NCBI RefSeq assembly: GCF_004365175.1
Contig: NZ_SOCE01000001.1
Span: 5,675,098-5,739,097, forward strand
Origin: Kribbella voronezhensis
Lineage (GTDB): Bacteria; Actinomycetota; Actinomycetes; Propionibacteriales; Kribbellaceae
Length of the DNA: 64,000 nucleotides
Reading direction: 5' to 3'
The translations under genes and the position numbers were made by a program. Positions 1 to 64,000 of this stretch are shown here, piece by piece. Every line of letters starts with the position of its first letter. The first letter of the stretch is position 1. The notes beneath the pieces are model-generated. The model made no database searches, was not told the DNA's origin, and was given only the letters and a program-made list of their open reading frames with translations.

Positions 1-1
1 C

Positions 2-757
2 TGGGGTCTGCGGGGTGCGGGTGGCGGTCAGTTCGGGGTGGTCACCGTACTGCGGTTCGCCACCGTCCCGGAGCCGACGGCGACCTACCTCGTGGCGCGC
101 CTGCCGATCACGGCACCCGAGGAACTGGTGGCGACGTGGCAGACCTGGGCGCCGGACGCGCCGGACGACCTCACGGTCAAACTCGTCGTCGCAGCGGAAC
201 CAGGCCGGCCCCTCGAGCTGACGCTCATCGGCGCGTCGCTGCTGGCAGAAGGACCGACTCGATCGCTTCTGCGGGAGTTCGCGGAACCTTCCGCGCTGGA
301 GGTGCGCAGGATGCCGTACAGCCTGTTGAAGGAGGCGTTCGACGATCCGCGCGGGCTGCCCGCGATCCGGCTGAGATCGGAGTACTTCTCGCGGTCGATG
401 ACCCCGGGGACTGTCGCTGCTCTACTGGGGGCGCTTGACGGCGGCGACGGCCCGCGTGAGCTGAACCTCCACGCGATGGGTGGCGCCTACGGCCGGGTTG
501 CCGAGGACGCCACTGCCTTTGCCCACCGCAACGAGCGCTTCCTGCTCGAGCACGTCGGCGCGGTCACCGATCCGTGGGTGGACGTCTCCTGGTCGATCGC
601 TCACCCGGAGGGGTCCGGACGCGTCTACCCCAACTTTCCCGATCCGGCGCTCGACGACTGGGCCACGGCGTACCACGGGGGCAATTACGCCAGGTTGCAG
701 GCGATCAAGCGCGCCTATGACCCGGATCGGTTCTTCGACTTCCCGCAAGCCATCTGA
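2..757 (+). CDS. FAD-linked oxidoreductase, BBE domain (3' part; gene starts before the window)
   Basis: This is the C-terminal part of a berberine-bridge/6-hydroxynicotine-oxidase-type flavoprotein. The frame is open from base 2 and reads W-x-L-R-G-A-G-G-G-x-F-G-V-V immediately, the FAD-domain motif that normally lies about halfway through such enzymes. An internal GTG at 38 is therefore not the start. The C-terminus carries the BBE signature: YPNFPDPALDDW, then YHGGNYARL, then AYDPDRFFDFPQAI. These enzymes oxidise small alcohols, amines or sugars with bicovalent FAD; the FAD-attachment residues would lie upstream and cannot be checked. The next gene starts 9 bases downstream, so co-transcription is likely. 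The substrate is unknown. Confidence 0.85.
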   Translation, partial: WGLRGAGGGQFGVVTVLRFATVPEPTATYLVARLPITAPEELVATWQTWAPDAPDDLTVKLVVAAEPGRPLELTLIGASLLAEGPTRSLLREFAEPSALEVRRMPYSLLKEAFDDPRGLPAIRLRSEYFSRSMTPGTVAALLGALDGGDGPRELNLHAMGGAYGRVAEDATAFAHRNERFLLEHVGAVTDPWVDVSWSIAHPEGSGRVYPNFPDPALDDWATAYHGGNYARLQAIKRAYDPDRFFDFPQAI

Positions 758-766
758 AGGAGAGCA

Positions 767-1360
767 ATGAGCAAGGTCTTGAGTGCTCTGTCCGTCTCGG
801 TGGACGGCTACATCACCGGCCGCGATCCCGGCGAGGGGCGCGGGCTCGGTGACGGATCGATGCTGTTCGACTGGTACTTCGACGGGGACACGCCGAGTCA
901 GGTGTTCGACGGGTTCAAGCTGAGCGAACCCAGCGCCCGAGTGTTCGACGTCGCGGCCGCGCGGGTCGGTGTGAGCCTCGTCGGCCGCAACACCTACGAC
1001 GATTCCGGCTGGATCAACGGCGGAACCCCGCACCCGGACGCACCACTGGTCCTCCTCACCCATCACCCGTTGCCGGAGGAGCGGGAGCGGCAGACGGTCG
1101 TCACGACCGGGATCGAGGACGCCGTGGCGGCGGCTCGTGAGCTTGCCGGTGGCAAGGATGTCGCTCTGATGGGTGGTGGCGTGGTGACGGCGGCACTGGC
1201 CGCGGGGCTCGTTGACGAGCTGATCCTGCATCAGATCCCGATCCTGCTCGGCGCCGGCAGGCCGTACTTCCAATCGCTGCCGGAGCACGTGAAGCTCCGG
1301 CTCATCGAGGCCGTGCCGGCACCGGGTGTGACGCATCTGCACTACGAGGTCGTCCGATGA
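767..1360 (+). CDS. Dihydrofolate reductase family protein (RibD C-terminal-like)
   Basis: The 197-residue protein begins with a strand ending S-V-D-G-Y-I-T-G and contains L-V-G-R-N-T-Y-D and L-M-G-G-G-V-V. These are the usual landmarks of the RibD C-terminal/DHFR fold, which binds NADPH. Family members are mostly stand-alone reductases of unknown substrate rather than true riboflavin or folate enzymes. An AAGGAGAG ribosome-binding site just upstream supports the ATG at 767. The end overlaps the following SDR gene by 4 bases (ATGA), suggesting translational coupling. Family assignment is firm; the biological role is not visible. Confidence 0.85.
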
Positions 1361-2277
1361 TCCTCGTCACGGGAGGACTGGGCATGATCGGCGCCCACAC
1401 AGCTCGCGCGCTGGTGGACCTCGGCGAGGAGGTGGTCGTCACGACGTACCGGCGTACCGAGGTGCCGTCCTTCCTTGACGGGAAGGTCGCGGTGGAATCG
1501 CTCGATGTGACCGACCGGGACGCGTTCCTTGCTCTCGGCAAGCGTTATGAGATCAGCGACATCGTCCACCTGGCCGGCACGATTCCCGGCGAGGATCCGG
1601 TCGGCTTCTTCCGTGCGGACCTGGCCGGGCTGCTCAATGCGCTGGACGCCGCCCGGAGTTGGGGCGTCCGGAGATTCGCCGTGGCGAGCAGCATCGGTGT
1701 CTACATCGGGCGGAACGAGATTCCCTGGCACGAGGAGCTCGACCTGCCGTCGGCGGACCTGCCGCATCTGATCATCGCCTTCAAGAAGGCGGTCGAGCCG
1801 ATCACCACGCACAGCCTTCGAGGCACCGGTGTCGAGCCGGTGCTGCTGCGGATCGGCAGCATCTGGGGACCGCTGATGGACCCCGAATCCGCGTTCAGCC
1901 CGCGGCCGCCGTACATCAGCGCCGTCCTCCGCGGCGAGAAACCACAAGCCCTGTACGCCGACGACGGCGGCGACTGTTGCTACGCCCCCGACGCCGGCCG
2001 CGCGATCGCCTTGCTGACAACAGCGGAGACCCTGCGGCACGAGATCTACAACGTCTCCAACGGCCGACCGTCCACCTACCGCGAGTTCGTGGACGCCGTC
2101 CAGGCGGCGGTTCCCGACGCTCAGGCCAACTTGCTGCCAGGCCGGCAGAACGGGCCTGGCGACGATCCGTACCTCGACATCACCCGCCTCACCGAGGAGA
2201 CCGACTTCAAGCCTGCCTTCGACACCACCGCGGCCGTCGCCGACTACATCAGTTGGCGCACAAGCAATCCCCGTTGA
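1357..2277 (+). CDS. NAD-dependent epimerase/dehydratase family protein (extended SDR)
   Basis: A 306-residue extended short-chain dehydrogenase. The N-terminal G-G-L-G-M-I-G loop is the Rossmann NAD(P)-binding motif, and L-D-V-T-D-R-D and V-H-L-A-G-T follow at the expected spacing. The segment that should carry catalytic Tyr-x-x-x-Lys reads I-I-A-F-K-K-A, so the lysine is present but the tyrosine position is isoleucine. It may therefore be a binding protein or a divergent enzyme. It overlaps the upstream reductase gene by 4 bases and probably shares its mRNA with the flavin oxidase, forming a small redox operon. Confidence 0.8.
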
Positions 2278-2298
2278 GAGTTTCTGCTGTTCGGTACT

Positions 2299-2955
2299 GT
2301 GAAGAAGATGACCACGCTGCAGGTGACGCAGGAGCCGACCGGGGGAGTGGCCGGGTGGGCTATCGACTTGATGGAGAAGCTGGGGGCGCCGGGGGCCGGG
2401 CTCGCGGTGGCGCTGGAGAATCTGTTTCCACCGTTGCCGAGTGAGGTGATCCTGCCGCTGGCGGGATTCGCGGCTGCGCGGGGTGATCTCGGGCTGGTCA
2501 GTGCGATCGTCTTCACCACGCTCAGCTCGGTCGTGGGGGCGCTGGCTCTGTACGGCGTGGGCGCGGTGCTTGGGCGGGATCGGACCCGCGGGCTGGCCGC
2601 GAGGCTGCCGTTGATGAAGGTCGAGGATGTCGACAAGGCCGAGGCGTGGTTCGGTAGGCACGGGCCGAAGGCGGTGCTGATCGGCAGGTTGGTGCCCGTC
2701 GTGCGGAGCCTGATCTCCGTGCCTGCCGGGGTGGAGCGGATGCGGGTGGCGGTCTTCTTGGCGCTGACCGCGGTTGGCAGCCTGGTCTGGAACTCCGCAC
2801 TGATCGTCGCCGGGCACCAACTCGGGGAGAAGTGGCACCTGGTCGAGTCGTCGATCGGGGTGTTCCAGTGGGTCGTGGTGGCCGGTGCGGTGCTCGCGGT
2901 CGGCTGGTTCGTCACGGTGAAGATCCGGGCGAAGGCGGAGCCGGACAGATCATGA
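2299..2955 (+). CDS. DedA family membrane protein (SNARE-associated/VTT domain)
   Basis: The 218-residue protein has the DedA landmarks: E-N-L-F-P-P-L-P-S-E-V near residue 38, then hydrophobic helices, then G-R-L-V-P-V-V-R-S-L-I-S-V-P-A-G, and a last helix pair beginning V-W-N-S-A-L-I. DedA proteins are inner-membrane lipid scramblases or transporters involved in envelope homeostasis. About five membrane segments can be seen. The listed start is GTG; an in-frame ATG at 2308 is an equally plausible start. The gene lies 21 bases after the SDR gene and may be its last operon partner. Confidence 0.85.
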   Translation: MKKMTTLQVTQEPTGGVAGWAIDLMEKLGAPGAGLAVALENLFPPLPSEVILPLAGFAAARGDLGLVSAIVFTTLSSVVGALALYGVGAVLGRDRTRGLAARLPLMKVEDVDKAEAWFGRHGPKAVLIGRLVPVVRSLISVPAGVERMRVAVFLALTAVGSLVWNSALIVAGHQLGEKWHLVESSIGVFQWVVVAGAVLAVGWFVTVKIRAKAEPDRS

Positions 2956-3055
2956 GAGTCCGGCCCAGGTGTTCGGTATCTGAGAAAGTCAAGTGAACCG
3001 CTAGACTTTGGCTAGGCTCGGAGTCTCACCCCCGAACCGCTGGGAGCTGTCCCCG

Positions 3056-3670
3056 ATGCCATCGATCGCTTTCGAGCCCCGGATCGTGCCCGATCCGCCG
3101 GTCTGGCCACAATCAGTCGTCACCGTGGTCGGCAATCCCAAACCAGGTTCCCGGACCGCGGCAGCCGCCGCCTCCGTGGCCGAACTGCTGGCCGGCGAGC
3201 TCGGTACGCCGTACCGGATCACCGAGTTGGTCGACCTCGTCACGTTCGCCCCCGCGATCTTCCAGGGGGAGGCGGCCGCTGAGGCGGACCGGACCGCGCT
3301 GGACGATGCCGTCGACCTGGCCTCATCTGCGTCGGTGCTGGTGCTCGCGACGCCGGTCTACAAAGGCAGCTACACCGGGCTGCTGAAGAGCTTTCTCGAT
3401 GTTCTGCCGCATCAGGCGCTCGCGGGTTCGGTCGTCGTACCGGTGACGGTGTCGGCCGCGCCAAGCCACAAGTTGCTGGCCGACATCCACCTGCGACCGG
3501 TCCTCGCCGAACTCGGCGCCAGCGTGCCGACGCCCGCGGTCGCGCTGGAAGAACGCGACCTGGAGGATCTCCAGCTCGCGGTGTCCGCGTGGGTTCGCAA
3601 GCACGCGGGGTTGATCCAGGCCACGACGATCGCCTTGCAGCCGGTTCCGGAGCCGAATCCGGTCAAGTGA
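3056..3670 (+). CDS. NADPH-dependent FMN reductase family protein
   Basis: A flavodoxin-like fold protein of about 204 residues. V-V-G-N-P-K-P-G-S-R-T is the N-terminal phosphate-binding loop and P-V-Y-K-G-S-Y-T-G-L-L-K-S-F-L-D is the family signature that closes over FMN. Relatives (SsuE/MsuE) supply reduced flavin to two-component monooxygenases. The ATG at 3056 is preferred over a TTG at 3008 because homology begins shortly after it and GGGAG lies upstream. No monooxygenase gene is adjacent, so the partner is unknown. A strong hairpin follows the stop codon. Confidence 0.8.
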   Translation: MPSIAFEPRIVPDPPVWPQSVVTVVGNPKPGSRTAAAAASVAELLAGELGTPYRITELVDLVTFAPAIFQGEAAAEADRTALDDAVDLASSASVLVLATPVYKGSYTGLLKSFLDVLPHQALAGSVVVPVTVSAAPSHKLLADIHLRPVLAELGASVPTPAVALEERDLEDLQLAVSAWVRKHAGLIQATTIALQPVPEPNPVK

Positions 3671-3671
3671 T

Positions 3672-3705
3672 GAGGACCTGCTCCACCGAAGTGGAGCAGG
3701 TCCTC
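3672..3705. terminator. Bidirectional hairpin terminator, perfect 15-bp stem
   Basis: Bases 3672-3686 pair perfectly with 3691-3705 around a CGAA tetraloop. The hairpin starts one base after the FMN reductase stop codon and lies downstream of the convergent ABC permease gene. It has no clear U-tract, as is common for actinomycete terminators. Confidence 0.8.
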
Positions 3706-3758
3706 GGAGGCGTGCGGCGGATGTCTCACCGCAGGCCACCAGCCGCCGCGGGGGATGG

Positions 3759-6260
3759 TCAGTCGGCGCGAGCGGCTGCTTCGGCCGGGCGGGTGCGCAG
3801 GGTGGCGACCGCCGGTAGCAGGATCGAGGAGAAGGTGAGCGTTGCGGCGACGCCGATGATGACCAGATAGATCCACAGCGGTCCACTCGGCACTGCCGAG
3901 GTGGAAACCGTTGCGCTGAAGGGGATCAGCGTTGCCAGCGCCACCAGCGTTCCGAGGATGATGCCGGCCAGGGCCACCAGGAAGCTCTCGGTGGTGAGCA
4001 TCCGTAGTACCTGGCCACGGGTGGAGCCGGTGAGACGTTGCAGACCGAGTTCGCGCCGACGACGCACGGTCGCCGAGGCGAGAGTGTTCACGATCGAGAC
4101 GGCCGTGTAGGCGATCAGCATGCCGACCAGCAGGTAGTTCACCCAGGCCTGCGTCTTGAGATCCGCGCTGTTCCCGGCGATCAAGGCGTCCCGATCGGAG
4201 ACCTGTACGCCGGGATGCCTGGCCGCGAGCGCTTGCAGTGGACCGTTGATCTCGGCACCGGTCTTGGCCCGGACCAAGAGCTGCTTGGCCAGCCGGTCCG
4301 TGGTGTGCGTGGCCAGCAGCTCGGCCGGCAGCACGATGCTCTCGTAGCCGCGGTCGGCCGCGAAGGTCGCCACGACCCGCAGGTCCACGTGCGCCCCGTC
4401 GCCAAGGGTCATCTTGATCGTCGATCCGACGCCTCGCCCGATCTTCGAGGCGACGTAGTCGGGCAACGCGACCGTCGTACCGGCCAGCCCTTCCAGCGAT
4501 CCCGAGGTGACCTTCACCGGCGCGGCACCATCATTGCCCTGGGCACTGATTCCTCGCAGCGGTGCGCCGTCCTCGTCGAAGGGTGCGTTCCGCGGCTCGT
4601 CGATGACTCCGGTGCTGGTCACGTACGCCGAAGCGCTCGCGACCCCCGGCTGTTTGCGAACCTCACCGAGCAGCGCGGGATCGAGTCCGCCCGCGGTGGA
4701 GACCAGGACCGCGTCCGCCCGCAGTTCCTTGGTGAACGCCTTCTCGGACGCGTGCACCTGCGTGGTCTGCATGTAGATGTTCGAGGTGGAGATCCCGACC
4801 GCGAGCATCACCGGCATCACCGCGGCCGACATCGCCACCGATCGCGCCGTGACATTGAGGATCGCGAGCCGCCCGTTCACCCGGCTGACGGCGTACAGGG
4901 GCCAGCGGAGGACCGCCAGCACCGCCTTGGTCCAGAACGGGCCGAGCAACGCGATCCCGATCGCCCAGCAGAGGACGGCCGGCCCGGCGGTCGCACCGGC
5001 GAGTGGGCCGGTCATCACTGCCACCGTGACGATCACCAGCGCCAGACCGCCACCGGTGAACAGCAGCCCGAACACGAGCCGCACCCAGCCGAACCACTTG
5101 CGCTGCAAGCCGGCTTCGAGCAACGCCTCGACCGGACGGATCTTCGCGGACTTGCGGGCGGCGATCAGAGCGGCACCGATGGCAGCCAGTACCGCGGCGC
5201 CCGCACCGGCCGCGAACGGGATCAGGCCCTGGCGGTACTCGACGGCCGCCGAGGCGACCCCGTTCGCCGCCAGCCGGTCGAACAGGAACCGGCCGAGCCA
5301 CAACCCCGGCACCGTCCCGACCACCACGGCCGGCAGCGACACCAGCATCGCCTCACCGAGAATCATCCGCCGGACCTGGCCCGGCGTCGTACCGATGCCG
5401 CGCAACAGAGCGAATTCGCGCTCGCGGTGCTGTGCCGACAGCGCCAGCGTGGAGGCGACCACGAACATCATCGTCATCGCCGCGATCCCGCCGAACGACC
5501 CGGCGATCGAGATCAGCGCGGTCTGGAAGGTCGCCGCGTCGGGATGCTCGGCCGATCCGCGGTCGACGCCGCTCATCACGGTGACGTCGCCGATGGCCTT
5601 CAGGTGCTTCTTCACCTCTTTCAGATCGGTGCCTGGAGCAACCAGTACGCCGATCGCCGCATAGGTCCCCGGTCGCCCGGACAGCCGCGACGCCTCGTCG
5701 TTGGAGAAGAACGTGTGCCCAGCGGGCCCTTGCGCAATACCCCGGACTACGAACGGCGTCGGCCGGCCCTGAGCCAGCAAGGTGACCTTGCTGCCCACCT
5801 TGGCGTGCACGGCAGCGGCGGTCGAAGCGTCCAGAACGACCTCGTTCGCGCGGGCTGGCGCAGTACCGGATTGCAGCTTGTACGGCGCCAAGCGGGCCGA
5901 CGACCAGTCGTGGCCCTGTCCGCCGGCACCGTTCGCCAGCAGCGGAGCCGGGAAGGTCAGCGAGCCGATCGCGTCCTTGACTCCGGCCACCGACCGGATC
6001 TTGGGCAGCAACGAGGCGTCGAGGTCGACCTGCTCGGTGAGTGGGGTGGCGTCCTCGGCTCCGGGCCGGAGATGAGTTTGCTTGCCGGTGACAACCAGGT
6101 CGGCAGCGGCCAGCCGCTGCGGCGGAACGTTCGACCGGATGCCGGTCTCCAGCAGACCACCGCAGGCCATCACGATCGCGGTACCGAAGACGACGGCCAC
6201 GAAGGTCGCGATGAAACCGTTCTTGCGGAATCTCAGGGTGCGTACGGCCAGTCGCATCAT
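3759..6260 (-). CDS. ABC transporter permease, FtsX/MacB type
   Basis: An 833-residue permease. A first membrane helix lies around residues 13-35, followed by an extracytoplasmic domain, then an FtsX block (about 255-375) containing the typical R-E-R-E-F-A-L-L-R-G-I-G. Two further helices (about 400-450) lead into a second extracytoplasmic domain and a second FtsX block (about 700-825, with R-R-R-E-L-G-L-Q-R-L-T-G). This duplicated layout is usual for actinobacterial MacB-like exporters acting on antimicrobial peptides, lipids or envelope-stress signals. Its start overlaps the ATPase gene by 4 bases, so the two form one transporter. The cargo cannot be inferred. Confidence 0.9.
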   Translation of the reverse strand: MMRLAVRTLRFRKNGFIATFVAVVFGTAIVMACGGLLETGIRSNVPPQRLAAADLVVTGKQTHLRPGAEDATPLTEQVDLDASLLPKIRSVAGVKDAIGSLTFPAPLLANGAGGQGHDWSSARLAPYKLQSGTAPARANEVVLDASTAAAVHAKVGSKVTLLAQGRPTPFVVRGIAQGPAGHTFFSNDEASRLSGRPGTYAAIGVLVAPGTDLKEVKKHLKAIGDVTVMSGVDRGSAEHPDAATFQTALISIAGSFGGIAAMTMMFVVASTLALSAQHREREFALLRGIGTTPGQVRRMILGEAMLVSLPAVVVGTVPGLWLGRFLFDRLAANGVASAAVEYRQGLIPFAAGAGAAVLAAIGAALIAARKSAKIRPVEALLEAGLQRKWFGWVRLVFGLLFTGGGLALVIVTVAVMTGPLAGATAGPAVLCWAIGIALLGPFWTKAVLAVLRWPLYAVSRVNGRLAILNVTARSVAMSAAVMPVMLAVGISTSNIYMQTTQVHASEKAFTKELRADAVLVSTAGGLDPALLGEVRKQPGVASASAYVTSTGVIDEPRNAPFDEDGAPLRGISAQGNDGAAPVKVTSGSLEGLAGTTVALPDYVASKIGRGVGSTIKMTLGDGAHVDLRVVATFAADRGYESIVLPAELLATHTTDRLAKQLLVRAKTGAEINGPLQALAARHPGVQVSDRDALIAGNSADLKTQAWVNYLLVGMLIAYTAVSIVNTLASATVRRRRELGLQRLTGSTRGQVLRMLTTESFLVALAGIILGTLVALATLIPFSATVSTSAVPSGPLWIYLVIIGVAATLTFSSILLPAVATLRTRPAEAAARAD

Positions 6261-7042
6261 CGGACGACCGCCCGCAGCCTCGCGGCGGCCCGCGCGCCGA
6301 GGTGGGTCAACCGGTCGGCGACCTGCTCGGCCGTCGGCGCGACCAGGCTGCCCGCGAGCATCCCGTCGGCGAGGAAGACCACCTGGTCGGCGTACGAGGC
6401 GGCGACCGGGTCGTGGGTCACCATCACGACGGTCTGGCCCTGCGTGCGGACCGGCTCGCGGAGGAGTTCGAGCACGTCCGCGGCGGTCTGGGTGTCCAGC
6501 GCGCCGGTCGGCTCGTCGGCGAAGATCACCGCGGGCCGGGCGACCAGCGCGCGGGCGATGGCGACGCGTTGCTGCTGGCCACCGGACAGTTCGCCGGGAC
6601 GGTTCTTGTGCTTGTCACCGAGGCCTACCCGGTCGAGGACCTCGCGGACCTGGGCACGGTTGGTCCGGCGGCCGTCGAGTTCCTGCGGCAGCGTGACGTT
6701 CTGCCAGACGGTCAACGCCGGCAGCAGGTTGAACGACTGGAAGACGAAGCCGATCCGCTCGCGGCGGAGTTCGGTCAACTGGCGCTCGTTCAGGTCGGCC
6801 AGCGGCTGGTCGTCGATGACGACGGTGCCCGACGTCGGCCGGTCGAGGCCGGCCGCGCAGTGCAAGAAGGTGCTCTTGCCGGACCCGGACGGGCCCATCA
6901 CCGCGGTGAACGTCCCGCGGCCGAAGCTGATGCTGACGCCGCCCAGCGCGACGAGGGTGTTACCGCCCTTGCCGTAGACCCGGCGGACGTCTTGCAGAAC
7001 GACCGAATCATCGGTCCTGGTGGTCTCTTGCTTGCGCCTCAT
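6257..7042 (-). CDS. ABC transporter ATP-binding protein (MacB/LolD type)
   Basis: A 261-residue ATPase with all nucleotide-binding motifs: Walker A G-P-S-G-S-G-K-S-T, signature L-S-G-G-Q-Q-Q-R-V-A, Walker B V-I-F-A-D-E-P-T-G-A-L-D and the switch histidine in V-T-H-D. The A-D-E-P-T-G-A-L-D form is characteristic of the MacB/LolD/FtsE group that partners FtsX-type permeases. It is translated first and overlaps the permease by 4 bases. It lies 126 bases downstream of the phosphotransferase gene, so it may have its own promoter in that gap. The C-terminal 25 residues are Arg/Ala-rich and outside the conserved core. Confidence 0.93.
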   Translation of the reverse strand: MRRKQETTRTDDSVVLQDVRRVYGKGGNTLVALGGVSISFGRGTFTAVMGPSGSGKSTFLHCAAGLDRPTSGTVVIDDQPLADLNERQLTELRRERIGFVFQSFNLLPALTVWQNVTLPQELDGRRTNRAQVREVLDRVGLGDKHKNRPGELSGGQQQRVAIARALVARPAVIFADEPTGALDTQTAADVLELLREPVRTQGQTVVMVTHDPVAASYADQVVFLADGMLAGSLVAPTAEQVADRLTHLGARAAARLRAVVR

Positions 7043-7168
7043 GGCTACCCCTTGCGTACATCCCGACTGACGAGATCGACGCTACGGAGAGTCGGCGGCG
7101 CTCCCCAGGGAGCTGAGTAGCCGATCGGGGGTAGGCCTAGCACCCCTATTCGAGGCATACGAGGATGG

Positions 7169-8080
7169 TTACGACAGAGCGTCCAGCTCGCGCAGCAGGT
7201 GACGCCGGACCCGGCGCGACCTCTGCTCGTTCTCCGGCCCGTCGTAGCCTCTGGGTGTCGCCTCGATCACCATGATCAGGTAGAGATACACGCGATAGAG
7301 CGCAAGCAGCTCTCGATCCACCGGAGCGCCGTATCCCTCGAGCAGGTCGTCGTCCAGCTCGCTGAACAAGGTGAGCGAGACGAACTCGGCCGTCGGGTCA
7401 CCCCAGAACGCCCGCTCGCCGTCGATCAGCCCGGTGATCCGGCCGTCCTCGACGAGGATGTTGCCGTCCCACAGGTCGAAATGGATCAGCGAGGCGGTCT
7501 GTACGCCGAGGAGCTTTTCCCTGCGGGCCAAGACCTTGGCGCGGATCTGCTCGGCGCGGCAGGGGAGCTCGACGTCGAAGTGGGAGGCGTCGCGGAGGAT
7601 GTCGTCGATCATCGCCAGGAACGCCTTGTCCCAGCTGTCGACGAGTCCCTTTTGCGGATAGCCGAATCCGCCGTTGGTGATCTTGTGCAACTCGGCGACC
7701 AGGCCGCCGAGGTCGCGGCGAAGGCGGGGACGGTCGAGCGGTTCGGTCGCCGAGAACCACGTCGTACCGGGCAGTGCGGTCATCAGCAGGAAGTCGTCGC
7801 CGGCGTGAACGACCTCCGGTACGGGGACCTTGCCGCGGGCGGCTCGGTAGAACTCGGTCTCGGTCTGAATCAAGCCTTGTTCATAGGAAAGAACCGGCGC
7901 TGCGGGGTCGGGGGACAGCTTCAACATCAGGTCCCCGGCCGGCCGCAGGATCCGGTAGACGGTGTTGAAGGTGCCCTCGCTCAATTCCTCGTACGCCGTG
8001 ACGCCGGTGGCCGGGTCGATCCCGGCTTCGGCGAGGAGCTTGTCCAGTCCGGCGTCGTCGAGTTGCCGCTTGTTGCTCAT
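7169..8080 (-). CDS. Aminoglycoside phosphotransferase/choline kinase-family protein
   Basis: A 303-residue kinase-fold protein. The Brenner motif H-F-D-L-W-D-G-N-I-L holds the catalytic Asp and metal-binding Asn; the following L-I-D-G-E-R-A-F-W-G-D-P supplies the second metal-binding Asp. An N-terminal glycine-rich turn (S-E-G-T-F-N-T-V-Y) and the lysine in L-M-L-K-L would bind ATP. The family contains antibiotic, choline, homoserine and fructosamine kinases, and the sequence does not decide between them. It lies 63 bases downstream of the TetR gene on the same strand, so it may be co-transcribed and regulated with it. Confidence 0.8.
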   Translation of the reverse strand: MSNKRQLDDAGLDKLLAEAGIDPATGVTAYEELSEGTFNTVYRILRPAGDLMLKLSPDPAAPVLSYEQGLIQTETEFYRAARGKVPVPEVVHAGDDFLLMTALPGTTWFSATEPLDRPRLRRDLGGLVAELHKITNGGFGYPQKGLVDSWDKAFLAMIDDILRDASHFDVELPCRAEQIRAKVLARREKLLGVQTASLIHFDLWDGNILVEDGRITGLIDGERAFWGDPTAEFVSLTLFSELDDDLLEGYGAPVDRELLALYRVYLYLIMVIEATPRGYDGPENEQRSRRVRRHLLRELDALS

Positions 8081-8143
8081 CTGAGTCCTTTGCTGCGCAG
8101 GAGGTTTCGGCCACCGACGCGACCGGGTGGCGAAAGGTGGGGA

Positions 8144-8737
8144 TCACTTCAGCAGGGCGCTGAGACCGATGCTGAAGGAGCGCGGCGAGACGTCGCCGAG
8201 CAGCAGGCGCTGGAGCAGGAAGCCGGGGACGAGGGCGAAGAGCACCTGGCCGATGTAGTCGGGGTCCGCGTCGGCCCTGATCGTGCCGTCGGCCTGGCCG
8301 CGCTCGGCGACGGCGACGAACTTGCGGCGGAGCAGGGCGTACTTCTCCCGCGCGATGCCGGCGATCGCGTCGTTGTGCATCGCCTCGGCCCAGGCCTGCA
8401 GGGCGACTCTGGTGACGTCGCCGCCGGGTTGCTCCGCGATCTGGACGACGTGCTCGAGGGTTGCTTCCAGCGCGGCCACGGGGGTGAGGGGCTGGTCGCT
8501 CGCGAGGATGTTCTCGAAGAGTTTGTCGACGGTGCTGAGTGCCTGGTCGGCGATGGCCGCGACCAACTCGTCCTTGCTCTTGAAGTAGCCGTAGACGGCG
8601 CCGGCGGACAGCCCGGACTCGCGGATGACGTCGGCCATCGTCGTCTTGTGGAAGCCCTGCTCGATCGCGCACCGGCGGGCCGCGGCGACGATCTGGTCGT
8701 ACCGGGCGGCGCGGTGTTCGACGGTGACCTTCGGCAT
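8144..8737 (-). CDS. TetR/AcrR family transcriptional regulator
   Basis: A 197-residue repressor-type protein. Residues about 10-55 form the TetR DNA-binding domain: I-V-A-A-A-R-R-C, then G-F-H-K-T-T-M-A-D-V, then A-G-A-V-Y-G-Y-F-K-S-K-D-E-L. The remainder is an alpha-helical ligand and dimerisation domain. It is divergent from the membrane-protein gene at 8833; the shared 95-base gap contains two near-identical palindromic sites flanking a promoter. It very probably represses that gene and itself. The ligand is unknown. Confidence 0.92.
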   Translation of the reverse strand: MPKVTVEHRAARYDQIVAAARRCAIEQGFHKTTMADVIRESGLSAGAVYGYFKSKDELVAAIADQALSTVDKLFENILASDQPLTPVAALEATLEHVVQIAEQPGGDVTRVALQAWAEAMHNDAIAGIAREKYALLRRKFVAVAERGQADGTIRADADPDYIGQVLFALVPGFLLQRLLLGDVSPRSFSIGLSALLK

Positions 8738-8753
8738 GACCGAAACGTAAAAC

Positions 8754-8809
8754 GAATGCCCGTTCTTGACAAGTCACCAAGCCGAGTCTGTAATAAAGAA
8801 CGAACATTC
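8754..8809 (+). promoter_or_regulatory. Divergent promoter with two TetR-type operators
   Basis: Two 12-base imperfect palindromes, GAATGCCCGTTC at 8754-8765 and GAACGAACATTC at 8798-8809, match the form GAAYG-NN-CRTTC. Between them lies a near-consensus rightward promoter: TTGACA at 8766-8771, a 17-base spacer, and TGTAAT at 8789-8794. A regulator bound at both sites would bracket the promoter of the 8833 gene, and the left site would also cover the upstream region of the TetR gene. Confidence 0.75.
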
Positions 8810-8832
8810 GGTTTGAGAGAGGGAGTCCCGGA

Positions 8833-9858
8833 ATGTCTGAGCCACTCGGTGGGCAATCGGGTGCGGAGGAGCGGCGGCCGCCGGTGGTGGTTGTGGTCAC
8901 CCTGCTGACCGCTGTTCTCACGGTCTTGCTGATCGCGTTCGCGTGGCCGGCCGCCCGGTCCGAGCCGCGCGACCTGCCGCTGGCCGTGGCGGGTCCGGAT
9001 GCCGCGGTCGCGCAGGTGAGCGCAGGCCTGGAGAGGGCCCGCCCCGGCGGCTTCGAGATCAAGGCGATGGCCGACCGCGGCGCTGCCGTCCGGTCGATCG
9101 AGGATCGGGACGTGTACGGCGCGATCGTGCTCGACCCGCAGAACCCCGAGGTGCTGACCGCATCCGCAGGCAGCCCGGCGGTGGCCCAGATCCTGACCCA
9201 GGTCGCGGCCGGCCTGGCTGCCCAGAACGGCGGGGTCGCACCGAAGGTGACCGACATCGTGCCGCTGCCGAAGGACGACCCCCGCGGAGCCGGTCTGGCG
9301 GCCGGGGCACTGCCGCTGGTGCTGGGCGGAATCATTGGCGCCGCCGCCTTGATTCAACTCCTGAAAAAAGAGCAGAACCGGGTGCCCGCTGCGATCACCT
9401 TTGCGGTCACCGGCGCACTCGCGCTGACCGCGGTGCTCCAGTTCTGGCTCGGCTCGCTCGAAGGCAACTACTTCGCCAACGCGAGCGTGATCGCCCTGTC
9501 GATCGCAGCGATCAGCCTCACCCTGCTCGGCCTCGAGTGGCTGCTCGGCGTCGCCGGACTGGCCCTCGGCGGAGCCACCATGATGCTGCTCGGCAACCCG
9601 TTGTCGGGTCTCACCAGCGCACCGGAGATGCTGCCGACCGGCTGGGGCGCGCTCGGCCAGTTCCTGCCGCCCGGAGCCGCCGGTACGGCGTTGCGCTCGG
9701 TCAGCTTCTTCGACGGGGCCGGCTCGGGGCGGCCGTTCGTAGTACTCGGGTGCTGGCTGGTGCTCGGCCTGGTGCTGTGCGGGCTCGGTGCTGCCCGCGA
9801 CCGCAACCGGCGACCCGCAGTACACGGGCGTCACGAGGCGTCGGCCGTCACGGTCTGA
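8833..9858 (+). CDS. Hypothetical membrane protein under TetR control (ABC-2-permease-like layout)
   Basis: A 341-residue protein with one N-terminal membrane helix (about 18-42), a roughly 110-residue extracytoplasmic stretch, then five or six helices from about residue 158 to 325. This resembles ABC-2/YhgE-like permeases, in which a large periplasmic loop follows the first helix, but no decisive motif is seen. A GAGGGAG ribosome-binding site precedes the ATG. No ATPase gene adjoins it. The divergent TetR gene and its operators suggest an efflux or stress role; that is inference only. Confidence 0.7.
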   Translation: MSEPLGGQSGAEERRPPVVVVVTLLTAVLTVLLIAFAWPAARSEPRDLPLAVAGPDAAVAQVSAGLERARPGGFEIKAMADRGAAVRSIEDRDVYGAIVLDPQNPEVLTASAGSPAVAQILTQVAAGLAAQNGGVAPKVTDIVPLPKDDPRGAGLAAGALPLVLGGIIGAAALIQLLKKEQNRVPAAITFAVTGALALTAVLQFWLGSLEGNYFANASVIALSIAAISLTLLGLEWLLGVAGLALGGATMMLLGNPLSGLTSAPEMLPTGWGALGQFLPPGAAGTALRSVSFFDGAGSGRPFVVLGCWLVLGLVLCGLGAARDRNRRPAVHGRHEASAVTV

Positions 9859-9890
9859 CCCGAGGGTCCCGAACCCGTTCATGAGCCGTT

Positions 9891-10051
9891 GACAACGCGG
9901 TGACCGGATCGTTACGAACCGGTCGCCGCGCAGTCGCGTTCTTGCGGGGACAACGTTGTCTACAAACCATTGACTTCACTGGTCCGCGCCTCCTACGGTC
10001 ACGGGAAAGCCCGACGGGTTTGAGCGGTGGTACCGGGATGACAACGATTGC
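9891..10051 (+). promoter_or_regulatory. LacI-type operator and promoter of the sugar ABC operon
   Basis: GACAACGTTGTC at 9949-9960 is a perfect 12-base palindrome with the central CG typical of LacI/GalR operators. Two partial copies of GACAACG lie at 9891-9897 and 10040-10046. A likely promoter follows: TTGACT at 9970-9975 and TACGGT at 9994-9999 (18-base spacer). The palindrome lies just upstream of the -35 element. No LacI-family gene is in the window, so the regulator would act in trans. Confidence 0.65.
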
Positions 10052-10066
10052 CCGAAGGTGGACGTG

Positions 10067-11464
10067 ATGGTGATGAAGAACGGTTTCAAGCGGGCGGGTG
10101 TACTCGCCGTCGGCGCACTCCTGCTGGGCGTCTCCGCCTGCAGTCAGGGGTCGACTACCAAGACGCCCGAAGCGGGCGGTCAGAGCTCCGGTCCGGCGAA
10201 CATCAAGATCGCCTACCAGCAGTGGGGCCCCGGCACGGTGATGAAGAACTTCCTCACCGGCGCCAAGACGGAGTACGAGGCGGCCAACCCCGGCTCGAAG
10301 GTCGAGATCGTCCCGGTCGTGGCCAGCGAGAACGACTACTACACGAAGATCCAGCTGATGATGCGCTCGCCCAACACGGCGCCGGACATCGTCTACGAGG
10401 ACACCTTCCTGATCAACTCCGACATCACCGCGGGCTACCTGCGGCCGTTGGACGACTACATCAAGAACTGGTCGGACTGGAACCAGTTCGAGGAGACCGC
10501 CAAGGGCGCCGCGAAGGGCCAGGACGGCAAGGTGTACGGCGTACCGGACGGCACGGACACCCGCGCGCTCTGGTACAACAAGCAGCTGTTCGCCAAGGCA
10601 GGCCTGCCCGCGAACTGGCAGCCGAAGACCTGGGACGACGTGCTGAACACCGCTCGCACGATCAAGTCCAAGGTGCCCGGCGTGATCCCGCTGAACGTCT
10701 ACTCGGGCAAGCCGATGGGTGAGGCGTCGGCCATGCAGGGCTTCGAGATGCTGCTCTACGGCACGAAGGACACCCTGTACAACTACGACCAGAAGAAGTG
10801 GGTCGTCGGCAGCCAGGGCTTCAAGGACTCGCTGAACTTCATCAAGACCGTCTTCACCGAGGGCCTGGCCCCGCAGCCGAAGCAGTCGCTCGATCCCAAC
10901 TGGGGCAACAAGGTCGGCAGCGACCTGCTGCCGAACTCCAAGCTCGCGATCGCGCTCGACGGCTCCTGGCTCTACAACAACTGGCTGAAGACCGGCGCGA
11001 AGCCGTGGCCGCAGTGGTCCGAGGTGCTCGGCCAGACCGCGATGCCGACCCAGGACGGCAGCGGCAAGGGCAAGGTCAGCCTCTCCGGCGGCTGGACCTG
11101 GGCGATCCCGGCCAAGTCGAAGTCGCCGGACGCGGCCTGGAAGTTCATCCAGTCGCTGCAGACCCAGAAGAACGCGACCAAGTACGCCACCGACGGTGCG
11201 CAGATCGCGGTCCGCAAGGACGTCGCCGCCGACGCCGGGTACAAGTCGTCGTCGAAGAGCACCCAGTTCTTCACCGACCTGGTCTCGGTCACCGTCTACC
11301 GGCCCGCGCTGCCGGAGTACCCCAAGGTCTCCAACGAGATCATCACCGCGATGGAAGCCGTGATGACCGGTCAGTCGACACCGGACAAGGCGGCGACGAA
11401 CTACGACGACGCGGTCGAGGGCATCGTCGGCGGCAAGGACAAGGTCACCACCTCGAGCAACTGA
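10067..11464 (+). CDS. Carbohydrate ABC transporter substrate-binding lipoprotein
   Basis: A family 1 extracellular solute-binding protein of about 465 residues. The N-terminus has basic residues, a hydrophobic stretch and a lipobox ending G-V-S-A-C (Cys about 25), so it should be a membrane-anchored lipoprotein outside the cell. N-I-K-I-A-Y-Q-Q-W-G opens the mature fold; A-P-D-I-V-Y-E-D and the later G-G-W-T-W-A-I-P-A-K-S are typical sugar-binder elements. Start choice: ATG at 10067 or 10073; GAAGG lies at a good distance from 10067. It is the first gene of a binding protein-permease-permease operon. The sugar is not identifiable. Confidence 0.92.
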   Translation: MVMKNGFKRAGVLAVGALLLGVSACSQGSTTKTPEAGGQSSGPANIKIAYQQWGPGTVMKNFLTGAKTEYEAANPGSKVEIVPVVASENDYYTKIQLMMRSPNTAPDIVYEDTFLINSDITAGYLRPLDDYIKNWSDWNQFEETAKGAAKGQDGKVYGVPDGTDTRALWYNKQLFAKAGLPANWQPKTWDDVLNTARTIKSKVPGVIPLNVYSGKPMGEASAMQGFEMLLYGTKDTLYNYDQKKWVVGSQGFKDSLNFIKTVFTEGLAPQPKQSLDPNWGNKVGSDLLPNSKLAIALDGSWLYNNWLKTGAKPWPQWSEVLGQTAMPTQDGSGKGKVSLSGGWTWAIPAKSKSPDAAWKFIQSLQTQKNATKYATDGAQIAVRKDVAADAGYKSSSKSTQFFTDLVSVTVYRPALPEYPKVSNEIITAMEAVMTGQSTPDKAATNYDDAVEGIVGGKDKVTTSSN

Positions 11465-11498
11465 GCAGCGCCGCTACCCCCTCGAAAGGGACTTCTCA

Positions 11499-12431
11499 GT
11501 GACGACTTCTGCTACCGCGGTACCCGTTCCGGCCGGTCGAAAGGCCGGCCGGAACGGCCGCCCGCGCGGCGCCAACTTCGTGAAGATGATGCCGTTGGCG
11601 CCGGCCATCGGACTGATGCTGGTCTTCCTGGCCGGCCCGATCCTGTACTGCGTCTACGCCGCGTTCACCAACATGGCGCTGACCGGCACCGGTGCGGCCA
11701 ACGTGAAGTTCGTCGGTCTCGACAACTTCCGCAAGGCCTTCGGCAGTTCGGCGTTCACCAACTCGATCTGGCTCACCCTGGTCTTCACGCTGATCTCCGC
11801 GATCATCGGCCAGAACACCCTCGGACTCGGCCTGGCGCTGCTGATGCGCCGCTCGCACCGGCTGGTGCGGAACTTCGTCGGGACCGCGGTGATCGGTGCC
11901 TGGGTGCTTCCGGAGATCGTCGCGGCGTACCTGCTGAGCGCGTTCTTCAACGACGACGGCACGCTCAACGTGATCCTGCACAAGGTCGGCCTGCCTGGTC
12001 AGGACTGGTTGTACGCGGCACCGATCATCGCGGTGTCGATCGCGAACATCTGGCGCGGTACGGCGTTCTCGATGCTGGTCTACTCGGCCGCGCTGAGCGA
12101 GGTACCGAAGGAGATCGAGGAATCGGCCGAGATGGACGGCGCGGGCGGCTGGCGCCGGCTGGTGTTCGTGACGGTGCCGATGATCTCGCGCGCGATCATG
12201 ACCAACCTGATGCTGATCACGCTGCAGACGCTGAGCGTCTTCGGCCTGATCTACGCGATGACCCGGGGTGGACCCGGGACCAAGAGCCAGACTCTTCCCC
12301 TGTACATGTACGAGCAGGCGTTCAGCTTCTCGCAGATCGGCTACGGCACCGCGATCGCCTTGGTGATGCTGGCCATCGGCGCGGTCTTCTCGCTGATCTA
12401 CCTACGTGGACTGAACTCGGAGGCCGCATGA
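11499..12431 (+). CDS. Sugar ABC transporter permease (MalF type)
   Basis: A 310-residue inner-membrane permease with about six membrane helices after a basic N-terminus. The cytoplasmic EAA loop reads E-I-E-E-S-A-E-M-D-G-A-G-G-W-R-R-L-V-F-V-T-V-P; this docks the ATPase. GAAAGGGA lies just upstream of the GTG start. It follows the binding-protein gene by 34 bases and overlaps the next permease by 4 bases. No ATPase gene is present in the operon, so as in many actinomycetes a shared MsiK-type ATPase elsewhere in the genome is likely to energise transport. Confidence 0.93.
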   Translation: MTTSATAVPVPAGRKAGRNGRPRGANFVKMMPLAPAIGLMLVFLAGPILYCVYAAFTNMALTGTGAANVKFVGLDNFRKAFGSSAFTNSIWLTLVFTLISAIIGQNTLGLGLALLMRRSHRLVRNFVGTAVIGAWVLPEIVAAYLLSAFFNDDGTLNVILHKVGLPGQDWLYAAPIIAVSIANIWRGTAFSMLVYSAALSEVPKEIEESAEMDGAGGWRRLVFVTVPMISRAIMTNLMLITLQTLSVFGLIYAMTRGGPGTKSQTLPLYMYEQAFSFSQIGYGTAIALVMLAIGAVFSLIYLRGLNSEAA

Positions 12432-13255
12432 TCGCCCGCGACCGGATCAGCAAGCTGACCGCCAATCTGATCCTGCTTGCCCTCGGCATCCTTTTCGTCC
12501 TGCCGTTGCTCTGGGTGCTGTTCGCCTCGGTCAACCGGACCGCCGGCCTGCGGGTCGAGCTGCCGACCAGCCCGACTTTCGCGAATTTCAAAGCGGTGCT
12601 GAACACCACCACGACGTACCGGCCCGTGCTGAACGGTCTGGTGCTGTGCGGCGGGGCAGCGTTGCTGACGATGGTGTGTGCGGTGCTGGCGGCCTATCCG
12701 TTGTCCCGGTTCAAGACGAAGTTCAACCGGCCGTTCTTGCTGACGGTGTTGTTCTGCACGGGATTGCCGATCACCGCGGTGATGGTGCCGGTCTATGGCC
12801 TGTTCGTGCAGCTGAACCTGGTGGACACCCTCGGCGGGACGATCATGTTCATGGCGACCTCGTCGCTGCCGTTCGCGATCTGGCTGACGAAGACGTTCAT
12901 GGACGGCGTACCGATCTCGCTGGAGGAAGCAGCGTGGGTGGACGGCGCGAGCAACATGAAGGCGCTCCGCCGGATCGTCCTGCCGCTGATGTGGCCGGGG
13001 ATCGCGGTCGTGCTGATCTTCACCTTCATCGGGATGTGGGGAAACTTCTTCGTCCCGTTCATGCTGCTGCTGTCCCCTGAACGGCTGCCGGCCTCGGTGA
13101 GCATCTTCACCTTCTTCGGCCAGTACGGCGAACCCAACTACGGCCAACTCGCGGCGTACTCGCTCATCTACACGACTCCGGTCCTGCTGCTTTACCTGTT
13201 GCTGAGCCGCAAACTGGGCGGCGCTTTCGCTCTGGGCGGCGCGATCAAGGGCTAG
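12428..13255 (+). CDS. Sugar ABC transporter permease (MalG type)
   Basis: A 275-residue second permease subunit with six membrane helices and an EAA loop, I-S-L-E-E-A-A-W-V-D-G-A-S-N-M-K-A-L. It overlaps the MalF-type gene by 4 bases and would form a heterodimeric channel with it. It is the last gene of the operon: a GC-rich hairpin follows about 20 bases after the stop. Confidence 0.93.
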   Translation: MIARDRISKLTANLILLALGILFVLPLLWVLFASVNRTAGLRVELPTSPTFANFKAVLNTTTTYRPVLNGLVLCGGAALLTMVCAVLAAYPLSRFKTKFNRPFLLTVLFCTGLPITAVMVPVYGLFVQLNLVDTLGGTIMFMATSSLPFAIWLTKTFMDGVPISLEEAAWVDGASNMKALRRIVLPLMWPGIAVVLIFTFIGMWGNFFVPFMLLLSPERLPASVSIFTFFGQYGEPNYGQLAAYSLIYTTPVLLLYLLLSRKLGGAFALGGAIKG

Positions 13256-13273
13256 TACTGCGTACTTCGCGTG

Positions 13274-13301
13274 CCGCGCCGGTTCTTCGGAGCCGGCGCG
13301 G
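13274..13301 (+). terminator. Hairpin terminator of the sugar ABC operon
   Basis: CCGCGCCGG (13274-13282) pairs with CCGGCGCGG (13293-13301) around a 10-base loop, followed by a short T-containing tract. It lies just after the last permease gene. Confidence 0.65.
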
Positions 13302-13357
13302 TTCGCGTGCGGAACGGACTTGACCCTGACGTCGCGTGAGGGCTCAGGGTGAGGGGT

Positions 13358-13864
13358 ATGGCTGATCACTTTCCTGCTTTTGAGTTGAGCCCTGTTCCTG
13401 CGCCGGCGGTCGATGCGGTGGCGCCTGAGGTTCATCGGGGCATCTACGGGATGCCGATGTTCGTGACGCTGCCGACGGCGGATCTCGTTGCTTCCGTCGA
13501 CTTCTGGATGCAGGGGCTGGGGTTCATCGATCTGTTCACGATTCCCGGCCGGATGACGCATCTTCGGCGCTGGGCGTTCCAGGATGTGCTGGTGGTGCCG
13601 GGTGAGCAACCGGCCGCGGCGCCCGCGGCGAGCGTCAGCTTCGCGTGCGTGCTTGGCCAGCTCGACGAGATCGCGGCGGCCTGTGAGGAGGTGTCCCCGG
13701 GCTGCACCACGGGGCCGCGGCCGACGCCTTGGAACACTGTTGACCTGGAGGTCATCACTCCCGAGAACACCCGGGTCGTCCTGACGGCTGCCCGTCCGCT
13801 CGACCCCGACAGCGCCGAAGCGAAGAATCTTGCCGCTGTCGGAATCGAGACTCCGCGGGTGTGA
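13358..13864 (+). CDS. VOC (glyoxalase/bleomycin-resistance fold) protein
   Basis: A protein of about 168 residues with one VOC module. M-F-V-T-L-P-T-A-D-L-V-A-S-V-D-F-W opens the beta-alpha-beta unit and N-T-V-D-L-E-V-I-T-P-E-N-T-R-V-V-L closes it. Such proteins bind or convert small molecules, often with a metal; the usual metal ligands are not clearly preserved. ATG at 13358 is preferred to GTG at 13349. The gene overlaps the open frame of the downstream MerR gene by 4 bases, so the regulator may control it. Confidence 0.75.
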   Translation: MADHFPAFELSPVPAPAVDAVAPEVHRGIYGMPMFVTLPTADLVASVDFWMQGLGFIDLFTIPGRMTHLRRWAFQDVLVVPGEQPAAAPAASVSFACVLGQLDEIAAACEEVSPGCTTGPRPTPWNTVDLEVITPENTRVVLTAARPLDPDSAEAKNLAAVGIETPRV

Positions 13865-13959
13865 GCACGACGACGCCGGGGAGGCGAGGCGGGACGGCGT
13901 ACGGGGCGGTGCGTGGCGTGGCTGGCAGACTGAGCGTTGTGACGAAGGGGGTCGACGCG

Positions 13960-14742
13960 GTGCCGTCCGACGGGTTGACCGTCGGGGCGGCGGCATCGCT
14001 GGTCGGCGTGACCGTGCGGACTCTGCACCACTGGGATGCGATGGGACTCGTCAGCCCGTCCGAGCGCACCGCCGGCGGCTACCGGCTCTACTCCGCGACC
14101 GACATCGCCCGCATCCACAGAGTGCTCATCTATCGAGAGCTCGGCCTGCCTCTCGACGGCATCGCCGACCTCCTCGAGGCTCCGGCGACCGAACCGTTGG
14201 TCGAGCAGCGCGCACAACTCGTCGAACGCATCTCCCGCCTGCAGGAGATGGTCGCGGCCGTCGACCGGCTGATCGAAGCCAAGAACGCCGGTCTCCTGCT
14301 GACCGCGGAGGAACAGGTCGCCATCTTCGGCCGCGACTGGCAGCCGTCCTGGGTCGCCGGCGCCCGCGAGCGCTGGGGCGAGACGGATCAATGGGCCCAG
14401 TACGCCGAACGTTCGGCGGAGATGACCACCGAGGACTGGAAGCAGGTCGCGGCGAGCATCTCAACTCTCGACGAAGACCTGGCCGCGGCGAAACGCGCGG
14501 GAGTCGTTGCCGGCAGCACCGAAGGCAACGCGCTCGCCGAACGGCACCGAGCGTCCATCGGCGCGTTCTTCGACTGCACCCACTCGATGCATGTGTGCCT
14601 TGGTCGCAAGTACGTGGCCGATGCTGGGTTCACCGCCCACTACGACGCCTTCGAGCCGGGTCTCACGCTGTGGTTACGCGATCTCATCAACGCCAATGCC
14701 GTTGCCAACGGCATCGACCCCGAAACCGCCACCTGGTCGTGA
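13960..14742 (+). CDS. MerR family regulator with TipAS-like ligand domain
   Basis: The N-terminus is a MerR helix-turn-helix: L-T-V-G-A-A-A-S-L-V-G-V-T-V-R-T-L-H-H-W-D, then E-R-T-A-G-G-Y-R-L-Y. A coiled-coil follows (about residues 75-105). The last 140 residues resemble the TipAS antibiotic-recognition domain (W-x-x-x-A-E-R-S-A-E-M-T, then H-x-x-x-I-x-x-F-F-D-C-T-H-S-M-H). TipA-type proteins activate transcription when they bind thiopeptides or other drugs. GTG at 13960 is chosen because AAGGGGG lies 8 bases upstream; the frame is open from 13861, where a GTGA overlap with the VOC gene gives an alternative longer start. Confidence 0.85.
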   Translation: MPSDGLTVGAAASLVGVTVRTLHHWDAMGLVSPSERTAGGYRLYSATDIARIHRVLIYRELGLPLDGIADLLEAPATEPLVEQRAQLVERISRLQEMVAAVDRLIEAKNAGLLLTAEEQVAIFGRDWQPSWVAGARERWGETDQWAQYAERSAEMTTEDWKQVAASISTLDEDLAAAKRAGVVAGSTEGNALAERHRASIGAFFDCTHSMHVCLGRKYVADAGFTAHYDAFEPGLTLWLRDLINANAVANGIDPETATWS

Positions 14743-14768
14743 GGTTCGCGCCCTTGGCTGTGGAAGCA

Positions 14769-15152
14769 TCAGGTGGTGCTGGCGGCCAGCAGAACGAAGA
14801 CCAGGATGGCGCCGCCGATGAGGAAGAGGGCCAGGAAGACGGTGCCGATGATGCCGGTGATCTGGCCGCCCACCGCCATGCCGCGGTTGTTGTAGACGCC
14901 GGGGTTGGCGTCGATCTCGCGGAGCGCCTGGTTCGCCTTCCACCACGCGAAGGGCGACGCGATCAGCACGAAGGTGCAGAGACCGACGAGCCCGAGGACC
15001 AGAGAGACGGTCGCGTTCGAGTTGTCGCGCAGCACGCCGTACGCCGGTTGCTGATCCGGGTAGCCGGGCTGGAGCGGGTAGCGAGTCGGCTCGGGACCGG
15101 GGTTGGGCGTCCCGGAGTACGGGGGGTCGTCCTGGGGGCGCTCGTACGACAT
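14769..15152 (-). CDS. Small membrane protein, DUF4190-like
   Basis: A 127-residue protein. Residues 1-45 are Pro/Gly/Tyr-rich and probably cytoplasmic. Two hydrophobic helices follow (about 47-70 and 97-122), separated by a loop with A-W-W-K-A-N-Q-A-L-R-E-I. This layout is typical of DUF4190 proteins, common in actinomycetes and without known function. The start ATG at 15152 has GGAG upstream on the minus strand. Confidence 0.75.
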   Translation of the reverse strand: MSYERPQDDPPYSGTPNPGPEPTRYPLQPGYPDQQPAYGVLRDNSNATVSLVLGLVGLCTFVLIASPFAWWKANQALREIDANPGVYNNRGMAVGGQITGIIGTVFLALFLIGGAILVFVLLAASTT

Positions 15153-15257
15153 CGGGTCTCCTCTACTCCGGCCAAGGGAGGCCTGAACAAGGATGATCTC
15201 AGTTCGGAGGGTGATGGTGCCCCGGTCGCCGAGTTGGCTGGTCGTGGTCTTCGGTCG

Positions 15258-16073
15258 TCAGGAGATCGACGGCGCGAGATACGTCAACGCGTAGCTGTCG
15301 CCGGCACGGGTCACGCGGGCGATACCGGGTGAGTCCAGATGCGCGCCGGCGACGAAGTAGCCCGGCTTGACGAGTTGTTCGAGCAGGGTGGCTCGGGCCG
15401 CACGCGCCTGAGTCTGGTCGCCGTCGAATTCCCACGCGACGTTCGGTTGGTCGAACTGCAGTGACGGCACGTGCACGGTGTCGCCCCAGACCAGAAGATG
15501 CCCTGTGCTGCTCTGGACGTCGAAGACGGTATGGCCGGGCGTGTGGCCCGCGGTCGGGACAGCTGTGAGCCAGCCGTTGATGGCAACCTCGGCCTCGATC
15601 GGCACGACGCGGTCGCGGACCGGCTCCAACCGGTCGGTGAACACCGACTTGTCACCGGCTCCGATCCACACCCGCTCAAGGCGCGGGAACGCCTCGGAAC
15701 CGTCCGGTGCGATCAGTCCGTGGACGTGGTCCCCGTGCCTGTGAGTGATGGCGACGTCGGTGATGTCGTCGCGCTCGATGCCGGCCTCGCTCATGGCGTC
15801 GTAGAGCGATCCCATCGTGGGCTCCAACGCGTTGGATGCGCCGGTGTCGACGAGCACAGACTGCGTGCCGTCGCTGATGCAGAAGGCGTTGACGGACAAC
15901 CGTAGGTTGCCCTCGGCAAGCGGGACGGTATCCGGGACCGGATCAAGCGGGCTCCCGGTCTCGTCGCGCAGCCGCGTCGGCGGCATGTCGAGGTAGCCGT
16001 CCCGCAAACAGACCACCCGCAGGTCGCCGAATTCGAAGAGAGCGTGCCGCCGACCGGCCGAGATGAAACGCAT
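15258..16073 (-). CDS. MBL-fold metallohydrolase
   Basis: A 271-residue metallo-beta-lactamase-fold enzyme. The zinc motif reads T-H-R-H-G-D-H-V-H-G, followed by T-A-G-H-T-P-G-H-T, the bridging Asp in W-G-D-T-V-H and a final His in G-A-H-L-D. All canonical ligands are therefore present. Relatives hydrolyse lactones, esters or thioesters; quorum-quenching lactonases are one possibility, but the substrate is not determined. A perfect interrupted palindrome lies 51 bases upstream of the start and may be a regulator site. Confidence 0.85.
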   Translation of the reverse strand: MRFISAGRRHALFEFGDLRVVCLRDGYLDMPPTRLRDETGSPLDPVPDTVPLAEGNLRLSVNAFCISDGTQSVLVDTGASNALEPTMGSLYDAMSEAGIERDDITDVAITHRHGDHVHGLIAPDGSEAFPRLERVWIGAGDKSVFTDRLEPVRDRVVPIEAEVAINGWLTAVPTAGHTPGHTVFDVQSSTGHLLVWGDTVHVPSLQFDQPNVAWEFDGDQTQARAARATLLEQLVKPGYFVAGAHLDSPGIARVTRAGDSYALTYLAPSIS

Positions 16074-16123
16074 AGATCCTCCACTGCCTGGTCGTCGTCG
16101 CTCGCGTCGGTCGATGTTCGCGA

Positions 16124-16140
16124 TGTTGCTTATGGCAACA
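16124..16140. promoter_or_regulatory. Interrupted perfect palindrome upstream of the MBL hydrolase
   Basis: TGTTGC-TTATG-GCAACA at 16124-16140 is a perfect 6+6 inverted repeat with a 5-base spacer. Its size and position (51 bases upstream of the minus-strand start) suit a MarR-, TetR- or PadR-type operator. No such regulator gene is next to it. Confidence 0.45.
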
Positions 16141-16313
16141 ATTGCGGTGTGCTGGTGTTGCTCTGACGGGCGGGGCCGGCGAAGAGATGACTAGTTGTCG
16201 GATCTCGCCTACTCACGCAGCCATCTGGGTCGCTGACAGAAGACACGCTATCTAATGGCTACGGCGATACAGGCGGGGCGCCCGAACTCGTGGCGAGCGC
16301 TGGGGCCGACTGG

Positions 16314-16720
16314 GATCGCCGGAGGTTAGCTGCCACGAAGAGGCGGCTTGGCGGCAGGGGAGGCCAGGGGAGTCGCGCGAGCTGGATCGCCGGTGGGGTT
16401 CAGCTGCTGCGACGAGCAGCGGCGTGCTTGGGGTGGGTGGTGGAGCGCCGACATAGGAGGGCGAGGCGGGCGGCTCGGCGGCGAGGTGGCTCGGGGCGGG
16501 GCGAGTTGGATCGCCGGAGAGCTTCAGTCGCGACGGAGGAGCGGCGTGTGGGGGTGGGTGGGTCGAGCTCCGACGTAGGAGGGGCGACGCGGGCTGCTTG
16601 GCGGCGGGGTGGGCCCGGGGCGGGGGACATGGGTCGCCTGGGAGGTTTAGCTGCGACGGAGGAGCGGCGTGTTGGGGTGGGTGGGGTGAGCGCCGACGTA
16701 GGAGGGGCGATGCGGGCTGC
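16314..16720. repeat. Tandem array of about 124-bp repeats, related to dispersed copies at 25.7 and 27.4 kb
   Basis: The word GATCGCC followed by a CAGCTGCGAC-like stretch recurs at 16385, 16509 and 16632, giving periods of 124 and 123 bases; a shorter degenerate copy starts at 16314. Each unit contains GAGGAGCGGCGTG, then GGGGTGGGTG, then CCGACGTAGGAGG. The strand is extremely G-rich. The last unit is cut off by the terminator of the M16 genes. Predicted open frames through the array are Arg/Gly-rich, lack conserved features, and are not called as genes. The rest of the 16074-16758 gap holds only the palindrome and the hairpin listed separately. Confidence 0.8.
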
Positions 16721-16751
16721 TCTGCTCGGGCTCGCGGGGAGCCCGAGCAGA
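16721..16751 (-). terminator. Hairpin terminator of the M16 peptidase operon
   Basis: TCTGCTCGGGCTC (16721-16733) pairs perfectly over 13 bases with 16739-16751 around a 5-base loop. It lies 8 bases beyond the stop codon of the minus-strand gene at 16759. Confidence 0.8.
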
Positions 16752-16758
16752 GGCTTTG

Positions 16759-18108
16759 TCAGAGTTCGATGAGGTTGCCCAGGTTGAGGGCGGTCAGTTG
16801 GGGGCGGACGTCTTTGGCTTCGCCGACGACGATGACGAGGAGGCCGTTGGTGCCGACGTAGCGGTTGTAGGCGTCGGTGGCGATCTCGGCGGTGGTGGCG
16901 GCGATCTGGGCGAGGTAGGTGTCGGCGAAGTCGAGGGGTACGCCGACGGCGATGTTGCTGCCGACCTGCTGGGCGATGGAGTCGGCCTGTTCGTAGCGCA
17001 GGGGAGCGGTGCGGATCAGGTTGTCCTGTGCTTCTTGGACCTCGCGGTCGGTGAGGCCGTCGCGGGCTTCGTGGAGGATGCGGAGCGCCTCGGTGATCGC
17101 GGCGCCGGTCACCTCGGTGCGGACGGCGCCGCCGAGGGTGAAGGTGCCACCCTTGCGGGGTGCGTTGAAGCTGCTGCGGGTGCCGTACGTGTACCCCTTC
17201 TCCTCGCGCAGCACGGTGTCGATGCGAGAGGTGATCGTCCCGCCCACCACGTGGTTCGCGACAGCGGCCGCTCCCCAGATGTCCTCGCGACGGTCCGGAC
17301 CCGGGCAGCCGATCAGCAGCTGGCTCTGCACCGAGCCAGGCCGGTTCACCAGTACTACGCGGTCGCCCAGCACGTACTGCGGCTCCGGCACCTCCGATGC
17401 GGGACCCGCGGAAGAGGTCCAGTCACCGAAAGCGTCATCGACGATCGCAGCGACATCCACACCGGTGGCATCGCCGGCGAACAGGATCTGCGCACGCGCC
17501 GGTCCGATGTTCTCGCGGTAGAACTCGGCCACCTGGACGTTCGTCAGCGGCCGGATCGTGTCCGGCGTACCGGCGGTCGGGCGCGAACGGCGTACGGACG
17601 AATCGAAGAGATGGGCCGCGAAAGCTTCGCGGGCGCGGTAGCCCGCGTTGGCGCGCTCCTGGTTGATCTCACCGAGCCTGATCGTCACGTGGCGACCGAC
17701 GTCCTCTGCATTGAAGGCGGGCCGCGTGACTGCTTCAGCGAGCAGCTTCACGGCCGGTGCCAGATGTGAGGTCGGCACCGAGATCTCGACGTGCAGCGCG
17801 TCGGAGCTGACGTCCACCCCGTACGCCGCGCCGTGGCGCTCCAAGGCGGCCGCGAACTCGTTGGCCGACCTGAACTCGGTGCCTTCGTCGAGCGTGCGCG
17901 ACATGATCGTCGCGATGCCTTCGAGCTCGCGCGGCTCGGCGAACAGCGGCAGCGCGATCGTGACGCGCACGGTGGCGACGTACTGACCGGGCCGGTCGAA
18001 CACGTGCACCGGTGTGCCGGCCCGGGTGGTCGTCGTGGTCGACAGCGGGAACTTCCAGGGCCGCGGCGGGGCGACCGAGGGCGGTGTGGTCAAGGCCTGG
18101 CTGGTCAT
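16759..18108 (-). CDS. M16 family peptidase-like protein, inactive-type subunit
   Basis: About 449 residues with two M16 half-domains. The segment aligned to the zinc motif reads E-L-E-G-I-A-T-I-M-S-R-T-L-D-E-G and lacks H-x-x-E-H, so it cannot bind zinc in the normal way. It does keep the C-terminal domain Y-T-Y-G motif (E-K-G-Y-T-Y-G-T-R-S). In two-subunit M16B enzymes such a partner completes the chamber of an active subunit, which here is the overlapping upstream gene. The start at 18108 gives a 4-base overlap with that gene; the frame is open further upstream to 18171. Confidence 0.88.
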   Translation of the reverse strand: MTSQALTTPPSVAPPRPWKFPLSTTTTTRAGTPVHVFDRPGQYVATVRVTIALPLFAEPRELEGIATIMSRTLDEGTEFRSANEFAAALERHGAAYGVDVSSDALHVEISVPTSHLAPAVKLLAEAVTRPAFNAEDVGRHVTIRLGEINQERANAGYRAREAFAAHLFDSSVRRSRPTAGTPDTIRPLTNVQVAEFYRENIGPARAQILFAGDATGVDVAAIVDDAFGDWTSSAGPASEVPEPQYVLGDRVVLVNRPGSVQSQLLIGCPGPDRREDIWGAAAVANHVVGGTITSRIDTVLREEKGYTYGTRSSFNAPRKGGTFTLGGAVRTEVTGAAITEALRILHEARDGLTDREVQEAQDNLIRTAPLRYEQADSIAQQVGSNIAVGVPLDFADTYLAQIAATTAEIATDAYNRYVGTNGLLVIVVGEAKDVRPQLTALNLGNLIEL

Positions 18109-19388
18109 TCCTGCTCCCCTGCGTTGCTGCGGCGGTACGTCACCTGGGCGCGGCCACCGGCGCGGATCCACTTCGCGGCGGCCTGCTGGACCTGCTCGGC
18201 GGTGACGGCGCGAATCTCGTCGATCCTGGTGTTGATCCTGTTCGGGTCACCGAACAGCAAGGCGTGGTGCGAGATCTCGTCGGCGCGGCCGGAACAGGTC
18301 GCGAGCTGCTCGAGCCAGTCGCGCTCGTTCTGTGCCTGCACGGTGGCGAGCTCGTCCTCGGTGACGCCGTGCTCGGCGAGCTTCTCGATCTCCTCGACCA
18401 GTGCGTCCTCGACCTTCTGCAGGTCGACATCGGCCGAGGCGATCCCGGTCAGCGTGCCGAACGAGACGCCACCGATCAGCGGCAGCGCGCCGCCGGACAC
18501 CGACTGCGCGATCTGCTCGTCACGCACGAGCCGGCGGTTGAGCCGCCCACTCTGCCCGGCGGCCAGTACGTCGAGCGCGAGCGCCGCGGCGTCCAGCTCG
18601 GGCGTGCCGTCGACCGGGAGCCGGAACATCATCGTGATCAGGTCGGACGGAACGTCCTCGACCACGTCGTCGCGCAGTACTTCGGTGAGCGGGCCGATCG
18701 TGCCGTCCGGCGCCGGTGGCGGCGCCGGGATCGCCGGGATGTGGCCGAAGTACCGCTTGGCGGCGTCGAACGCGTCCTCTTCGGAGACGTCACCGACGAT
18801 CGTCAGTACGGCGTTGTTGGGGCCGTAGTACTTCCGGAAGAACGCGTGCACGTCCTCCAGCGCGGCCGCGTCCAGGTCGGCCATCGACCCGATCGTCATG
18901 TGCGCGTAGGGGTGGTCGGCAGGGAAGAGCAGCCGCACGAGGCGCTCGTACGAATCGCCGTACGGGCGGTTGTCGTAGCTCTGCCGCTTCTCCTCCTTCA
19001 CCACGTCCCGCTGGTTGTCCAGGTTCTCCTGGGTCACCGCGTCGAGCAGGTAGCCCATCCGGTCGGCCTCGAGCCAGAGCGCGAGATCGAGACCGCCGCT
19101 CGGCAGCGACTCGAAGTAGTTCGTCCGGTCGAAGAAGGTGGTCGCGTTCAGACTCGCGCCGGCGGTCTCCAGCAGGCTGAAGTGCTGGCCGGACTCGACG
19201 TTGCGCGAGCCCTGGAACATCAGGTGCTCGAAGAGGTGCGCGAAACCGGTCAATCCGGGTGGCTCGTGCCGCGATCCCACGTCGTACCAGAGGTTCACAG
19301 CGACGATCGGCACGGCCTTGTCCGAGCTGACGATCACACGCAGACCATTGTCCAGCGTCTGCTCGGCAAGGGGATAGTTCAGCGGCAT
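18105..19388 (-). CDS. M16 family zinc metallopeptidase, catalytic subunit
   Basis: A 427-residue processing-peptidase-like protein. The inverted zinc motif H-L-F-E-H-L-M-F is present near residue 47, with the distal glutamate expected in the V-V-K-E-E-K-R-Q-S segment. It has no signal peptide, so it is probably cytoplasmic. Together with the inactive-type partner translated from the overlapping downstream gene it should form a heterodimeric peptide-degrading chamber. The start ATG is well supported by the conserved L-D-N-G-L-R-V-I-V N-terminus. Confidence 0.92.
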   Translation of the reverse strand: MPLNYPLAEQTLDNGLRVIVSSDKAVPIVAVNLWYDVGSRHEPPGLTGFAHLFEHLMFQGSRNVESGQHFSLLETAGASLNATTFFDRTNYFESLPSGGLDLALWLEADRMGYLLDAVTQENLDNQRDVVKEEKRQSYDNRPYGDSYERLVRLLFPADHPYAHMTIGSMADLDAAALEDVHAFFRKYYGPNNAVLTIVGDVSEEDAFDAAKRYFGHIPAIPAPPPAPDGTIGPLTEVLRDDVVEDVPSDLITMMFRLPVDGTPELDAAALALDVLAAGQSGRLNRRLVRDEQIAQSVSGGALPLIGGVSFGTLTGIASADVDLQKVEDALVEEIEKLAEHGVTEDELATVQAQNERDWLEQLATCSGRADEISHHALLFGDPNRINTRIDEIRAVTAEQVQQAAAKWIRAGGRAQVTYRRSNAGEQE

Positions 19389-19441
19389 GCCGCCACCCTA
19401 CGTGCTGCGCCGAGGCCACCCCATCCGCGTTCGCCGCGGGC

Positions 19442-19467
19442 TGAGCGTTTAGGTATTTGAACGCTCA
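19442..19467. promoter_or_regulatory. Inverted repeat in the M16/small-peptide divergent region
   Basis: TGAGCGTT (19442-19449) and AACGCTCA (19460-19467) form a perfect 8-bp inverted repeat with a 10-base spacer. It lies about 55 bases upstream of the M16 start and 100 bases upstream of the small exported peptide gene. It could be an operator or a hairpin; no regulator is indicated. Confidence 0.35.
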
Positions 19468-19567
19468 AGAGGTCTTTGGTCCCTAGCCGCGAGGGCCCGC
19501 TGTTACCTAGCGTTACCGGCAGTGGTGCACGCGGAGGGGTGCGCACCACAGAACGGGAGGCATTGAC

Positions 19568-19738
19568 ATGCAGTTCACTTCACAGTTCGTACCGTGGCGC
19601 ACGGCAGTCGGGGCCACCATCGTATCGGTGCTCGCACTCGGCCTCGCGGGCCTCGCCCACTCGGACAACAACGTCCACACGACCGACGTCGGTACGTACA
19701 CGAACCATGCCGCCCCGCCGAACAGCACGTCTCCCTGA
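19568..19738 (+). CDS. Small exported peptide, 56 residues
   Basis: A short open frame starts with ATG at 19568, 7 bases after a strong GGGAGG ribosome-binding site (19555-19560). The product has a basic-then-hydrophobic segment (R-T-A-V-G-A-T-I-V-S-V-L-A-L-G-L-A-G-L-A) followed by a polar tail S-D-N-N-V-H-T-T-D-V-G-T-Y-T-N-H. This fits a signal peptide or single membrane anchor with a short extracellular tail. No family is recognised. It stands alone between the divergent M16 operon and the convergent two-component system. Confidence 0.6.
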   Translation: MQFTSQFVPWRTAVGATIVSVLALGLAGLAHSDNNVHTTDVGTYTNHAAPPNSTSP

Positions 19739-19811
19739 GCTGGTCACAGCGCAGTTGAGCTGCGGGGGGTGACCTGACATCAGGTGAGGGCGGCGGCGAG
19801 GGGGGCCGCCC

Positions 19812-20465
19812 TCACGTGGTGTCGTCCCGCAGCAGATCGATCGCTGCCTGGCGGTCCTTCACGCGGAGCTTGCGCAGTACCGACGAAACGTGGACCCGGA
19901 TCGTGGTCGGCGACAGGAACAGCCGCTTCGACACCTCGTCGGTGCTCAGACCGTCGCCGAGCAGTTCCATCACCTCCCATTCGCGGGAGGTCAACCGGGC
20001 CGCCACCTTCGGCTTGTGGCCGAGTCGCGGCCGGCCGGGGGAGCGGAACTCGTCGAGGATGCGCGCGACCAGCGTCCGCGGAATGGCAGCCTCCCCGGAC
20101 AGTACGCCGCGCAGGGCCGCCGGAAGCCGCGCGGGATCGGTGTCCTTGAGCAGGTAGCCGGCCGCGCCGGCCCGGAGCGAATCGAACAGGTCGGCGTCCT
20201 GGCGGGACACGGTCAGCATCACGATCGCCACGTCCGGGAGCAGTCTGCTGATCTCTCCGGCGGCACGGATCCCGTTACCCGGCATGTGAATGTCGAGCAG
20301 TACGACGTCCGGTACGTGCTCCTGCGCCAGCCTTACCGCCGCCGGGGCGGTGGCTGCCTCGGCGCACACCTCGAAACCGCCCGCCTCCAACGCTTCCCGG
20401 ATCCGGGCCCGCAGTTGCGGATGGTCGTCGGCCATGACGACGCGGATCGGCTCGTTGGTCACCAT
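19812..20465 (-). CDS. NarL/LuxR-type response regulator
   Basis: A 217-residue two-domain regulator. The receiver has the acidic pocket (M-A-D-D-H-P), the phospho-acceptor Asp in V-V-L-L-D-I-H-M-P-G and the switch Lys in Y-L-L-K-D. The C-terminal LuxR helix-turn-helix reads L-T-S-R-E-W-E-V-M-E-L-L, then S-P-T-T-I-R-V-H-V-S-S-V-L-R-K-L. It overlaps the upstream kinase gene by 7 bases, so the two form a co-translated two-component system. Target genes are unknown; the divergent subtilase gene beyond the kinase is one candidate. Confidence 0.93.
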   Translation of the reverse strand: MVTNEPIRVVMADDHPQLRARIREALEAGGFEVCAEAATAPAAVRLAQEHVPDVVLLDIHMPGNGIRAAGEISRLLPDVAIVMLTVSRQDADLFDSLRAGAAGYLLKDTDPARLPAALRGVLSGEAAIPRTLVARILDEFRSPGRPRLGHKPKVAARLTSREWEVMELLGDGLSTDEVSKRLFLSPTTIRVHVSSVLRKLRVKDRQAAIDLLRDDTT

Positions 20466-21886
20466 GTCACGGTCACCGTCGTTCCGCGTCCCGGCTCCGA
20501 GTGCAGGTCGAACGTGCCCGGCAGAGCCTCGGCGCGTTCCCGCATGCTGACCAGGCCGAACTCACCTCGCCGCGGCGTCCGCACCTTCGGGTCGAACCCG
20601 GCACCGTCGTCCGCCACCACCAAAAAGCAACCGGTCTTGCTCCGGTCGAGCCGCACGGTGACCTTCTCGGCTCGACCATGTCGTGCACCGTTCAGTGCGG
20701 CCTCCCGCGCGATTCGTACCAGGGCATGACTCTGAGACGGATCGACCGAGATCGAGTCGTCCAGCTCCAGCTCCAGTACGACGTCGTGCCGCTCGGCGAT
20801 CTGCGCGACAGCGCGGCGCAGTACGGCGCTGAGCGCTTCGTCACCGGTCCGGCCGAGCGTCTCGACCAACTCCCTCGCCTCGTCGACCGCGCGTTCGCTG
20901 GCCGCCCGGATCCGGTTCACTCGCGGCTCGTCGACCGTCTCGAACGCTGCGACCTCCGACCGGATGTAGGCCAGCTCCTGCAGCACACCGTCGTGCAGCT
21001 CGCGCGCGAGCCGGCGCCGATCCGCCGCGACCGCGGTCTGGGCTCTCGACGTCCAGTACTTGCTGATCTCACGCCCTGCGGCGATCAGCAGCAGGAGATA
21101 GCAACCGGTCCGGAGTACGTCACCGCTGTACAGCCAGTCGGGCTGACTCGAGGGAAAGAGCAGGTAGTTCAGCCGGGCCAGTGCACCAAGCACACAAGCA
21201 GGCCCGAGCCACCGCAGCAGTACGTCGTTCCGTCCGCGCGCCTGTACTGCGAACGCCGCCGCCGCGACAGCGAAGCAAGTCAGCGTCAGCAGTTGGGCGA
21301 CCAGCAGCGCCGGATGACCGCTGGTCGAGGTAGCCATTCCTTCGCCGGGCACCCCGAGGTCACGCCTACGGGGCAGGTGCTGCTCCTGCGACAGCAACCC
21401 GATGATCAACACAGTCACAGCCGCGGCGACCGGCGCGAGCGCCCACCGTCGCCAACCGGGCCAACTGGCCACGCGGTCCGGCAGCAAGGCCGCCGCAGTG
21501 AGCAGCAGGGTTCCCAGTACACGCATCGAGGGTGGCAACCAAAGGTTCAGTACGCCGGACCTGTCGCCTTGCACCAAAGACAAGAGCAACAGCACGTTCG
21601 CGCCCCCCAGTAGCGCGAGACCCTGCAGCAGCAACAGGTCCTGCCACCGGTTGGCCCGGAGGAACCGTCCGTAGACGAGATAGGCGAGCAGTAGCGCGAC
21701 GCAGGCGTCGACTGTCTCGAGCACCAGGTGCCACGCCGCGCTCTGGTACCCGAGGATGCGCTCCGGTCCCACCACCACGATCGCCGTTGCGATCGCCCCG
21801 GCAACTCCCACCCCGAAGGTGACCGTCGCAGGATCCACCTTCCGGACCAGTGCGACCGTCTGTCCCGAGGCAGCCAGATCGCTCAT
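20459..21886 (-). CDS. Membrane sensor histidine kinase (NarL-partner, HisKA_3 type)
   Basis: About 475 residues. Eight or so hydrophobic segments fill residues 15-270 and form a membrane sensor without an obvious extracellular domain. The dimerisation/phosphotransfer motif reads R-R-L-A-R-E-L-H-D-G-V-L-Q-E, with phospho-accepting His, and the ATPase domain ends with V-V-A-D-D-G-A-G-F-D and G-E-F-G-L-V-S-M-R-E-R. ATG at 21886 is preferred; the frame continues upstream to a TTG at 21991 with weak coding support. The response regulator gene overlaps its end. Confidence 0.88.
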   Translation of the reverse strand: MSDLAASGQTVALVRKVDPATVTFGVGVAGAIATAIVVVGPERILGYQSAAWHLVLETVDACVALLLAYLVYGRFLRANRWQDLLLLQGLALLGGANVLLLLSLVQGDRSGVLNLWLPPSMRVLGTLLLTAAALLPDRVASWPGWRRWALAPVAAAVTVLIIGLLSQEQHLPRRRDLGVPGEGMATSTSGHPALLVAQLLTLTCFAVAAAAFAVQARGRNDVLLRWLGPACVLGALARLNYLLFPSSQPDWLYSGDVLRTGCYLLLLIAAGREISKYWTSRAQTAVAADRRRLARELHDGVLQELAYIRSEVAAFETVDEPRVNRIRAASERAVDEARELVETLGRTGDEALSAVLRRAVAQIAERHDVVLELELDDSISVDPSQSHALVRIAREAALNGARHGRAEKVTVRLDRSKTGCFLVVADDGAGFDPKVRTPRRGEFGLVSMRERAEALPGTFDLHSEPGRGTTVTVTW

Positions 21887-22079
21887 GATCACCGACCGTA
21901 CGCCCAACGCACCCGAGAGCGACAGATCTGGACCAGTTTTCGGCGACCGAAGCACCAGGCGAGTCAAGTGTTTGATCGAGAATTCTGACAACGTCGGCGG
22001 CCTGCTGGAGTCTGGTGGCCGTGCTGAGGCTGACCTAGCGTGTGCCGCGTCAAGCTCACTTCAGGGAGGGGATCCGCTC

Positions 22080-23786
22080 GTGAGAGACATCCGTAGATCG
22101 TTGTATGCGGCATCAGGTGCGGTGGCGCTGGTCGTCACCGCCCTGGCCGTTCCGGTGAACGCCGGAGCCGGGGTGACGGCCGTGGCGGGGGGCAACACGG
22201 AGTACCTCGTGCTGGTCAAGGCAGGCGCGGACCACGCGCAGGCGCTGGCGGCGGTGCAGGCGGCCGGCGGGCAGGTGACGAAGGAGAATCGGAACCTGGG
22301 CACGATGACCGTGCGGGCCGCGGACACCGGGTTCAGTACGCGGGTCTCGGCGTCGGCGGTGATCGACGGCGCGGCTCGCAGTCAGGTGATCGGGAAGCTG
22401 CCGCAGAGCAAGCCGGCCGTCATCGAGCAGGAGCACCTCGGCGCGGCCGCGGCCGGTGCGAAGGCCACGGGCAAATCCGTTGCCAAGGGCATGGATCCGC
22501 TGGATGCCCAGCTCTGGGGGTTGCGGATGGTCCGGTCGGATCTGGCCCGCACGGTGCAGCCGGGCAAGAAGGCGGTCAAGGTCGGCGTACTGGACTCCGG
22601 CATCGACGCGCGCAACCCGGACATCGCGCCGAACTTCGACTGGAAGCTGTCCCGGAACTTCGCTCCGGACCTGCCCGAGATCGACGGCCCGTGTGAGTTC
22701 CGTGGCTGTGTCGACCCGGTCGGCTGGGACGACAGCGGACACGGTACGCACGTGGCCGGCACGATCGGCGCCGCGGCGAACGGGCTCGGTGTCTCCGGTG
22801 TCGCACCCGGTGTCACGCTGGTGGAGATCCGGGGCGGACAGGACAGCGGGTTCGTGTTCCTCGGCCCGGTCACCGACGCTCTCACCTATGCGGGTGATGT
22901 CGGTCTGGACGTGGTGAACATGTCCTTCTACGTCGACCCGTGGCTGTACAACTGCGTGAACAACCCGGCGGACAGCCCGGAAGCGCAGTTGGAGCAGCGG
23001 ACCACCATCGCGACGATGCGCCGCGCGCTGGGCTATGCGCACGACAAGGGCGTCACGCTGGTCGCTGCCCTCGGCAACAATCACGAGGACCTCGGCAAGC
23101 CGCGGACCGACGTCAGCAGCCCCGACTTCCCGGCCGGTACGGCGTACCCGCGGGTGATCGACAACGCGACCTGCCTGGACCTCCCGGTCGAAGGGCCGCA
23201 CGTCATCGGAGTCTCCGCACTCGGACCGTCCGGCAAGAAGGCCGACTACTCCAACTACGGGCTCGAGCAGACCGACGTGTCGGCGCCGGGCGGCTACTTC
23301 CGTGACTACTTCGGTACGCCGCAGTTCCGCACCAACGAGAACCTGATCCTCTCGACGTACCCGGTGAACGCGCTGCAGGTGCAGGGCCTCGTCGACGCGG
23401 CAGGCGAGATCACTCCAGCCGGTGTGGCCGGCGGCGTACAGAAGCAGTGTCCTGCCGGGGTGACCGACTACACCGGTTGTGGCTACTACAACTGGCTCCA
23501 GGGGACGTCGATGGCGTCACCGCATGCGACAGGTGTCGCGGCGCTGATCGTCAGCGAGTACGGGAAGAAGGGGCCGCACGGCTCGTTCGGACTGTCGCCG
23601 GACCGGGTGCAGCAGATCCTGCTCGGCTCTGCGCAGCACCGCGCCTGCCCGGTGCCACCGCTGGTGAGCTACGTGAACGAAGGAAGGTCCACCGAGTTCG
23701 ACGCGCTCTGTGAGGGCAGCCGGACGTTCAACGGCTTCTACGGCAACGGCATCGTCGACGCCTGGGCCGCCGTCACGCGGTACTGA
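22080..23786 (+). CDS. Secreted S8 family serine peptidase (subtilase)
   Basis: A 568-residue preproenzyme. A signal peptide spans about residues 1-30, followed by a propeptide-like region (about 35-110). The catalytic triad is complete: Asp172 in V-G-V-L-D-S-G-I-D, His221 in D-S-G-H-G-T-H-V-A-G and Ser477 in L-Q-G-T-S-M-A-S-P-H; the oxyanion Asn lies in A-L-G-N-N. Several Cys pairs suggest disulfides in the exported enzyme. GTG at 22080 follows a GGGAGG ribosome-binding site; an open frame extends 324 bases further upstream but through non-coding sequence. It is divergent from the kinase/regulator pair. Confidence 0.92.
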   Translation: MRDIRRSLYAASGAVALVVTALAVPVNAGAGVTAVAGGNTEYLVLVKAGADHAQALAAVQAAGGQVTKENRNLGTMTVRAADTGFSTRVSASAVIDGAARSQVIGKLPQSKPAVIEQEHLGAAAAGAKATGKSVAKGMDPLDAQLWGLRMVRSDLARTVQPGKKAVKVGVLDSGIDARNPDIAPNFDWKLSRNFAPDLPEIDGPCEFRGCVDPVGWDDSGHGTHVAGTIGAAANGLGVSGVAPGVTLVEIRGGQDSGFVFLGPVTDALTYAGDVGLDVVNMSFYVDPWLYNCVNNPADSPEAQLEQRTTIATMRRALGYAHDKGVTLVAALGNNHEDLGKPRTDVSSPDFPAGTAYPRVIDNATCLDLPVEGPHVIGVSALGPSGKKADYSNYGLEQTDVSAPGGYFRDYFGTPQFRTNENLILSTYPVNALQVQGLVDAAGEITPAGVAGGVQKQCPAGVTDYTGCGYYNWLQGTSMASPHATGVAALIVSEYGKKGPHGSFGLSPDRVQQILLGSAQHRACPVPPLVSYVNEGRSTEFDALCEGSRTFNGFYGNGIVDAWAAVTRY

Positions 23787-23803
23787 CAGCCGGTACTACG
23801 TAC

Positions 23804-23836
23804 GCAAGGCCCGGCGACTGGTTCGTCGGGCCTTGC
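23804..23836. terminator. Hairpin terminator between the subtilase and CBS genes
   Basis: GCAAGGCCCG (23804-23813) pairs with CGGGCCTTGC (23827-23836). It lies between convergent genes and can serve both. Confidence 0.75.
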
Positions 23837-23850
23837 GGCTTCCGGCTGTT

Positions 23851-24276
23851 CTAGCCAGAGATGTAGTTGGACAGCTGTTCGCGCTCGAACTCCAGCTCGC
23901 CGATCCGGGTCTTCACCACGTCGCCGATGCTGACGATGCCCGCCAGGGCGCCGTCCACGACGACCGGGACGTGCCGGATCCGTCGGTCGGTCATCAGCCG
24001 CATCAGGGTGTCGACCAGGTCGTCCGGCGTACAGGTGTGCACCTCCGACGTCATGATCGCGTTGACGCGGACGTCGCCGGCATCCGGCGTACGGTTCAGC
24101 AGCCGCACGACGTCGCGCTCGGAGACGATGCCTGCCACCGACGATCCGTCAGGGCTGACGACGAGCGCACCGACGTTGTGCTCGGCCAGCAGTGCGAGTA
24201 GTTCGGTAACCGTGGCTTCTGGGGAGATGGTGACGACCTGGTTGCCTTTACCGCGCAATACGTCGTTGATCTTCAC
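23851..24276 (-). CDS. CBS-domain pair protein
   Basis: A 141-residue protein made of two CBS motifs: V-G-A-L-V-V-S...I-V-S-E-R-D-V-V-R in the first half and R-R-I-R-H-V-P-V-V...I-V-S-I-G-D-V-V in the second. Such tandem pairs bind adenine nucleotides and act as energy or redox sensors; actinobacterial stand-alone versions include hypoxia-induced proteins. GTG at 24276 is chosen because GGAGG lies just upstream; an earlier start at 24300 is possible. No partner gene is evident. Confidence 0.88.
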   Translation of the reverse strand: MKINDVLRGKGNQVVTISPEATVTELLALLAEHNVGALVVSPDGSSVAGIVSERDVVRLLNRTPDAGDVRVNAIMTSEVHTCTPDDLVDTLMRLMTDRRIRHVPVVVDGALAGIVSIGDVVKTRIGELEFEREQLSNYISG

Positions 24277-24417
24277 GGAGCCTCCTGATGATCGAACCAA
24301 TACCCAAAGGTAGCGAATCCGGGCCGCGAACGGCAGGTCTGGCAGAATGCGGATCGTGACCGCCGCCTGTCCCGCCCGCCGGAGCCGTGGCCGGACTCAG
24401 TCACGCCCGGTGACCGG

Positions 24418-25635
24418 GTGAGCTGGCGCACGGACCTCGCCGTACTGCGCCATCGCGACGTCCGGATCTTCGTCTCGGCCAGGTTCGTCTCGCTGATCGG
24501 CAACTCGATCGCGCCGATCGCCTTGGTCTTCGCCGTGCTCGACGTGTCCGACAAGGCCAGCGCGGTCGGCATCGTACTCGCGGCCCGCAGCATCCCGAAC
24601 GTGGTGCTCCTGCTGGTCGGCGGCGTCATCGCGGACCGGCTGCCCCGGCACCTGGTGCTGGTCGTCGCCAACACAGTCAGCGGGTTGACGCAGGCACTCG
24701 CGGCCGGCCTGGTGCTGTCCGGACACGCCCAGATCTGGCAGCTCGCGGTGATCGAGGCGGTGAACGGGATCGCCTCGGCGTTCGTGATGCCGGCGATGAC
24801 CGGCATCCTGCCCTCGATCGTCGACCGGAACGAGTTGCCGCAGGCGAACGCCATCTCCGGTTTCGCCCGCTCCGTCGCGACGATCGGCGGCAGCGCGGTC
24901 GCCGGGGTGATCGTCGGATTCACCGGACCGGGCGTCGGACTCGCGGTCGACGCCGTCACCTTCGGCCTCGCGGCGCTGCTCGTCTCCCGGCTCACCCTGC
25001 CGCACATCGAGCGGGTGCGCTCCTCGATGATCGAGGACCTGCGGGTCGGCTGGACCGAGTTCGTCTCCCGGCAGTGGGTCTGGGTGATCGTGTTGTCGTT
25101 CGGCCTGCTCAACATGATCTTCAGCGCCTGCTACGCCACCCTCGGCCCCGTGATCGCGGACGACACGTTCGGTCGCGCGGGCTGGGGTGTCGTCAGCGCC
25201 TGCTTCGGCGCCGGATTGATTGCCGGTGGCATCGTGATGATCCGGCTGAAACCGCGGTACCCCTTGCGGATCGGCATGTTCGGCGTACTGCTGACCGCGC
25301 CGATCTTCGTCTGCCTGGCCGTCGCGCCGAACACGATCGCGGTCGCCGCGATGGCCTTCGTCGTCGGCATCGGCTTCGAGATGTTCGGCATCGGTTGGGA
25401 GACTGCTTTGGGTCAGCACGTCCCGATCGACAAGCTGTCCCGCGTCTCGTCGTACGACATGCTCGGCTCGTTCGTCGCCATCCCCGCCGGTCAGCTCGCC
25501 GTCGGCTATGTGGCGGCGCTGGTCAGCATCAAGGCGGTCGAGCTCTACGGCGCGGCGATCCACATCGTGCTCGTCTTCTTGACCCTCGCGGTCCCGTCGG
25601 TGTGGCGACTGCAACGACAGTCTGAGGCGAGTTAG
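24418..25635 (+). CDS. MFS transporter
   Basis: A 405-residue protein with about twelve hydrophobic helices. The cytoplasmic loop between helices 2 and 3 reads G-G-V-I-A-D-R-L-P-R-H, the signature of the major facilitator superfamily. It belongs to the enterobactin-exporter/macrolide-efflux-like branch (N-terminal F-V-S-A-R-F-V-S-L-I-G-N-S). Start codon GTG at 24418. It probably exports a small molecule, with no substrate clue. One copy of the intergenic repeat family follows about 25 bases after the stop. Confidence 0.88.
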   Translation: MSWRTDLAVLRHRDVRIFVSARFVSLIGNSIAPIALVFAVLDVSDKASAVGIVLAARSIPNVVLLLVGGVIADRLPRHLVLVVANTVSGLTQALAAGLVLSGHAQIWQLAVIEAVNGIASAFVMPAMTGILPSIVDRNELPQANAISGFARSVATIGGSAVAGVIVGFTGPGVGLAVDAVTFGLAALLVSRLTLPHIERVRSSMIEDLRVGWTEFVSRQWVWVIVLSFGLLNMIFSACYATLGPVIADDTFGRAGWGVVSACFGAGLIAGGIVMIRLKPRYPLRIGMFGVLLTAPIFVCLAVAPNTIAVAAMAFVVGIGFEMFGIGWETALGQHVPIDKLSRVSSYDMLGSFVAIPAGQLAVGYVAALVSIKAVELYGAAIHIVLVFLTLAVPSVWRLQRQSEAS

Positions 25636-25659
25636 TCCTTGTACTACGGGCAAATCCCC

Positions 25660-25748
25660 CTACGCGACTCCTTCGTCGTCGCTCCCGCCCACCCCTGGGC
25701 GCTGCTCCTGCGTCGCAGCTAGACGACTGCGGCCTGGTCGCTGTGCGG
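25660..25748 (-). repeat. Dispersed 3'-flank repeat, copy after the MFS gene
   Basis: Read on the minus strand this 89-base segment matches the copy at 27337-27425 nearly throughout, including GTCGTCTAGCTGCGAC and GGAGCAGCG. It also contains a hairpin (25724-25729 with 25735-25740) equivalent to one in the other copy, in which two base pairs are replaced by G-U pairs. It starts 25 bases after the MFS stop codon. No open frame with coding character is seen. Confidence 0.75.
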
Positions 25749-25854
25749 CCAGTTCCGCCAGGGTTCAGCTGGTGCGCTCCTATCGCCAACCAGCGAGACG
25801 ACCAACTGGTCATCACCAGCTCGACCGCCTCGGCTGGTACATCGAGGCGGCGTG

Positions 25855-25888
25855 TGTAACCTTGCGGGTACGTACCTGAGTGGTTACA
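25855..25888. promoter_or_regulatory. Probable ArsR-family operator, 34-bp centred palindrome
   Basis: TGTAACC (25855-25861) and GGTTACA (25882-25888) form the outer arms, and GGTACGTACC (25867-25876) forms an inner palindrome with exactly the same centre. It ends 9 bases before the start codon of the ArsR-type gene, where it would overlap the promoter or ribosome-binding region. Autorepression is likely. Confidence 0.65.
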
Positions 25889-25896
25889 TTAGCGCC

Positions 25897-26214
25897 ATGG
25901 ATTTGGTGCTGCACGCGTTGGCGGACGAGAGTCGGCGAACGGTTCTGGAGATCCTGCGTGATCATCCGGCGAGCGCGGGAGAGTTGGCCGAGGCGCTCCC
26001 GATCGCCCGGCCGGGCGTGTCCCGGCATCTGCGGGTGCTGCGGGAGGCCGGGCTGATCGACGTACGCCGGGAGGCGCAGCGCCGGATCTACAGCCTCCGT
26101 CCGGAGGCGCTCATCGAGGTGGACGAGTGGCTCGCGGAGTATCGCGTGCTCTGGCAGAGCCGGCTCAACGCCCTTCATACAGAGATCGCTCGAGGGAAGA
26201 AGGCGCGAACGTGA
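25897..26214 (+). CDS. ArsR/SmtB-type helix-turn-helix regulator
   Basis: A 105-residue winged-helix regulator: L-A-D-E-S-R-R-T-V-L-E-I-L, then S-A-G-E-L-A-E-A-L-P, then G-V-S-R-H-L-R-V-L-R-E-A-G-L-I and the wing R-R-I-Y-S-L. No metal-binding Cys motif is seen, so it belongs to the non-metal-sensing branch commonly placed before an AHSA1/SRPBCC gene. That arrangement is present here: the next gene overlaps by 4 bases. A large palindrome lies directly upstream. Confidence 0.9.
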   Translation: MDLVLHALADESRRTVLEILRDHPASAGELAEALPIARPGVSRHLRVLREAGLIDVRREAQRRIYSLRPEALIEVDEWLAEYRVLWQSRLNALHTEIARGKKART

Positions 26215-26735
26215 ACATCATCGGGACGATGCGGGTGCTTGACGAGACCCGCGGCGCGGTCCGTGTCGAGGACGTCTACGACACGGACATCGACGACCTG
26301 TGGCAGGCATGTACGACACCGGAGCGGCTCGCGCGCTGGATCGCTGAAGTCTCCGGCGACCTGCGGGTGGGCGGCACGATCCATGCCGTCTTCACCAGCA
26401 CCTGGACCGGTCCGGGGCGGGTCGAGGTGTGCGACGCACCGCATCATCTGCTCCTCACCATGGAGCCAGGCACCGACGATGAGTCTCAGATGGAGGCGTG
26501 GCTGACCGAGGAGGGATCGCAAACCAGGCTGGTGGTCGAGGAGCGTGGACTGCCGGTGGACAAGCTGTACCTGCACGGGGCCGGGTGGCAGGCGCATCTG
26601 GAGGACCTCGGGCGGTCACTGGCAGAGGACGCCGAGGCCCACCCCGAGCGCTGGTCGGAGCAGACGCCGGCACCGGCGTGGCGGCGGCGCTGGGACGAGT
26701 TGACCCCTGCCTACGAAGCGATGGAGGTCAAGTGA
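26211..26735 (+). CDS. SRPBCC/AHSA1-domain protein
   Basis: A 174-residue protein of the START/AHSA1 fold (D-I-D-D-L-W-Q-A-C-T-T-P-E-R-L-A-R-W, then L-R-V-G-G-T-I-H-A-V-F, then L-L-L-T-M-E). These form a hydrophobic ligand pocket. ArsR plus AHSA1 pairs are frequent in actinomycetes, and the AHSA1 protein may sense or sequester a lipophilic compound. GTG at 26211 overlaps the ArsR stop by 4 bases (GTGA). The following VOC gene overlaps its stop by one base. Confidence 0.85.
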   Translation: MNIIGTMRVLDETRGAVRVEDVYDTDIDDLWQACTTPERLARWIAEVSGDLRVGGTIHAVFTSTWTGPGRVEVCDAPHHLLLTMEPGTDDESQMEAWLTEEGSQTRLVVEERGLPVDKLYLHGAGWQAHLEDLGRSLAEDAEAHPERWSEQTPAPAWRRRWDELTPAYEAMEVK

Positions 26736-27127
26736 TGTCCGACGACATCAGACTCAGCGGAACCACGGTGAACGCGCCCGACGCGCTCGCCCTCGCGACC
26801 TTCTACGCCGAACTCACCGGCGGCGAAGCGTTGGGCAGCGAGCACTGGGCGACCGTCTCCGGACCGAACGGCTTCATCGCCTTCCAGCAGGTCGACGACT
26901 TCTGCCCACCGGTGTGGCCGGGTGCCGACGTACCCATGCAGATGCACCTCGACTTCTTCGTCGACGATCTCGAGGCAACGGGAGCCCGTGCAGTCGCCGC
27001 CGGCGCCACCCGGCTCGACTTCCAGCCGAACTCCGACCACTGCTTCGTGTACGCCGACCCGGCCGGCCACCCCTTCTGCCTGTCCACCTGGGACGGCCCA
27101 CACCTGAACGACGACCCCGACGAGTAG
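26735..27127 (+). CDS. VOC family protein
   Basis: A 130-residue single-module VOC protein. G-T-T-V-N-A-P-D-A-L-A-L-A-T-F-Y-A-E-L-T-G-G opens the fold; M-H-L-D-F-F-V-D-D-L gives the His metal-ligand position and Y-A-D-P-A-G-H-P-F-C-L closes it, with a typical G-H-P-F. It is the third gene of the ArsR-AHSA1-VOC operon (TGATG junction). A detoxification or small-molecule-binding role is likely, without a known substrate. Confidence 0.85.
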   Translation: MSDDIRLSGTTVNAPDALALATFYAELTGGEALGSEHWATVSGPNGFIAFQQVDDFCPPVWPGADVPMQMHLDFFVDDLEATGARAVAAGATRLDFQPNSDHCFVYADPAGHPFCLSTWDGPHLNDDPDE

Positions 27128-27336
27128 GCGGAAACAGCACCAGGTCTCACGGGAGCCCGAGGCGAAAGCCGACGAAGCTGCCGGAGTAAATAGACGGTAG
27201 ATGGGAGTGCGCGGCAGATCGCAGACCAGCTCGGGCACGCTCGGCCGTCGCTGAACGACCAAGGCGTGGTTGCTGTGCGACCGCCAGGTCCCAGCGAGAA
27301 GATCTCCTCCCGATCAGGTGACGTCGAGGAGCGGGT

Positions 27337-27425
27337 TCACGCAGCGACTAGGCCGTAGTCGTCTAGCTGTGACGGAGGAGCAGCGTCCCCGGGGTGGGTG
27401 GGAGCGCCGACGTAGGAGGTGCGTG
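27337..27425 (+). repeat. Dispersed 3'-flank repeat, copy after hisN
   Basis: The segment contains GTCGTCTAGCTG, GACGGAGGAGCAGCG, GGGGTGGGTGGGAGCGCCGACGTAGGAGG-like blocks shared with the 25.7-kb copy (opposite strand) and with the units of the 16.4-kb array. CGACTA (27345-27350) and TAGTCG (27356-27361) form a hairpin around GGCCG. It lies immediately beyond the hisN stop. Bases 27128-27336, between the VOC gene and this repeat, show no gene; 27258-27290 loosely resemble the flank of the 25.7-kb copy. Confidence 0.75.
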
Positions 27426-27430
27426 GGGGA

Positions 27431-28216
27431 CTACTTCGTGCCGAGCCGGCCCAGTACCTCGTCGTGGAGGCGGCCGTTGGTGGCTACGGCGTTGGGGCCG
27501 TTGGGGCCGGGGGTGCCGTCTAGGGAGGTGAAGCGGCCGCCGGCTTCGTCGACGATGATGGCGAGGGCGGCCATGTCGTAGAGGTTGAGTTCCGGCTCGG
27601 CCGCGATGTCCACGGCACCTTCGGCGACCAGCATGTACGACCAGAAGTCGCCGTACGCGCGGGTGCGCCAGCAGGAGTCCATCAGGCCGGCGAACTCGTC
27701 CTTCTTGCCGAGCTTGTCCCACCCCTTGAGCGACGAGTACGAGAGCGATGCGTCTTCGATGGACGAGACGTCGCTGACCCGGCACGGCTGGGCGGACATC
27801 AGCGCGCGGCCGGTCCACGCGCCGTCGCCGTACGAGGCCCACCAGCGCTTGCCGAGAGCCGGGGCCGAGACGACCCCGACGACGACCTGGTCCTCGATCA
27901 TCAGGCTGATCAGCGTGGCCCAGACCGGTACGCCGCGGATGTAGTTCTTCGTACCGTCGATCGGGTCGACCACCCAGCGGCGGACGCCCCAGCCGGTGGT
28001 GCCCTCTTCCTCGCCGACGAAGGCGTCCCGCGGCCGGGCCCGGGCCAGCGTCTTGCGCATCACGTCCTCGACCTTGCGGTCGGACTCGCTGACCGGGGTG
28101 AGGTCGGGCTTGGTGGCGACGTGCAGGTCGAGCGCCTTGTAGCGGTCCATCGTGGTGGAGTCGGCGTCGTCGGCAAGAATGTGGGCGAGCCGCAGATCGT
28201 CGGTGTGCGAGGGCAT
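27431..28216 (-). CDS. hisN: Histidinol-phosphatase, inositol-monophosphatase family
   Basis: A 261-residue Mg-dependent phosphatase. The metal-binding motifs are G-E-E-E-G followed by W-V-V-D-P-I-D-G-T-K-N-Y-I-R-G, and a late D-x-A-A-L-A-I-I-V-D-E-A-G-G-R. The V-D-P-I-D-G-T-K-N-Y-I-R-G form is the one seen in actinobacterial HisN, which removes phosphate from histidinol phosphate in histidine synthesis. A general inositol monophosphatase is the alternative. It stands alone, ending in the repeat element, with the DUF2231-type gene divergent. Confidence 0.85.
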   Translation of the reverse strand: MPSHTDDLRLAHILADDADSTTMDRYKALDLHVATKPDLTPVSESDRKVEDVMRKTLARARPRDAFVGEEEGTTGWGVRRWVVDPIDGTKNYIRGVPVWATLISLMIEDQVVVGVVSAPALGKRWWASYGDGAWTGRALMSAQPCRVSDVSSIEDASLSYSSLKGWDKLGKKDEFAGLMDSCWRTRAYGDFWSYMLVAEGAVDIAAEPELNLYDMAALAIIVDEAGGRFTSLDGTPGPNGPNAVATNGRLHDEVLGRLGTK

Positions 28217-28355
28217 GGCGGAAGGCTAGCCTGACCGCGGAGCGAGCGGTCGTCCTGTCCGGCAACGTTGCGGCAAGGTTACGGCGGCGATTGAACCATC
28301 CGGGGTAGTTGAACGTGCAGTTAGTGTCGGGACCAACCAAACTGCAGGAGTCGAC

Positions 28356-28850
28356 ATGTTCGAGCGCTTCGGGGATCTTCCGCTCCACGTCCTGGTGATC
28401 CATCTGACCGTGCTCGTGCTGCCGGTCGGCGCGCTCACCGCGATCGCGTTCGCACTCGTGCCGAAGTGGCGCTGGCTGCTGCGCTGGCCGACTCTCGTGC
28501 TCGGGCTGGGCTCGCTGGTCTGCGCGTTCGTCGCCAAGCAGAGCGGTCAGGCCTTCGTCGCGGCGGTCCCCGAACTGGAGCAGTTGGTGAAGGTGCACCG
28601 GGCGCGGGGCAACCTGCTGTTCTGGTTCTGCCTCATCTTCGCCGTTGTGATCGTCGTGGCATTCCTGGTGCTCTCCGGTCCGACCGCGCTCGCGAGCGGC
28701 AAGGGCAGCAAAGAGACCAAGAGCCGGCCGCTCGAGCTCCTGGTGAGTGCGGCGGTCGTGGTGATCGGGGTCGTGGTCATCTACCAGACCGTCCGCACCG
28801 GTGACGCCGGCGCAAAGGCAGTCTGGGACGGCCGGCTACCGGCCAAATAA
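28356..28850 (+). CDS. DUF2231-like four-helix membrane protein
   Basis: A 164-residue protein with four hydrophobic helices (about residues 10-34, 40-58, 86-108 and 128-146). The N-terminal G-D-L-P-L-H-V-L-V-I-H-L-T-V-L-V-L-P has histidines within the first helix, a DUF2231 hallmark; some members may bind heme. Function unknown. It is convergent with rsgA, with only 8 bases between the stop codons, and divergent from hisN. Confidence 0.75.
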   Translation: MFERFGDLPLHVLVIHLTVLVLPVGALTAIAFALVPKWRWLLRWPTLVLGLGSLVCAFVAKQSGQAFVAAVPELEQLVKVHRARGNLLFWFCLIFAVVIVVAFLVLSGPTALASGKGSKETKSRPLELLVSAAVVVIGVVVIYQTVRTGDAGAKAVWDGRLPAK

Positions 28851-28858
28851 GGCCCGTA

Positions 28859-29857
28859 CTACGGCGAAGGTGTCTCGACGTCGCGGCCTTCGCGGCTGGC
28901 CAGCAGCCGGCGGAACGACGCAACCCGCTCGGCGTCGACCCGGCCTTCGGCGACGGCGTCGTCCAGCGCGCAGTTCGGCTCGGACTCCGAATGCGTGCAG
29001 CCGCGTGGGCAGTCCCGGGCCTCGTCCGCGAGGTCGCCGAACGCGTTGATCAGCTGGTCGGGCTGCACGTGGGCCAGCCCGAACGACCGGATCCCAGGCG
29101 TGTCCACGATCCAGCCGCCTTCGGGCAGCCGGAGCAGCAGCGCGCTGACCGACGTATGACGGCCGCGGCCGGTGTTGTCGTTCACCACGCCGATCGCCCG
29201 GTTGGTCCCCGGCACGAGCGCGTTCACCAGCGTCGACTTGCCGACGCCCGAGTGCCCGACCAGCACACTCGTCCGGTCCAGCAGTTGCTCGCGGAGCTCG
29301 CTCAGGTCCCCGTCGCGTTGGGTGGCGACGGACTCGACGCCGAGCGGCCGGTAGATCGACAGCAGATGGTCGGGGTCCGCGAGATCGGTCTTCGTCAGGC
29401 AGAGCAGCGGTCGCATACCGGCGTCGTACGCAGCGACCAGGAAGCGGTCGATCAGTCTGGTCCTGGGCTCGGGATTCGCCACCGAGACCACGATGACGAG
29501 CTGATCCGCGTTCGCCACCAGCGGCCGCTCGATCGGGTCGTCGTCGTCCGCGCTGCGCCGCAGCAGGGTCTTGCGGGGGAGGACCTCGACGATCCGGGCC
29601 AGTGTGCCCTCGTCGCCGCTCGAGTCGCCGTCGAGTTTGACCAGGTCGCCGACGATGACGCCCTTGCGACCGAGCTGGCGGGCCTTCATCGCCGTGACCA
29701 CCCGGTCGCCCTCGCCGACCCAGCAGGTGTACCGGCCGCGGTCGCGGGTGATCACGAAGCCGGTGACGGCATCGTCGTACGCCGGACGGTCCTTCGTCCG
29801 CGGCCTGGTCCGGCGCTTGGGCCGGTCGTACTTGGCTTCCTCGTCGTACCGCGACAT
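28859..29857 (-). CDS. rsgA: Ribosome small subunit-dependent GTPase A
   Basis: A 332-residue circularly permuted GTPase. An OB-fold N-terminal domain is followed by G4 T-K-T-D-L-A-D, then G1 G-H-S-G-V-G-K-S-T-L-V-N and G3 D-T-P-G-I-R-S-F, the permuted order typical of RsgA. The C-terminal zinc knuckle reads C-P-R-G-C-T-H then C-A-L. It checks late 30S ribosome assembly. It overlaps aroA by one base; the aroA-rsgA order matches the mycobacterial neighbourhood. Confidence 0.95.
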   Translation of the reverse strand: MSRYDEEAKYDRPKRRTRPRTKDRPAYDDAVTGFVITRDRGRYTCWVGEGDRVVTAMKARQLGRKGVIVGDLVKLDGDSSGDEGTLARIVEVLPRKTLLRRSADDDDPIERPLVANADQLVIVVSVANPEPRTRLIDRFLVAAYDAGMRPLLCLTKTDLADPDHLLSIYRPLGVESVATQRDGDLSELREQLLDRTSVLVGHSGVGKSTLVNALVPGTNRAIGVVNDNTGRGRHTSVSALLLRLPEGGWIVDTPGIRSFGLAHVQPDQLINAFGDLADEARDCPRGCTHSESEPNCALDDAVAEGRVDAERVASFRRLLASREGRDVETPSP

Positions 29858-31128
29858 CAGCTCACCAGCGCCGACCAGAGATCCGGGAACTCCGGCATCG
29901 TCTTCGCGGTGGTACCGATGTTCTCGATCGCCAGCCCGTCCACCGCCAACCCGACCACGGCGGCCGCGTGCGCCATCCGGTGGTCGTGGTAGGTGCCGAA
30001 AAGCCCACCGTGCAAGGGTTTCGGCCGGATCTCCAGGCCGTCCGGGGTCTGGTTGACGTCGCCGCCGAGCGCGTTGAACTCGGTCTCCAGCGCCGCCAGC
30101 CGGTCCGTCTCGTGGTTGCGCAGATGGGCGATGCCCCGCAGGTACGACGGTCCGTCGGCGAGCACCGCGACGGCCGCGAGCACCGGCGAGAGTTCGCCCA
30201 CCTCGCTCAGGTCGAGGTCGACGCCCTGGATCCGGCCGGTCCCGCGGACCGTGAGGCCGTCTTCTGACAGCGACACCTCGGCGCCGAAGCGGGTGAAGAT
30301 CTCCGGCAGTTGGCCGCCGGGCTGGGTCGTCTCGGCCGGCCAGCCGGTCACGGTGACCGAGCCGCCCGTGACGACGGCCGCCGCGAGGAAGGGAGCCGCG
30401 TTGGACAGATCCGGCTCGATCGCGGTGTCGAGAGCGCGGATGGGGCCGGGGGCAACGACCCAGCGGTTCGGCTCGCTGTCGTCGACCTGGACGCCACGTT
30501 CGCGCAGCATCGCGACCGACATGTCGAGATGCGGCTGGGACGGCACGGGTTTGCCGTCGTGCCGCAGGTCCACGCCCTCGTCGTACCGGGCTCCGGCGAG
30601 CAGCAGAGCGGAGACGAACTGGCTCGACCCGGACGCGTCCAGGGTCACCTTGCCGCCGCGAACCGAGCCGGACCCGTTCACGGAGTACGGCATCCGGCCG
30701 GTGCCCTGGTCGTCGATCTGCACGCCGAGGGTGCGCAGCGCGCCCAGGATGACGTCCATCGGGCGCTCGCGGGCGTAGGGGTCGCCGTCGAAGGCGACGA
30801 CGCCGTCGGCCAGGGCGGCCACGGGCGGTACGAACCGCATGACCGTGCCGGCCAGGCCGCAGTCGACCGACGCCGGGCCTTTGAGTGAGCCGGGCGTCAC
30901 GGTGACCAGGCCGTCGCGCTCACTGATGCCGACGCCGAGGGAGACCAGGGCTGAGCGCATCAGGGAGGTGTCGCGGGCGGCGAGCAGGCCGGACAGGGTC
31001 GACGGGCCGTCGGCGATCGCGGCGAGGATCAGAGCCCGATTACTGATCGACTTCGATCCGGGCACGGTGACCCGCCCGCTGACCGCTCCCTGGGGGCGCG
31101 GCGCCGGCCAGCCCTCGGTGATCCCCAT
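29857..31128 (-). CDS. aroA: 3-phosphoshikimate 1-carboxyvinyltransferase (EPSP synthase)
   Basis: A 423-residue shikimate-pathway enzyme joining phosphoenolpyruvate to shikimate 3-phosphate. Visible landmarks are [10 protein letters not shown] near the N-terminus, [22 protein letters not shown] and the C-terminal D-H-R-M-A-H-A-A. The length fits the actinobacterial form. It is the upstream partner of rsgA (one-base overlap). Confidence 0.96.
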
Positions 31129-31218
31129 CTCACTCCTTCAGCTCGGTGCTACCACCCCGAGCCTATCGGGAGTCAGCTGCCGACTCCGCCCTCGGCCGAA
31201 GCGCAGCCGGGGGCGAGG

Positions 31219-31809
31219 TCAGGTGAAGGGGAGTTCCGCCTTGGCGGTGCGGGCGGCGAGCTTGGCCTCGCGGCGGGCGGTACGGGCGAACTGCTTGGTC
31301 TCGCGCTTGGCGAGTTTCCCGGCCCGCTTGGTCTCCCGCTTGACCGCCTTCGCACCGTGGGTGGCGCGCCAGGCGACGCCCGGCTTGCCCTCGGTGTCCA
31401 CCGCGGCCAGCAGCAGGCCGCCCATCAGGCCCAGGTTCTTCATGAACTGGACCTTCTGGGTCGCCTTGGCGGCCTTGTCGGTCTCCTGCCAGAAGCTGTG
31501 TCCGGCGAGCGTGGTCGGCACCAGCGAGGCAGCGAGCAGCGCCGCCCCGAACCGGCGGCCCTTACCGCTGGCAAGCGCGAGGCCGCCGAGCACCTGGGCA
31601 GCACCGTTGAGCCGCACGAGGTTCGCCGTACTGTCCGGCAGCCGGTCGCCGACCTGGGCCGGGGCGACCTTCTTGATCATCGGCACCATCCGGTCAGTCA
31701 CCGGCTGCGCCTTCGCCACGAACGGCTCGGGGGAGCGGGCGGCCTTGGCGCCCTGCACGATGAAAATGGTCGACAGCAACGGCCTGGCCAGCGCTCGCAC
31801 GACAGTCAT
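31219..31809 (-). CDS. DoxX family membrane protein with basic tail
   Basis: A 196-residue protein. Residues 1-130 carry DoxX-like helices (R-A-L-A-R-P-L-L-S-T-I-F-I-V-Q-G at the start; L-G-G-L-A-L-A-S-G; L-G-L-M-G-G-L-L-L-A). The last 45 residues are a Lys/Arg/Ala-rich helix of repeated R-E-T-K-x-x-G-K-L-A-type units, probably cytoplasmic. DoxX relatives act in redox or membrane stress; this tail is an elaboration of unknown purpose. Confidence 0.85.
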   Translation of the reverse strand: MTVVRALARPLLSTIFIVQGAKAARSPEPFVAKAQPVTDRMVPMIKKVAPAQVGDRLPDSTANLVRLNGAAQVLGGLALASGKGRRFGAALLAASLVPTTLAGHSFWQETDKAAKATQKVQFMKNLGLMGGLLLAAVDTEGKPGVAWRATHGAKAVKRETKRAGKLAKRETKQFARTARREAKLAARTAKAELPFT

Positions 31810-31879
31810 GTCTCCTTCTTACCTGGTCCGGCTACCTGAACGGCACATCAGGGTGTACCGGTGTGTCTTGTACCCACCT

Positions 31880-32605
31880 CTAAATCGGGCAGCCGTCCGG
31901 TCCACAGGCGTCGGCGTCCGAGCCACCGGGAGCGGTGATCAGGGTCACCGGCTGCCGGTCGGCAGCGGCCCGGCGGAGCGCTTCGGCGAACACCTCGACC
32001 GGCTGAGCGCCACTCACGCCGTACTTCTGGTCGATCACGAAGAACGGCACCCCGTTCGCGCCGTACGCGAGAGCCTGCGCCTGATCGGCCGCGACATCGT
32101 CCGCGTACTGCGAACCCGCGAGCACCTCAGACACCTGTACTTCGGGTAGGCCGACCTCCACGGCGAGGCGAGTCAGCGTCGCGTGGTCTCCCATCGGCAG
32201 GCCCTCGGTGAAGTAGCCGCGCAGGAACCGCTCCTTCAGCCGACCCTGCGTGTCGGCTGCGACCTCACCAGCCTCGGCCAGTTCGCGGGCCAGGTGCAGA
32301 ACGCGGTGCGCGTCGACGGTGTTTGCCGCCTTCGCGACGTCGAGGTGGAACTCCAGCCCGACCTCCGCCGCGATCGTGGTCACCCGCTCGTTCGCCTGCA
32401 GCCCGAACTCCCGGCCGCCGCCGAACTTCTCACCCAGCCTGGTCGCCAGATCCCGCTCGTCGTCGTTCGTCGCCGACGGGTCCAACTGGAAGCTGTGCCA
32501 GACCACCTCGGCCTGTTCACCGGACTTGGCCAGGGCCTCTTCGAGCCGCCGCTTGCCGATGTAACACCAGGGGCACACCACGTCGGACCAGACATCAATA
32601 CGCAT
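31880..32605 (-). CDS. DsbA-family oxidoreductase (FrnE-like)
   Basis: A 241-residue thioredoxin-fold protein without a signal peptide. The active site C-P-W-C lies near residue 15 (W-S-D-V-V-C-P-W-C-Y-I-G-K-R-R), followed by a helical insertion and the cis-Pro region N-G-V-P-F-F-V-I. It matches the FrnE/DsbA branch of cytosolic polyketide-linked isomerases and disulfide reductases. A C-terminal C-G-P-D-G-C-P-I pair may bind metal. ATG at 32605 is preferred over 32617. Confidence 0.9.
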   Translation of the reverse strand: MRIDVWSDVVCPWCYIGKRRLEEALAKSGEQAEVVWHSFQLDPSATNDDERDLATRLGEKFGGGREFGLQANERVTTIAAEVGLEFHLDVAKAANTVDAHRVLHLARELAEAGEVAADTQGRLKERFLRGYFTEGLPMGDHATLTRLAVEVGLPEVQVSEVLAGSQYADDVAADQAQALAYGANGVPFFVIDQKYGVSGAQPVEVFAEALRRAAADRQPVTLITAPGGSDADACGPDGCPI

Positions 32606-32665
32606 GTTCAATGCCAACTGGCCGCCCCGGAGAGGTATTCCCCGGAGCGGCCGGCAGGTGGTAGG

Positions 32666-33439
32666 TCAGTGCGCGGCCTTCTCGATCAGCTTCGTGACGG
32701 TGCCGGCCTCGGAGATCATCACCAGGTGCGAAGCGCCTTGCACCTTGACGATGCGGGCTCCGGCCCGCTCGGCCATGAACTGCTCACCGGCCGGCGGGAT
32801 CGCTTTGTCACCGGACGGGACCAGCGCGTACTTCGGCAGGCCGGCCGGCGCCGACCGGGCGACCGTCTCGCCGAAGACCGCGGCGGCGACGGGTCGCTGC
32901 GAGGCACCCAGGACGGCGGCCTCGCGGGCCGGGAGATCCGCGGCGAACACGGCCCGGAACGACTCCGGCTTCATCACGAGGTCGGCGCCAGCGGCGTACG
33001 TGATGGTGTTCGTCGTGTCCGGGCCGATCTCGCTGCCCGGATACTTCGCGTTGAGGGCCCCGATCGTCTCGCCGGCCTGCGGGATGAAGGCCGCGACGTA
33101 CACGAGCGACTTCACGCCGGCTGTCCCGGCGAGTTCGGTGATCAGCGCACCGCCGTACGAATGGCCGACGAGCACCTTGGGTCCGGGGATGCTCGCCAGG
33201 ACTCCGGTCAGGTAGCTGGTGTCGCTGGCGATACCGCGAAGCGGGACGGCCGGGACGACGACCTGGTAGCCGTCACGCTGCAGGCGCTTGGTGACGCCGG
33301 CCCAGCTGCCACCGTCGGCGAACGCTCCGTGAACGAGGACGATGGTCGGCTTCGGGTCCTTCGGGTGGGCTACTGCGCTGGTGGCGCCGGTGACGAGCAG
33401 GGCGGCGCTGGCGGCGACGGCCAGGATGCGGCGGATCAT
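32666..33439 (-). CDS. Exported alpha/beta hydrolase
   Basis: A 257-residue hydrolase with an N-terminal signal peptide (R-R-I-L-A-V-A-A-S-A-A-L-L-V-T-G..., cleavage likely near A-V-A-H). The fold begins T-I-V-L-V-H-G-A-F-A-D-G-S-W; nucleophile Ser in V-G-H-S-Y-G-G, acid Asp in P-S-G-D-K-A-I-P-P, His in G-A-S-H-L-V. It is a clear paralogue of the overlapping upstream gene, which lacks a signal peptide. A 3' hairpin with one mismatch is visible at about 32620-32653. Confidence 0.88.
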   Translation of the reverse strand: MIRRILAVAASAALLVTGATSAVAHPKDPKPTIVLVHGAFADGGSWAGVTKRLQRDGYQVVVPAVPLRGIASDTSYLTGVLASIPGPKVLVGHSYGGALITELAGTAGVKSLVYVAAFIPQAGETIGALNAKYPGSEIGPDTTNTITYAAGADLVMKPESFRAVFAADLPAREAAVLGASQRPVAAAVFGETVARSAPAGLPKYALVPSGDKAIPPAGEQFMAERAGARIVKVQGASHLVMISEAGTVTKLIEKAAH

Positions 33440-34158
33440 GAGTTGGCTCCGGTCTTCTCAACTGCGGTGGCGATGAAGGCGGCGACGGCGGCGGGCTGGG
33501 AGACGGCCACGGCGTGCGAGCCGTCGACCTCGATCGTGGTCGAGTTGCTGCGGGCGGCCATCTTGCGCTGGCCGTCGGGGTGGATGGCCTGGTCACCGGT
33601 GGCGACCAAGGTGAAGGACGGCAGTCGCTTCCAGCTGGCCGGGCCGGCCTTCTCCTCGAACGCGGCGGCCGCGATCGGGCGCTGGGTGCGGGCGCCGATC
33701 TCGTTGTCGGCGACGTCGGCCGCGAACAGCTTCGGGTAGGCGTCGATGTCGATGCTCAGCCACGGCTCCTCGCCACCGTCGCCGGTCGGCAGCATGTGCG
33801 GCACCAGGCCGGAGGCGAAGTCGTTCGCCGGGAACGAGCCGAGCAGGTCCTGCAGGCTCTCGCCCTCGTCGGGCGAGAAGGCCGCCACGAAGACCAGCCC
33901 GGTGACGTTGTCCGCCTGGTTCGCGGCGGTGGTGATCACGGCGCCGCCGTAGGAGTGGCCGACCAGGACGACCGGGCCGTCGATCTCGCGGACCTGGGCG
34001 GCGATCCGGCTGCCGTCGAGGCCGGGGCCACGCAGTTCGTTGGCCAGGGCGAGGGCGGGGATGCCGCGGCTCTTCAGTTCGCTGATCACGCCGTTCCAAG
34101 CCGACGCGTCGGCGAACGCGCCGTGCACCAGGACGACGGTGGGGGTGGTCTCACTCAT
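33436..34158 (-). CDS. Cytosolic alpha/beta hydrolase
   Basis: A 240-residue hydrolase starting directly in the fold: T-V-V-L-V-H-G-A-F-A-D-A-S-A-W. Nucleophile V-G-H-S-Y-G-G-A, acid Asp in A-T-G-D-Q-A-I-H-P, His in D-G-S-H-A-V-A. The family includes esterases and haloperoxidase-like hydrolases. It overlaps its exported paralogue by 4 bases, which suggests tandem duplication followed by gain (or loss) of a signal peptide. ATG at 34158 is chosen because the conserved fold begins there. Confidence 0.88.
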   Translation of the reverse strand: MSETTPTVVLVHGAFADASAWNGVISELKSRGIPALALANELRGPGLDGSRIAAQVREIDGPVVLVGHSYGGAVITTAANQADNVTGLVFVAAFSPDEGESLQDLLGSFPANDFASGLVPHMLPTGDGGEEPWLSIDIDAYPKLFAADVADNEIGARTQRPIAAAAFEEKAGPASWKRLPSFTLVATGDQAIHPDGQRKMAARSNSTTIEVDGSHAVAVSQPAAVAAFIATAVEKTGANS

Positions 34159-34306
34159 TTTCGGTTTCCTCGATCTCGTCTGCGGGTTTCCTGTCGGTTT
34201 TCCGGCACCGCAAGGAAACCGCGGAAACACGAGTCGGCGGATCGACCGAACAGCGGAACTCGTCAGGCCGGACGACGGCCCGAGGGCGGCCTGCCGCACC
34301 CGAATC

Positions 34307-36931
34307 TCATGCGTTTGGGGGAGACCCGAACCGCCCCAGCACCAGCCGGGTGAGCTGGACCCGCGAATTGACCCCCAGCTTGCCGAACGCGGCCCGCAGA
34401 TGCGTGCCGACCGTACTCGCGGACAGCACGAGCTCCTCGGCCGCCGACCGGTTCGTATGCCCCTCCGCCACCAGCAGGGCCACCCGGCGCTCCATCGGCG
34501 TGAGCGCCTCCCAGCCGGTATCAGGCCGATGCTGTACTGCGGCCCACCGGCGTCGGCGCACCCCGGCTGCCTGCAGCACAGCCTGGACGCGGCCGGCCGC
34601 ACTGGTCGCCCCATGAGTCGTGTAGGACTCCAGTGCTCGCTCCAGCGTGGCTACACCGGTCGCACGGTCGCCCTGTTGCAGCTCGGCCCGTCCGTACAGT
34701 TCCTCGGCCCTTGCCAACAGCAACGGCCTGGTGGTCTCCCGTAGGAGTTCTATCGCCTTTGCGAGGCCAGCCCGGTCGTCTTCGTTGTACGCGGCAACCA
34801 CTTGCGCAGCGCCACGGAAACCCGGCGCGGGAGTGGCGTCGGCCTGCTCGGCAAGCAGATCCGCCGCCGCCTTCGCACTGCCGGGGTCTGTGACGGCAGC
34901 CTGCACCAGGACCTCCGTACGCTCCGGAAAGTCCAGCGGTACTGCGAGTAGGCGGGCCGCTGCGCTCGTGTCGCCGTCCGCGATCGCCAGCAGCGCCCGG
35001 ATTCCGTCGTCGGCGCCGGCCTGCTCTCGGGCCTCGGACAGGTGGCCCCTGAAAAGCGCTACCAACGCAAGGATCTGCCGGGCGACCGGCTCGGCCGAGT
35101 GATCGTTCAGCTCCGACATCCAGCGCAGCGCGGTCGTGGCCGCGTCGGCTGCGTCGAGAAGGTTGCCTGCGGCAAGTTCGAGTCGCGCACGGAGTACCGA
35201 CAGCTGCGGCGCCAGCCAGGAGTCGCCTGCGGTCAGCAACTCGCCCAGCCGCTTGAGCGCGCCGTCGAGATCGTCGACCTGGGCCCGGCAGAACAACTCG
35301 GCCAGCTCGATTCGCAGTACGGGCGGACTGCCGACCTCGGCCGTCGCGGTCGCCCGGGCTTGCGCGTAGTGGTCGCGCGCCACGCCGTACCGGCCGTCGG
35401 CCTGGGCTGCCGCACCTGCTGCCAGGAGCTGTACTGAGCGGGCTACTGGATCGTCCGTCTGGAAGGGATGCTCGACGCCGGCCAGGACGCGGTACGCCGT
35501 GAGGCGATCGGCCAGGTGCGGGGCAGCGCCCTCGATGGCGAGCTCAGCCCGGTCCAGCTGGCCGGTGGCCCATTGCTGGGGAGCCAGCCGGAGCCGGACC
35601 GAGGCTCTGAGGTCAGCTGACACAGGGCCTTGGAGCAGCACGGAACCGCTCAGTAGGTCATCGGCGAAGGCCTTGGCAGCGTCGTACCGGCCGCCGCGCA
35701 GCAGGATCTCGACGACATCCTCGCCGACCTCACTGCGCAGTGGGTGATCCGCCGGAGTGAGCTCGAACGTCTGCTGGATCACCTTGATGGCTGTGGTCGA
35801 CATCGTGGCCAGTAGCTCCTGCGCTGCCTTCCGCAGCGTGCCGATCGCCTCTACGTCACCCGGTGCAGCAGTAGCCAGCAGGTGCGGTGCTGCAGCGGCC
35901 GGACCACGCCCGGTCGCCAGTAGTTGGTTCGCGATCGCCCTGTGCAAGGCCCGCTGAGCAGAAGGCGGCACCTCAGCCAGTACTGCGGTACGCAGCAACT
36001 CGTGTCGGAACGACACCGTGGCGCCGCCGTCGGCCAGCAGGCCCGCCCGGATCGCCTCGTCCAGAGCGCCTGCCAGCTTGGCGATCGACTCCCTCATCAG
36101 CTCGGCCACATCTTCCAGCCGGAACTCGCTGCCGAAGACGGCCGCCGTACGCAACAGGTCGCGGCACAGCTCCGAAGTACTGGCCGTTCTGCGCCGGACG
36201 CCTTCCACCAGGCCGTCGGGGAGGCCTTCGTCGGTCAGGTAGAGCCCAGCGATGAGCTGCTCTGCCAAGAAGGGAACGCCTTGTACGCCGCCGAGTCGCA
36301 CGGACAGACTCGGGTCCACCGGGGCGTTCAGCCGGTCGGCCGCCAGTTCCAGAACGGCGTCGGTACTGAGCGGGGCGAGCTGGATCGAGTGCACGGGGAC
36401 CTGGTCGCGTACGGCGTCGATCAGCTGGTCGGTCATGCCACCCGGAGTGGGCCTGGTTGCCAGCAGCCACATCACCTTGCACTCGGACAACCTGGCGATG
36501 ACGACCCGCAGTACGAAGCTTGTCAGCGGGTCGGACCATTGGGCGTCGTCCAGGACGACCAGCGCCACCACACCTTGCAGGCGGCGGTTGATGAGGTCGG
36601 CCAGCCGCTCTGCGAGCCACAGCGGCTGGCCGTTGAGCGCAGCGAGCTCCAGGAACTGCTCGGTACTGATCAGCGGCTCAGGGCCGGCGCGGAGGGCCGG
36701 GGCGAGAGACGCGAGCGGGCTGATGTCGTCCGTCTGGTGAGCGGCCGCGGTAGCGACCAGTACGCCCTGTCGCTCGGCCTGCTCGACCGCGGCTCGGAGC
36801 AGGGCGGACTTGCCGATACCCGGTTCTCCCGTGACCACTGCGAGCGACGCTTTGCCGTCCTTCGCTGTCCGCAACGCATCCAGCAGACGGCCGAGCTCGG
36901 CCGAGCGCCCACGCAGCGGGTCCATGAGCAC
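34307..36931 (-). CDS. LuxR-family regulator with N-terminal ATPase (LAL/MalT-like)
   Basis: An 874-residue regulator. Residues about 5-250 hold an AAA-type ATPase (R-G-R-S-A-E-L, Walker A G-E-P-G-I-G-K-S-A-L-L, Walker B V-V-L-D-D-A-Q-W-S-D). A long alpha-helical TPR-like region follows, and a LuxR helix-turn-helix closes the protein (L-T-P-M-E-R-R-V-A-L-L-V-A-E-G-H-T-N, then S-T-V-G-T-H-L-R-A-A-F). LAL regulators respond to inducers and ATP to activate local gene clusters. The hydrolase pair starting 148 bases downstream is the nearest candidate target. Confidence 0.9.
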   Translation of the reverse strand: MLMDPLRGRSAELGRLLDALRTAKDGKASLAVVTGEPGIGKSALLRAAVEQAERQGVLVATAAAHQTDDISPLASLAPALRAGPEPLISTEQFLELAALNGQPLWLAERLADLINRRLQGVVALVVLDDAQWSDPLTSFVLRVVIARLSECKVMWLLATRPTPGGMTDQLIDAVRDQVPVHSIQLAPLSTDAVLELAADRLNAPVDPSLSVRLGGVQGVPFLAEQLIAGLYLTDEGLPDGLVEGVRRRTASTSELCRDLLRTAAVFGSEFRLEDVAELMRESIAKLAGALDEAIRAGLLADGGATVSFRHELLRTAVLAEVPPSAQRALHRAIANQLLATGRGPAAAAPHLLATAAPGDVEAIGTLRKAAQELLATMSTTAIKVIQQTFELTPADHPLRSEVGEDVVEILLRGGRYDAAKAFADDLLSGSVLLQGPVSADLRASVRLRLAPQQWATGQLDRAELAIEGAAPHLADRLTAYRVLAGVEHPFQTDDPVARSVQLLAAGAAAQADGRYGVARDHYAQARATATAEVGSPPVLRIELAELFCRAQVDDLDGALKRLGELLTAGDSWLAPQLSVLRARLELAAGNLLDAADAATTALRWMSELNDHSAEPVARQILALVALFRGHLSEAREQAGADDGIRALLAIADGDTSAAARLLAVPLDFPERTEVLVQAAVTDPGSAKAAADLLAEQADATPAPGFRGAAQVVAAYNEDDRAGLAKAIELLRETTRPLLLARAEELYGRAELQQGDRATGVATLERALESYTTHGATSAAGRVQAVLQAAGVRRRRWAAVQHRPDTGWEALTPMERRVALLVAEGHTNRSAAEELVLSASTVGTHLRAAFGKLGVNSRVQLTRLVLGRFGSPPNA

Positions 36932-36942
36932 TTTCTACCAGG

Positions 36943-38208
36943 TCAGGTACAGCGTCGGAGGGCAAGAAGTGCGTAGGCGCGAGCGCAGTGGAGGACGTCG
37001 GCGAGCGCGACGTGCTCATCGACCGCGTGGGCGTAGCGGACGTCACCTGGGCCGTACTGGAGTGTGGGGATGCCTGCGCCCGTGTACTGGCGGAGGTCCG
37101 ACCCGTACGGGCCGCCCATCACGTCGGGCGTCTCGTCGGCTCCGGAATCAGTTGCCGCTCGCAAGATGTCGTCGAGCAGCGGGTCGCCCTCCGGCAGCAG
37201 GCCGGACGCGAACACCCCACCTGGCCAGCTGACCTGGACCGGGTGATCGCGCAACCACGCGTCCTTGGCGCAGGCCTCGGCGATGGCTTCTTCGAACGCC
37301 AGCCGCGCCTCGGCGACCGGCTCACCCAGCCGTACGCCGTACCGGCCCTCCGCCACGAGCAGATCGGGCACGGTGCTGGCCCAGTCGCCGGCGTGGACAG
37401 TGCCGACCGACAACGGGTTCGCCAGGTCGAGGTGCTTCAGCAGGGGATGCGGATCGCGGTTGCGCTCGGCCTCCAGCGCCTGCAGCGCGCGGTGGATCGG
37501 CTCGAACTTCTCGATCGCGCTGACGCCTCGGGTCCTGGTCGAGCCGTGCGTCGCCAGGCCGGTGAGTTCCAGCCGGAAGGTCAGCGAGCCCGCGTTCGCC
37601 GGGATCACGCCGCCGGCGGTCGGCTCCGCGATCAGGCAGGCCTCGCCGGTGTGACCACGCTTCAACGTGGCGAACGCGCCGACGCCGCCGTCCTCCTCGC
37701 CCACCACCGTGTGCACGGCCAGCGGCTTCTTCAGGGAGACGCCGGTGGCAGCGATCGCGGCGACGGCTCCGAAGATGGCGGCGACGCCTGCCTTCATGTC
37801 ACAGGTCCCGCGGCCCCACATGATGCCGTCGCTGATGCGCGCCGAGAACGGATCACCGTCCGGCCACAGGCTCGCGTCACCGGTCGGGACCACGTCCGTG
37901 TGACCGTTCAGGATCAGACCCGGTGTGGTCGCGCCGTCGCCGCCGAGTGTGCCCACGCAGCCCCACGCCTCGGATCGCTCGACCTCCATGCCGGGGAAGT
38001 CGGCGTCCGCGGTGATCGACGGCAGGTCGATCTCCCAGTGGTCGACCGTCAGCCCCAGGTCTCGCAGCCGGTCCGCACACCAGGTCTGGACGTCGACCTC
38101 GGCCGCGGTGCCGTCGACGCTGGGAATGCGGATCAAGGTTCGCAGCTCGTCGACGATCCGCTCGTCGTCGACGGCGGCCAGCACGGCCTGTTCGATCTCG
38201 GAGGTCAT
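36943..38208 (-). CDS. M20 family metallopeptidase (ArgE/DapE-like)
   Basis: A 421-residue di-zinc hydrolase. Ligand motifs: N-G-H-T-D-V-V-P, then W-G-R-G-T-C-D-M-K-A-G, then V-G-E-E-D-G-G and a C-terminal Y-A-H-A-V-D-E-H-V. The family includes acetylornithine deacetylase, succinyl-diaminopimelate desuccinylase and dipeptidases; this divergent gene stands outside any arg or dap cluster. ATG at 38208 is used because the family N-terminus begins there; the frame is open to 38247. Confidence 0.88.
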   Translation of the reverse strand: MTSEIEQAVLAAVDDERIVDELRTLIRIPSVDGTAAEVDVQTWCADRLRDLGLTVDHWEIDLPSITADADFPGMEVERSEAWGCVGTLGGDGATTPGLILNGHTDVVPTGDASLWPDGDPFSARISDGIMWGRGTCDMKAGVAAIFGAVAAIAATGVSLKKPLAVHTVVGEEDGGVGAFATLKRGHTGEACLIAEPTAGGVIPANAGSLTFRLELTGLATHGSTRTRGVSAIEKFEPIHRALQALEAERNRDPHPLLKHLDLANPLSVGTVHAGDWASTVPDLLVAEGRYGVRLGEPVAEARLAFEEAIAEACAKDAWLRDHPVQVSWPGGVFASGLLPEGDPLLDDILRAATDSGADETPDVMGGPYGSDLRQYTGAGIPTLQYGPGDVRYAHAVDEHVALADVLHCARAYALLALRRCT

Positions 38209-38510
38209 CTTTCGGTCTCCCGCTCCATCGGCCGACGGTCTGAGCACGGCGACCTGCCTTCGGTCGCGCTCCGCAGCCGGCTGCCGGTCCAGCCGTCAGG
38301 TCCGGGCTCGGCTGCACCCTACACGCGGTCTGCCGGTCCGCGGCACCCACCGAACGCCCGTCAACCGGCCTGCCCGATCGGCCGACGAAGTCCACCCGAT
38401 CAGCCGACAGCACGGCTCTGTGATCACTGTCACTCTTCGTGATGACGGTCCGCCCTGGACCGGAGCGAACGCGAACTTCGGATCCCCTCACCGGGGAGAG
38501 GAGAACCATC
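38209..38510. other. Divergent intergenic region, no gene seen
   Basis: This 302-base gap separates the M20 peptidase from the exported-protein operon. It contains a short GTGATCAC palindrome (38420-38427) and a GAGAGGAGAA ribosome-binding site before 38511. No convincing -10/-35 pair or RNA gene was recognised. Confidence 0.5.
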
Positions 38511-38969
38511 ATGCGGAACAAGAAGAAGATCATCCTGGCGGGCGTCGCCGTAGCCGTCATCGGCGCCGGCTCAGCCTTCGCCTACTGGACCAACATTGGT
38601 TCGGGTAACGGCACCGGTACCACCGGCACGAACGCCGCCATCTCGGTGAGTCAGACGAGCGTGGTCACCGAGCTCGCACCCGGTGCGCCGGCGCAGGCGT
38701 TGTCCGGCACCTTCACCAACACCAACAACACCCCGGTGTACGTCGAGAAGGTCTCTGTCTCGATCGATCCCGGCTTCAGCAAGCGGGCCGACTCGACCAA
38801 GCCCGCCTGCACCGCCGCCGACTTCACGCTGGTGCAGCCGACTGCCACCAACGCGGAGGTCATCACGGGGGCCACCTGGTCAGGCGGCTCCATCGCCATG
38901 ATCAACAGCCCGGCCAACCAGGACAACTGCAAGGGCGTCACGGTTCCGCTGGTCTACAGCAGCAACTAG
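38511..38969 (+). CDS. Exported protein with SipW/TasA-like N-terminus
   Basis: A 152-residue protein. After M-R-N-K-K-K and a hydrophobic stretch comes G-S-A-F-A-Y-W-T-N-I-G-S-G-N-G, which resembles the N-termini of TasA/camelysin-type proteins processed by SipW-class signal peptidases. The mature part has two cysteines and ends N-Q-D-N-C-K-G-V-T-V-P-L-V-Y-S. That C-terminal module recurs at the end of the next gene's product (N-Q-D-G-C-K-G-A-T-L-T-L-A-Y-S). GAGAGGAGAA precedes the ATG. It is the first gene of a four-gene exported-protein run; a surface or matrix component is plausible. Confidence 0.7.
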   Translation: MRNKKKIILAGVAVAVIGAGSAFAYWTNIGSGNGTGTTGTNAAISVSQTSVVTELAPGAPAQALSGTFTNTNNTPVYVEKVSVSIDPGFSKRADSTKPACTAADFTLVQPTATNAEVITGATWSGGSIAMINSPANQDNCKGVTVPLVYSSN

Positions 38970-39067
38970 TTCTCCTCGCGTTCTCGGGGCCGGGTGGGGG
39001 GAGCTCGCCCGGCCCGTGAACGCCGCAGTGTTTCCAGGCCGAACCAGTTGAAAGGAGTGAGGTCCAG

Positions 39068-40207
39068 ATGTCGCCCAGGCGAGTGTTTCCCGCCCTACGG
39101 TCCGCAAGCGCCGCCACGAAACTCTTCCTGGTCGGGCTGCTGTTGCTGCTGACCGCGGCCGGTGTCGCGTACGGCGCCCAGCCGGCCAAACCGGGCCTCA
39201 CCCTCGGAATCTCACCCGCCAGCCAGTCCATCACCCGCGGCACGGCCGCCACCTACACCGTGGCAATGACGTCGACCGGCGGGTTCACCGGCAAAGTGAC
39301 GCTGACCGCTACCGGGTTGCCCAGCGGAGCTTCGGCAGCCTTCAGCCCGTCTTCGGTCACGTTGACCTCCGGCAGCACCGGAACTGCGACCCTGACCGTC
39401 AGCACGACGTCGAGTACGCCGATCGCGTCCAGCACGATCACGATCAAGGGCACCAGCGGCAGCGTGAGCGGTACGGTCTCCGCCGGCCTGACTGTCAATG
39501 CGCCCCTGTCGAGCGCCTTGTCGATGAGCGCGACGCCGGCCTCGGTCACCATGGCGCCGGGTTCCACGGCTGTGTTCACGATCCAGCTGACTCGCACGAA
39601 CTTCCCCGGCTCGGTGACGTTCGCAGTACTGGGCGGCCTGCCCTCCGGGGCGACGGCGGCCTTCACGCCGAACCCGACGACCGGGAACTCTTCATCACTG
39701 CAGATCACCACGCCCGCGACGGCGGCCGACGGCAGCTTCACCTTGTACCTGGTGGGCTCCGGTAAGGACCCGGGCGGCACCACGCGGTACGCCTATGCGA
39801 GCGTCGGTTTGGTCATCGCCAAGGCCGGCAACCCGTTCACCATCTCGGGGAACCTGTCTGGCGCACTGGCGCCCGGCCTGTCCCGCCCGCTGGATCTCAC
39901 GCTCGCCAACCCGAACAAGAAGCCGCTGTCCGTCACCAACCTGACTGTGACGGTGAAGACGGTGACGCGGACGGCGTACGCGATCGCTCACAACCAGCCG
40001 TGTACGACGGCGGACTACGCGGTCACGCAGTACAGCGGCTCTTATCCGCTCACTGTCCCAGGCAACGGCAGTGCATCACTGTCCAGCCTAGGTGTCAGCA
40101 CCTCTGCCCGACCGAAGGTGTCCATGCTCAACACCGCACTGAACCAGGACGGCTGCAAGGGCGCCACTCTGACGCTCGCCTACTCCGGCTCAGGACAGGG
40201 GAGCTGA
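39068..40207 (+). CDS. Exported Ig-like domain protein with shared C-terminal module
   Basis: A 379-residue protein with a membrane-targeting segment (about residues 17-38, L-F-L-V-G-L-L-L-L-L-T-A-A-G-V-A-Y-G). Two Ig-like sandwich domains follow (about 45-140 and 145-245), each opening with S-P-A-S-Q-S-I-T-R-G or similar and including the G-L-P-S-G-A-(S/T)-A-A-F motif of bacterial surface Ig repeats. Residues about 255-375 match the whole mature part of the preceding gene, including the Cys pair and the C-K-G element. No sortase signal is seen. It lies 98 bases after its neighbour and 3 before the next. Confidence 0.75.
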   Translation: MSPRRVFPALRSASAATKLFLVGLLLLLTAAGVAYGAQPAKPGLTLGISPASQSITRGTAATYTVAMTSTGGFTGKVTLTATGLPSGASAAFSPSSVTLTSGSTGTATLTVSTTSSTPIASSTITIKGTSGSVSGTVSAGLTVNAPLSSALSMSATPASVTMAPGSTAVFTIQLTRTNFPGSVTFAVLGGLPSGATAAFTPNPTTGNSSSLQITTPATAADGSFTLYLVGSGKDPGGTTRYAYASVGLVIAKAGNPFTISGNLSGALAPGLSRPLDLTLANPNKKPLSVTNLTVTVKTVTRTAYAIAHNQPCTTADYAVTQYSGSYPLTVPGNGSASLSSLGVSTSARPKVSMLNTALNQDGCKGATLTLAYSGSGQGS

Positions 40208-40210
40208 ACC

Positions 40211-41302
40211 ATGATCCGCAGACGCTTGCTCCTCCTGCTCGCCACCACCGTCGCCCTGCTGACGGCGGCCGGCGTCGCCCTCGCCTTCTGGACCACGAGT
40301 GGCACCGGCGCAGGCAGCGCAATGACAGGCACCCTGGCACCACCGACAAACGTCACCGCCGTAGCAACACCGGGCAGTGGCACGGTCCCCGTCAGTTGGA
40401 GCGCATCCAGCCAGGCGACCGGCTACTACGTCCTCCGCATCCGCAACAGCGACAGCTCATCCACCGCGGCCTGCGGCACTTCTGCTGCACAACCGACGAC
40501 TGCCATCTCTTGTGACGACCTCGCTGTGGCCGACGGCATCTACCACTACGTCGTCATCGCAGTACGAGGCAGCTGGACGGCCACCAGCGCATCGAGCAAC
40601 GACGTAACCGTCAACAACACCAGGCCCGCAGTCACGGTCAACCAAGCAGCCGGCCAAACCGACCCGACCAAGACCGCCCCCATCAACTTCACCGCCGTCT
40701 TCACCACCCCAGTCACCGACTTCACCAGCGCCGACGTCACCCTGACTGCCGGCACCGCGACCGTCACCGGAAGCGGTACGACGTACAACATCGCAGTAAG
40801 CGGGCTGACCAGCAGCGGGAGTGTCACCGCGTCGATCGCCGCCAACACCGTGCACGACGCAGCAGGCGCAGGCAACACCGCGTCAACCAGCACAGACAAC
40901 ACAGTCACGTACGACGTAACACCACCCACCGCCCCCGCGCCGGGCGCCACTGCAACCACCGTCTTCGGCACCAACCCGCTCTACGTCAACAACGAACCAG
41001 TAATCCTCACCGATGCGGCAACGGATGCGCACTCGGCGGTCGCCTCAGTCACCTACTACTACTGCCCGGGCTCCACCGGCACCTGCACGACCGGAACGTC
41101 GATCGGAACCTCGACAACCGCGGCCGGCAACTTCGCATTCAACACCAACGCACCTCTCGTCGGTACAGACGGCCCGTACCGAGTAGTCGCAGTAGCCACC
41201 GACACCGCAGGCAACACCAGCGCACCGAGCGCGGCAACGCCCATCTCCGTAGACACCACCCCACCCACCGTCACCCGCCCGACTGTGAACGGACACTCCT
41301 GA
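40211..41302 (+). CDS. Exported FN3/Ig-like protein with SipW-like N-terminus
   Basis: A 363-residue protein. The N-terminus R-R-R-L-L-L-L-L...G-V-A-L-A-F-W-T-T-S-G-T-G-A-G-S-A again resembles SipW-type substrates. A fibronectin type III-like domain (about 45-130) is followed by a Bap-type Ig-like domain (about 135-235) and a C-terminal module (about 245-350) with Y-Y-Y-C-P-G-S-T-G-T-C-T, shared with the following gene. The composition is Thr/Ser/Ala-rich. Spacing of 3 bases upstream and a one-base overlap downstream point to one operon. Confidence 0.75.
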   Translation: MIRRRLLLLLATTVALLTAAGVALAFWTTSGTGAGSAMTGTLAPPTNVTAVATPGSGTVPVSWSASSQATGYYVLRIRNSDSSSTAACGTSAAQPTTAISCDDLAVADGIYHYVVIAVRGSWTATSASSNDVTVNNTRPAVTVNQAAGQTDPTKTAPINFTAVFTTPVTDFTSADVTLTAGTATVTGSGTTYNIAVSGLTSSGSVTASIAANTVHDAAGAGNTASTSTDNTVTYDVTPPTAPAPGATATTVFGTNPLYVNNEPVILTDAATDAHSAVASVTYYYCPGSTGTCTTGTSIGTSTTAAGNFAFNTNAPLVGTDGPYRVVAVATDTAGNTSAPSAATPISVDTTPPTVTRPTVNGHS

Positions 41303-43125
41303 TGACCGCCTTCAACACCCGCCGCCGCCTGACCTGGCTGATCGCGGCTCTAGTGACAACGCTCATCGGAGTGACGGTCGGCATCATCAACAGCACCTCG
41401 TCCTTCGCCGCCAGCTCGGCCGGAAGCGGCGACGGCACGATGGGGGTCAGTCCGGCCTCGGTTGTCGCAGGATCGACCGGCAATCAGTTGGTTTTCACCT
41501 TCACGGCCCCGAACGGTAAAGACTTCGCTGCGGGTTCTTTGGTGACGTTGACTGTGCAAGCGGGGTGGACGCCGCCTACTACGACTCCCGGCGACGCTGG
41601 CTACACAACGGCTGCTGCCGGATCCGGCAGCAGCTGTGCGCCTGGCGCCCCTTCGATCGCTGGAGGAAGCGGGTCGTGGACGATCACTGTTTCGCACTCC
41701 TGCCAGGCGGGAGCCTCGTTCACCATCAATTACGGAACGGGGTCGAACGCGACTCATGTCACTGCTCCGACACTCGCGCAACCATCGATCTTCACTTCGG
41801 CGTCTCGCGCAGGAATAACCGGGACGGCCGTCAACCTGGCCGGCCAGCCACAGGTGTCTGTGGGTCCAGCTGCTGCAGCGGCGTTGGTATTCACCACTTC
41901 GCCGAGCACTTCGGCTGTCGGCGTGGCGTTTGCTACTCAGCCGAAGTTGACCGTCGTAGATGCCTTCGGCAACACCGTTACGAACGACAACTCTGTGGTG
42001 ACCCTTTCCATCACGACAGGCACCCCGACCAACGGTGGCCCTGGAGCGCTGTCTGCCTGTACGCAGAGCGAGACCAACGGGGTAATCGCCTTCGCAGGCT
42101 GCAAGATCTCAACTTCAGGCACGGCCTACAAGCTGCATGCGGTCGACGGCTCCATGACCGCAGTAGACAGCGCTGCATTCAATATCACTGCTGGGACCGC
42201 CAGTAAGCTTGCTTACACCACATCGCCTCCGTCAACCGGTGCAGCCGGGTCGGCACTGTCCGACTTCCGGGTGTCCGTGCAGGATGCCGCCGGTAACACC
42301 GTCACCACAGGCAATGGCTCGGTCGACACGATCAGCTTGTCTATCGCCAGTGGACCGGTCGGTGGTGCCATCAACTCGACGTCTTCGACCTACACCAACG
42401 TTACTGCGATCGGTGGTGTCGCGACCTTCAGCGGAATCGTCTTCAACACCCCCGGAACCTACACACTGAAGGCTTCGGACACGACGGCCGGTCGTACGGG
42501 GCTCACCACAGTCACCAGTGGGTCGATCCAGATCAGTGCGGGAGCCGCGAGCAAGTTGGTCTTCATACAAGGGCCGTCGTCTGTGTTTGCCGGCGGAGTT
42601 ATGACACCTGCGGTGACCGTGCAGTTGCAGGATTCGAGTGGGAATGCGGTTGGTACGTCGGGGGTGAGCGTGACGCTGGCGTTGTCTGCTGGAGGGATCG
42701 GTGCCGGGGCGACCGCGGCTACGGATGCCTCGGGGCGGGCGACGTTCAGCGGAGTCGTTATCGATACCGCGGCTGCTGGGCTCACGATGACGGCGTCGGC
42801 TAGTGGGATGGCGGCCGCGCCGGCGTTGGGGACGTTTGATGTGACTGTTGCTGTTAGCAACGGTGCGGCACTGACCGAGACAGCGAGTGATGCCGGGGCC
42901 GGGGTGAAGTCGGTGGCGTACTACTACTGCGCGGGGTATACCGGTGCTTGCACCAGCGCTAACTGGACATTGATCAACAGCTCGACCAGCGCTGCTGGGA
43001 ACTACCTCGTGAATTGGAGTGGGCAGCCGGGTAACGGGGCGTACCGGGTTGTGGTGGTGGGGACGGACAACGTCAACTACGTGAGTCAGGCGAGTGCGTC
43101 TATCCCGGTGACCGTGAGCAACTGA
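41302..43125 (+). CDS. Large exported multi-Ig-like surface protein
   Basis: A 607-residue protein. A signal or anchor segment (about residues 8-36) is followed by a beta-rich domain with Cys residues (about 40-190). Three repeats of an invasin/Big-type fold follow, opening V-F-T-T-S-P, L-A-Y-T-T-S-P-P and L-V-F-I-Q-G-P-S and containing V-x-D-x-x-G-N-x-V. The C-terminus (about 520-607) repeats the Y-Y-Y-C-A-G-Y-T-G-A-C-T module of the previous gene. There is no LPxTG motif. Codon third positions look less G/C-biased than in neighbouring genes. The role is most likely adhesive or structural; exact function unknown. Confidence 0.75.
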   Translation: MTAFNTRRRLTWLIAALVTTLIGVTVGIINSTSSFAASSAGSGDGTMGVSPASVVAGSTGNQLVFTFTAPNGKDFAAGSLVTLTVQAGWTPPTTTPGDAGYTTAAAGSGSSCAPGAPSIAGGSGSWTITVSHSCQAGASFTINYGTGSNATHVTAPTLAQPSIFTSASRAGITGTAVNLAGQPQVSVGPAAAAALVFTTSPSTSAVGVAFATQPKLTVVDAFGNTVTNDNSVVTLSITTGTPTNGGPGALSACTQSETNGVIAFAGCKISTSGTAYKLHAVDGSMTAVDSAAFNITAGTASKLAYTTSPPSTGAAGSALSDFRVSVQDAAGNTVTTGNGSVDTISLSIASGPVGGAINSTSSTYTNVTAIGGVATFSGIVFNTPGTYTLKASDTTAGRTGLTTVTSGSIQISAGAASKLVFIQGPSSVFAGGVMTPAVTVQLQDSSGNAVGTSGVSVTLALSAGGIGAGATAATDASGRATFSGVVIDTAAAGLTMTASASGMAAAPALGTFDVTVAVSNGAALTETASDAGAGVKSVAYYYCAGYTGACTSANWTLINSSTSAAGNYLVNWSGQPGNGAYRVVVVGTDNVNYVSQASASIPVTVSN

Positions 43126-43127
43126 GG

Positions 43128-43167
43128 CCCGGCCAGTTCCCTCGGGGTGCCGGGGGAACTGGCCGGG
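43128..43167. terminator. Bidirectional terminator, 14-bp stem
   Basis: Bases 43128-43141 pair with 43154-43167 without mismatch around a 12-base loop, between the convergent exported-protein operon and aspS. Confidence 0.85.
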
Positions 43168-43174
43168 GTTTGGG

Positions 43175-44464
43175 TTACGGCGTCAAACGGTGGAGGTCTC
43201 GGGGGAACAGGGTTACTTGGCGGATGTTTTCGGCGGCGGTTAGGCGGGATACGAAGCGTTCCAGGCCGATGGCGAAGCCGCCGTGTGGGGGCATGCCGTG
43301 TTTGAAGGCCTGGAGGTAGGACTCGTACGCCGGTGCGTCGGGGGACTCGCCGCGTGCTGCCAGGGCGGCCGCGTAGTCGCTGTAGCGGTGGAGGCGTTGG
43401 CCGCCGGTGACCAGTTCGACGCCGCGGAACAGCAGGTCGAACGAGTTGGACCAGCGTGGGTCCGACGGCTGCGGATGGGTGTAGAACGGCCGCTTCACCA
43501 TCGGGTACCCCTCGACCGCGACGAAGGCGCTGCCGTGTTCCTTCAACGCCCACTCGCCGATCGCCCGCTCGTCGGCCGGTGACAGGTCCGGTTCGTCCGG
43601 GTCCGCCCCGGCGAGCTTCAGCGCTTCGCTGAAGTGCAGTACCGGTACTTCGGCCGGGATCTCGGGCAGCTCGACCTCGAGTCGTTCGAGCGCAGCCGCC
43701 GCGCGGGTCCCCACCGATGCGAGCATCCCGGCGATGACGTTCCGCAGTACGGCCAGGACCTCTCGGTGGTCGGAGATGAAGCCGAACTCGGCGTCGAGCG
43801 AGACGTACTCGGCCAGGTGCCGGACCGTGTCGTGCGGCTCGGCGCGGAAGACCGGGCCGACCTCGTAGACGCGCTCGAACACGCCGACCATCGTCTGCTT
43901 GTAGAACTGCGGCGACTGGGCCAGGTACGCCGGGCCGCCGAAGTAGTCGAGCGCGAAGACGTTCGCGCCGGACTCGGTCGCCGTACCGACGATCTTCGGC
44001 GTCTGGATCTCGGTGAACTCCAGACTGTCCAGCGTGCTCCTGAAGCCGTGCAACGCCGCTGCCGCGATCTCCCACCCGGCCCGGATCGCCGGGTGCCGCA
44101 GGGCGACGGGCGCGTTGTCCAGTACGACGGGGAGTCCCGCGCCGACCGTCGGTCGCCAGAGCTCGATGGGCGGCGTGTACGCCGGTTCGCTCAGCGGCGT
44201 GATGGTGGGGTCGACGATCTCCGCCCCGCCAGGCGCTTGTGGGTTGGCGGCCACCGTTCCGGTCACCTGTACGACGGTCTCCTCGCCCAATTCGTCCAGC
44301 TGGGCCTGGGTTTCCGGCGCTTTGACGACGATCTGGCTCAGGCCGGACCGGTCGCGCAGGATCAGGAACCCGACTGTCGCCAGCCGTCGTCTTCGGTGCA
44401 CCCAGCCGGCCACCGTGACGGTCTGGCCTACTGCTGAGGGGATCTCGTGGTTGAGAATGCGCAT
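43175..44464 (-). CDS. aspS: Aspartate--tRNA(Asp/Asn) ligase, archaeal type
   Basis: A 429-residue class II synthetase without the bacterial GAD insertion, hence of the archaeal/eukaryotic AspRS type. An OB-fold anticodon domain (G-W-V-H-R-R-R, F-L-I-L-R-D-R-S-G) precedes the catalytic core: motif 2 V-F-R-A-E-P-H-D-T-V-R-H-L-A-E-Y and motif 3 G-G-F-A-I-G-L-E-R-F-V. Such enzymes are usually non-discriminating and charge tRNA-Asn with Asp for GatCAB to convert. ATG at 44464 follows GGAGGTG by 8 bases. That ribosome-binding site is part of a T-box leader. The upstream open frame to 44536 lies inside the leader and is rejected. Confidence 0.93.
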   Translation of the reverse strand: MRILNHEIPSAVGQTVTVAGWVHRRRRLATVGFLILRDRSGLSQIVVKAPETQAQLDELGEETVVQVTGTVAANPQAPGGAEIVDPTITPLSEPAYTPPIELWRPTVGAGLPVVLDNAPVALRHPAIRAGWEIAAAALHGFRSTLDSLEFTEIQTPKIVGTATESGANVFALDYFGGPAYLAQSPQFYKQTMVGVFERVYEVGPVFRAEPHDTVRHLAEYVSLDAEFGFISDHREVLAVLRNVIAGMLASVGTRAAAALERLEVELPEIPAEVPVLHFSEALKLAGADPDEPDLSPADERAIGEWALKEHGSAFVAVEGYPMVKRPFYTHPQPSDPRWSNSFDLLFRGVELVTGGQRLHRYSDYAAALAARGESPDAPAYESYLQAFKHGMPPHGGFAIGLERFVSRLTAAENIRQVTLFPRDLHRLTP

Positions 44465-44700
44465 CGCTGTTTCACCTCCGTTGGTCAATTCGAACCCCGG
44501 AGGTGTGGGCGAAGGGGAATCTCGCGGTGCCACCACACCTTCACCGCCCAGCGTGGATGCCGGACGGCCTCTTGCACTTCATTCGCTCAGGAGTGTCTTC
44601 ACGACCGGCCTGTACGTCGCCTTCCCAGCTACCGGCGACTCTCTCTTGCACAGGTGAACGGCGCTACTCGGTTCCGTCACCGCGAACCCCTCAAGAGTAG
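44465..44700 (-). promoter_or_regulatory. tRNA-Asp T-box riboswitch, translational type, for aspS
   Basis: On the minus strand the leader has every T-box element in order. AGUA-containing lower Stem I (GAGUAGCG, about 44672-44665) faces GAAGACA, giving specifier codon GAC (Asp) at 44597-44595. The Stem I head GUCGCC/GGCGAC (44639-44634 with 44621-44616) follows an AGAGAG bulge and carries GGUAGCUGGGAA. The T-box UGGCACCGCG lies at 44532-44523. AGGUGUGG (44540-44533) can pair with CCACACCU (44508-44501) as antisequestrator. Alternatively CACCUCCG (44505-44498) pairs with the ribosome-binding site CGGAGGUG (44480-44473). Uncharged tRNA-Asp should therefore free the ribosome-binding site. A plausible promoter is TTGCTC...TACTCT just upstream. 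The 5' end is approximate. Confidence 0.88.
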
Positions 44701-44762
44701 GACGGCCAGGCCGAGAAGAGCAAAAGGATTAGGCCGCGCGGGTCCAGCTAGCAGTGGACTAC

Positions 44763-47039
44763 CTAGCGGTGGCTGGAGGAAGGCGGGATGGGGATGGTGT
44801 CCGTGTCGTGGCGGCCGACGGTGGACGCCGTGACTGTCAGTTGGTTGGCGGTGCCGGAGCCGGGCCACGCTGCCCATTCGCTGTTGAAGGGTCTGGTGTA
44901 GTGGTCGGTCCAGCAGGTCGCGCGGCGGATGTCGGTCGAGCGTGAGCAGGTCCAGCCGGGATCCACGTTGGACAGGAAGCTGAGCTTACGGCCCCAGGCG
45001 ATCTCCAGGGTGACCCGGCCGGTCGCGCCCTGGATCACCAGGAACCGGTTGTAGACAAAGGGATTCGGGTCCTGCCGCGGATCCGGCGTGACGATCCGGA
45101 GCAGTGACTCGTCCAGCTGGGTCGGTGCCAGCGTCTCCGAATCGGTGTCCGAGACCAGGCCTGCCGTCGCGCTCACGCTGTACGTCCGGGCGGCTGCCGA
45201 GCTGTCCTGGGGCACCGGGAAGGCGGCGTACAGGGGAGCAGGGCGGGTCGGAGTGAGCGCGGTACAGGTCTTGGTGGTCTGGTTGCACTTCCAGCCGGCC
45301 GGGTTCGCCGCGATCGGCCAGGACAGCGACGCGCCGTACGTGATCTTCAGTGTCACCTGGGCGCGATCGGTGCCAGGGGCAACGGTGAGGACGCGGTAGT
45401 GCACATCGGCGTCGGCCTTGCCGGGGCTGAGCTTGAGCAGGTTCTCGTCCGTGCGCGGCGGCGCGACGAGCGTCTCGGAGTCGTCGTCGTAGAGCCGGCC
45501 GGCCTTGGCCGAGATGGTGAAGGTGCGGTCGACCGCCGATCCGCCGGTCGGGTCCGCGAAGGTGATCGGCAGCATCTCCGGCGAGGCCGGGTTCGCCGCC
45601 GTGCAGGCTCCGCTCTTGCCGTCGGCGGCCTTCGTGCAGGTCCAGCCGGCCGGCGTACCGGTGATCGGCCAGTGCAGTGCGGCGCCGTACTTGACCTTGA
45701 TGGTCACCGGCTTGGCGTTCGTCGCAGGCACCTTGATGGTGATCAGCCAGGCGCTACCTGAAGCCACCGTCGTCTCGGCGCGCGCAGCGGGACCGTAGAT
45801 ACTCGCGACGCCACCGCCCGACTTCGGTGCGCTGATCGTCAGCAGCCCCTCGTCGAAGATCGGCGTCGTCGGCTCCGGCGGCGTCGGCTTGGGCGTGACC
45901 GGAGGTGGCGTCGTACTGGTCTGGGTCGGCTCCGGCTGGGTCGGCTGGACCGACGGCGGCTTGACCGTGGGCGGCTTCACCGTCGGCGGCTTCACGGTAG
46001 GGGGATTGACCGGTGGTTGCTGGGTCGCCTTGGACGCCGGCGGTTTGCTGATCGCGGCCGGTGGAGTCTCCTTGCCGGTGAGCGCGATCGCCGCGAGCAC
46101 AGCGACCACTGCCACCACGACGACCGCGCCGCCGGCGACCGCCGTACGGGTGCTGTTCTCGGTGACCTTGCGCCAGCCGGTGACGACGAAGCCGACCAGG
46201 CCGACGTTGGCGCCCGTACCCACAGCGGCGAGGTAGCCGATGCCGGCGGTGCCCAGCAGGGCCGGAGCGAGCAGTGCGGGCAGCGCGCTGTTGACCTCGA
46301 CGAGCTCGAGGTAGACGGCGGTGCACTTGGCGCAGTCGTCCAGGTGCTCGCGGACGTTGTGGTTCTCGCGCTTGGTCAGGCCGCCGCGCACGTAGGCACC
46401 GAGGCGTTCGGTGGTCCAGCGGCAACGATCTCCGGCGACGTCGGCGAGGTGCTGTTGCAGGTACGCCTGGCGCAGGCCTTCGCGGGCCCGGTAGGCGAGC
46501 GCGGACACGCCGTTGGCGGTCAGGCCGAGCAGGGGAGCGATGGCAGCGGGCTTCTCGCCCTCCACCTCGGTGTGCCAGAGCACGGCCTGCCACCGCTCGG
46601 GCAGGCTCGCGAACGCCTTCGCGGCCGCGCCACTCTCGAACCCGGTGACAGTCGGATCCTCGAAGCCTTCCGGGTCCCGCTCGTACGACGCGATGTCGTC
46701 GGTGCTCTGGACCTTCCGGCCGGCCCTGATCCGGTCCACGTGCACCCGGCGGACCGTGGTGAGCAGATACGCCCGGAACGACAGGTCGGGCCCACCACCG
46801 CCACGCAGCGCGTCGAGCACTTTGGCGAACGCGTCACTGGCCAGGTCGTCCGCGTCTCCCGCGGGGACCAGTTGGCGGGCCATCCGCACGGCGGCGTGGT
46901 GATGCCTGCCGAAGAGCTCGCCGTACGCCTCGAGATCGCCGGCCCGGACGCGGGAGATCAGCTCCGCATCGCTCGGTGCATCCGGCGCTTCCATCTCGGT
47001 TCCCCCTGGGTTCGTCACGACACCGTCACTGTCTGTCAT
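44763..47039 (-). CDS. ECF-like sigma factor fused to zinc finger, membrane helix and extracellular repeats
   Basis: A 758-residue chimera. Residues about 25-105 are sigma region 2 (D-D-L-A-S-D-A-F-A-K-V, Y-L-L-T-T-V-R-R) and about 145-195 region 4. A zinc finger of anti-sigma type follows (H232-x3-C236-x2-C239), then a membrane helix (299-320) and a Pro/Thr stalk with P-P-T-V-K repeats (about 325-393). The outer domain (about 395-758) has three related repeats, each with G-W-(T/K)-C and ending S-A-(K/T)-A-G...D-(D/T)-D-S-E-T-L or similar. Sigma, anti-sigma and sensor thus lie in one chain, as in described ECF groups with C-terminal extensions (ECF52/53-like). The ligand is unknown. It is upstream of aspS on the same strand. 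Confidence 0.85.
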   Translation of the reverse strand: MTDSDGVVTNPGGTEMEAPDAPSDAELISRVRAGDLEAYGELFGRHHHAAVRMARQLVPAGDADDLASDAFAKVLDALRGGGGPDLSFRAYLLTTVRRVHVDRIRAGRKVQSTDDIASYERDPEGFEDPTVTGFESGAAAKAFASLPERWQAVLWHTEVEGEKPAAIAPLLGLTANGVSALAYRAREGLRQAYLQQHLADVAGDRCRWTTERLGAYVRGGLTKRENHNVREHLDDCAKCTAVYLELVEVNSALPALLAPALLGTAGIGYLAAVGTGANVGLVGFVVTGWRKVTENSTRTAVAGGAVVVVAVVAVLAAIALTGKETPPAAISKPPASKATQQPPVNPPTVKPPTVKPPTVKPPSVQPTQPEPTQTSTTPPPVTPKPTPPEPTTPIFDEGLLTISAPKSGGGVASIYGPAARAETTVASGSAWLITIKVPATNAKPVTIKVKYGAALHWPITGTPAGWTCTKAADGKSGACTAANPASPEMLPITFADPTGGSAVDRTFTISAKAGRLYDDDSETLVAPPRTDENLLKLSPGKADADVHYRVLTVAPGTDRAQVTLKITYGASLSWPIAANPAGWKCNQTTKTCTALTPTRPAPLYAAFPVPQDSSAAARTYSVSATAGLVSDTDSETLAPTQLDESLLRIVTPDPRQDPNPFVYNRFLVIQGATGRVTLEIAWGRKLSFLSNVDPGWTCSRSTDIRRATCWTDHYTRPFNSEWAAWPGSGTANQLTVTASTVGRHDTDTIPIPPSSSHR

Positions 47040-47228
47040 TTAGTTGCCGGACACAAGGCTCCCACGAGAGGACGGATCCGTGCACCCTTCATGACGACGG
47101 CGGTCATCGCGAGGTTACGCGAAAAAACTTCTGAGAATCCGCGTCATGAACTCGTCCCAGCGCTGTCTCACTCCCAGAACGACGCCTCCGGCCGACCGGC
47201 CGGGAGACGAAGGGACTCGAGGAGGGCC

Positions 47229-48044
47229 ATGTCGCTGTTCGCGGATTTCCGCAGGCGGTTCGAGTTGCGCCCACCGCGGTCCCTGCACCTGGCGGGGTCG
47301 CCCGCCCGGGTCCGGCCGGAGACGTCGTCACCTGATCAACCGTGCGGAAGGAGGGAGCCGCACGGCACAGCTGGTACCGACCGCAGCGCTTATCTCGCGA
47401 TTGCCGAAGCGCTACGGGACGGTGCCGACGTCGTGCCTGCGAGTGACGAGGTCGGCCGCCGACTGGCGGAGGACGGGGTCTCGTTGCTCGAGGCACTTGA
47501 TGGGCTGGGTGCGCTGTACCGCGCGATCAGCGGGGGCGAGCCCGCGTTCGAAGCGGTACGCGCACTCAGTTCCAGCTGGGCCGAGGCTTCACTCATCTAT
47601 CTGCACTCGCTGTCCTGCGAGGACCCGCTGACCGGGCTGTCCAGCCTGGCGCACCTGCGGTCCCGCCTCGGCGAGATCTACCGGGAGGCCGATCTCCGTG
47701 GCACATCCGTACCGGCGACCCACGCACTGGTCGTGGTCGAGCCGCTCAACCCGCCGGGCATCACGACGCTCGACCGCGAACTCCGGCTCATCGACGTCGC
47801 GGAGTGCCTGCGGATCGTGTTCGCGGGCGGCGACGTACTGGGCCGCCTCGGCGCACGTCGCGCGGCGGCGCTCGTCGGCCGCGAGCCGAACCTGCCGGAC
47901 CAGGTCGAGACGGCTCGAGCGTTGATCACCCAGTGGCGGATGGACACCGACGAACCCCAGTTGGCCCGGCTCTGGATCGAGGGCCTGCCCCCCTCCGTCC
48001 AATGGGGCGCCCGGCTGCTGGACGACCTGGCAAGACCGACCTAG
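47229..48044 (+). CDS. Degenerate GGDEF-like regulatory protein
   Basis: A 271-residue protein. From about residue 130 the sequence D-P-L-T-G-L-S-S-L-A-H-L-R-S-R-L matches the opening of GGDEF domains, and G-G-D-V-L-G-R-L-G-A-R-R-A-A-A-L-V corresponds to the D-x-x-G-R-(L/Y)-G-G-D-E-F segment with the active-site motif lost. It is therefore not expected to make cyclic-di-GMP. The first 60 residues are basic and Pro-rich. GAGGAGGG precedes the ATG at 47229; the long upstream open frame antisense to the sigma-fusion gene is ignored. It is divergent from that gene. Confidence 0.65.
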   Translation: MSLFADFRRRFELRPPRSLHLAGSPARVRPETSSPDQPCGRREPHGTAGTDRSAYLAIAEALRDGADVVPASDEVGRRLAEDGVSLLEALDGLGALYRAISGGEPAFEAVRALSSSWAEASLIYLHSLSCEDPLTGLSSLAHLRSRLGEIYREADLRGTSVPATHALVVVEPLNPPGITTLDRELRLIDVAECLRIVFAGGDVLGRLGARRAAALVGREPNLPDQVETARALITQWRMDTDEPQLARLWIEGLPPSVQWGARLLDDLARPT

Positions 48045-48091
48045 GACCTGCGTCCGGACGCCAACAGGGGGGTGCCCGGACGCATCGAACC

Positions 48092-48131
48092 GACGGCGGA
48101 TCGCCTATCACGGGGTAGGCGATCCGTCGTC
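48092..48131. terminator. Hairpin terminator, 16-bp stem with one G-U pair
   Basis: Bases 48092-48107 pair with 48116-48131 around an 8-base loop, 48 bases after the GGDEF-like gene. It should stop transcription before the SRAP gene. Confidence 0.75.
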
Positions 48132-48278
48132 GCCGTCCGCCTCTACCTGTACTGCGAAGCGCCATCTGCCGGCACCGCGTGGGCCTGTACTCCGAGTCCG
48201 CGGCCGGCCCGTCCGCGGCGCTCGGCCCCCGCCACGCAGTACCGGATTTTGTCGGTCGCGCTGGCTAGGCTGCTTGTC

Positions 48279-49079
48279 ATGTGTGGGAGATATGCGTCCA
48301 GCCGGGACCCGGCCGATCTGGTGGTCGAGTTCGAGATCGACGCGGGCAACGTCCGGGAATCCGTGCAGGAGCTGCCGGAGAACTACAACGTGGCCCCGAC
48401 CGACCCGGTGATCGCCGTGGTCGAGCGGAAGAACCGCGAGCAACCCGACGAGGTCGTCCGCAAGCTCACCACGGTGAAGTGGGGACTGGTGCCGTCCTGG
48501 GCGAAGGACACCTCGATCGGCAGCCGGCTGATCAACGCCCGGATGGAGACGGTCGCCGAGAAGCCCGCGTTCAAGAAGGCCTTCGCGACCCGGCGCTGCA
48601 TCCTGCCCGCGGACGGGTACTACGAGTGGTACGAGACCGAGCAGAAGCACAACGGCAAGCCCGTCAAACAGCCGTATTTCATCCGCCCCGCCGACGGCAG
48701 CGTGCTGGCGATGGCCGGGCTGTACGAGATCTGGCGGGACAAGTCGGTCGCCGATCCGGACAAGGACGAGGCGTGGCTCTGGACCTGCACCGTGCTCACC
48801 ACGACGGCGACCGACGACCTCGGCCGGATCCACGACCGGATGCCGTTGCTGGTCGAGCCCGAGCGCTACAACGCCTGGCTCGATCCGCGCAGTTCCGATC
48901 CCGACGAGCTACGCGAACTGCTCGTCCCGGCCGCTCCCGGCCGGCTGGAGGCGTACGCCGTATCGCGCGCGGTGAGCTCGGTGAAGAACAACGGACCCCA
49001 GTTGGTGGAGCCGCTCCCTCCCGACGGCATCGACCCGATCGACAAGCCGGAGGAGCCCGAGGAGACCACTCTGTTCTGA
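48279..49079 (+). CDS. SOS response-associated peptidase (SRAP/HMCES)
   Basis: A 266-residue SRAP protein. The invariant Cys2 (M-C-G-R-Y-A) forms a thiazolidine crosslink with abasic sites in single-stranded DNA. Asn86 (L-I-N-A-R-M-E), Glu116 (P-A-D-G-Y-Y-E-W) and His in I-H-D-R-M-P complete the active site. The family shields abasic DNA at replication forks. Start ATG at 48279 is fixed by the required N-terminal Cys; an open frame upstream is ignored. The position near aroA/rsgA and sigR relatives matches other actinobacteria. Confidence 0.95.
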   Translation: MCGRYASSRDPADLVVEFEIDAGNVRESVQELPENYNVAPTDPVIAVVERKNREQPDEVVRKLTTVKWGLVPSWAKDTSIGSRLINARMETVAEKPAFKKAFATRRCILPADGYYEWYETEQKHNGKPVKQPYFIRPADGSVLAMAGLYEIWRDKSVADPDKDEAWLWTCTVLTTTATDDLGRIHDRMPLLVEPERYNAWLDPRSSDPDELRELLVPAAPGRLEAYAVSRAVSSVKNNGPQLVEPLPPDGIDPIDKPEEPEETTLF

Positions 49080-49197
49080 CGCCGGAGGAGAGTCGCCGGA
49101 CCACCCGGCCGACGCCGGACGAGGCGAGCGGAGGGACGGCTCGTGTGTTCGGCGCGCGGCGGGCCGCAGTACGGTCCGGAAATGACAGGATGGGGCC

Positions 49198-49830
49198 GTG
49201 ACCGACGAACGGATTGTGGCGACGCCGCACGGTGAGGCCCGGATCGTGGCGCACCGGGCCCGGCGACCAGTGGCGACTCTCGCACTCGGTCATGGCGCCG
49301 GGGGTGGCATCGAGGCCGGTGACCTCGTCGCACTGGCCGCGCGGCTGCCGAAGCTCGACATGAACGTGTTCCTGATCGAACAGCCCTGGCGGCGGGCCGG
49401 GAAGAAGCTCGCGCCGGCGCCGAAGGTGCTCGACGAGGCCTGGGTCGCGACCATCGGCCAGCTCCGGATCAGGACCCCGCTGGTGCTCGGTGGACGAAGC
49501 GCCGGCGCCCGGGTGGCCTGCAGGACGGCGGCCGGCCTGGGAGCTTCCGGCGTACTGGCGTTGTCGTTCCCGCTGCATCCGCCCGGGAAGCCGGACAAGT
49601 CGCGGGTCGACGAGTTGCAGGGGTCGCGGCTGCCCACGTTGGTGGTGCAGGGCGAGAAGGACCCGTTCGGTACGCCGCAGGAGTTCCCGCCGATGACCGA
49701 GATGGCCGTGGTGCCGGACGGCGACCATTCGTTCAAGGTGCCGAAGCGCGCCGAGCTCACCCAGGCCGAGAGTTACGAGCTGCTGGTCGAAGCCGTGTTC
49801 GAATGGGTGACCCGGGAAGTCTCGGGCTGA
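49198..49830 (+). CDS. Alpha/beta hydrolase (KANL3/Tex30-like)
   Basis: A 210-residue hydrolase. The opening [10 protein letters not shown] is the oxyanion loop; [10 protein letters not shown] gives the nucleophile Ser in the form typical of the KANL3/Tex30 family; Asp in Q-G-E-K-D-P-F-G and His in D-G-D-H-S-F-K complete the triad. Substrate unknown. Start GTG. The sigR promoter begins 18 bases after its stop, so sigR is transcribed separately or by read-through from here. Confidence 0.88.
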
Positions 49831-49847
49831 AAGTCCTGCCAGAGGCG

Positions 49848-49875
49848 GGGAATGAGGCGCTGGGCGGCGGCGTTG
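49848..49875 (+). promoter_or_regulatory. SigR-type autoregulatory promoter
   Basis: GGGAAT (49848-49853), 18 bases, then GTT (49872-49874, in CGTTG) matches the oxidative-stress sigma consensus GGGAAT-N18-CGTT. Transcription would start near 49881-49884, at or just before ATG 49884 of sigR. The promoter lies inside the longer possible reading frame. Confidence 0.75.
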
Positions 49876-49883
49876 TGACCAAC

Positions 49884-50567
49884 ATGATGGCAACGAGCCT
49901 GGCTCCCGCGCAGAAGACTGGGAAGACACCGGTATTCTCGATCACGATGCCGACTCCCACGACCACCGAGACACCCGAGCAGCGGACCGAGCGCTTCGAG
50001 CGCGAGGCGCTGCCCTTCCTCGACCAGATGTACGCCGCGGCGATGCGGATGACGCGTAACCCGTCCGACGCCGAGGACCTGGTCCAGGACACCTTCGCGA
50101 AGGCGTACAGCTCGTTCCACCAGTTCACGCCCGGGACCAACCTGAAGGCGTGGCTGTACCGGATCCTGACCAACACGTTCATCAACGGCTACCGCAAGCG
50201 GCAGCGTCAACCGACGCAGTCGCCGACCGAGGAGATCGAGGACTGGCAGCTCACCGCCGCCGAGTCGCACACTCCCGGTGGCCTGAAGTCCGCCGAGGCC
50301 GTCGCCCTGGAGCACCTGCCCGATTCCGACGTGAAGTCGGCGCTGCAGTCGATCCCGGAGGACTTCCGGCTGGCGGTCTACCTCGCCGATGTCGAGGGCT
50401 TTGCCTACAAGGAGATCGCCGACATCATGGGTACCCCGGTCGGCACGGTGATGTCACGGCTGCACCGTGGTCGCCGCCAGTTGCGCGAGTTGCTGGCCGA
50501 CTACGCCCGGGAGCGGGGACTGATCCCCGGCGAGACCGGAACGAGTGCTTCGGAGGAGGAGTCGTGA
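49884..50567 (+). CDS. sigR: Oxidative-stress ECF sigma factor SigR (SigH in mycobacteria)
   Basis: A 227-residue ECF sigma factor. Region 2 reads [17 protein letters not shown], followed by [12 protein letters not shown]; region 4 reads [25 protein letters not shown]. It directs the thiol-oxidative stress regulon and is held by RsrA, whose gene overlaps by 4 bases. Possible starts are 49803, 49875, 49884 and 49947. 49884 gives the length of the Streptomyces protein and could be nearly leaderless from the autoregulatory promoter; upstream starts could yield a longer isoform. Confidence 0.93.
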
Positions 50568-50836
50568 GCTGCGGCGAGCACCACGACGTGGACTGCAGCG
50601 AGATCCTGCAGCGTGTGTACGTCTTCATCGACAACGAGCTGGAAGACGCCAGCAACGACGAGATCCGCCAGCACCTGGAAGAGTGCGCCCCCTGCCTCGA
50701 CCAGTACGACCTGGAACGCTGCGTCAAGAAGCTGGTGCACCGCTCCTGCGGCGACGAACACGCCCCCGACTCCCTGCGCACCAAGATCCTCGCCCGCCTC
50801 ACCGAGATCCGGGTAGAAATCACCACCACAGACTGA
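50564..50836 (+). CDS. rsrA: Redox-sensing zinc anti-sigma factor RsrA
   Basis: A 90-residue ZAS-family anti-sigma factor. It has Cys3, Cys11, His37-x3-Cys41-x2-Cys44 and further Cys53 and Cys62. His37, Cys41, Cys44 and Cys11 correspond to the zinc and disulfide-switch residues of Streptomyces RsrA. Oxidation would expel zinc and free SigR. GTG at 50564 overlaps the sigR stop by 4 bases, and GGAGGAG lies just upstream within sigR. It is convergent with the AfsR-like regulator gene. Confidence 0.95.
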
Positions 50837-50853
50837 ACCCCGGCCAGGCTTGG

Positions 50854-53277
50854 TCAGGGCATAGGAGTGTCGGCGAGGAGCTGGAGAGCGGCAGCCTCGC
50901 CGCTGGGGGAGATGGTGTGCAGGATCGCGGCTGCCCGTTGCCAGAGTGATCGGGCAGTCGTCAGGTCCTGCTGGGCGGCGTGGATCCGCCCTAGCTCGAT
51001 CAGGATCAGACCTTCGCGCTGTTTGTCGGTATAGACGCGAGCCAGCCGGAGGCCTGCCTGCGCATGTGTTGTCGCGTCGGCGTAGCGGCCCGCGTTGAGG
51101 TGGACCATCGCCAGGGACTGGTGGCCCTCGGCCTGGGCGGCGTCGACTCCGATCTCGTCGAAGATGGCCAGGCTGGTGAGTATCGCCGCGGTAGCCAGGT
51201 CGTCCCGGCCCGTCGCGAGGTACGACTGGCCTGCGGTCAGGTGTCGCTTGGCCAGGGACCGGCGGTTGCCGGCCTGTTCGGCCATCGAGATGCTGAGATC
51301 GAAGAATTGCTTGGCCAGCTCGGCGTCGCCGCGCAGCGCGTGCAACTTGCCCAGCGCTAGGTTGCTGAGCCCTTCGAGGAGCGCGTCCCCGATCCGGCGG
51401 CTGTGGCGTAGCGACTCCTCGGCCCACACGAGCGCCTCGTCCAGCCGGCCCATCAAGGCATGCACATAGCTGAGCGACGACAGACAGCGCCCTTCCCCGG
51501 ACAGGTCCGAGATCGCGCGGAACATCTCCAGGCTGTTCAACATGTGCGTACGGGCGAGTTCGAAATTGCCGTGTTCCACCGCGGGAATGGCCAGATCGTG
51601 CTCGAGCCAGGCGGCGAGGCGGGTAAATCCCAGCTCGCCGGCGATCTGCCGGCCGATGACATCGGCCGCGTGCATCTCGGACCAGCGGTTTCTGGATTCG
51701 TAGAAGCCGAACAAGGCGAGCGCGAGTTCTGGAATGAGGTTGCGCAGCGCCGCCGAGCGGTTGGCCTGGCGGAACAGTTCGACGAGATTGGGCAATTCCC
51801 GGTCGATCCAGTTCAAAGCCGCTCGGGCATCGGGGAAATCAGGGATCGAGGCAGTGAGCGAGCTGGCCAGGGCCAGCCTGTGAGCCTTCGGATGGGTGAG
51901 TTGCTGGCACTTCCACGCGATGCCGGTGTAGAGCTGGACGAGCCGGGTGAGGGCGTCCGTGCGAGTTCCCTCGGACAGAACCTGGTGAGCGCGTTCGCGG
52001 GCGAAGGCGAGGATCAGGTCGTGGAAGCGGTAACGACCAGGGCCGATCGATTCCAGCAGGTTGAGATCGACCAAGCGCTCGAGCATCTGCTCGGTGTGCT
52101 CGACGGGTTCGCCGAGTAGGTGGGCCGCGGTGAGGGTGATCAGGTCCGACGTGTTCGGCAGGCCCAGGAGGTCAAGGGCTTCCGCGGCCTGCTGGTCGAG
52201 TTTGTCATTGCTGTTGGCAAGGAACTCCACCGAGCCGGCGATGCTGGCCCGTACGCCGGATTCGCCGGTGCCGAGTTCGTCGAGGCGGCGGTGCTCGTCC
52301 TCGAGTTGCTCCACGACGTACTCGACCGGCCAGGACGGCCGGGCGGCCAGCCGCGCACCGATCAGCCGCACGGCCAGTGGCAGGTGGCCGGTCAGGTGGG
52401 CGATCGACTTGGCGGCCGGGCTCTGGGGTGAGACCTGCGAACCGACGGCGATCCGCGACAGCAGCTGGACCGAATCGGCCTCGTCCAGCGGCGCGAGATT
52501 GAGCTGCCGGAAGCCCGGCAAAGTGGTGAGTGCCCGCCGGCTGGTAACGATGACAGCCGAGCCGGGGGCACCGGGCAGCAAAGAGGTGACCTGGCCCGCG
52601 CCGTTGGCGTTGTCGAGCATGATCAGCATCCGCCGCTCGGCCAGTCGCGACCGGTACAGCGAGGCGGCTTCGTTCACGCCGTCAGGGATGGTCCGCTCGT
52701 CGACGCCGAGCGACCGAAGGAGCTGGCCGAGGGCATCCAGTGGTCCGATGGCGTCGCCTGGGCCGTAGCCGCGCAGGTCGAGGTAGAACTGGCCGTCGGG
52801 AAAGTTGTCGGCGGCAAGGTGAGCCGCGTGGACCGCCAGCGCCGTCTTCCCGACGCCGCCCATACCGGTGACCGCGACCATGCGCACAGTCCCGGGAGGA
52901 CCGTCGGCCCGGGTCAGGGCCTGCAGCAGGATCTCCAGCTCGGCGGCGCGGCCGGTGAAATCGGACAGGGTCGGCGGGAGTTGCCTGGGCACCGACGCGG
53001 CGGGCTCGACCGGGGGCTCCTTCGGGACCGGCTGTCCACGTCGTGCGCCCCGCGCCGCGAGGGCGAGAGTCTCCACCGCGGCGTCGTCCAGGCCGAGCGC
53101 CGTACCCAGCGCACGGATCGTCTCGATCCTGGGCCGTCGGCGCGAACCACGCTCCAGCAGGCTGACCGCCTGCTCGCTGAGACCAGCCTTCTCGGCCAAC
53201 GCAGCCTGGGTCAGGCCTGCGCCGGTCCGGTACCTGCGGAGGAGTGCCCCCAGATCCTCCTCGGTCAGCCGACTCAC
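50854..53277 (-). CDS. XRE-STAND regulator with TPR repeats (AfsR-like without SARP domain)
   Basis: About 807 residues. An N-terminal XRE helix-turn-helix (L-L-R-R-Y-R-T-G-A-G-L-T-Q-A-A-L-A-E-K-A-G-L-S-E-Q-A-V-S-L-L-E) is followed by an NB-ARC ATPase (D-F-T-G-R-A-A-E-L; Walker A G-M-G-G-V-G-K-T-A; L-I-M-L-D-N-A; P-L-A-V-R-L-I-G-A) and about seven TPR-like repeats to the end. Such STAND switches oligomerise on ligand binding and regulate transcription, often of antibiotic production. Start GTG 53277, with GAGGGG six bases upstream, is favoured over 53424. Convergent with rsrA. Confidence 0.88.
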   Translation of the reverse strand: MSRLTEEDLGALLRRYRTGAGLTQAALAEKAGLSEQAVSLLERGSRRRPRIETIRALGTALGLDDAAVETLALAARGARRGQPVPKEPPVEPAASVPRQLPPTLSDFTGRAAELEILLQALTRADGPPGTVRMVAVTGMGGVGKTALAVHAAHLAADNFPDGQFYLDLRGYGPGDAIGPLDALGQLLRSLGVDERTIPDGVNEAASLYRSRLAERRMLIMLDNANGAGQVTSLLPGAPGSAVIVTSRRALTTLPGFRQLNLAPLDEADSVQLLSRIAVGSQVSPQSPAAKSIAHLTGHLPLAVRLIGARLAARPSWPVEYVVEQLEDEHRRLDELGTGESGVRASIAGSVEFLANSNDKLDQQAAEALDLLGLPNTSDLITLTAAHLLGEPVEHTEQMLERLVDLNLLESIGPGRYRFHDLILAFARERAHQVLSEGTRTDALTRLVQLYTGIAWKCQQLTHPKAHRLALASSLTASIPDFPDARAALNWIDRELPNLVELFRQANRSAALRNLIPELALALFGFYESRNRWSEMHAADVIGRQIAGELGFTRLAAWLEHDLAIPAVEHGNFELARTHMLNSLEMFRAISDLSGEGRCLSSLSYVHALMGRLDEALVWAEESLRHSRRIGDALLEGLSNLALGKLHALRGDAELAKQFFDLSISMAEQAGNRRSLAKRHLTAGQSYLATGRDDLATAAILTSLAIFDEIGVDAAQAEGHQSLAMVHLNAGRYADATTHAQAGLRLARVYTDKQREGLILIELGRIHAAQQDLTTARSLWQRAAAILHTISPSGEAAALQLLADTPMP

Positions 53278-53573
53278 CTCCTGCCCCTCGTGGAATCGCA
53301 ACGGGCGGAACGACGCCCGTGGCCCCAACTCTAGAAGCTCAAGGGCAGGCCCCGCTGCGGTTGTCCACAGGCTCGGCCGGCGGTTGGTGCGGGTGAATGA
53401 CGCCGTTGCCGATGTCGGCACCATTGTGACGGCGGCACTTCGGTGACTTTGTCCGCTACTGCGGACAATTGGTGAACTACTGTTTGAAAATAGCGCTGAG
53501 TATCCGGTGCTGAACGCTCCGGATACAAACCTCTCGCATTAGTGGTCTCGTCGTGACATGTGACCAAATTGCA

Positions 53574-53601
53574 AAGGACCCCGGTCTTCACCGGGGTCCT
53601 T
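53574..53601 (-). terminator. Hairpin terminator of the bL37 gene
   Basis: AAGGACCCCGG (53574-53584) pairs with CCGGGGTCCTT (53591-53601) around a 6-base loop, 20 bases beyond the bL37 stop on the minus strand. A T-rich stretch follows in that direction. Confidence 0.8.
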
Positions 53602-53621
53602 GCTGTGCGTAGCCGCCTGGG

Positions 53622-53696
53622 TCAGGCGTTCGGGCGCTTACCGTGGTTCGCGCCCTTCTTCTTGCGTGCACGGCGCTTGCGGCCGGTCTTGCCCAT
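53622..53696 (-). CDS. Ribosomal protein bL37, 24 residues
   Basis: A complete tiny gene on the minus strand. The product starts M-G-K-T-G-R-K-R-R-A-R-K-K-K and ends K-R-P-N-A, matching the actinobacterial 50S protein bL37 (also annotated as AURKAIP1/COX24-domain protein). The ribosome-binding site AGGAGGC lies 6 bases before the ATG. It is highly basic, as expected for an rRNA-bound peptide. Its place near sigR-rsrA matches streptomycetes and mycobacteria. A hairpin terminator follows. Confidence 0.92.
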   Translation of the reverse strand: MGKTGRKRRARKKKGANHGKRPNA

Positions 53697-53967
53697 AAGA
53701 AAGCCTCCTTGTAACAACTGCAAAGAGTCACAGTCTCTCATACCACGACGGTGCGCTCAGCATCGTGCGGCGGGTCACGGTCTGGCTTACAGTGTTTCGG
53801 CGCAGTCCTGATGAGCAAAATTAAGTCTAGTCAGCGATGTGCTGTCTGCCCCCTGTTCCCCCGCATTGGTGGGGACAAGACCGCGACCGCTGATCGGAGG
53901 TGACCTATCATGGCCGACTACTGGGACTGGTGAGCCGACGCTCCGGGCTGAAGCAGGTGGTCGAGTG

Positions 53968-55317
53968 GTGAGGCACCATGCGCTGCGCGTATTTGTCTCC
54001 TCGGCGACTCTTCTGGCCCTCGTGATTCTCGGCCTCGCGTTCGGGCGGATCACGGATCTTCCGACCCTTCTTGCGTTATGCCTGCTCATGCTCATCGGTG
54101 GGCTGCTGCGTTTCTCCGTCGCGCCGAATTATCTGGCTTCTCTCGACTCGGTCGCCCTCATGGCGGTGTATGTCATCGCGGGCCCCTGGGCCGCGGTGAT
54201 AGCCACCGCAGTCGCCTATCTGCCCCAGGTGCGTCGTCGTCTTCCGCTGATCAGACGGGTCTTCAACGGCGCCCAGCGGATCCTGGCCACCGCGGCAGGT
54301 GGCGTCGCCTACGCACTGGCCGGCGGACCCGTCGGGGACGGCGCGCTGAGCCACGAGGCGCGAGCGGTCTTCGGTGCCATGGCGGCAACGCTGGCTCAGC
54401 ATGTGACCAATGCCGCACTGGTGAGCCTGGTGATCTGGATCGACGGCAAGTCGAGCCCGGTGGAGTTCCTCCGGCAGGTCGTCCTGCCGACGTTCTTCCC
54501 GATGGCCGGCTACAGCTTCCTGGGCCTCCTGCTGGCGGTCGTCTGGCTCGGCGGTCTCGGCGCGCTCGCCGGATTGCTGGTTCTCGTCCCGCTCCTGTTC
54601 GCAAGGTGGGCGCTGTCGCAGTACGAGGTCGAGAGGACGGCCCAGGCGGCGACCATGCGCGCCTTCATTCAGGTGATCGAGACCAAGGACCTCTATACCC
54701 GTGGCCACTCCGAGCGGGTCAGCGAGGGAGTCGGCATGCTGGGGCGGCAGTTACGGTTGAACGAGGACCGGCAGAGTGCCCTCGAGCACGCGGGACTGTT
54801 GCACGACGTCGGCAAGGTCGGCGTACCGACCAGCATCATCCGCAAGCCGGGCCGGCTGGACGACATGGAGATGGACGCCATCCGGCTGCACCCCGCTCGC
54901 GGGGTCGAACTGATCGGCAACATCCCGTTCCTCGAAGAGGTCAAGTCTGCCGTGCTGCATCATCACGAGAAGTACGACGGCAGCGGGTACCCGGCGGGTC
55001 TCAGTGGCGAGGGCATCCCGTACTTCGCCCGGATCATCGGCATCGTCGATGCGTTCGACTGCCTCACCTCCACCCGCTCCTACCGGCCGGCCCGCAGCGT
55101 CGAGGAGACGCTGGCGATCCTGAAGCAGGACAAATACACCCATTTCGACCCGCTGCTGGTGGATGCTTTCGTCGACGTCATCGAGCGGAACGGCTGGAAG
55201 CCGTCCGTCGCCGATCAGCCCGAGCCCGACGCCAGCGTCGAGGCCACCATCGATCATGACGATCTGAGCCTCGGCAGTAGCGGTGGCGCCTCCGGCTCCG
55301 CCGCAGGGCCGGTCTGA
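53968..55317 (+). CDS. Membrane HD-GYP domain phosphodiesterase
   Basis: About 449 residues. Six or so membrane helices (about 5-215) form an uncharacterised sensor. The HD-GYP domain follows: H247 in R-G-H-S-E-R-V, H279-D280 in L-L-H-D-V-G-K-V-G-V-P, and H-H-H-E-K-Y-D-G-S-G-Y-P at 331-342. All metal ligands and the GYP signature are intact, so cyclic-di-GMP hydrolysis is expected. Start is uncertain: GTG 53968 (or 53965) is chosen because homology begins there; the frame is open from 53839. The next gene, a degenerate paralogue, overlaps its stop by one base. Confidence 0.85.
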   Translation: MRHHALRVFVSSATLLALVILGLAFGRITDLPTLLALCLLMLIGGLLRFSVAPNYLASLDSVALMAVYVIAGPWAAVIATAVAYLPQVRRRLPLIRRVFNGAQRILATAAGGVAYALAGGPVGDGALSHEARAVFGAMAATLAQHVTNAALVSLVIWIDGKSSPVEFLRQVVLPTFFPMAGYSFLGLLLAVVWLGGLGALAGLLVLVPLLFARWALSQYEVERTAQAATMRAFIQVIETKDLYTRGHSERVSEGVGMLGRQLRLNEDRQSALEHAGLLHDVGKVGVPTSIIRKPGRLDDMEMDAIRLHPARGVELIGNIPFLEEVKSAVLHHHEKYDGSGYPAGLSGEGIPYFARIIGIVDAFDCLTSTRSYRPARSVEETLAILKQDKYTHFDPLLVDAFVDVIERNGWKPSVADQPEPDASVEATIDHDDLSLGSSGGASGSAAGPV

Positions 55318-56600
55318 TGGCCTGGGAGCACCCGGAGGGCGCAGAGGTGTCCAACCGGCTCGGCAGCGGCATTGTGATCGTGATAGCCGGTCTTGGGCTG
55401 GGGCTGGCTGCTCTGCTGATCACGGCCCGGCACGGGGTGACGGAATGGCCGTTCGTCGCCGCCTTCGGCCTGCTGATCGCGATCGGCGAGATGGTCCAGT
55501 TCAAGGTCGATCGAAGCCGCAACCGGGCTCCGATCGCCACCAGCGCCGCCTTGGGGTACGCGATGCTTCGTGGCCCTTCGCTGGATATCGCCCCCGACGT
55601 CGCCCAGGTGATCGCAGTGACGTCGGTCGCGACGATGATCGGCATGTGTCCACGGGCGATCGCCGGCCTTCGCTGGGACATCGTGGTCTCCAACCGCCGA
55701 GTTCTGTCTGTTGCCTGCGCCGCGGTCGTCTTCTCTGCCGTGGTGCCTCGCGACCTCGGCTGGAACGGATCATGGCGGCACGCGATTCCTCTGGTCGGCG
55801 CGATGCTGCTCGGCGTACTGACCGCCGGTCTGGTTGATGCGCTGGTGGGGGCGGGACAGGCGACCGAGTTGTTCAACAAGCCGTTTCCTGCGTCTCTGCG
55901 CGACGAACTACTGGTGATGGGCCAGATCGGTATGGCGATGGGCCTCAGTGGGGTTCTGCTGGCGGCAGGCACCTCGCTGCTGGGGTTGTGGGCGCCGCCG
56001 TTGGTGATCGTGCCGTTGTTGTTGACGCAGTTTGCGTTTCGGCGGTTTGCGTCGGCGCAGCGTACGTATCGGACCACTGTGCGGTCGATGGCTCGCAGTA
56101 CGGAGATCGCGGGGTTCAGCAGTCCTGGGCAGAATGCGCGGACGGCCAGTTTGGCGGTGGCTATTGGGAATGATCTGGGGTTGACGCCGGCTCGGATGGA
56201 GGCGTTGGAGTACGCGGCGTTGTTGTCGGGGGTGGGGCAACTGGCGTTGGCGGATCCGAGTCCTGGTGGGGCGTCGTTGTTGCGGACCCGGGAGGAGCGG
56301 CAGCGGGCGGCCGAGATCGGGGCGTCGGTGATCGAGCGGTCCGGCGTACTGGATCGGGTCGCGGAGATCGTCCGGCACTCCAACGATCCGTACCGGCAGG
56401 GGAGGGCGAGCAACTCGGACATTCCGTTGGAGAGCGGGATCGTCAACGTGGCGCTGGCCTACGAGCAGTTGGTCGGCGAGGGAACCGGGCAGAGTTCGGA
56501 CAAGGCGTTGGAGAGCATCGGCCTGGGGATCGGCGCCGAGTACGACCCGGTCGTGGTGGAGTCACTGCGCCGGGTGGTCGGGCGAGGCTTTCGCTTCTAG
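55317..56600 (+). CDS. Degenerate HD-GYP-like membrane protein
   Basis: A 427-residue protein with the same architecture as its upstream neighbour: a multi-helix membrane region (about 15-270) and an HD-like soluble domain. The catalytic motifs are lost: L-L-H-D-V-G-K-V-G-V-P is here L-L-S-G-V-G-Q-L-A-L-A, and the H-H-H-E...G-Y-P segment is V-R-H-S-N-D-P-Y. It probably serves as a regulatory or scaffold partner. The one-base overlap with the active gene implies co-translation. Its 3' end overlaps the convergent DUF5317-like gene by 39 bases. Confidence 0.75.
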   Translation: MAWEHPEGAEVSNRLGSGIVIVIAGLGLGLAALLITARHGVTEWPFVAAFGLLIAIGEMVQFKVDRSRNRAPIATSAALGYAMLRGPSLDIAPDVAQVIAVTSVATMIGMCPRAIAGLRWDIVVSNRRVLSVACAAVVFSAVVPRDLGWNGSWRHAIPLVGAMLLGVLTAGLVDALVGAGQATELFNKPFPASLRDELLVMGQIGMAMGLSGVLLAAGTSLLGLWAPPLVIVPLLLTQFAFRRFASAQRTYRTTVRSMARSTEIAGFSSPGQNARTASLAVAIGNDLGLTPARMEALEYAALLSGVGQLALADPSPGGASLLRTREERQRAAEIGASVIERSGVLDRVAEIVRHSNDPYRQGRASNSDIPLESGIVNVALAYEQLVGEGTGQSSDKALESIGLGIGAEYDPVVVESLRRVVGRGFRF

Positions 56601-57164
56601 GTCCCGCCACGACGGCGCCACGTCAGCGGCTATGCGGCCGGTGCCACCCATGCCGGCGTACAGCAGTAGACCGGCACCTGCGGCGATCAGTACGTCGCCT
56701 GGACTCACTGCCTGGCCCAGGCCGGGCAGAGCGACTGGTACTACGTCCCCCAGCCAGGGGAGCGCCGTAGAAGCGTCGGCAAGCTCATGGCGGGCGTCGG
56801 CCACGAACCGGTCGAGTCCGGCGCGCAGAAGGGCTCTGGTGGACACCGGCATGGCCCCGTTCAAAGCGACCACCAGTGCGTTGGCGGAGAAGCCCAATGC
56901 CAGCAGGGCGACTCCAGGGCGCCGCAGGTTGAGTCGCAGGAACACGGCGATGCACGCGGCCGAGCCGATCAGCCCCACCGGGTAGGCGATACCACCGGCC
57001 AGAGCGCCGAGCATCTGCCCGATACAGGCGGCCGCCAGCCAGTGCAGCCCGGTCAGTGTGTTGTCTGCCAGGTGACTGAAGCGACCGCCCGTGAGCCGAG
57101 CCGCCCCCGCGGCGAGCACCATGACGAGCAGAACCAGTAACACTCTCGCGATTCTGCCCGCCAT
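56562..57164 (-). CDS. DUF5317-like membrane protein
   Basis: A 200-residue protein with about five hydrophobic helices (about residues 5-22, 38-60, 63-78, 86-104 and 155-172). The loop N-A-L-V-V-A-L-N-G-A-M-P-V and the late P-G-D-V-L-I-A-A-G-A-G are features I associate with DUF5317 proteins, which often lie beside HD-domain genes in actinomycetes. Function unknown. Its end overlaps the degenerate HD-GYP gene by 39 bases on the opposite strand. Confidence 0.65.
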   Translation of the reverse strand: MAGRIARVLLVLLVMVLAAGAARLTGGRFSHLADNTLTGLHWLAAACIGQMLGALAGGIAYPVGLIGSAACIAVFLRLNLRRPGVALLALGFSANALVVALNGAMPVSTRALLRAGLDRFVADARHELADASTALPWLGDVVPVALPGLGQAVSPGDVLIAAGAGLLLYAGMGGTGRIAADVAPSWRDLEAKASPDHPAQ

Positions 57165-57226
57165 GGGCCGCTGATCCGGTTTAGCGCACTCCTGTGCGTG
57201 TCGTGTCGATCACGCTGCGTTCCGTA

Positions 57227-58882
57227 CTACGCCTTGGCGGGCGCCGCTCCTTCGCCGTCAAGGATGTCCGGCAGATCCTTCACGCCCGGGTCGCCGGCGT
57301 CGGCGACGTAGTCCGTCGGGTGGGTCGAGTCGACGCCCGCGGCAACCTTCAGAGCCCGGAAGATCAGCGTCAGCACGATCACCACCAACAGGTTGATGAC
57401 GAACGAGGTCAGCGCGATGTACACCTGCTTGTCGGTGAACGGGAAGTTCGACAGCGAGCCACCGAAGTGCTTCTTGGTGGCCGGGTTGACCACCCGGTAC
57501 GCCGTGATCGTGCCGTACACCATCGCGACGGCCCAACCGGCCAGCAATGCCCACCGGTGGAACCAGCGGGTGAACAGACCGCCGACGATCGCCGGGAACG
57601 TCTGCAGGATCCAGATCCCACCCAGCAGTTGCAGGTTCAGCGCGATCGTCTTGTCCATCGCGAGCACGAAGATCAGCGCGCCGAACTTCACCACCAGCGA
57701 CGCGAGCTTGGACACCTTGGCCTCCTGGGCCGGCGTGGCGTCGCGCTTGATGAAGTCGCGGTAGATGTTGCGGGTGAACAGGTTCGCCGCCGCGATCGAC
57801 ATGATCGCCGCCGGCACCAGCGCACCCACCGCGATCGCCGCGAAGGCGATGCCGGCGAACCACGACGGGAACTCCTGGTCGAACAGCCGCGGGATCGCCA
57901 GCTGCGGGTTGGCCAGCCCGTCCAGGCCCTTCACGTTCACCTTCGCGGTGATCGCCATGAACCCGAGCAGCGCGAGCAGACCGAGCAGGAGCGAATAGGC
58001 CGGCAGGATCGCGGCATTACGCCGTACCACGTTGCGGTTCTTCGTGGAGAGCACGGCGGTGACCGAGTGCGGGTACATGAACAACGCCATCGCCGAACCG
58101 AGCGCGAGGGTCCAGTACGCCGAGTAGCCGCTCGCGCCGGGAATGAAGGCGCCGGTCGGCTTGCCCGTCGTCGGGTTCGGCGTGGTCATCTTGGTCTTCG
58201 CGGCGTCGAAGATCGTGTCCCAGCCACCGAGCACATGCGGCAGGTAGATGATGGCGACCCCGATCACCAGGTAGATCAGGCCGTCCTTGACGAACGCGAT
58301 CATCGCCGGGGCGCGCAGACCGGAGGAGTACGTGTACGCCGCCAGTACCGCGAACGCGATCAGCAGCGGCAGGTCCTTGGCCAGCGTGTTGCTGCCGCCG
58401 AGGCCCATCGTCTCGAAGACGGCCTGCATACCGACGAGCTGCAGCGCGATGTACGGCATCGTCGCCAGGATGCCGGTGACCGCCACCGCGAGCGAAAGCC
58501 CGCGGCTGCCGTACCGGCCGCCGACGAAGTCCGCCGGAGTCACGTAACCGTTGCGGTGCGCGACCGACCACAACCGGGACATGAACACGAAGATGATGGG
58601 GTAGACCACGATCGTGTAGGGCACGGCGAAGAAGCCGCTGACCGCCCCGGTCGCGTACATCGCGGCCGGCACAGCGACGAACGTGTACGCCGTGTAGAGG
58701 TCGCCGCCGAGGAGGAACCAGGTGATGAACGTGCCGAAGCCGCGACCACCCAACCCCCACTCGTCCAGGCTTTCCAGAGCGCCCGTACGCCGCCAGCGCG
58801 CGGCCATGAAGCCCATGACCGTCACCGCGGCGAAGATGATGATGACGATGGTCAGCTGGACCCAGTCGACATGAGTGTTCAC
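57227..58882 (-). CDS. Sodium:solute symporter family permease (monocarboxylate type)
   Basis: A 551-residue SSS-family transporter with about 13 membrane helices. Landmarks are W-G-L-G-G-R-G-F-G-T-F-I-T-W-F-L-L-G-G-D-L-Y-T-A-Y and the later A-A-A-N-L-F-T-R-N-I-Y-R. Similarity in these regions is to the monocarboxylate (acetate/pyruvate/propionate) permeases MctP/MctC. The upstream gene codes a DUF3311 small membrane protein overlapping by 4 bases, a standard accessory pair for this branch. Exact substrate is inferred only. Confidence 0.88.
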   Translation of the reverse strand: MNTHVDWVQLTIVIIIFAAVTVMGFMAARWRRTGALESLDEWGLGGRGFGTFITWFLLGGDLYTAYTFVAVPAAMYATGAVSGFFAVPYTIVVYPIIFVFMSRLWSVAHRNGYVTPADFVGGRYGSRGLSLAVAVTGILATMPYIALQLVGMQAVFETMGLGGSNTLAKDLPLLIAFAVLAAYTYSSGLRAPAMIAFVKDGLIYLVIGVAIIYLPHVLGGWDTIFDAAKTKMTTPNPTTGKPTGAFIPGASGYSAYWTLALGSAMALFMYPHSVTAVLSTKNRNVVRRNAAILPAYSLLLGLLALLGFMAITAKVNVKGLDGLANPQLAIPRLFDQEFPSWFAGIAFAAIAVGALVPAAIMSIAAANLFTRNIYRDFIKRDATPAQEAKVSKLASLVVKFGALIFVLAMDKTIALNLQLLGGIWILQTFPAIVGGLFTRWFHRWALLAGWAVAMVYGTITAYRVVNPATKKHFGGSLSNFPFTDKQVYIALTSFVINLLVVIVLTLIFRALKVAAGVDSTHPTDYVADAGDPGVKDLPDILDGEGAAPAKA

Positions 58883-59184
58883 TTCTCGGCCTCCTTGGCA
58901 GCAGCGGCGTCACGGCCGGCGTCGCGATCGCTTTCGGGGCCCGTGTCGAGGCCCAGAGCGGCACGTCGCCGGCGTTCCTCGCCGAGGACCAGGCGATAGG
59001 AAATGCTCACGGTGATCGCCGAGACGAACACCCACATCAGCTGGTACCAGTAGAAGAAGGGGAATCCCCACAGCCTGGGTTCGTCCTTGGCATAGGTGGA
59101 GACTAGAAGCGGTACGACGACCGACAGGGCCAGCAGGATGCCGGCGATCCAGTAAGCGGGTCTGACCGCGGCCAATTTGGACAC
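58879..59184 (-). CDS. DUF3311 small membrane protein, symporter partner
   Basis: A 101-residue protein with two hydrophobic helices (about 8-28 and 41-65) and a charged, Ala/Glu-rich C-terminal tail. W-G-F-P-F-F-Y-W-Y-Q-L-M-W-V lies between them and is the DUF3311 signature. Start GTG 59184 follows GAGGAGG; the frame is open to 59238. It overlaps the symporter gene by 4 bases and probably assists it. Confidence 0.85.
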   Translation of the reverse strand: MSKLAAVRPAYWIAGILLALSVVVPLLVSTYAKDEPRLWGFPFFYWYQLMWVFVSAITVSISYRLVLGEERRRRAALGLDTGPESDRDAGRDAAAAKEAEK

Positions 59185-59264
59185 AGCTACCTCCTCGGGA
59201 CAAAAGGCGCAACGCAGGACGCTACCGTTCGCCGACACAGGACACTAGACCTTCAGGGTGGGCC

Positions 59265-60323
59265 ATGGACTCAGATGCGGGATGGAAGTTGCGGCGGGTC
59301 GTCCTGTCGGTCCTGTTCCTGCTGGTCGTTGCCCTGCCGCTCTATCCCGAGCTGTACGGATTGGAGGCGGTCAGCCCCTTTGCGCAACTGGTCGCGTTCC
59401 GGCCGCAGGCGCTGGTTCTGGTGCTGCTCGTGGGCCTGTTGATGCTGATCCGGCGCGGCTGGCGGCTGGCCGCGGTACTGGTCTGCCTGTTGTCGCTGGC
59501 CGGGATGGGGTTGATCGCGCCGCGGGTGTTCTCCGATCCGACGCCGCCTCCGCCCGGGTCCCGGGCGCTCACGATCATGGTGGCGAACGTGCTCGGTGGA
59601 GGCGCGGACGCGAAGGAGGTGGCCCGGTTGATCAAGGAGCAGCGGCCGGACCTCGTCTCGTTGCCGGAGGCACAGGTCGACGTACGGCAGGAGATCCAGG
59701 ATCACCTGGAGGGGCTGACCTACCACGGCTTCACCCAGCAGGCGAACGCGGCGGTCGAGAGTGCGACCAGTGTGCTGGTGTCGTCGACGCTCGGTGACGT
59801 CCAGTTCGATTCGGAGAAGCTCGACACCGGCAAGGTGAACTCGACCCAGCTCAAGCCGGGCGCGGGCGAACCGGGTGCGGAGACGATCGGGCCGGTGCAG
59901 CAGACCAGCACCCAGTTCGGCCACATCATCGTGACCGGCGGAACGCTGGGGAAGCTGCGGTTGATCGTGTACCACGGCTATCCGCCGCTACCGTCCGAAG
60001 TGACCACCTGGAAGCGGGATCTCGAGGTGGTGAAGGGCTGGTGCCGCCAGGACCGGCCGACGATCCTGGCCGGCGACTTCAACGCGACCAACGACCACTA
60101 CGACTTCCGGCAGGCGCTCGGCGATCGCTGCCGAAGCGTGGCGCCCTCGGTGGGGGCGGGCCTTTCCGGCACCTGGCCGTCGGACCGGATCACGCTGGCC
60201 CAGACCCAGATCGACCACGTGGTGATCACCACCGGGATCAAGCCGGGCAAGTTCACGACGTACAAGATCGCCGGCACCGACCATCGCGCGGTGATCGCGC
60301 ACGTCGCCGTACCGAAGAGCTGA
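59265..60323 (+). CDS. Membrane-anchored endonuclease/exonuclease/phosphatase family protein
   Basis: A 352-residue protein. Three N-terminal membrane helices (about 10-30, 40-62 and 66-85) precede an EEP domain on the outer side of the membrane. Active-site motifs: M-V-A-N-V-L-G (Asn), L-P-E-A-Q (Glu), A-G-D-F-N-A-T-N (Asp-x-Asn), Q-I-D-H-V-V and the final G-T-D-H-R-A-V (Asp-His). A phosphodiesterase acting on lipid headgroups, nucleic acid or a surface phosphate ester is possible. Convergent with the DUF2785-like gene, 9 bases apart. Confidence 0.88.
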   Translation: MDSDAGWKLRRVVLSVLFLLVVALPLYPELYGLEAVSPFAQLVAFRPQALVLVLLVGLLMLIRRGWRLAAVLVCLLSLAGMGLIAPRVFSDPTPPPPGSRALTIMVANVLGGGADAKEVARLIKEQRPDLVSLPEAQVDVRQEIQDHLEGLTYHGFTQQANAAVESATSVLVSSTLGDVQFDSEKLDTGKVNSTQLKPGAGEPGAETIGPVQQTSTQFGHIIVTGGTLGKLRLIVYHGYPPLPSEVTTWKRDLEVVKGWCRQDRPTILAGDFNATNDHYDFRQALGDRCRSVAPSVGAGLSGTWPSDRITLAQTQIDHVVITTGIKPGKFTTYKIAGTDHRAVIAHVAVPKS

Positions 60324-60332
60324 CCGCCTGTA

Positions 60333-61238
60333 CTACGACTGGTTCGCGGCCGGCCGGTAGATGTACGGCTGGGACGAACGGACGGCCTCGGTGAGCATCA
60401 GCAACATGTCGGCCCGGGCCTCGATCGCCCGCCCGAACAGCTCGTCGTCACCCGGGATCGGGAAGCCCTTCACCCCGATCGCCAGCTGACTGAGCAGCAC
60501 GTGCAGGACGCCGCGGGCGTTGAACACGTTCGGCGTCGGCCACTCCGGCAGTGTCTCGTGCATCAACGGCTGCTGGGCCGCGGTCGCCGCGATCGGCTTG
60601 AGCCAGCGCTCCAGCTCGTCGGTGGTCAGCATGTTCCGGTGCAGGATCGTCATCACCGCATGGGCGACCCGGTCGTGCTCCTCGTGGACCCAGCGATACG
60701 GGGTGTCCTTCACGATCCTGTCGGCCAGTACGTCGAGGAGCGCACGCAGTACGCCGGCGTCGCAGTGCCGGGACCTGGCCAGCGCACCGATCGCGTCGGC
60801 ACCGTGCGCCACGGCATGGGCCCAGCCACAGTCGGCGACGTACCCGCGCAGGTCGCGCTCGCGCAGCAGCCAGGTGGCCAGCCGGTCGCCCCAGCGCATC
60901 ACCACCTCGTCGTGCACGAGGAACTCGGCGTTGTCGCGGTGGATCACCTCCGCCAGCGTCAGCGCGGTGAACGAGCGCCGGAACACCGTGTCGGTGCCGT
61001 CCTCGCCGAGACCGTAGGCGAGACCGGCGCAGAGACCGTCACCGAAGCCGGGCAGCAGGTCGTCGTAGATGCCGCGCTCGAGCCAGGTGGCCAGCGTCGG
61101 GTAGGCCAGCGCGTCCCGGATCTGCGGGTTGGTACTGGCCAGTCCCCGGACCAGTTCCTCGGTGAGGTCGGTCAGCGCCCGGTCGCGCGGTACCGCGTAG
61201 TCCGCGGCCATCACGTCCTGCCAGTACGTCGACTCCAC
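60333..61238 (-). CDS. DUF2785-like all-helical protein
   Basis: A 301-residue soluble protein that looks entirely alpha-helical. The block G-Y-V-A-D-C-G-W-A-H-A-V-A-H-G-A-D-A-I-G is the hallmark of DUF2785, with clustered His and Asp that could bind a metal. W-V-H-E-E-H-D-R adds further His. Function is not known. It is divergent from pdtaS. Confidence 0.75.
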   Translation of the reverse strand: MESTYWQDVMAADYAVPRDRALTDLTEELVRGLASTNPQIRDALAYPTLATWLERGIYDDLLPGFGDGLCAGLAYGLGEDGTDTVFRRSFTALTLAEVIHRDNAEFLVHDEVVMRWGDRLATWLLRERDLRGYVADCGWAHAVAHGADAIGALARSRHCDAGVLRALLDVLADRIVKDTPYRWVHEEHDRVAHAVMTILHRNMLTTDELERWLKPIAATAAQQPLMHETLPEWPTPNVFNARGVLHVLLSQLAIGVKGFPIPGDDELFGRAIEARADMLLMLTEAVRSSQPYIYRPAANQS

Positions 61239-61332
61239 CGAAGCATCCTTTCACTTGGATCCGAACAATCAACACCCATCCGGGCGATCTGTCGAGCCAG
61301 GCCCTCCGACGCGAGGCACTAGGCTCGGGTCC

Positions 61333-62808
61333 GTGCCGTCTTTGACCGATGTGGCGCGGAACCACACCACGCTGGACTCCGCCGACCTGGACCGGCTGCA
61401 GCTGCTGGTCTCCGACTGGCAGATGCTGGCCGACCTGTCGTTCGCCGATCTGGTGCTCTGGTTGCCGGACACCGAGGGACTCGGGTTCTGGGCCGGTGCG
61501 CAGATGCGGCCGACCACCGGGCCCACGGCGTACCTGGACGACATCGTCGGCAGTTTCATCCCGCGCGACCGGCGGCCGCTGCTGGACCAGGCCTACGACG
61601 GCGGCCGGATCTGCCGCGAGGGCGATCCGGAGTGGCGCGACGACGTCCCGGTCCGGGTCGAGACCATCCCGGTCCGCCGCGGCGACCGGGTGATCGCCGT
61701 GATCGCGCGCAACACGAACCTGCTCGGCGTCCGGACCCCGTCGCGGCTGGAGATCGCCTACCTGCAGAGCGCCACCGACCTGGCCCGGATGATCACCGAC
61801 GGCATCTTCCCGTACGGCGGGGAGCGGCTGCTCTCGACCACCCCACGGGTCGGGGACGGGTGTATTCGGGTCGATCGGCACGGCATGGTGACGTTCGCCA
61901 GCCCCAATGCGTTGTCCGCCTACCGCCGGATGGGGCTCGTCACCGACCTGGTCGGCAGCCGGCTCAAGGACATCACCGCCGAACTGATCAACAGCGGCCG
62001 CAAGGTCGACGACGTGCTGGCCTCGGTGGTCACCGGCCGGGCCGCCCAGGAGATCGAGATCGAGAACCCGGAGGCGACGCTGTTCCTGCGCGCGATCCCG
62101 TTGCGCGCCGAGGGCGAGCACGTGGGCGCCCTGATCCTGCTCCGGGACGTGACGGAGCTGCGCAGCCGGGAGCGGGAACTGGTCACCAAGGAGGCGACCA
62201 TCCGGGAGATTCATCATCGCGTCAAGAACAACTTGCAGACGGTCGCCGCGTTACTCCGGATGCAGGCAAGGCGCATCACCGTGCCAGAGGCGCAGGCCGC
62301 CTTGTCCGAAGCGGTCCGCAGAGTGGGATCGATCGCGATCGTGCACGAGACACTGTCCGAATCCTTCGACGAGCACGTGGACTTCGACGACGTGGCCGAC
62401 CGGGTGGCGGCGATGGTCGCCGACGTGTCGACCGTGGCGACGCAGGTGGTGACCCGGCGTACCGGCAGTTTCGGCGTTCTGGACTCCGAGGTGGCCACGC
62501 CGCTGGCGATGGTACTGACCGAGTTGATGCAGAACTCGGTGGAGCACGCGTTCGGCGGCCGGGAAGACGATGCGGCCGGCGAGATCGTGCTGGAGGCGCA
62601 ACGATCGGTCGGGCGGCTGCGGGTCGTCGTGACCGATGACGGGCACGGACTACCAGCCGGCTTCGATTCCGAGACGTCGGGGAATCTGGGGCTGTCGATC
62701 GTGCGCACCCTGGTGATCGGCGAGCTCGACGGCGTCCTGGAGTTCGGTCCCCGCCACGACGGCGGGCATGGAACGACGGTCGTGCTCGACATCCCGGTCA
62801 AGGACTGA
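61333..62808 (+). CDS. pdtaS: PdtaS-type cytosolic sensor histidine kinase
   Basis: A 491-residue kinase without membrane helices. An N-terminal GAF-like domain (W-Q-M-L-A-D-L-S-F-A-D-L-V-L-W-L at about residue 30) precedes a PAS domain (about 175-280), then a HisKA_2 phosphotransfer site at R-E-I-H-H-R-V-K-N-N-L-Q-T-V-A-A-L-L (His294/295) and an HWE/HATPase domain (L-T-E-L-M-Q-N-S-V-E-H-A). In mycobacteria PdtaS phosphorylates the RNA-binding antiterminator PdtaR and senses copper/NO and c-di-GMP. GTG 61333 is chosen by match to the mycobacterial N-terminus. The whiB1 neighbour is conserved. Confidence 0.93.
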   Translation: MPSLTDVARNHTTLDSADLDRLQLLVSDWQMLADLSFADLVLWLPDTEGLGFWAGAQMRPTTGPTAYLDDIVGSFIPRDRRPLLDQAYDGGRICREGDPEWRDDVPVRVETIPVRRGDRVIAVIARNTNLLGVRTPSRLEIAYLQSATDLARMITDGIFPYGGERLLSTTPRVGDGCIRVDRHGMVTFASPNALSAYRRMGLVTDLVGSRLKDITAELINSGRKVDDVLASVVTGRAAQEIEIENPEATLFLRAIPLRAEGEHVGALILLRDVTELRSRERELVTKEATIREIHHRVKNNLQTVAALLRMQARRITVPEAQAALSEAVRRVGSIAIVHETLSESFDEHVDFDDVADRVAAMVADVSTVATQVVTRRTGSFGVLDSEVATPLAMVLTELMQNSVEHAFGGREDDAAGEIVLEAQRSVGRLRVVVTDDGHGLPAGFDSETSGNLGLSIVRTLVIGELDGVLEFGPRHDGGHGTTVVLDIPVKD

Positions 62809-62827
62809 AAGGCCTGGAAAATCGAAA

Positions 62828-62850
62828 GGCCCCGCGGATCCCGCGGGGCC
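62828..62850. terminator. Bidirectional terminator between pdtaS and whiB1
   Basis: GGCCCCGCGG (62828-62837) pairs with CCGCGGGGCC (62841-62850); loop ATC; preceded by A-rich and followed by T-containing sequence. The flanking genes are convergent. Confidence 0.85.
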
Positions 62851-62866
62851 GTCTTCGTCGGTCGCG

Positions 62867-63118
62867 TCAGGCGGTGCGGATGCGAGCGCGGGCGTTGCGG
62901 CGCTTCAGAGCGCGTCGCTCGTCCTCACTCAGGCCACCCCAGACACCGTGGTCCTGGCCGGCCTCCAGTGCCCAGGCAAGGCACTGCTCTCGTACGTCGC
63001 AGCGACGGCACACCTGCTTGGCCTCCTCGATCTGCATGATCGCGGGCCCGGTGTTGCCGATGGGGAAGAACAGTTCCGGGTCCTCATCGAGGCAAACGGC
63101 CCGGTGGCGCCAATCCAT
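62867..63118 (-). CDS. whiB1: WhiB1 iron-sulfur regulator
   Basis: An 83-residue Wbl protein. Cys9, Cys37, Cys40 and Cys46 would hold a [4Fe-4S] cluster; G-V-W-G-G is the family turn and the C-terminal E-D-E-R-R-A-L-K-R-R-N-A-R is the DNA-contact region. The N-terminus M-D-W-R-H and D-P-E-L-F-F-P-I-G-N identify the WhiB1 group, an essential NO-responsive regulator that binds the principal sigma factor. ATG 63118 is chosen by this match; an extra four residues are possible. A CRP-like site lies upstream. Confidence 0.96.
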   Translation of the reverse strand: MDWRHRAVCLDEDPELFFPIGNTGPAIMQIEEAKQVCRRCDVREQCLAWALEAGQDHGVWGGLSEDERRALKRRNARARIRTA

Positions 63119-63214
63119 GGCGGATCCCATCTCTCTCAGTAGTTTGTCTACGCTGATGGCCTGGTCTGTGCCCGATCAGCGTGCCTGTAATCGCACGGGG
63201 GTTGGTGCGAGCGT

Positions 63215-63230
63215 TGTGAACGTTTTCACG
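63215..63230 (-). promoter_or_regulatory. CRP/FNR-type binding site upstream of whiB1
   Basis: TGTGA-N6-TCACG at 63215-63230, with GTGAAAACGTTCAC on the minus strand, matches the CRP consensus. It lies about 97 bases upstream of the whiB1 start. In M. tuberculosis whiB1 is known to be controlled by CRP (Rv3676) binding upstream, so the arrangement looks conserved. The rest of the 63119-63477 gap shows no gene. Confidence 0.6.
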
Positions 63231-63477
63231 AACGACTCCATGTTCCCAATCCCGCGTGGACGAAACAAGGGTTCTGGACTTGTCGATCCGATCACAACAC
63301 TTCCTTAACACTCCGAACCGGTGCACAGCGGTTTACCGCGTCCGGATAACGGACGAGGAAGTCTTGTTGCGATCACCCGTTCACTGCAAGTAACCGATCC
63401 AGAAGCCCTGGGGTTACGCAGAACCTCGAATCCCGGTGGGGCCGAAGTTCTCCGACCCGGATCGGTAGGCTCGGAAC

Positions 63478-63888
63478 GTGCCGACAGATGCAACGTCACC
63501 ATCCGCCCCACGTCCGCTCAAGCTAGCCGCGGCCGTGGTCGCAGCGGAAGGCCTTGTGGTCGCCGTTCTCGGAATTGTCGAAGTCTTGAAGATCGACAGT
63601 GACCGGCTCGTACTGGGTGTGACCACGGCCGCGTTCCTGATCCTGTACGGCGGGGGCCTGCTGCTGGTGGCACGTGGTCTCTACCGGACCTCCGCGTGGA
63701 GCAGGGGGCCGGCCGTCTTCGCGCAGCTGATCCAGCTGTTCATGGCCTACAGCTTCTGGGGCGGCGGCACCAAGGCGGTCTCGGTGGTGCTCGCCGTCGC
63801 GGCCGTCGGCGTACTGGCCGGCGTCTTCCAGAAGGTCTCGATGGAGGCCCTCACCGACGACCCCACCAAGGACCACCCCGTCCTTTAG
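63478..63888 (+). CDS. Hypothetical four-helix membrane protein
   Basis: A 136-residue protein with four hydrophobic helices (about 14-36, 43-66, 76-93 and 97-117) between short polar ends. No motif of known function is seen; small proteins of this layout are common next to whiB1 and sigma genes in Nocardioidaceae-like genomes, but I cannot name the family. Start GTG at 63478. It is convergent with the sigma gene; the two stop codons are adjacent. Confidence 0.7.
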   Translation: MPTDATSPSAPRPLKLAAAVVAAEGLVVAVLGIVEVLKIDSDRLVLGVTTAAFLILYGGGLLLVARGLYRTSAWSRGPAVFAQLIQLFMAYSFWGGGTKAVSVVLAVAAVGVLAGVFQKVSMEALTDDPTKDHPVL

Positions 63889-64000
63889 CTATTCCTTCAG
63901 CAGGCCTGCTCTGAGCTCGGTGAGGGTGCGGGCGAGCAGACGGGAGACGTGCATCTGGGAGATGCCGATCTCCTCGGCGATCTGGGACTGCGTCATCCCG
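63889..64000 (-). CDS. RNA polymerase sigma factor, SigB/SigF family (3' end only)
   Basis: The last 36 residues of a gene entering from the right. The sequence G-M-T-Q-S-Q-I-A-E-E-I-G-I-S-Q-M-H-V-S-R-L-L is the region 4 helix-turn-helix of the SigB/SigF/SigG general-stress or sporulation-type sigma factors; the tail L-L-A-R-T-L-T-E-L-R follows. The stop codon is TAG at 63889-63891. The rest lies outside the window, so the exact paralogue cannot be named. Confidence 0.9.
   Translation of the reverse strand, partial: GMTQSQIAEEIGISQMHVSRLLARTLTELRAGLLKE

Follow-up and report, generated by a model that had tools for sequence, protein, structure and literature searches.

An aspartyl-tRNA synthetase (AspRS) gene of Kribbella voronezhensis lies behind an RNA leader with the features of a T-box riboswitch, and the same genome carries a further AspRS gene elsewhere. 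Which tRNA such a leader would sense, at what step it would act and why a second synthetase should be placed under its control are the questions raised by this locus. The leader occupies 44473-44686 on the minus strand of the window (the whole 64,000-nt stretch of DNA that was analysed), with the specifier GAC and the acceptor-pairing sequence UGGC. From the sequence and its comparison with related leaders, we consider it very probable that this is a translational T-box that responds to tRNA-Asp and controls the translation of a spare enzyme, AspRS2.

Identification of the leader

In a permissive search, RF00230 matched 44502-44689 on the minus strand over the whole model, from position 1 to 219 (60.5 bits, E 7.2e-13). 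The original prediction had proposed this search, and it returned a significant match whose score is under Rfam's curated gathering threshold of 93 bits. For this reason the Rfam scan of the window at that threshold gave no hit. Among 394 genomes sampled from the class, 150 had an RF00230 match at E 1e-5 and none reached 93 bits, so that the gathering threshold has little meaning in this group. The best match was 53-75 bits in all 38 genomes of the family (one genus, own genome included). GAC and UGGC occurred together in 30 of the 30 loci behind these best matches, eight of which had no locus, and in all 23 aligned leaders of the Kribbella clade. Kribbella monticola is the nearest named relative, with an AspRS identity of 98%.

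The elements named in the original prediction (AGUA, GAA, GAC, AGAGAG, GGUAGCUGG and the T-box UGGCACCGCG) are all found on the minus strand at the mapped coordinates (Table 1). The T-box lies within the predicted extent of 44465-44700, but the modelled leader ends near 44686, short of 44700. The specifier loop AGUA/GAA sits in Stem I with a codon that fits a tRNA anticodon, the UGGN sequence is complementary to a tRNA NCCA end (UGGC against G73-CCA), and the antisequestrator has a 7-nt T-box bulge and is backed by covariation. Stem II and the IIA/B element are lacking in Kribbella, where the distance from Stem I to the T-box is too short for them. The original prediction, which called the T-box canonical, missed this absence. 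Absence of Stem II is not strictly disqualifying, because glycyl T-boxes also lack it (PMC7583486).

Table 1. Features of the aspS2 leader and gene, in window coordinates
Feature	Position	Strand	Basis
Stem I, full length (base helix UUCGC/GCGAA, K-turn region, specifier loop, distal loop)	44582-44686	minus	RF00230 alignment; compensatory changes in Kribbella and across genera
AGUA, 5' half of loop E-like specifier loop	44665-44668	minus	Sequence; invariant in 23 Kribbella-clade leaders, at least 90% in 31 long-Stem-I leaders
GAA, 3' half of loop E-like specifier loop	44598-44600	minus	29/31 long-Stem-I leaders; other two AAA and AAC
Specifier GAC (Asp)	44595-44597	minus	31/31 long-Stem-I and 23/23 Kribbella-clade leaders; fits tRNA-Asp anticodon GUC
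AGAGAG (within 44639-44646) and GGUAGCUGG (44625-44633), distal Stem I	44625-44646	minus	Sequence; conserved in both alignments
13-nt linker from Stem I to Stem III, no Stem II or IIA/B	44569-44581	minus	K-turn GAG to T-box distance
Stem III	44543-44568	minus	RNAalifold; 5/8 pairs changed on both sides
Antisequestrator: helix A1 44533-44540/44501-44508, helix A2 44521-44525/44509-44513	44501-44540	minus	Compensatory (both-side) changes in 9/13 pairs across 52 leaders
T-box UGGCACCGCG; UGGC 44529-44532 facing GCCA of tRNA-Asp	44523-44532	minus	UGGC in 50/52 leaders, UGGU in 2
Sequestrator: CACCUCCG 44498-44505 pairs with CGGAGGUG 44473-44480, which holds the Shine-Dalgarno	44473-44505	minus	MFE fold in 23/23 Kribbella-clade leaders
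aspS2, archaeal-type AspRS, 429 aa	43175-44464	minus	NF003483, 532.7 bits; start ATG 44462-44464

The tRNA-Asp gene of the genome has the anticodon GUC and ends in G73-CCA. The Asp specificity in the original prediction is borne out by GAC and also by the match of UGGC to this discriminator end. tRNA-Asn has the anticodon GUU, G73 and U1-A72. G73 is common to both tRNAs, and since GAC can pair with tRNA-Asn by G-U wobble, tRNA-Asn is a possible second effector. The gene upstream (44763-47039, minus) looks by eye like a fusion between a sigma factor and an anti-sigma-like membrane protein.

Conservation and covariation

The wide alignment consisted of 51 loci and the window; Kribbella was cut to 3 loci, and near-copies and clostridial rows were left out. 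Thirty of the 51 loci fit a long-Stem-I pattern and form, with the window, a long-Stem-I alignment of 31 rows, for which GAC was not required. When the model structure was applied to the Kribbella-clade leaders (n=23), 98.1% of cells were paired, compared with 34-44% in slid controls. Eleven pairs had changed on both sides, in 42 cells against 11.4 after shuffling, and 0 of 500 shuffles were as high. In the antisequestrator, 90.0% of cells were paired over the 52 leaders of the wide alignment (44 of them distinct), with both-side changes in 56 cells against 14.9 shuffled (again 0/500 shuffles as high). In three parts of Stem I, 9 of 12 pairs had changed on both sides in the 31 long-Stem-I leaders (37 cells, 8.8 shuffled). 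Compensatory changes thus exceed both the shuffled and the slid controls and lend support to Stem I, Stem III and the antisequestrator.

Within Kribbella, the antisequestrator and 7 of 8 sequestrator pairs are invariant, so it is other genera that provide the covariation in the switch. The alignment of related leaders that had been suggested thus provided the covariation sought in Stem I but, within Kribbella, an almost unchanging sequestrator. The original prediction had also staked itself on a model match and on whether related leaders keep GAC, the T-box and the sequestrator pairing, and all three are conserved in the Kribbella relatives. It is very improbable that the leader is vestigial, having come with the gene and lost its regulation. 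Stem I and Stem III show compensatory changes within Kribbella, the specifier and T-box are invariant and the sequestrator is nearly so, which points to current selection on the leader.

GAC lies in a hairpin loop in 19 of 20 short-Stem-I leaders, against 5.8 expected by shuffling, although the longest hairpin differs in several rows from the one chosen by eye. Streptomyces sp. SID13031 (L011) groups inside Kribbella by both AspRS2 and leader and is probably mislabelled.

Predicted switch

Two exclusive pairings, one of them hiding the aspS ribosome-binding site, had been proposed from the first reading of the locus, and the mapped helices agree with this. The CACCUCCG/CGGAGGUG helix overlaps the antisequestrator helix A1, whose 3' strand has 44501-44505 in common with the anti-Shine-Dalgarno strand. 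The sequestrator and antisequestrator states are therefore mutually exclusive. In the calculated minimum free energy fold of the 3' part without tRNA, the sequestrator is kept in every one of the 23 Kribbella-clade leaders (mean -30.5 kcal/mol). The best fold with the antisequestrator enforced has a mean of -23.7 kcal/mol, which is 6.4-6.9 kcal/mol above the sequestrator fold. No terminator-like site was found in 44380-44880. The leader therefore has what is expected of a translational (class II) T-box, namely a helix that hides the Shine-Dalgarno and cannot coexist with the antisequestrator, together with the lack of a terminator-like site, and translational action, as originally proposed, is predicted.

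A leader that acts on transcript elongation, for example via Rho, instead of on ribosome access is quite unlikely in our estimation. Three of six Chloroflexota leaders of the same gene do have a hairpin and a U run after the antiterminator (L045, L047 and L051, by eye). In the Kribbella leader, however, an 8-bp helix covers the Shine-Dalgarno and overlaps the antisequestrator, and a terminator-like site is absent. From this we infer translational rather than Rho-dependent control. Beyond Kribbella, pairing of at least 6 bp to the Shine-Dalgarno was found in 13 of 23 actinobacterial leaders with a long Stem I (shuffling predicts 7.3) and in 15 of 19 mostly short actinobacterial leaders (7.5 expected), compared with 2 of 6 Chloroflexota leaders (2.8 expected). 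A sequestrator is common in actinobacteria, at about twice the shuffled expectation, and is not universal.

In the mechanism that we propose, the leader would hide the aspS2 Shine-Dalgarno in its default state. When uncharged tRNA-Asp accumulates, its anticodon would pair with GAC in Stem I and its elbow would stack on distal Stem I. AGAGAG and GGUAGCUGG are, by analogy with other T-boxes, a putative elbow-binding module (PMC7583486). The free GCCA end of the tRNA would pair with UGGC and stabilise the antisequestrator; the ribosome-binding site would then be freed, and AspRS2 would be made beside the housekeeping enzyme.

AspRS2 and the housekeeping AspRS1

The aspS2 product is well over the cut-off of 353 bits for the archaeal-type AspRS equivalog PRK05159/NF003483 (Table 1). 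With TIGR00458 (aspS_nondisc) it scored 360.5 bits, just below the cut-off of 368.4. Its best solved relative is 1n9w, a chain named as a non-discriminating and archaeal-type AspRS. His23 and Pro78 of AspRS2 align with the same residues of 1n9w, and 1b8a has Trp and Lys at these places. We take these sites of anticodon binding to be positions that discriminate between tRNA-Asp and tRNA-Asn. The enzyme is thus archaeal-type with non-discriminating features, as had been expected, and AspRS2 is probably non-discriminating.

AspRS1, encoded elsewhere in the genome directly after hisS, is of the bacterial type (598 aa; TIGR00459, 700.2 bits, cut-off 373.85), and no T-box match was found upstream of it. 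The original prediction assigned the T-box to control of "aspS". An AspRS gene is indeed downstream, but the separate bacterial-type AspRS1 had been missed, and aspS2 is a second copy. The T-box therefore precedes a second synthetase, and this alters its likely function. When AspRS2 was used as a query on its own genome, the matches were AspRS1, a protein of the LysRS family and a frame of 1250 aa, taken here for LysX. No AsnRS was among these matches, and GatB is present in the genome.

It is conceivable, though in our view unlikely, that AspRS2 mainly makes Asp-tRNA-Asn for GatCAB, with tRNA-Asp as a proxy or with tRNA-Asn bound by wobble at the first specifier base. The set of enzymes just described would agree with such a role, and so would His23 and Pro78, which are as in Thermus AspRS2. 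tRNA-Asn has G73 and also U1-A72, which is reported as a requirement of GatCAB (PMC4206432). Judged by pattern, the specifier is AAC in fifteen clostridial relatives (L079 among the AAC rows). Against this, every long-Stem-I leader, 31 of 31, has GAC, and AspRS1 itself has a His in its discrimination motif (by eye). We assume this His to be the mark of a non-discriminating bacterial AspRS, so AspRS1 may already serve tRNA-Asn. The preferred reading remains a T-box that responds to tRNA-Asp.

Distribution of the T-box

An AspRS2-like gene was present in 37 of the 394 sampled class genomes, spread over 20 of 138 genera, and 36 were over the cut-off. AspRS1 was over its own cut-off in 23 of these 37 genomes and not in the other 14. 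A T-box was found at AspRS2 in 22 of the 23 genomes with AspRS1 and in 0 of the 14 without it by Rfam and motif scan. RF00230 misses ultrashort T-boxes (a Rhodococcus plasmid leader that is clear by motif was not found at E 1), so absence by Rfam only is weak and the two scans were combined. The sole T-box-free genome among the 23, G289, has an AspRS2-like match that at 217 bits falls short of the cut-off, and no T-box lies near it. This match (L175; G289:C1:711870-713048) is a divergent AspRS-like protein with possibly another function. Loose T-box look-alikes in genomes without AspRS1 (L170 and L178, one each) have no UGG and were not counted.

The 14 genomes without AspRS1 belong to one family (f38), so that few independent events, not 14, lie behind the association. 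The Fisher p value of 2.6e-10 ignores relatedness and was not counted as evidence. G205 belongs to f38 yet has AspRS1, and there the T-box is present. In G219 (L163), the tree places AspRS2 among those of the f38 type (100/100 support), and both AspRS1 and a long-Stem-I GAC T-box are present. The sample therefore offers a natural contrast, in which the archaeal-type AspRS has a tRNA-Asp T-box beside a bacterial-type AspRS and has none where it is alone. This suggests a testable explanation for the second AspRS genes of actinomycetes, whose role earlier reports had left unsettled, and we infer that AspRS2 serves as a backup. In G044 (L213; G044:C895:55-242, 276-539 and 3729-4739), aspS2 lies behind a GAC T-box and is interrupted near codon 90 by about 3.2 kb; the class-level match lacked the 5' part, and the T-box and N-terminal codons were found upstream. 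Since AspRS1 is whole in this genome, AspRS2 looks dispensable there, in an assembly that is fragmented (970 contigs, 6% contamination).

In a set of named loci, the relaxed motif found a T-box upstream in all 47 loci of actinobacteria and Dormiibacterota and in all 6 of Chloroflexota. Over the whole set it was found in 73 of 79 loci, and in 70 of 79 with a stricter motif.

Mobility and parallel second synthetases

Relatives of AspRS2 are found on 15 records of a plasmid collection, two of which (11.85 and 2.63 Mb) look chromosome-sized. GAC T-boxes precede 4 of the 6 plasmid aspS copies examined. These are the copies of a Paraclostridium plasmid (119.5 bits), of Streptomyces NBC_01724 (80.6 bits) and of pSCAT (43.2 bits), with specifiers read by eye, and that of Rhodococcus JS3073, an ultrashort T-box seen by motif only that adjoins an apparent transposase end. 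No T-box was found by Rfam at the Macrococcus and Rhizobium plasmid copies. The GAC of the Paraclostridium plasmid aspS (L234) differs from the AAC of clostridial relatives (L058-L081), a case of specifier switching within one enzyme family.

Such mobility raises a special case of the preferred reading, in which the leader and gene would form a mobile, self-sensing module of inducible resistance. An inhibitor of AspRS1, for example a microcin C-like nucleotide, would leave tRNA-Asp uncharged, the T-box would open, and AspRS2, distant from AspRS1 and unaffected by the inhibitor, would take its place. We hold this only tentatively and think it rather less probable than not that resistance is the function. 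The patchy occurrence of AspRS2 (36/394 genomes over the cut-off), its place on plasmids and the way in which the T-box tracks second-copy status all fit such a module. Microcin C-like compounds act on AspRS, and Nocardia vaccinii and M. abscessus are reported to carry clusters for them (PMC9239234). Second copies of SerRS, IleRS and TrpRS are listed as antibiotic-insensitive resistance enzymes in a review whose table gives no auxiliary function for AspRS (PMC9437257). Among the T-boxes of the class, G262 has one for Ser (UCC) before the second SerRS of a two-SerRS genome (L203; G262:C45:63072-63318, minus), with a leader that is AspRS2-like by eye, and this parallel is also in keeping with a resistance module.

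On the Macrococcus plasmid (L233), the genes before aspS encode a methyltransferase, an MFS transporter and a 455-aa protein of unknown kind, and a gene for an S51 peptidase is located about 1.3 kb downstream. The S51 peptidase family is known for microcin C immunity. However, the six Macrococcus plasmid proteins scanned had no match to the ThiF/MccB family, and the Rfam result at the Macrococcus and Rhizobium copies also speaks against a module of this kind. The neighbours, readable for 4 of 10 aspS2 loci, differ by eye from locus to locus, which is a further point against it; in these four loci no operon partner or co-directed gene was seen next downstream. If the resistance function were true, the poisoned AspRS1 would itself yield the opening signal, uncharged tRNA-Asp, in a design that recurs with SerRS. 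Second synthetases tagged by a T-box would then mark unknown natural products that target synthetases and could guide searches for antibiotics.

Relation to known systems

T-boxes, Asp T-boxes, actinobacterial translational T-boxes, a T-box on a second archaeal-type synthetase and the second AspRS of Actinomycetales are each known separately. The translational ileS T-boxes of actinobacteria resemble the Kribbella leader in phylum, antisequestrator design and sequestered Shine-Dalgarno (PMC1262725; PMC7583486), but they have an Ile specifier before ileS, in contrast to GAC before a second AspRS and the absence of Stem II. In Bacillus cereus, the lysK T-box (class I LysRS1) likewise controls a second synthetase of archaeal kind beside the usual type; it is a Lys T-box that also responds to uncharged tRNA-Asn, whereas that of Kribbella is an Asp T-box (PMC2916919). 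In both glycine (glyQS-type) and Kribbella leaders, a short linker joins Stem I to Stem III. The glyQS-type T-boxes specify Gly and act on transcription, whereas the Kribbella leader specifies Asp and sequesters the Shine-Dalgarno.

A Clostridium acetobutylicum T-box reportedly has Asn (and Glu) codons and stands in an operon with GatCAB. This T-box on tRNA-dependent amidation genes is likewise tied to an extra AspRS and to Asn synthesis (cited in PMC4206432); the Kribbella-type leader differs from it in GAC and in the lack of a co-directed gene next downstream at the four loci with readable neighbours. Genomes that have an additional AspRS and GatCAB but no AsnRS are reported mostly from Actinomycetales, and the sections of that paper on these genes do not mention a T-box for actinobacteria (PMC4206432). 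SerRS2, TrpRS1 and IleRS2, which are insensitive to antibiotics, are similarly distant second copies beside a housekeeping enzyme (PMC9437257), with the difference that in Kribbella the trigger would come from the T-box. The T-box database TBDB covers actinobacterial reference genomes (PMC7778990), and these leaders may be among its entries. In the open-licence literature, we found no report of a T-box on an actinobacterial aspS, nor of a GAC T-box combined with AspRS2, its association with second-copy status or the plan without Stem II.

Leader architecture

We judged the presence of Stem II by the distance from the K-turn GAG to the T-box; a looser regular expression for IIA/B was dropped as too permissive. 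In the three Kribbella-clade leaders tested this distance is 52-53 nt. Among 28 long-Stem-I leaders it is 48-53 nt in seven (the three of the Kribbella clade, three Nocardioidaceae MAGs and G044) and 80-177 nt in 21. An IIA/B-like motif was found in 18 of the 21 long-distance leaders and in 0 of the 7 short-distance leaders. The short distance indicates that the Kribbella plan is glyQS-like, with a full Stem I, no Stem II and an Asp specifier, in what is seemingly a translational T-box.

For the AspRS2 tree, 22 near-copies were dropped, and Stem I labels were assigned by pattern and by eye. On this tree 7 changes are required to explain the short-Stem-I state, and well-supported branches force no fewer than 6 of them. 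The long and short forms have therefore interchanged repeatedly on one orthologous gene family, which makes it useful for studying riboswitch shrinkage. The original prediction considered a full-length Stem I unusual in actinomycetes, and this did not hold. Of 48 other strong T-box matches inspected in the class, most lie before an IleRS-like start (by eye), two before AspRS2 and one before SerRS, and a few were unreadable. Many of the ileS-type leaders inspected have a long Stem I, so its full length is not the surprise; at least two are short (L222, L232). A second, weaker T-box match is present in 30 of the 38 family genomes. That of the K. voronezhensis genome (L002; G000:C1:502516-502676, plus) has a very short Stem I and AUC, and is located before ileS.
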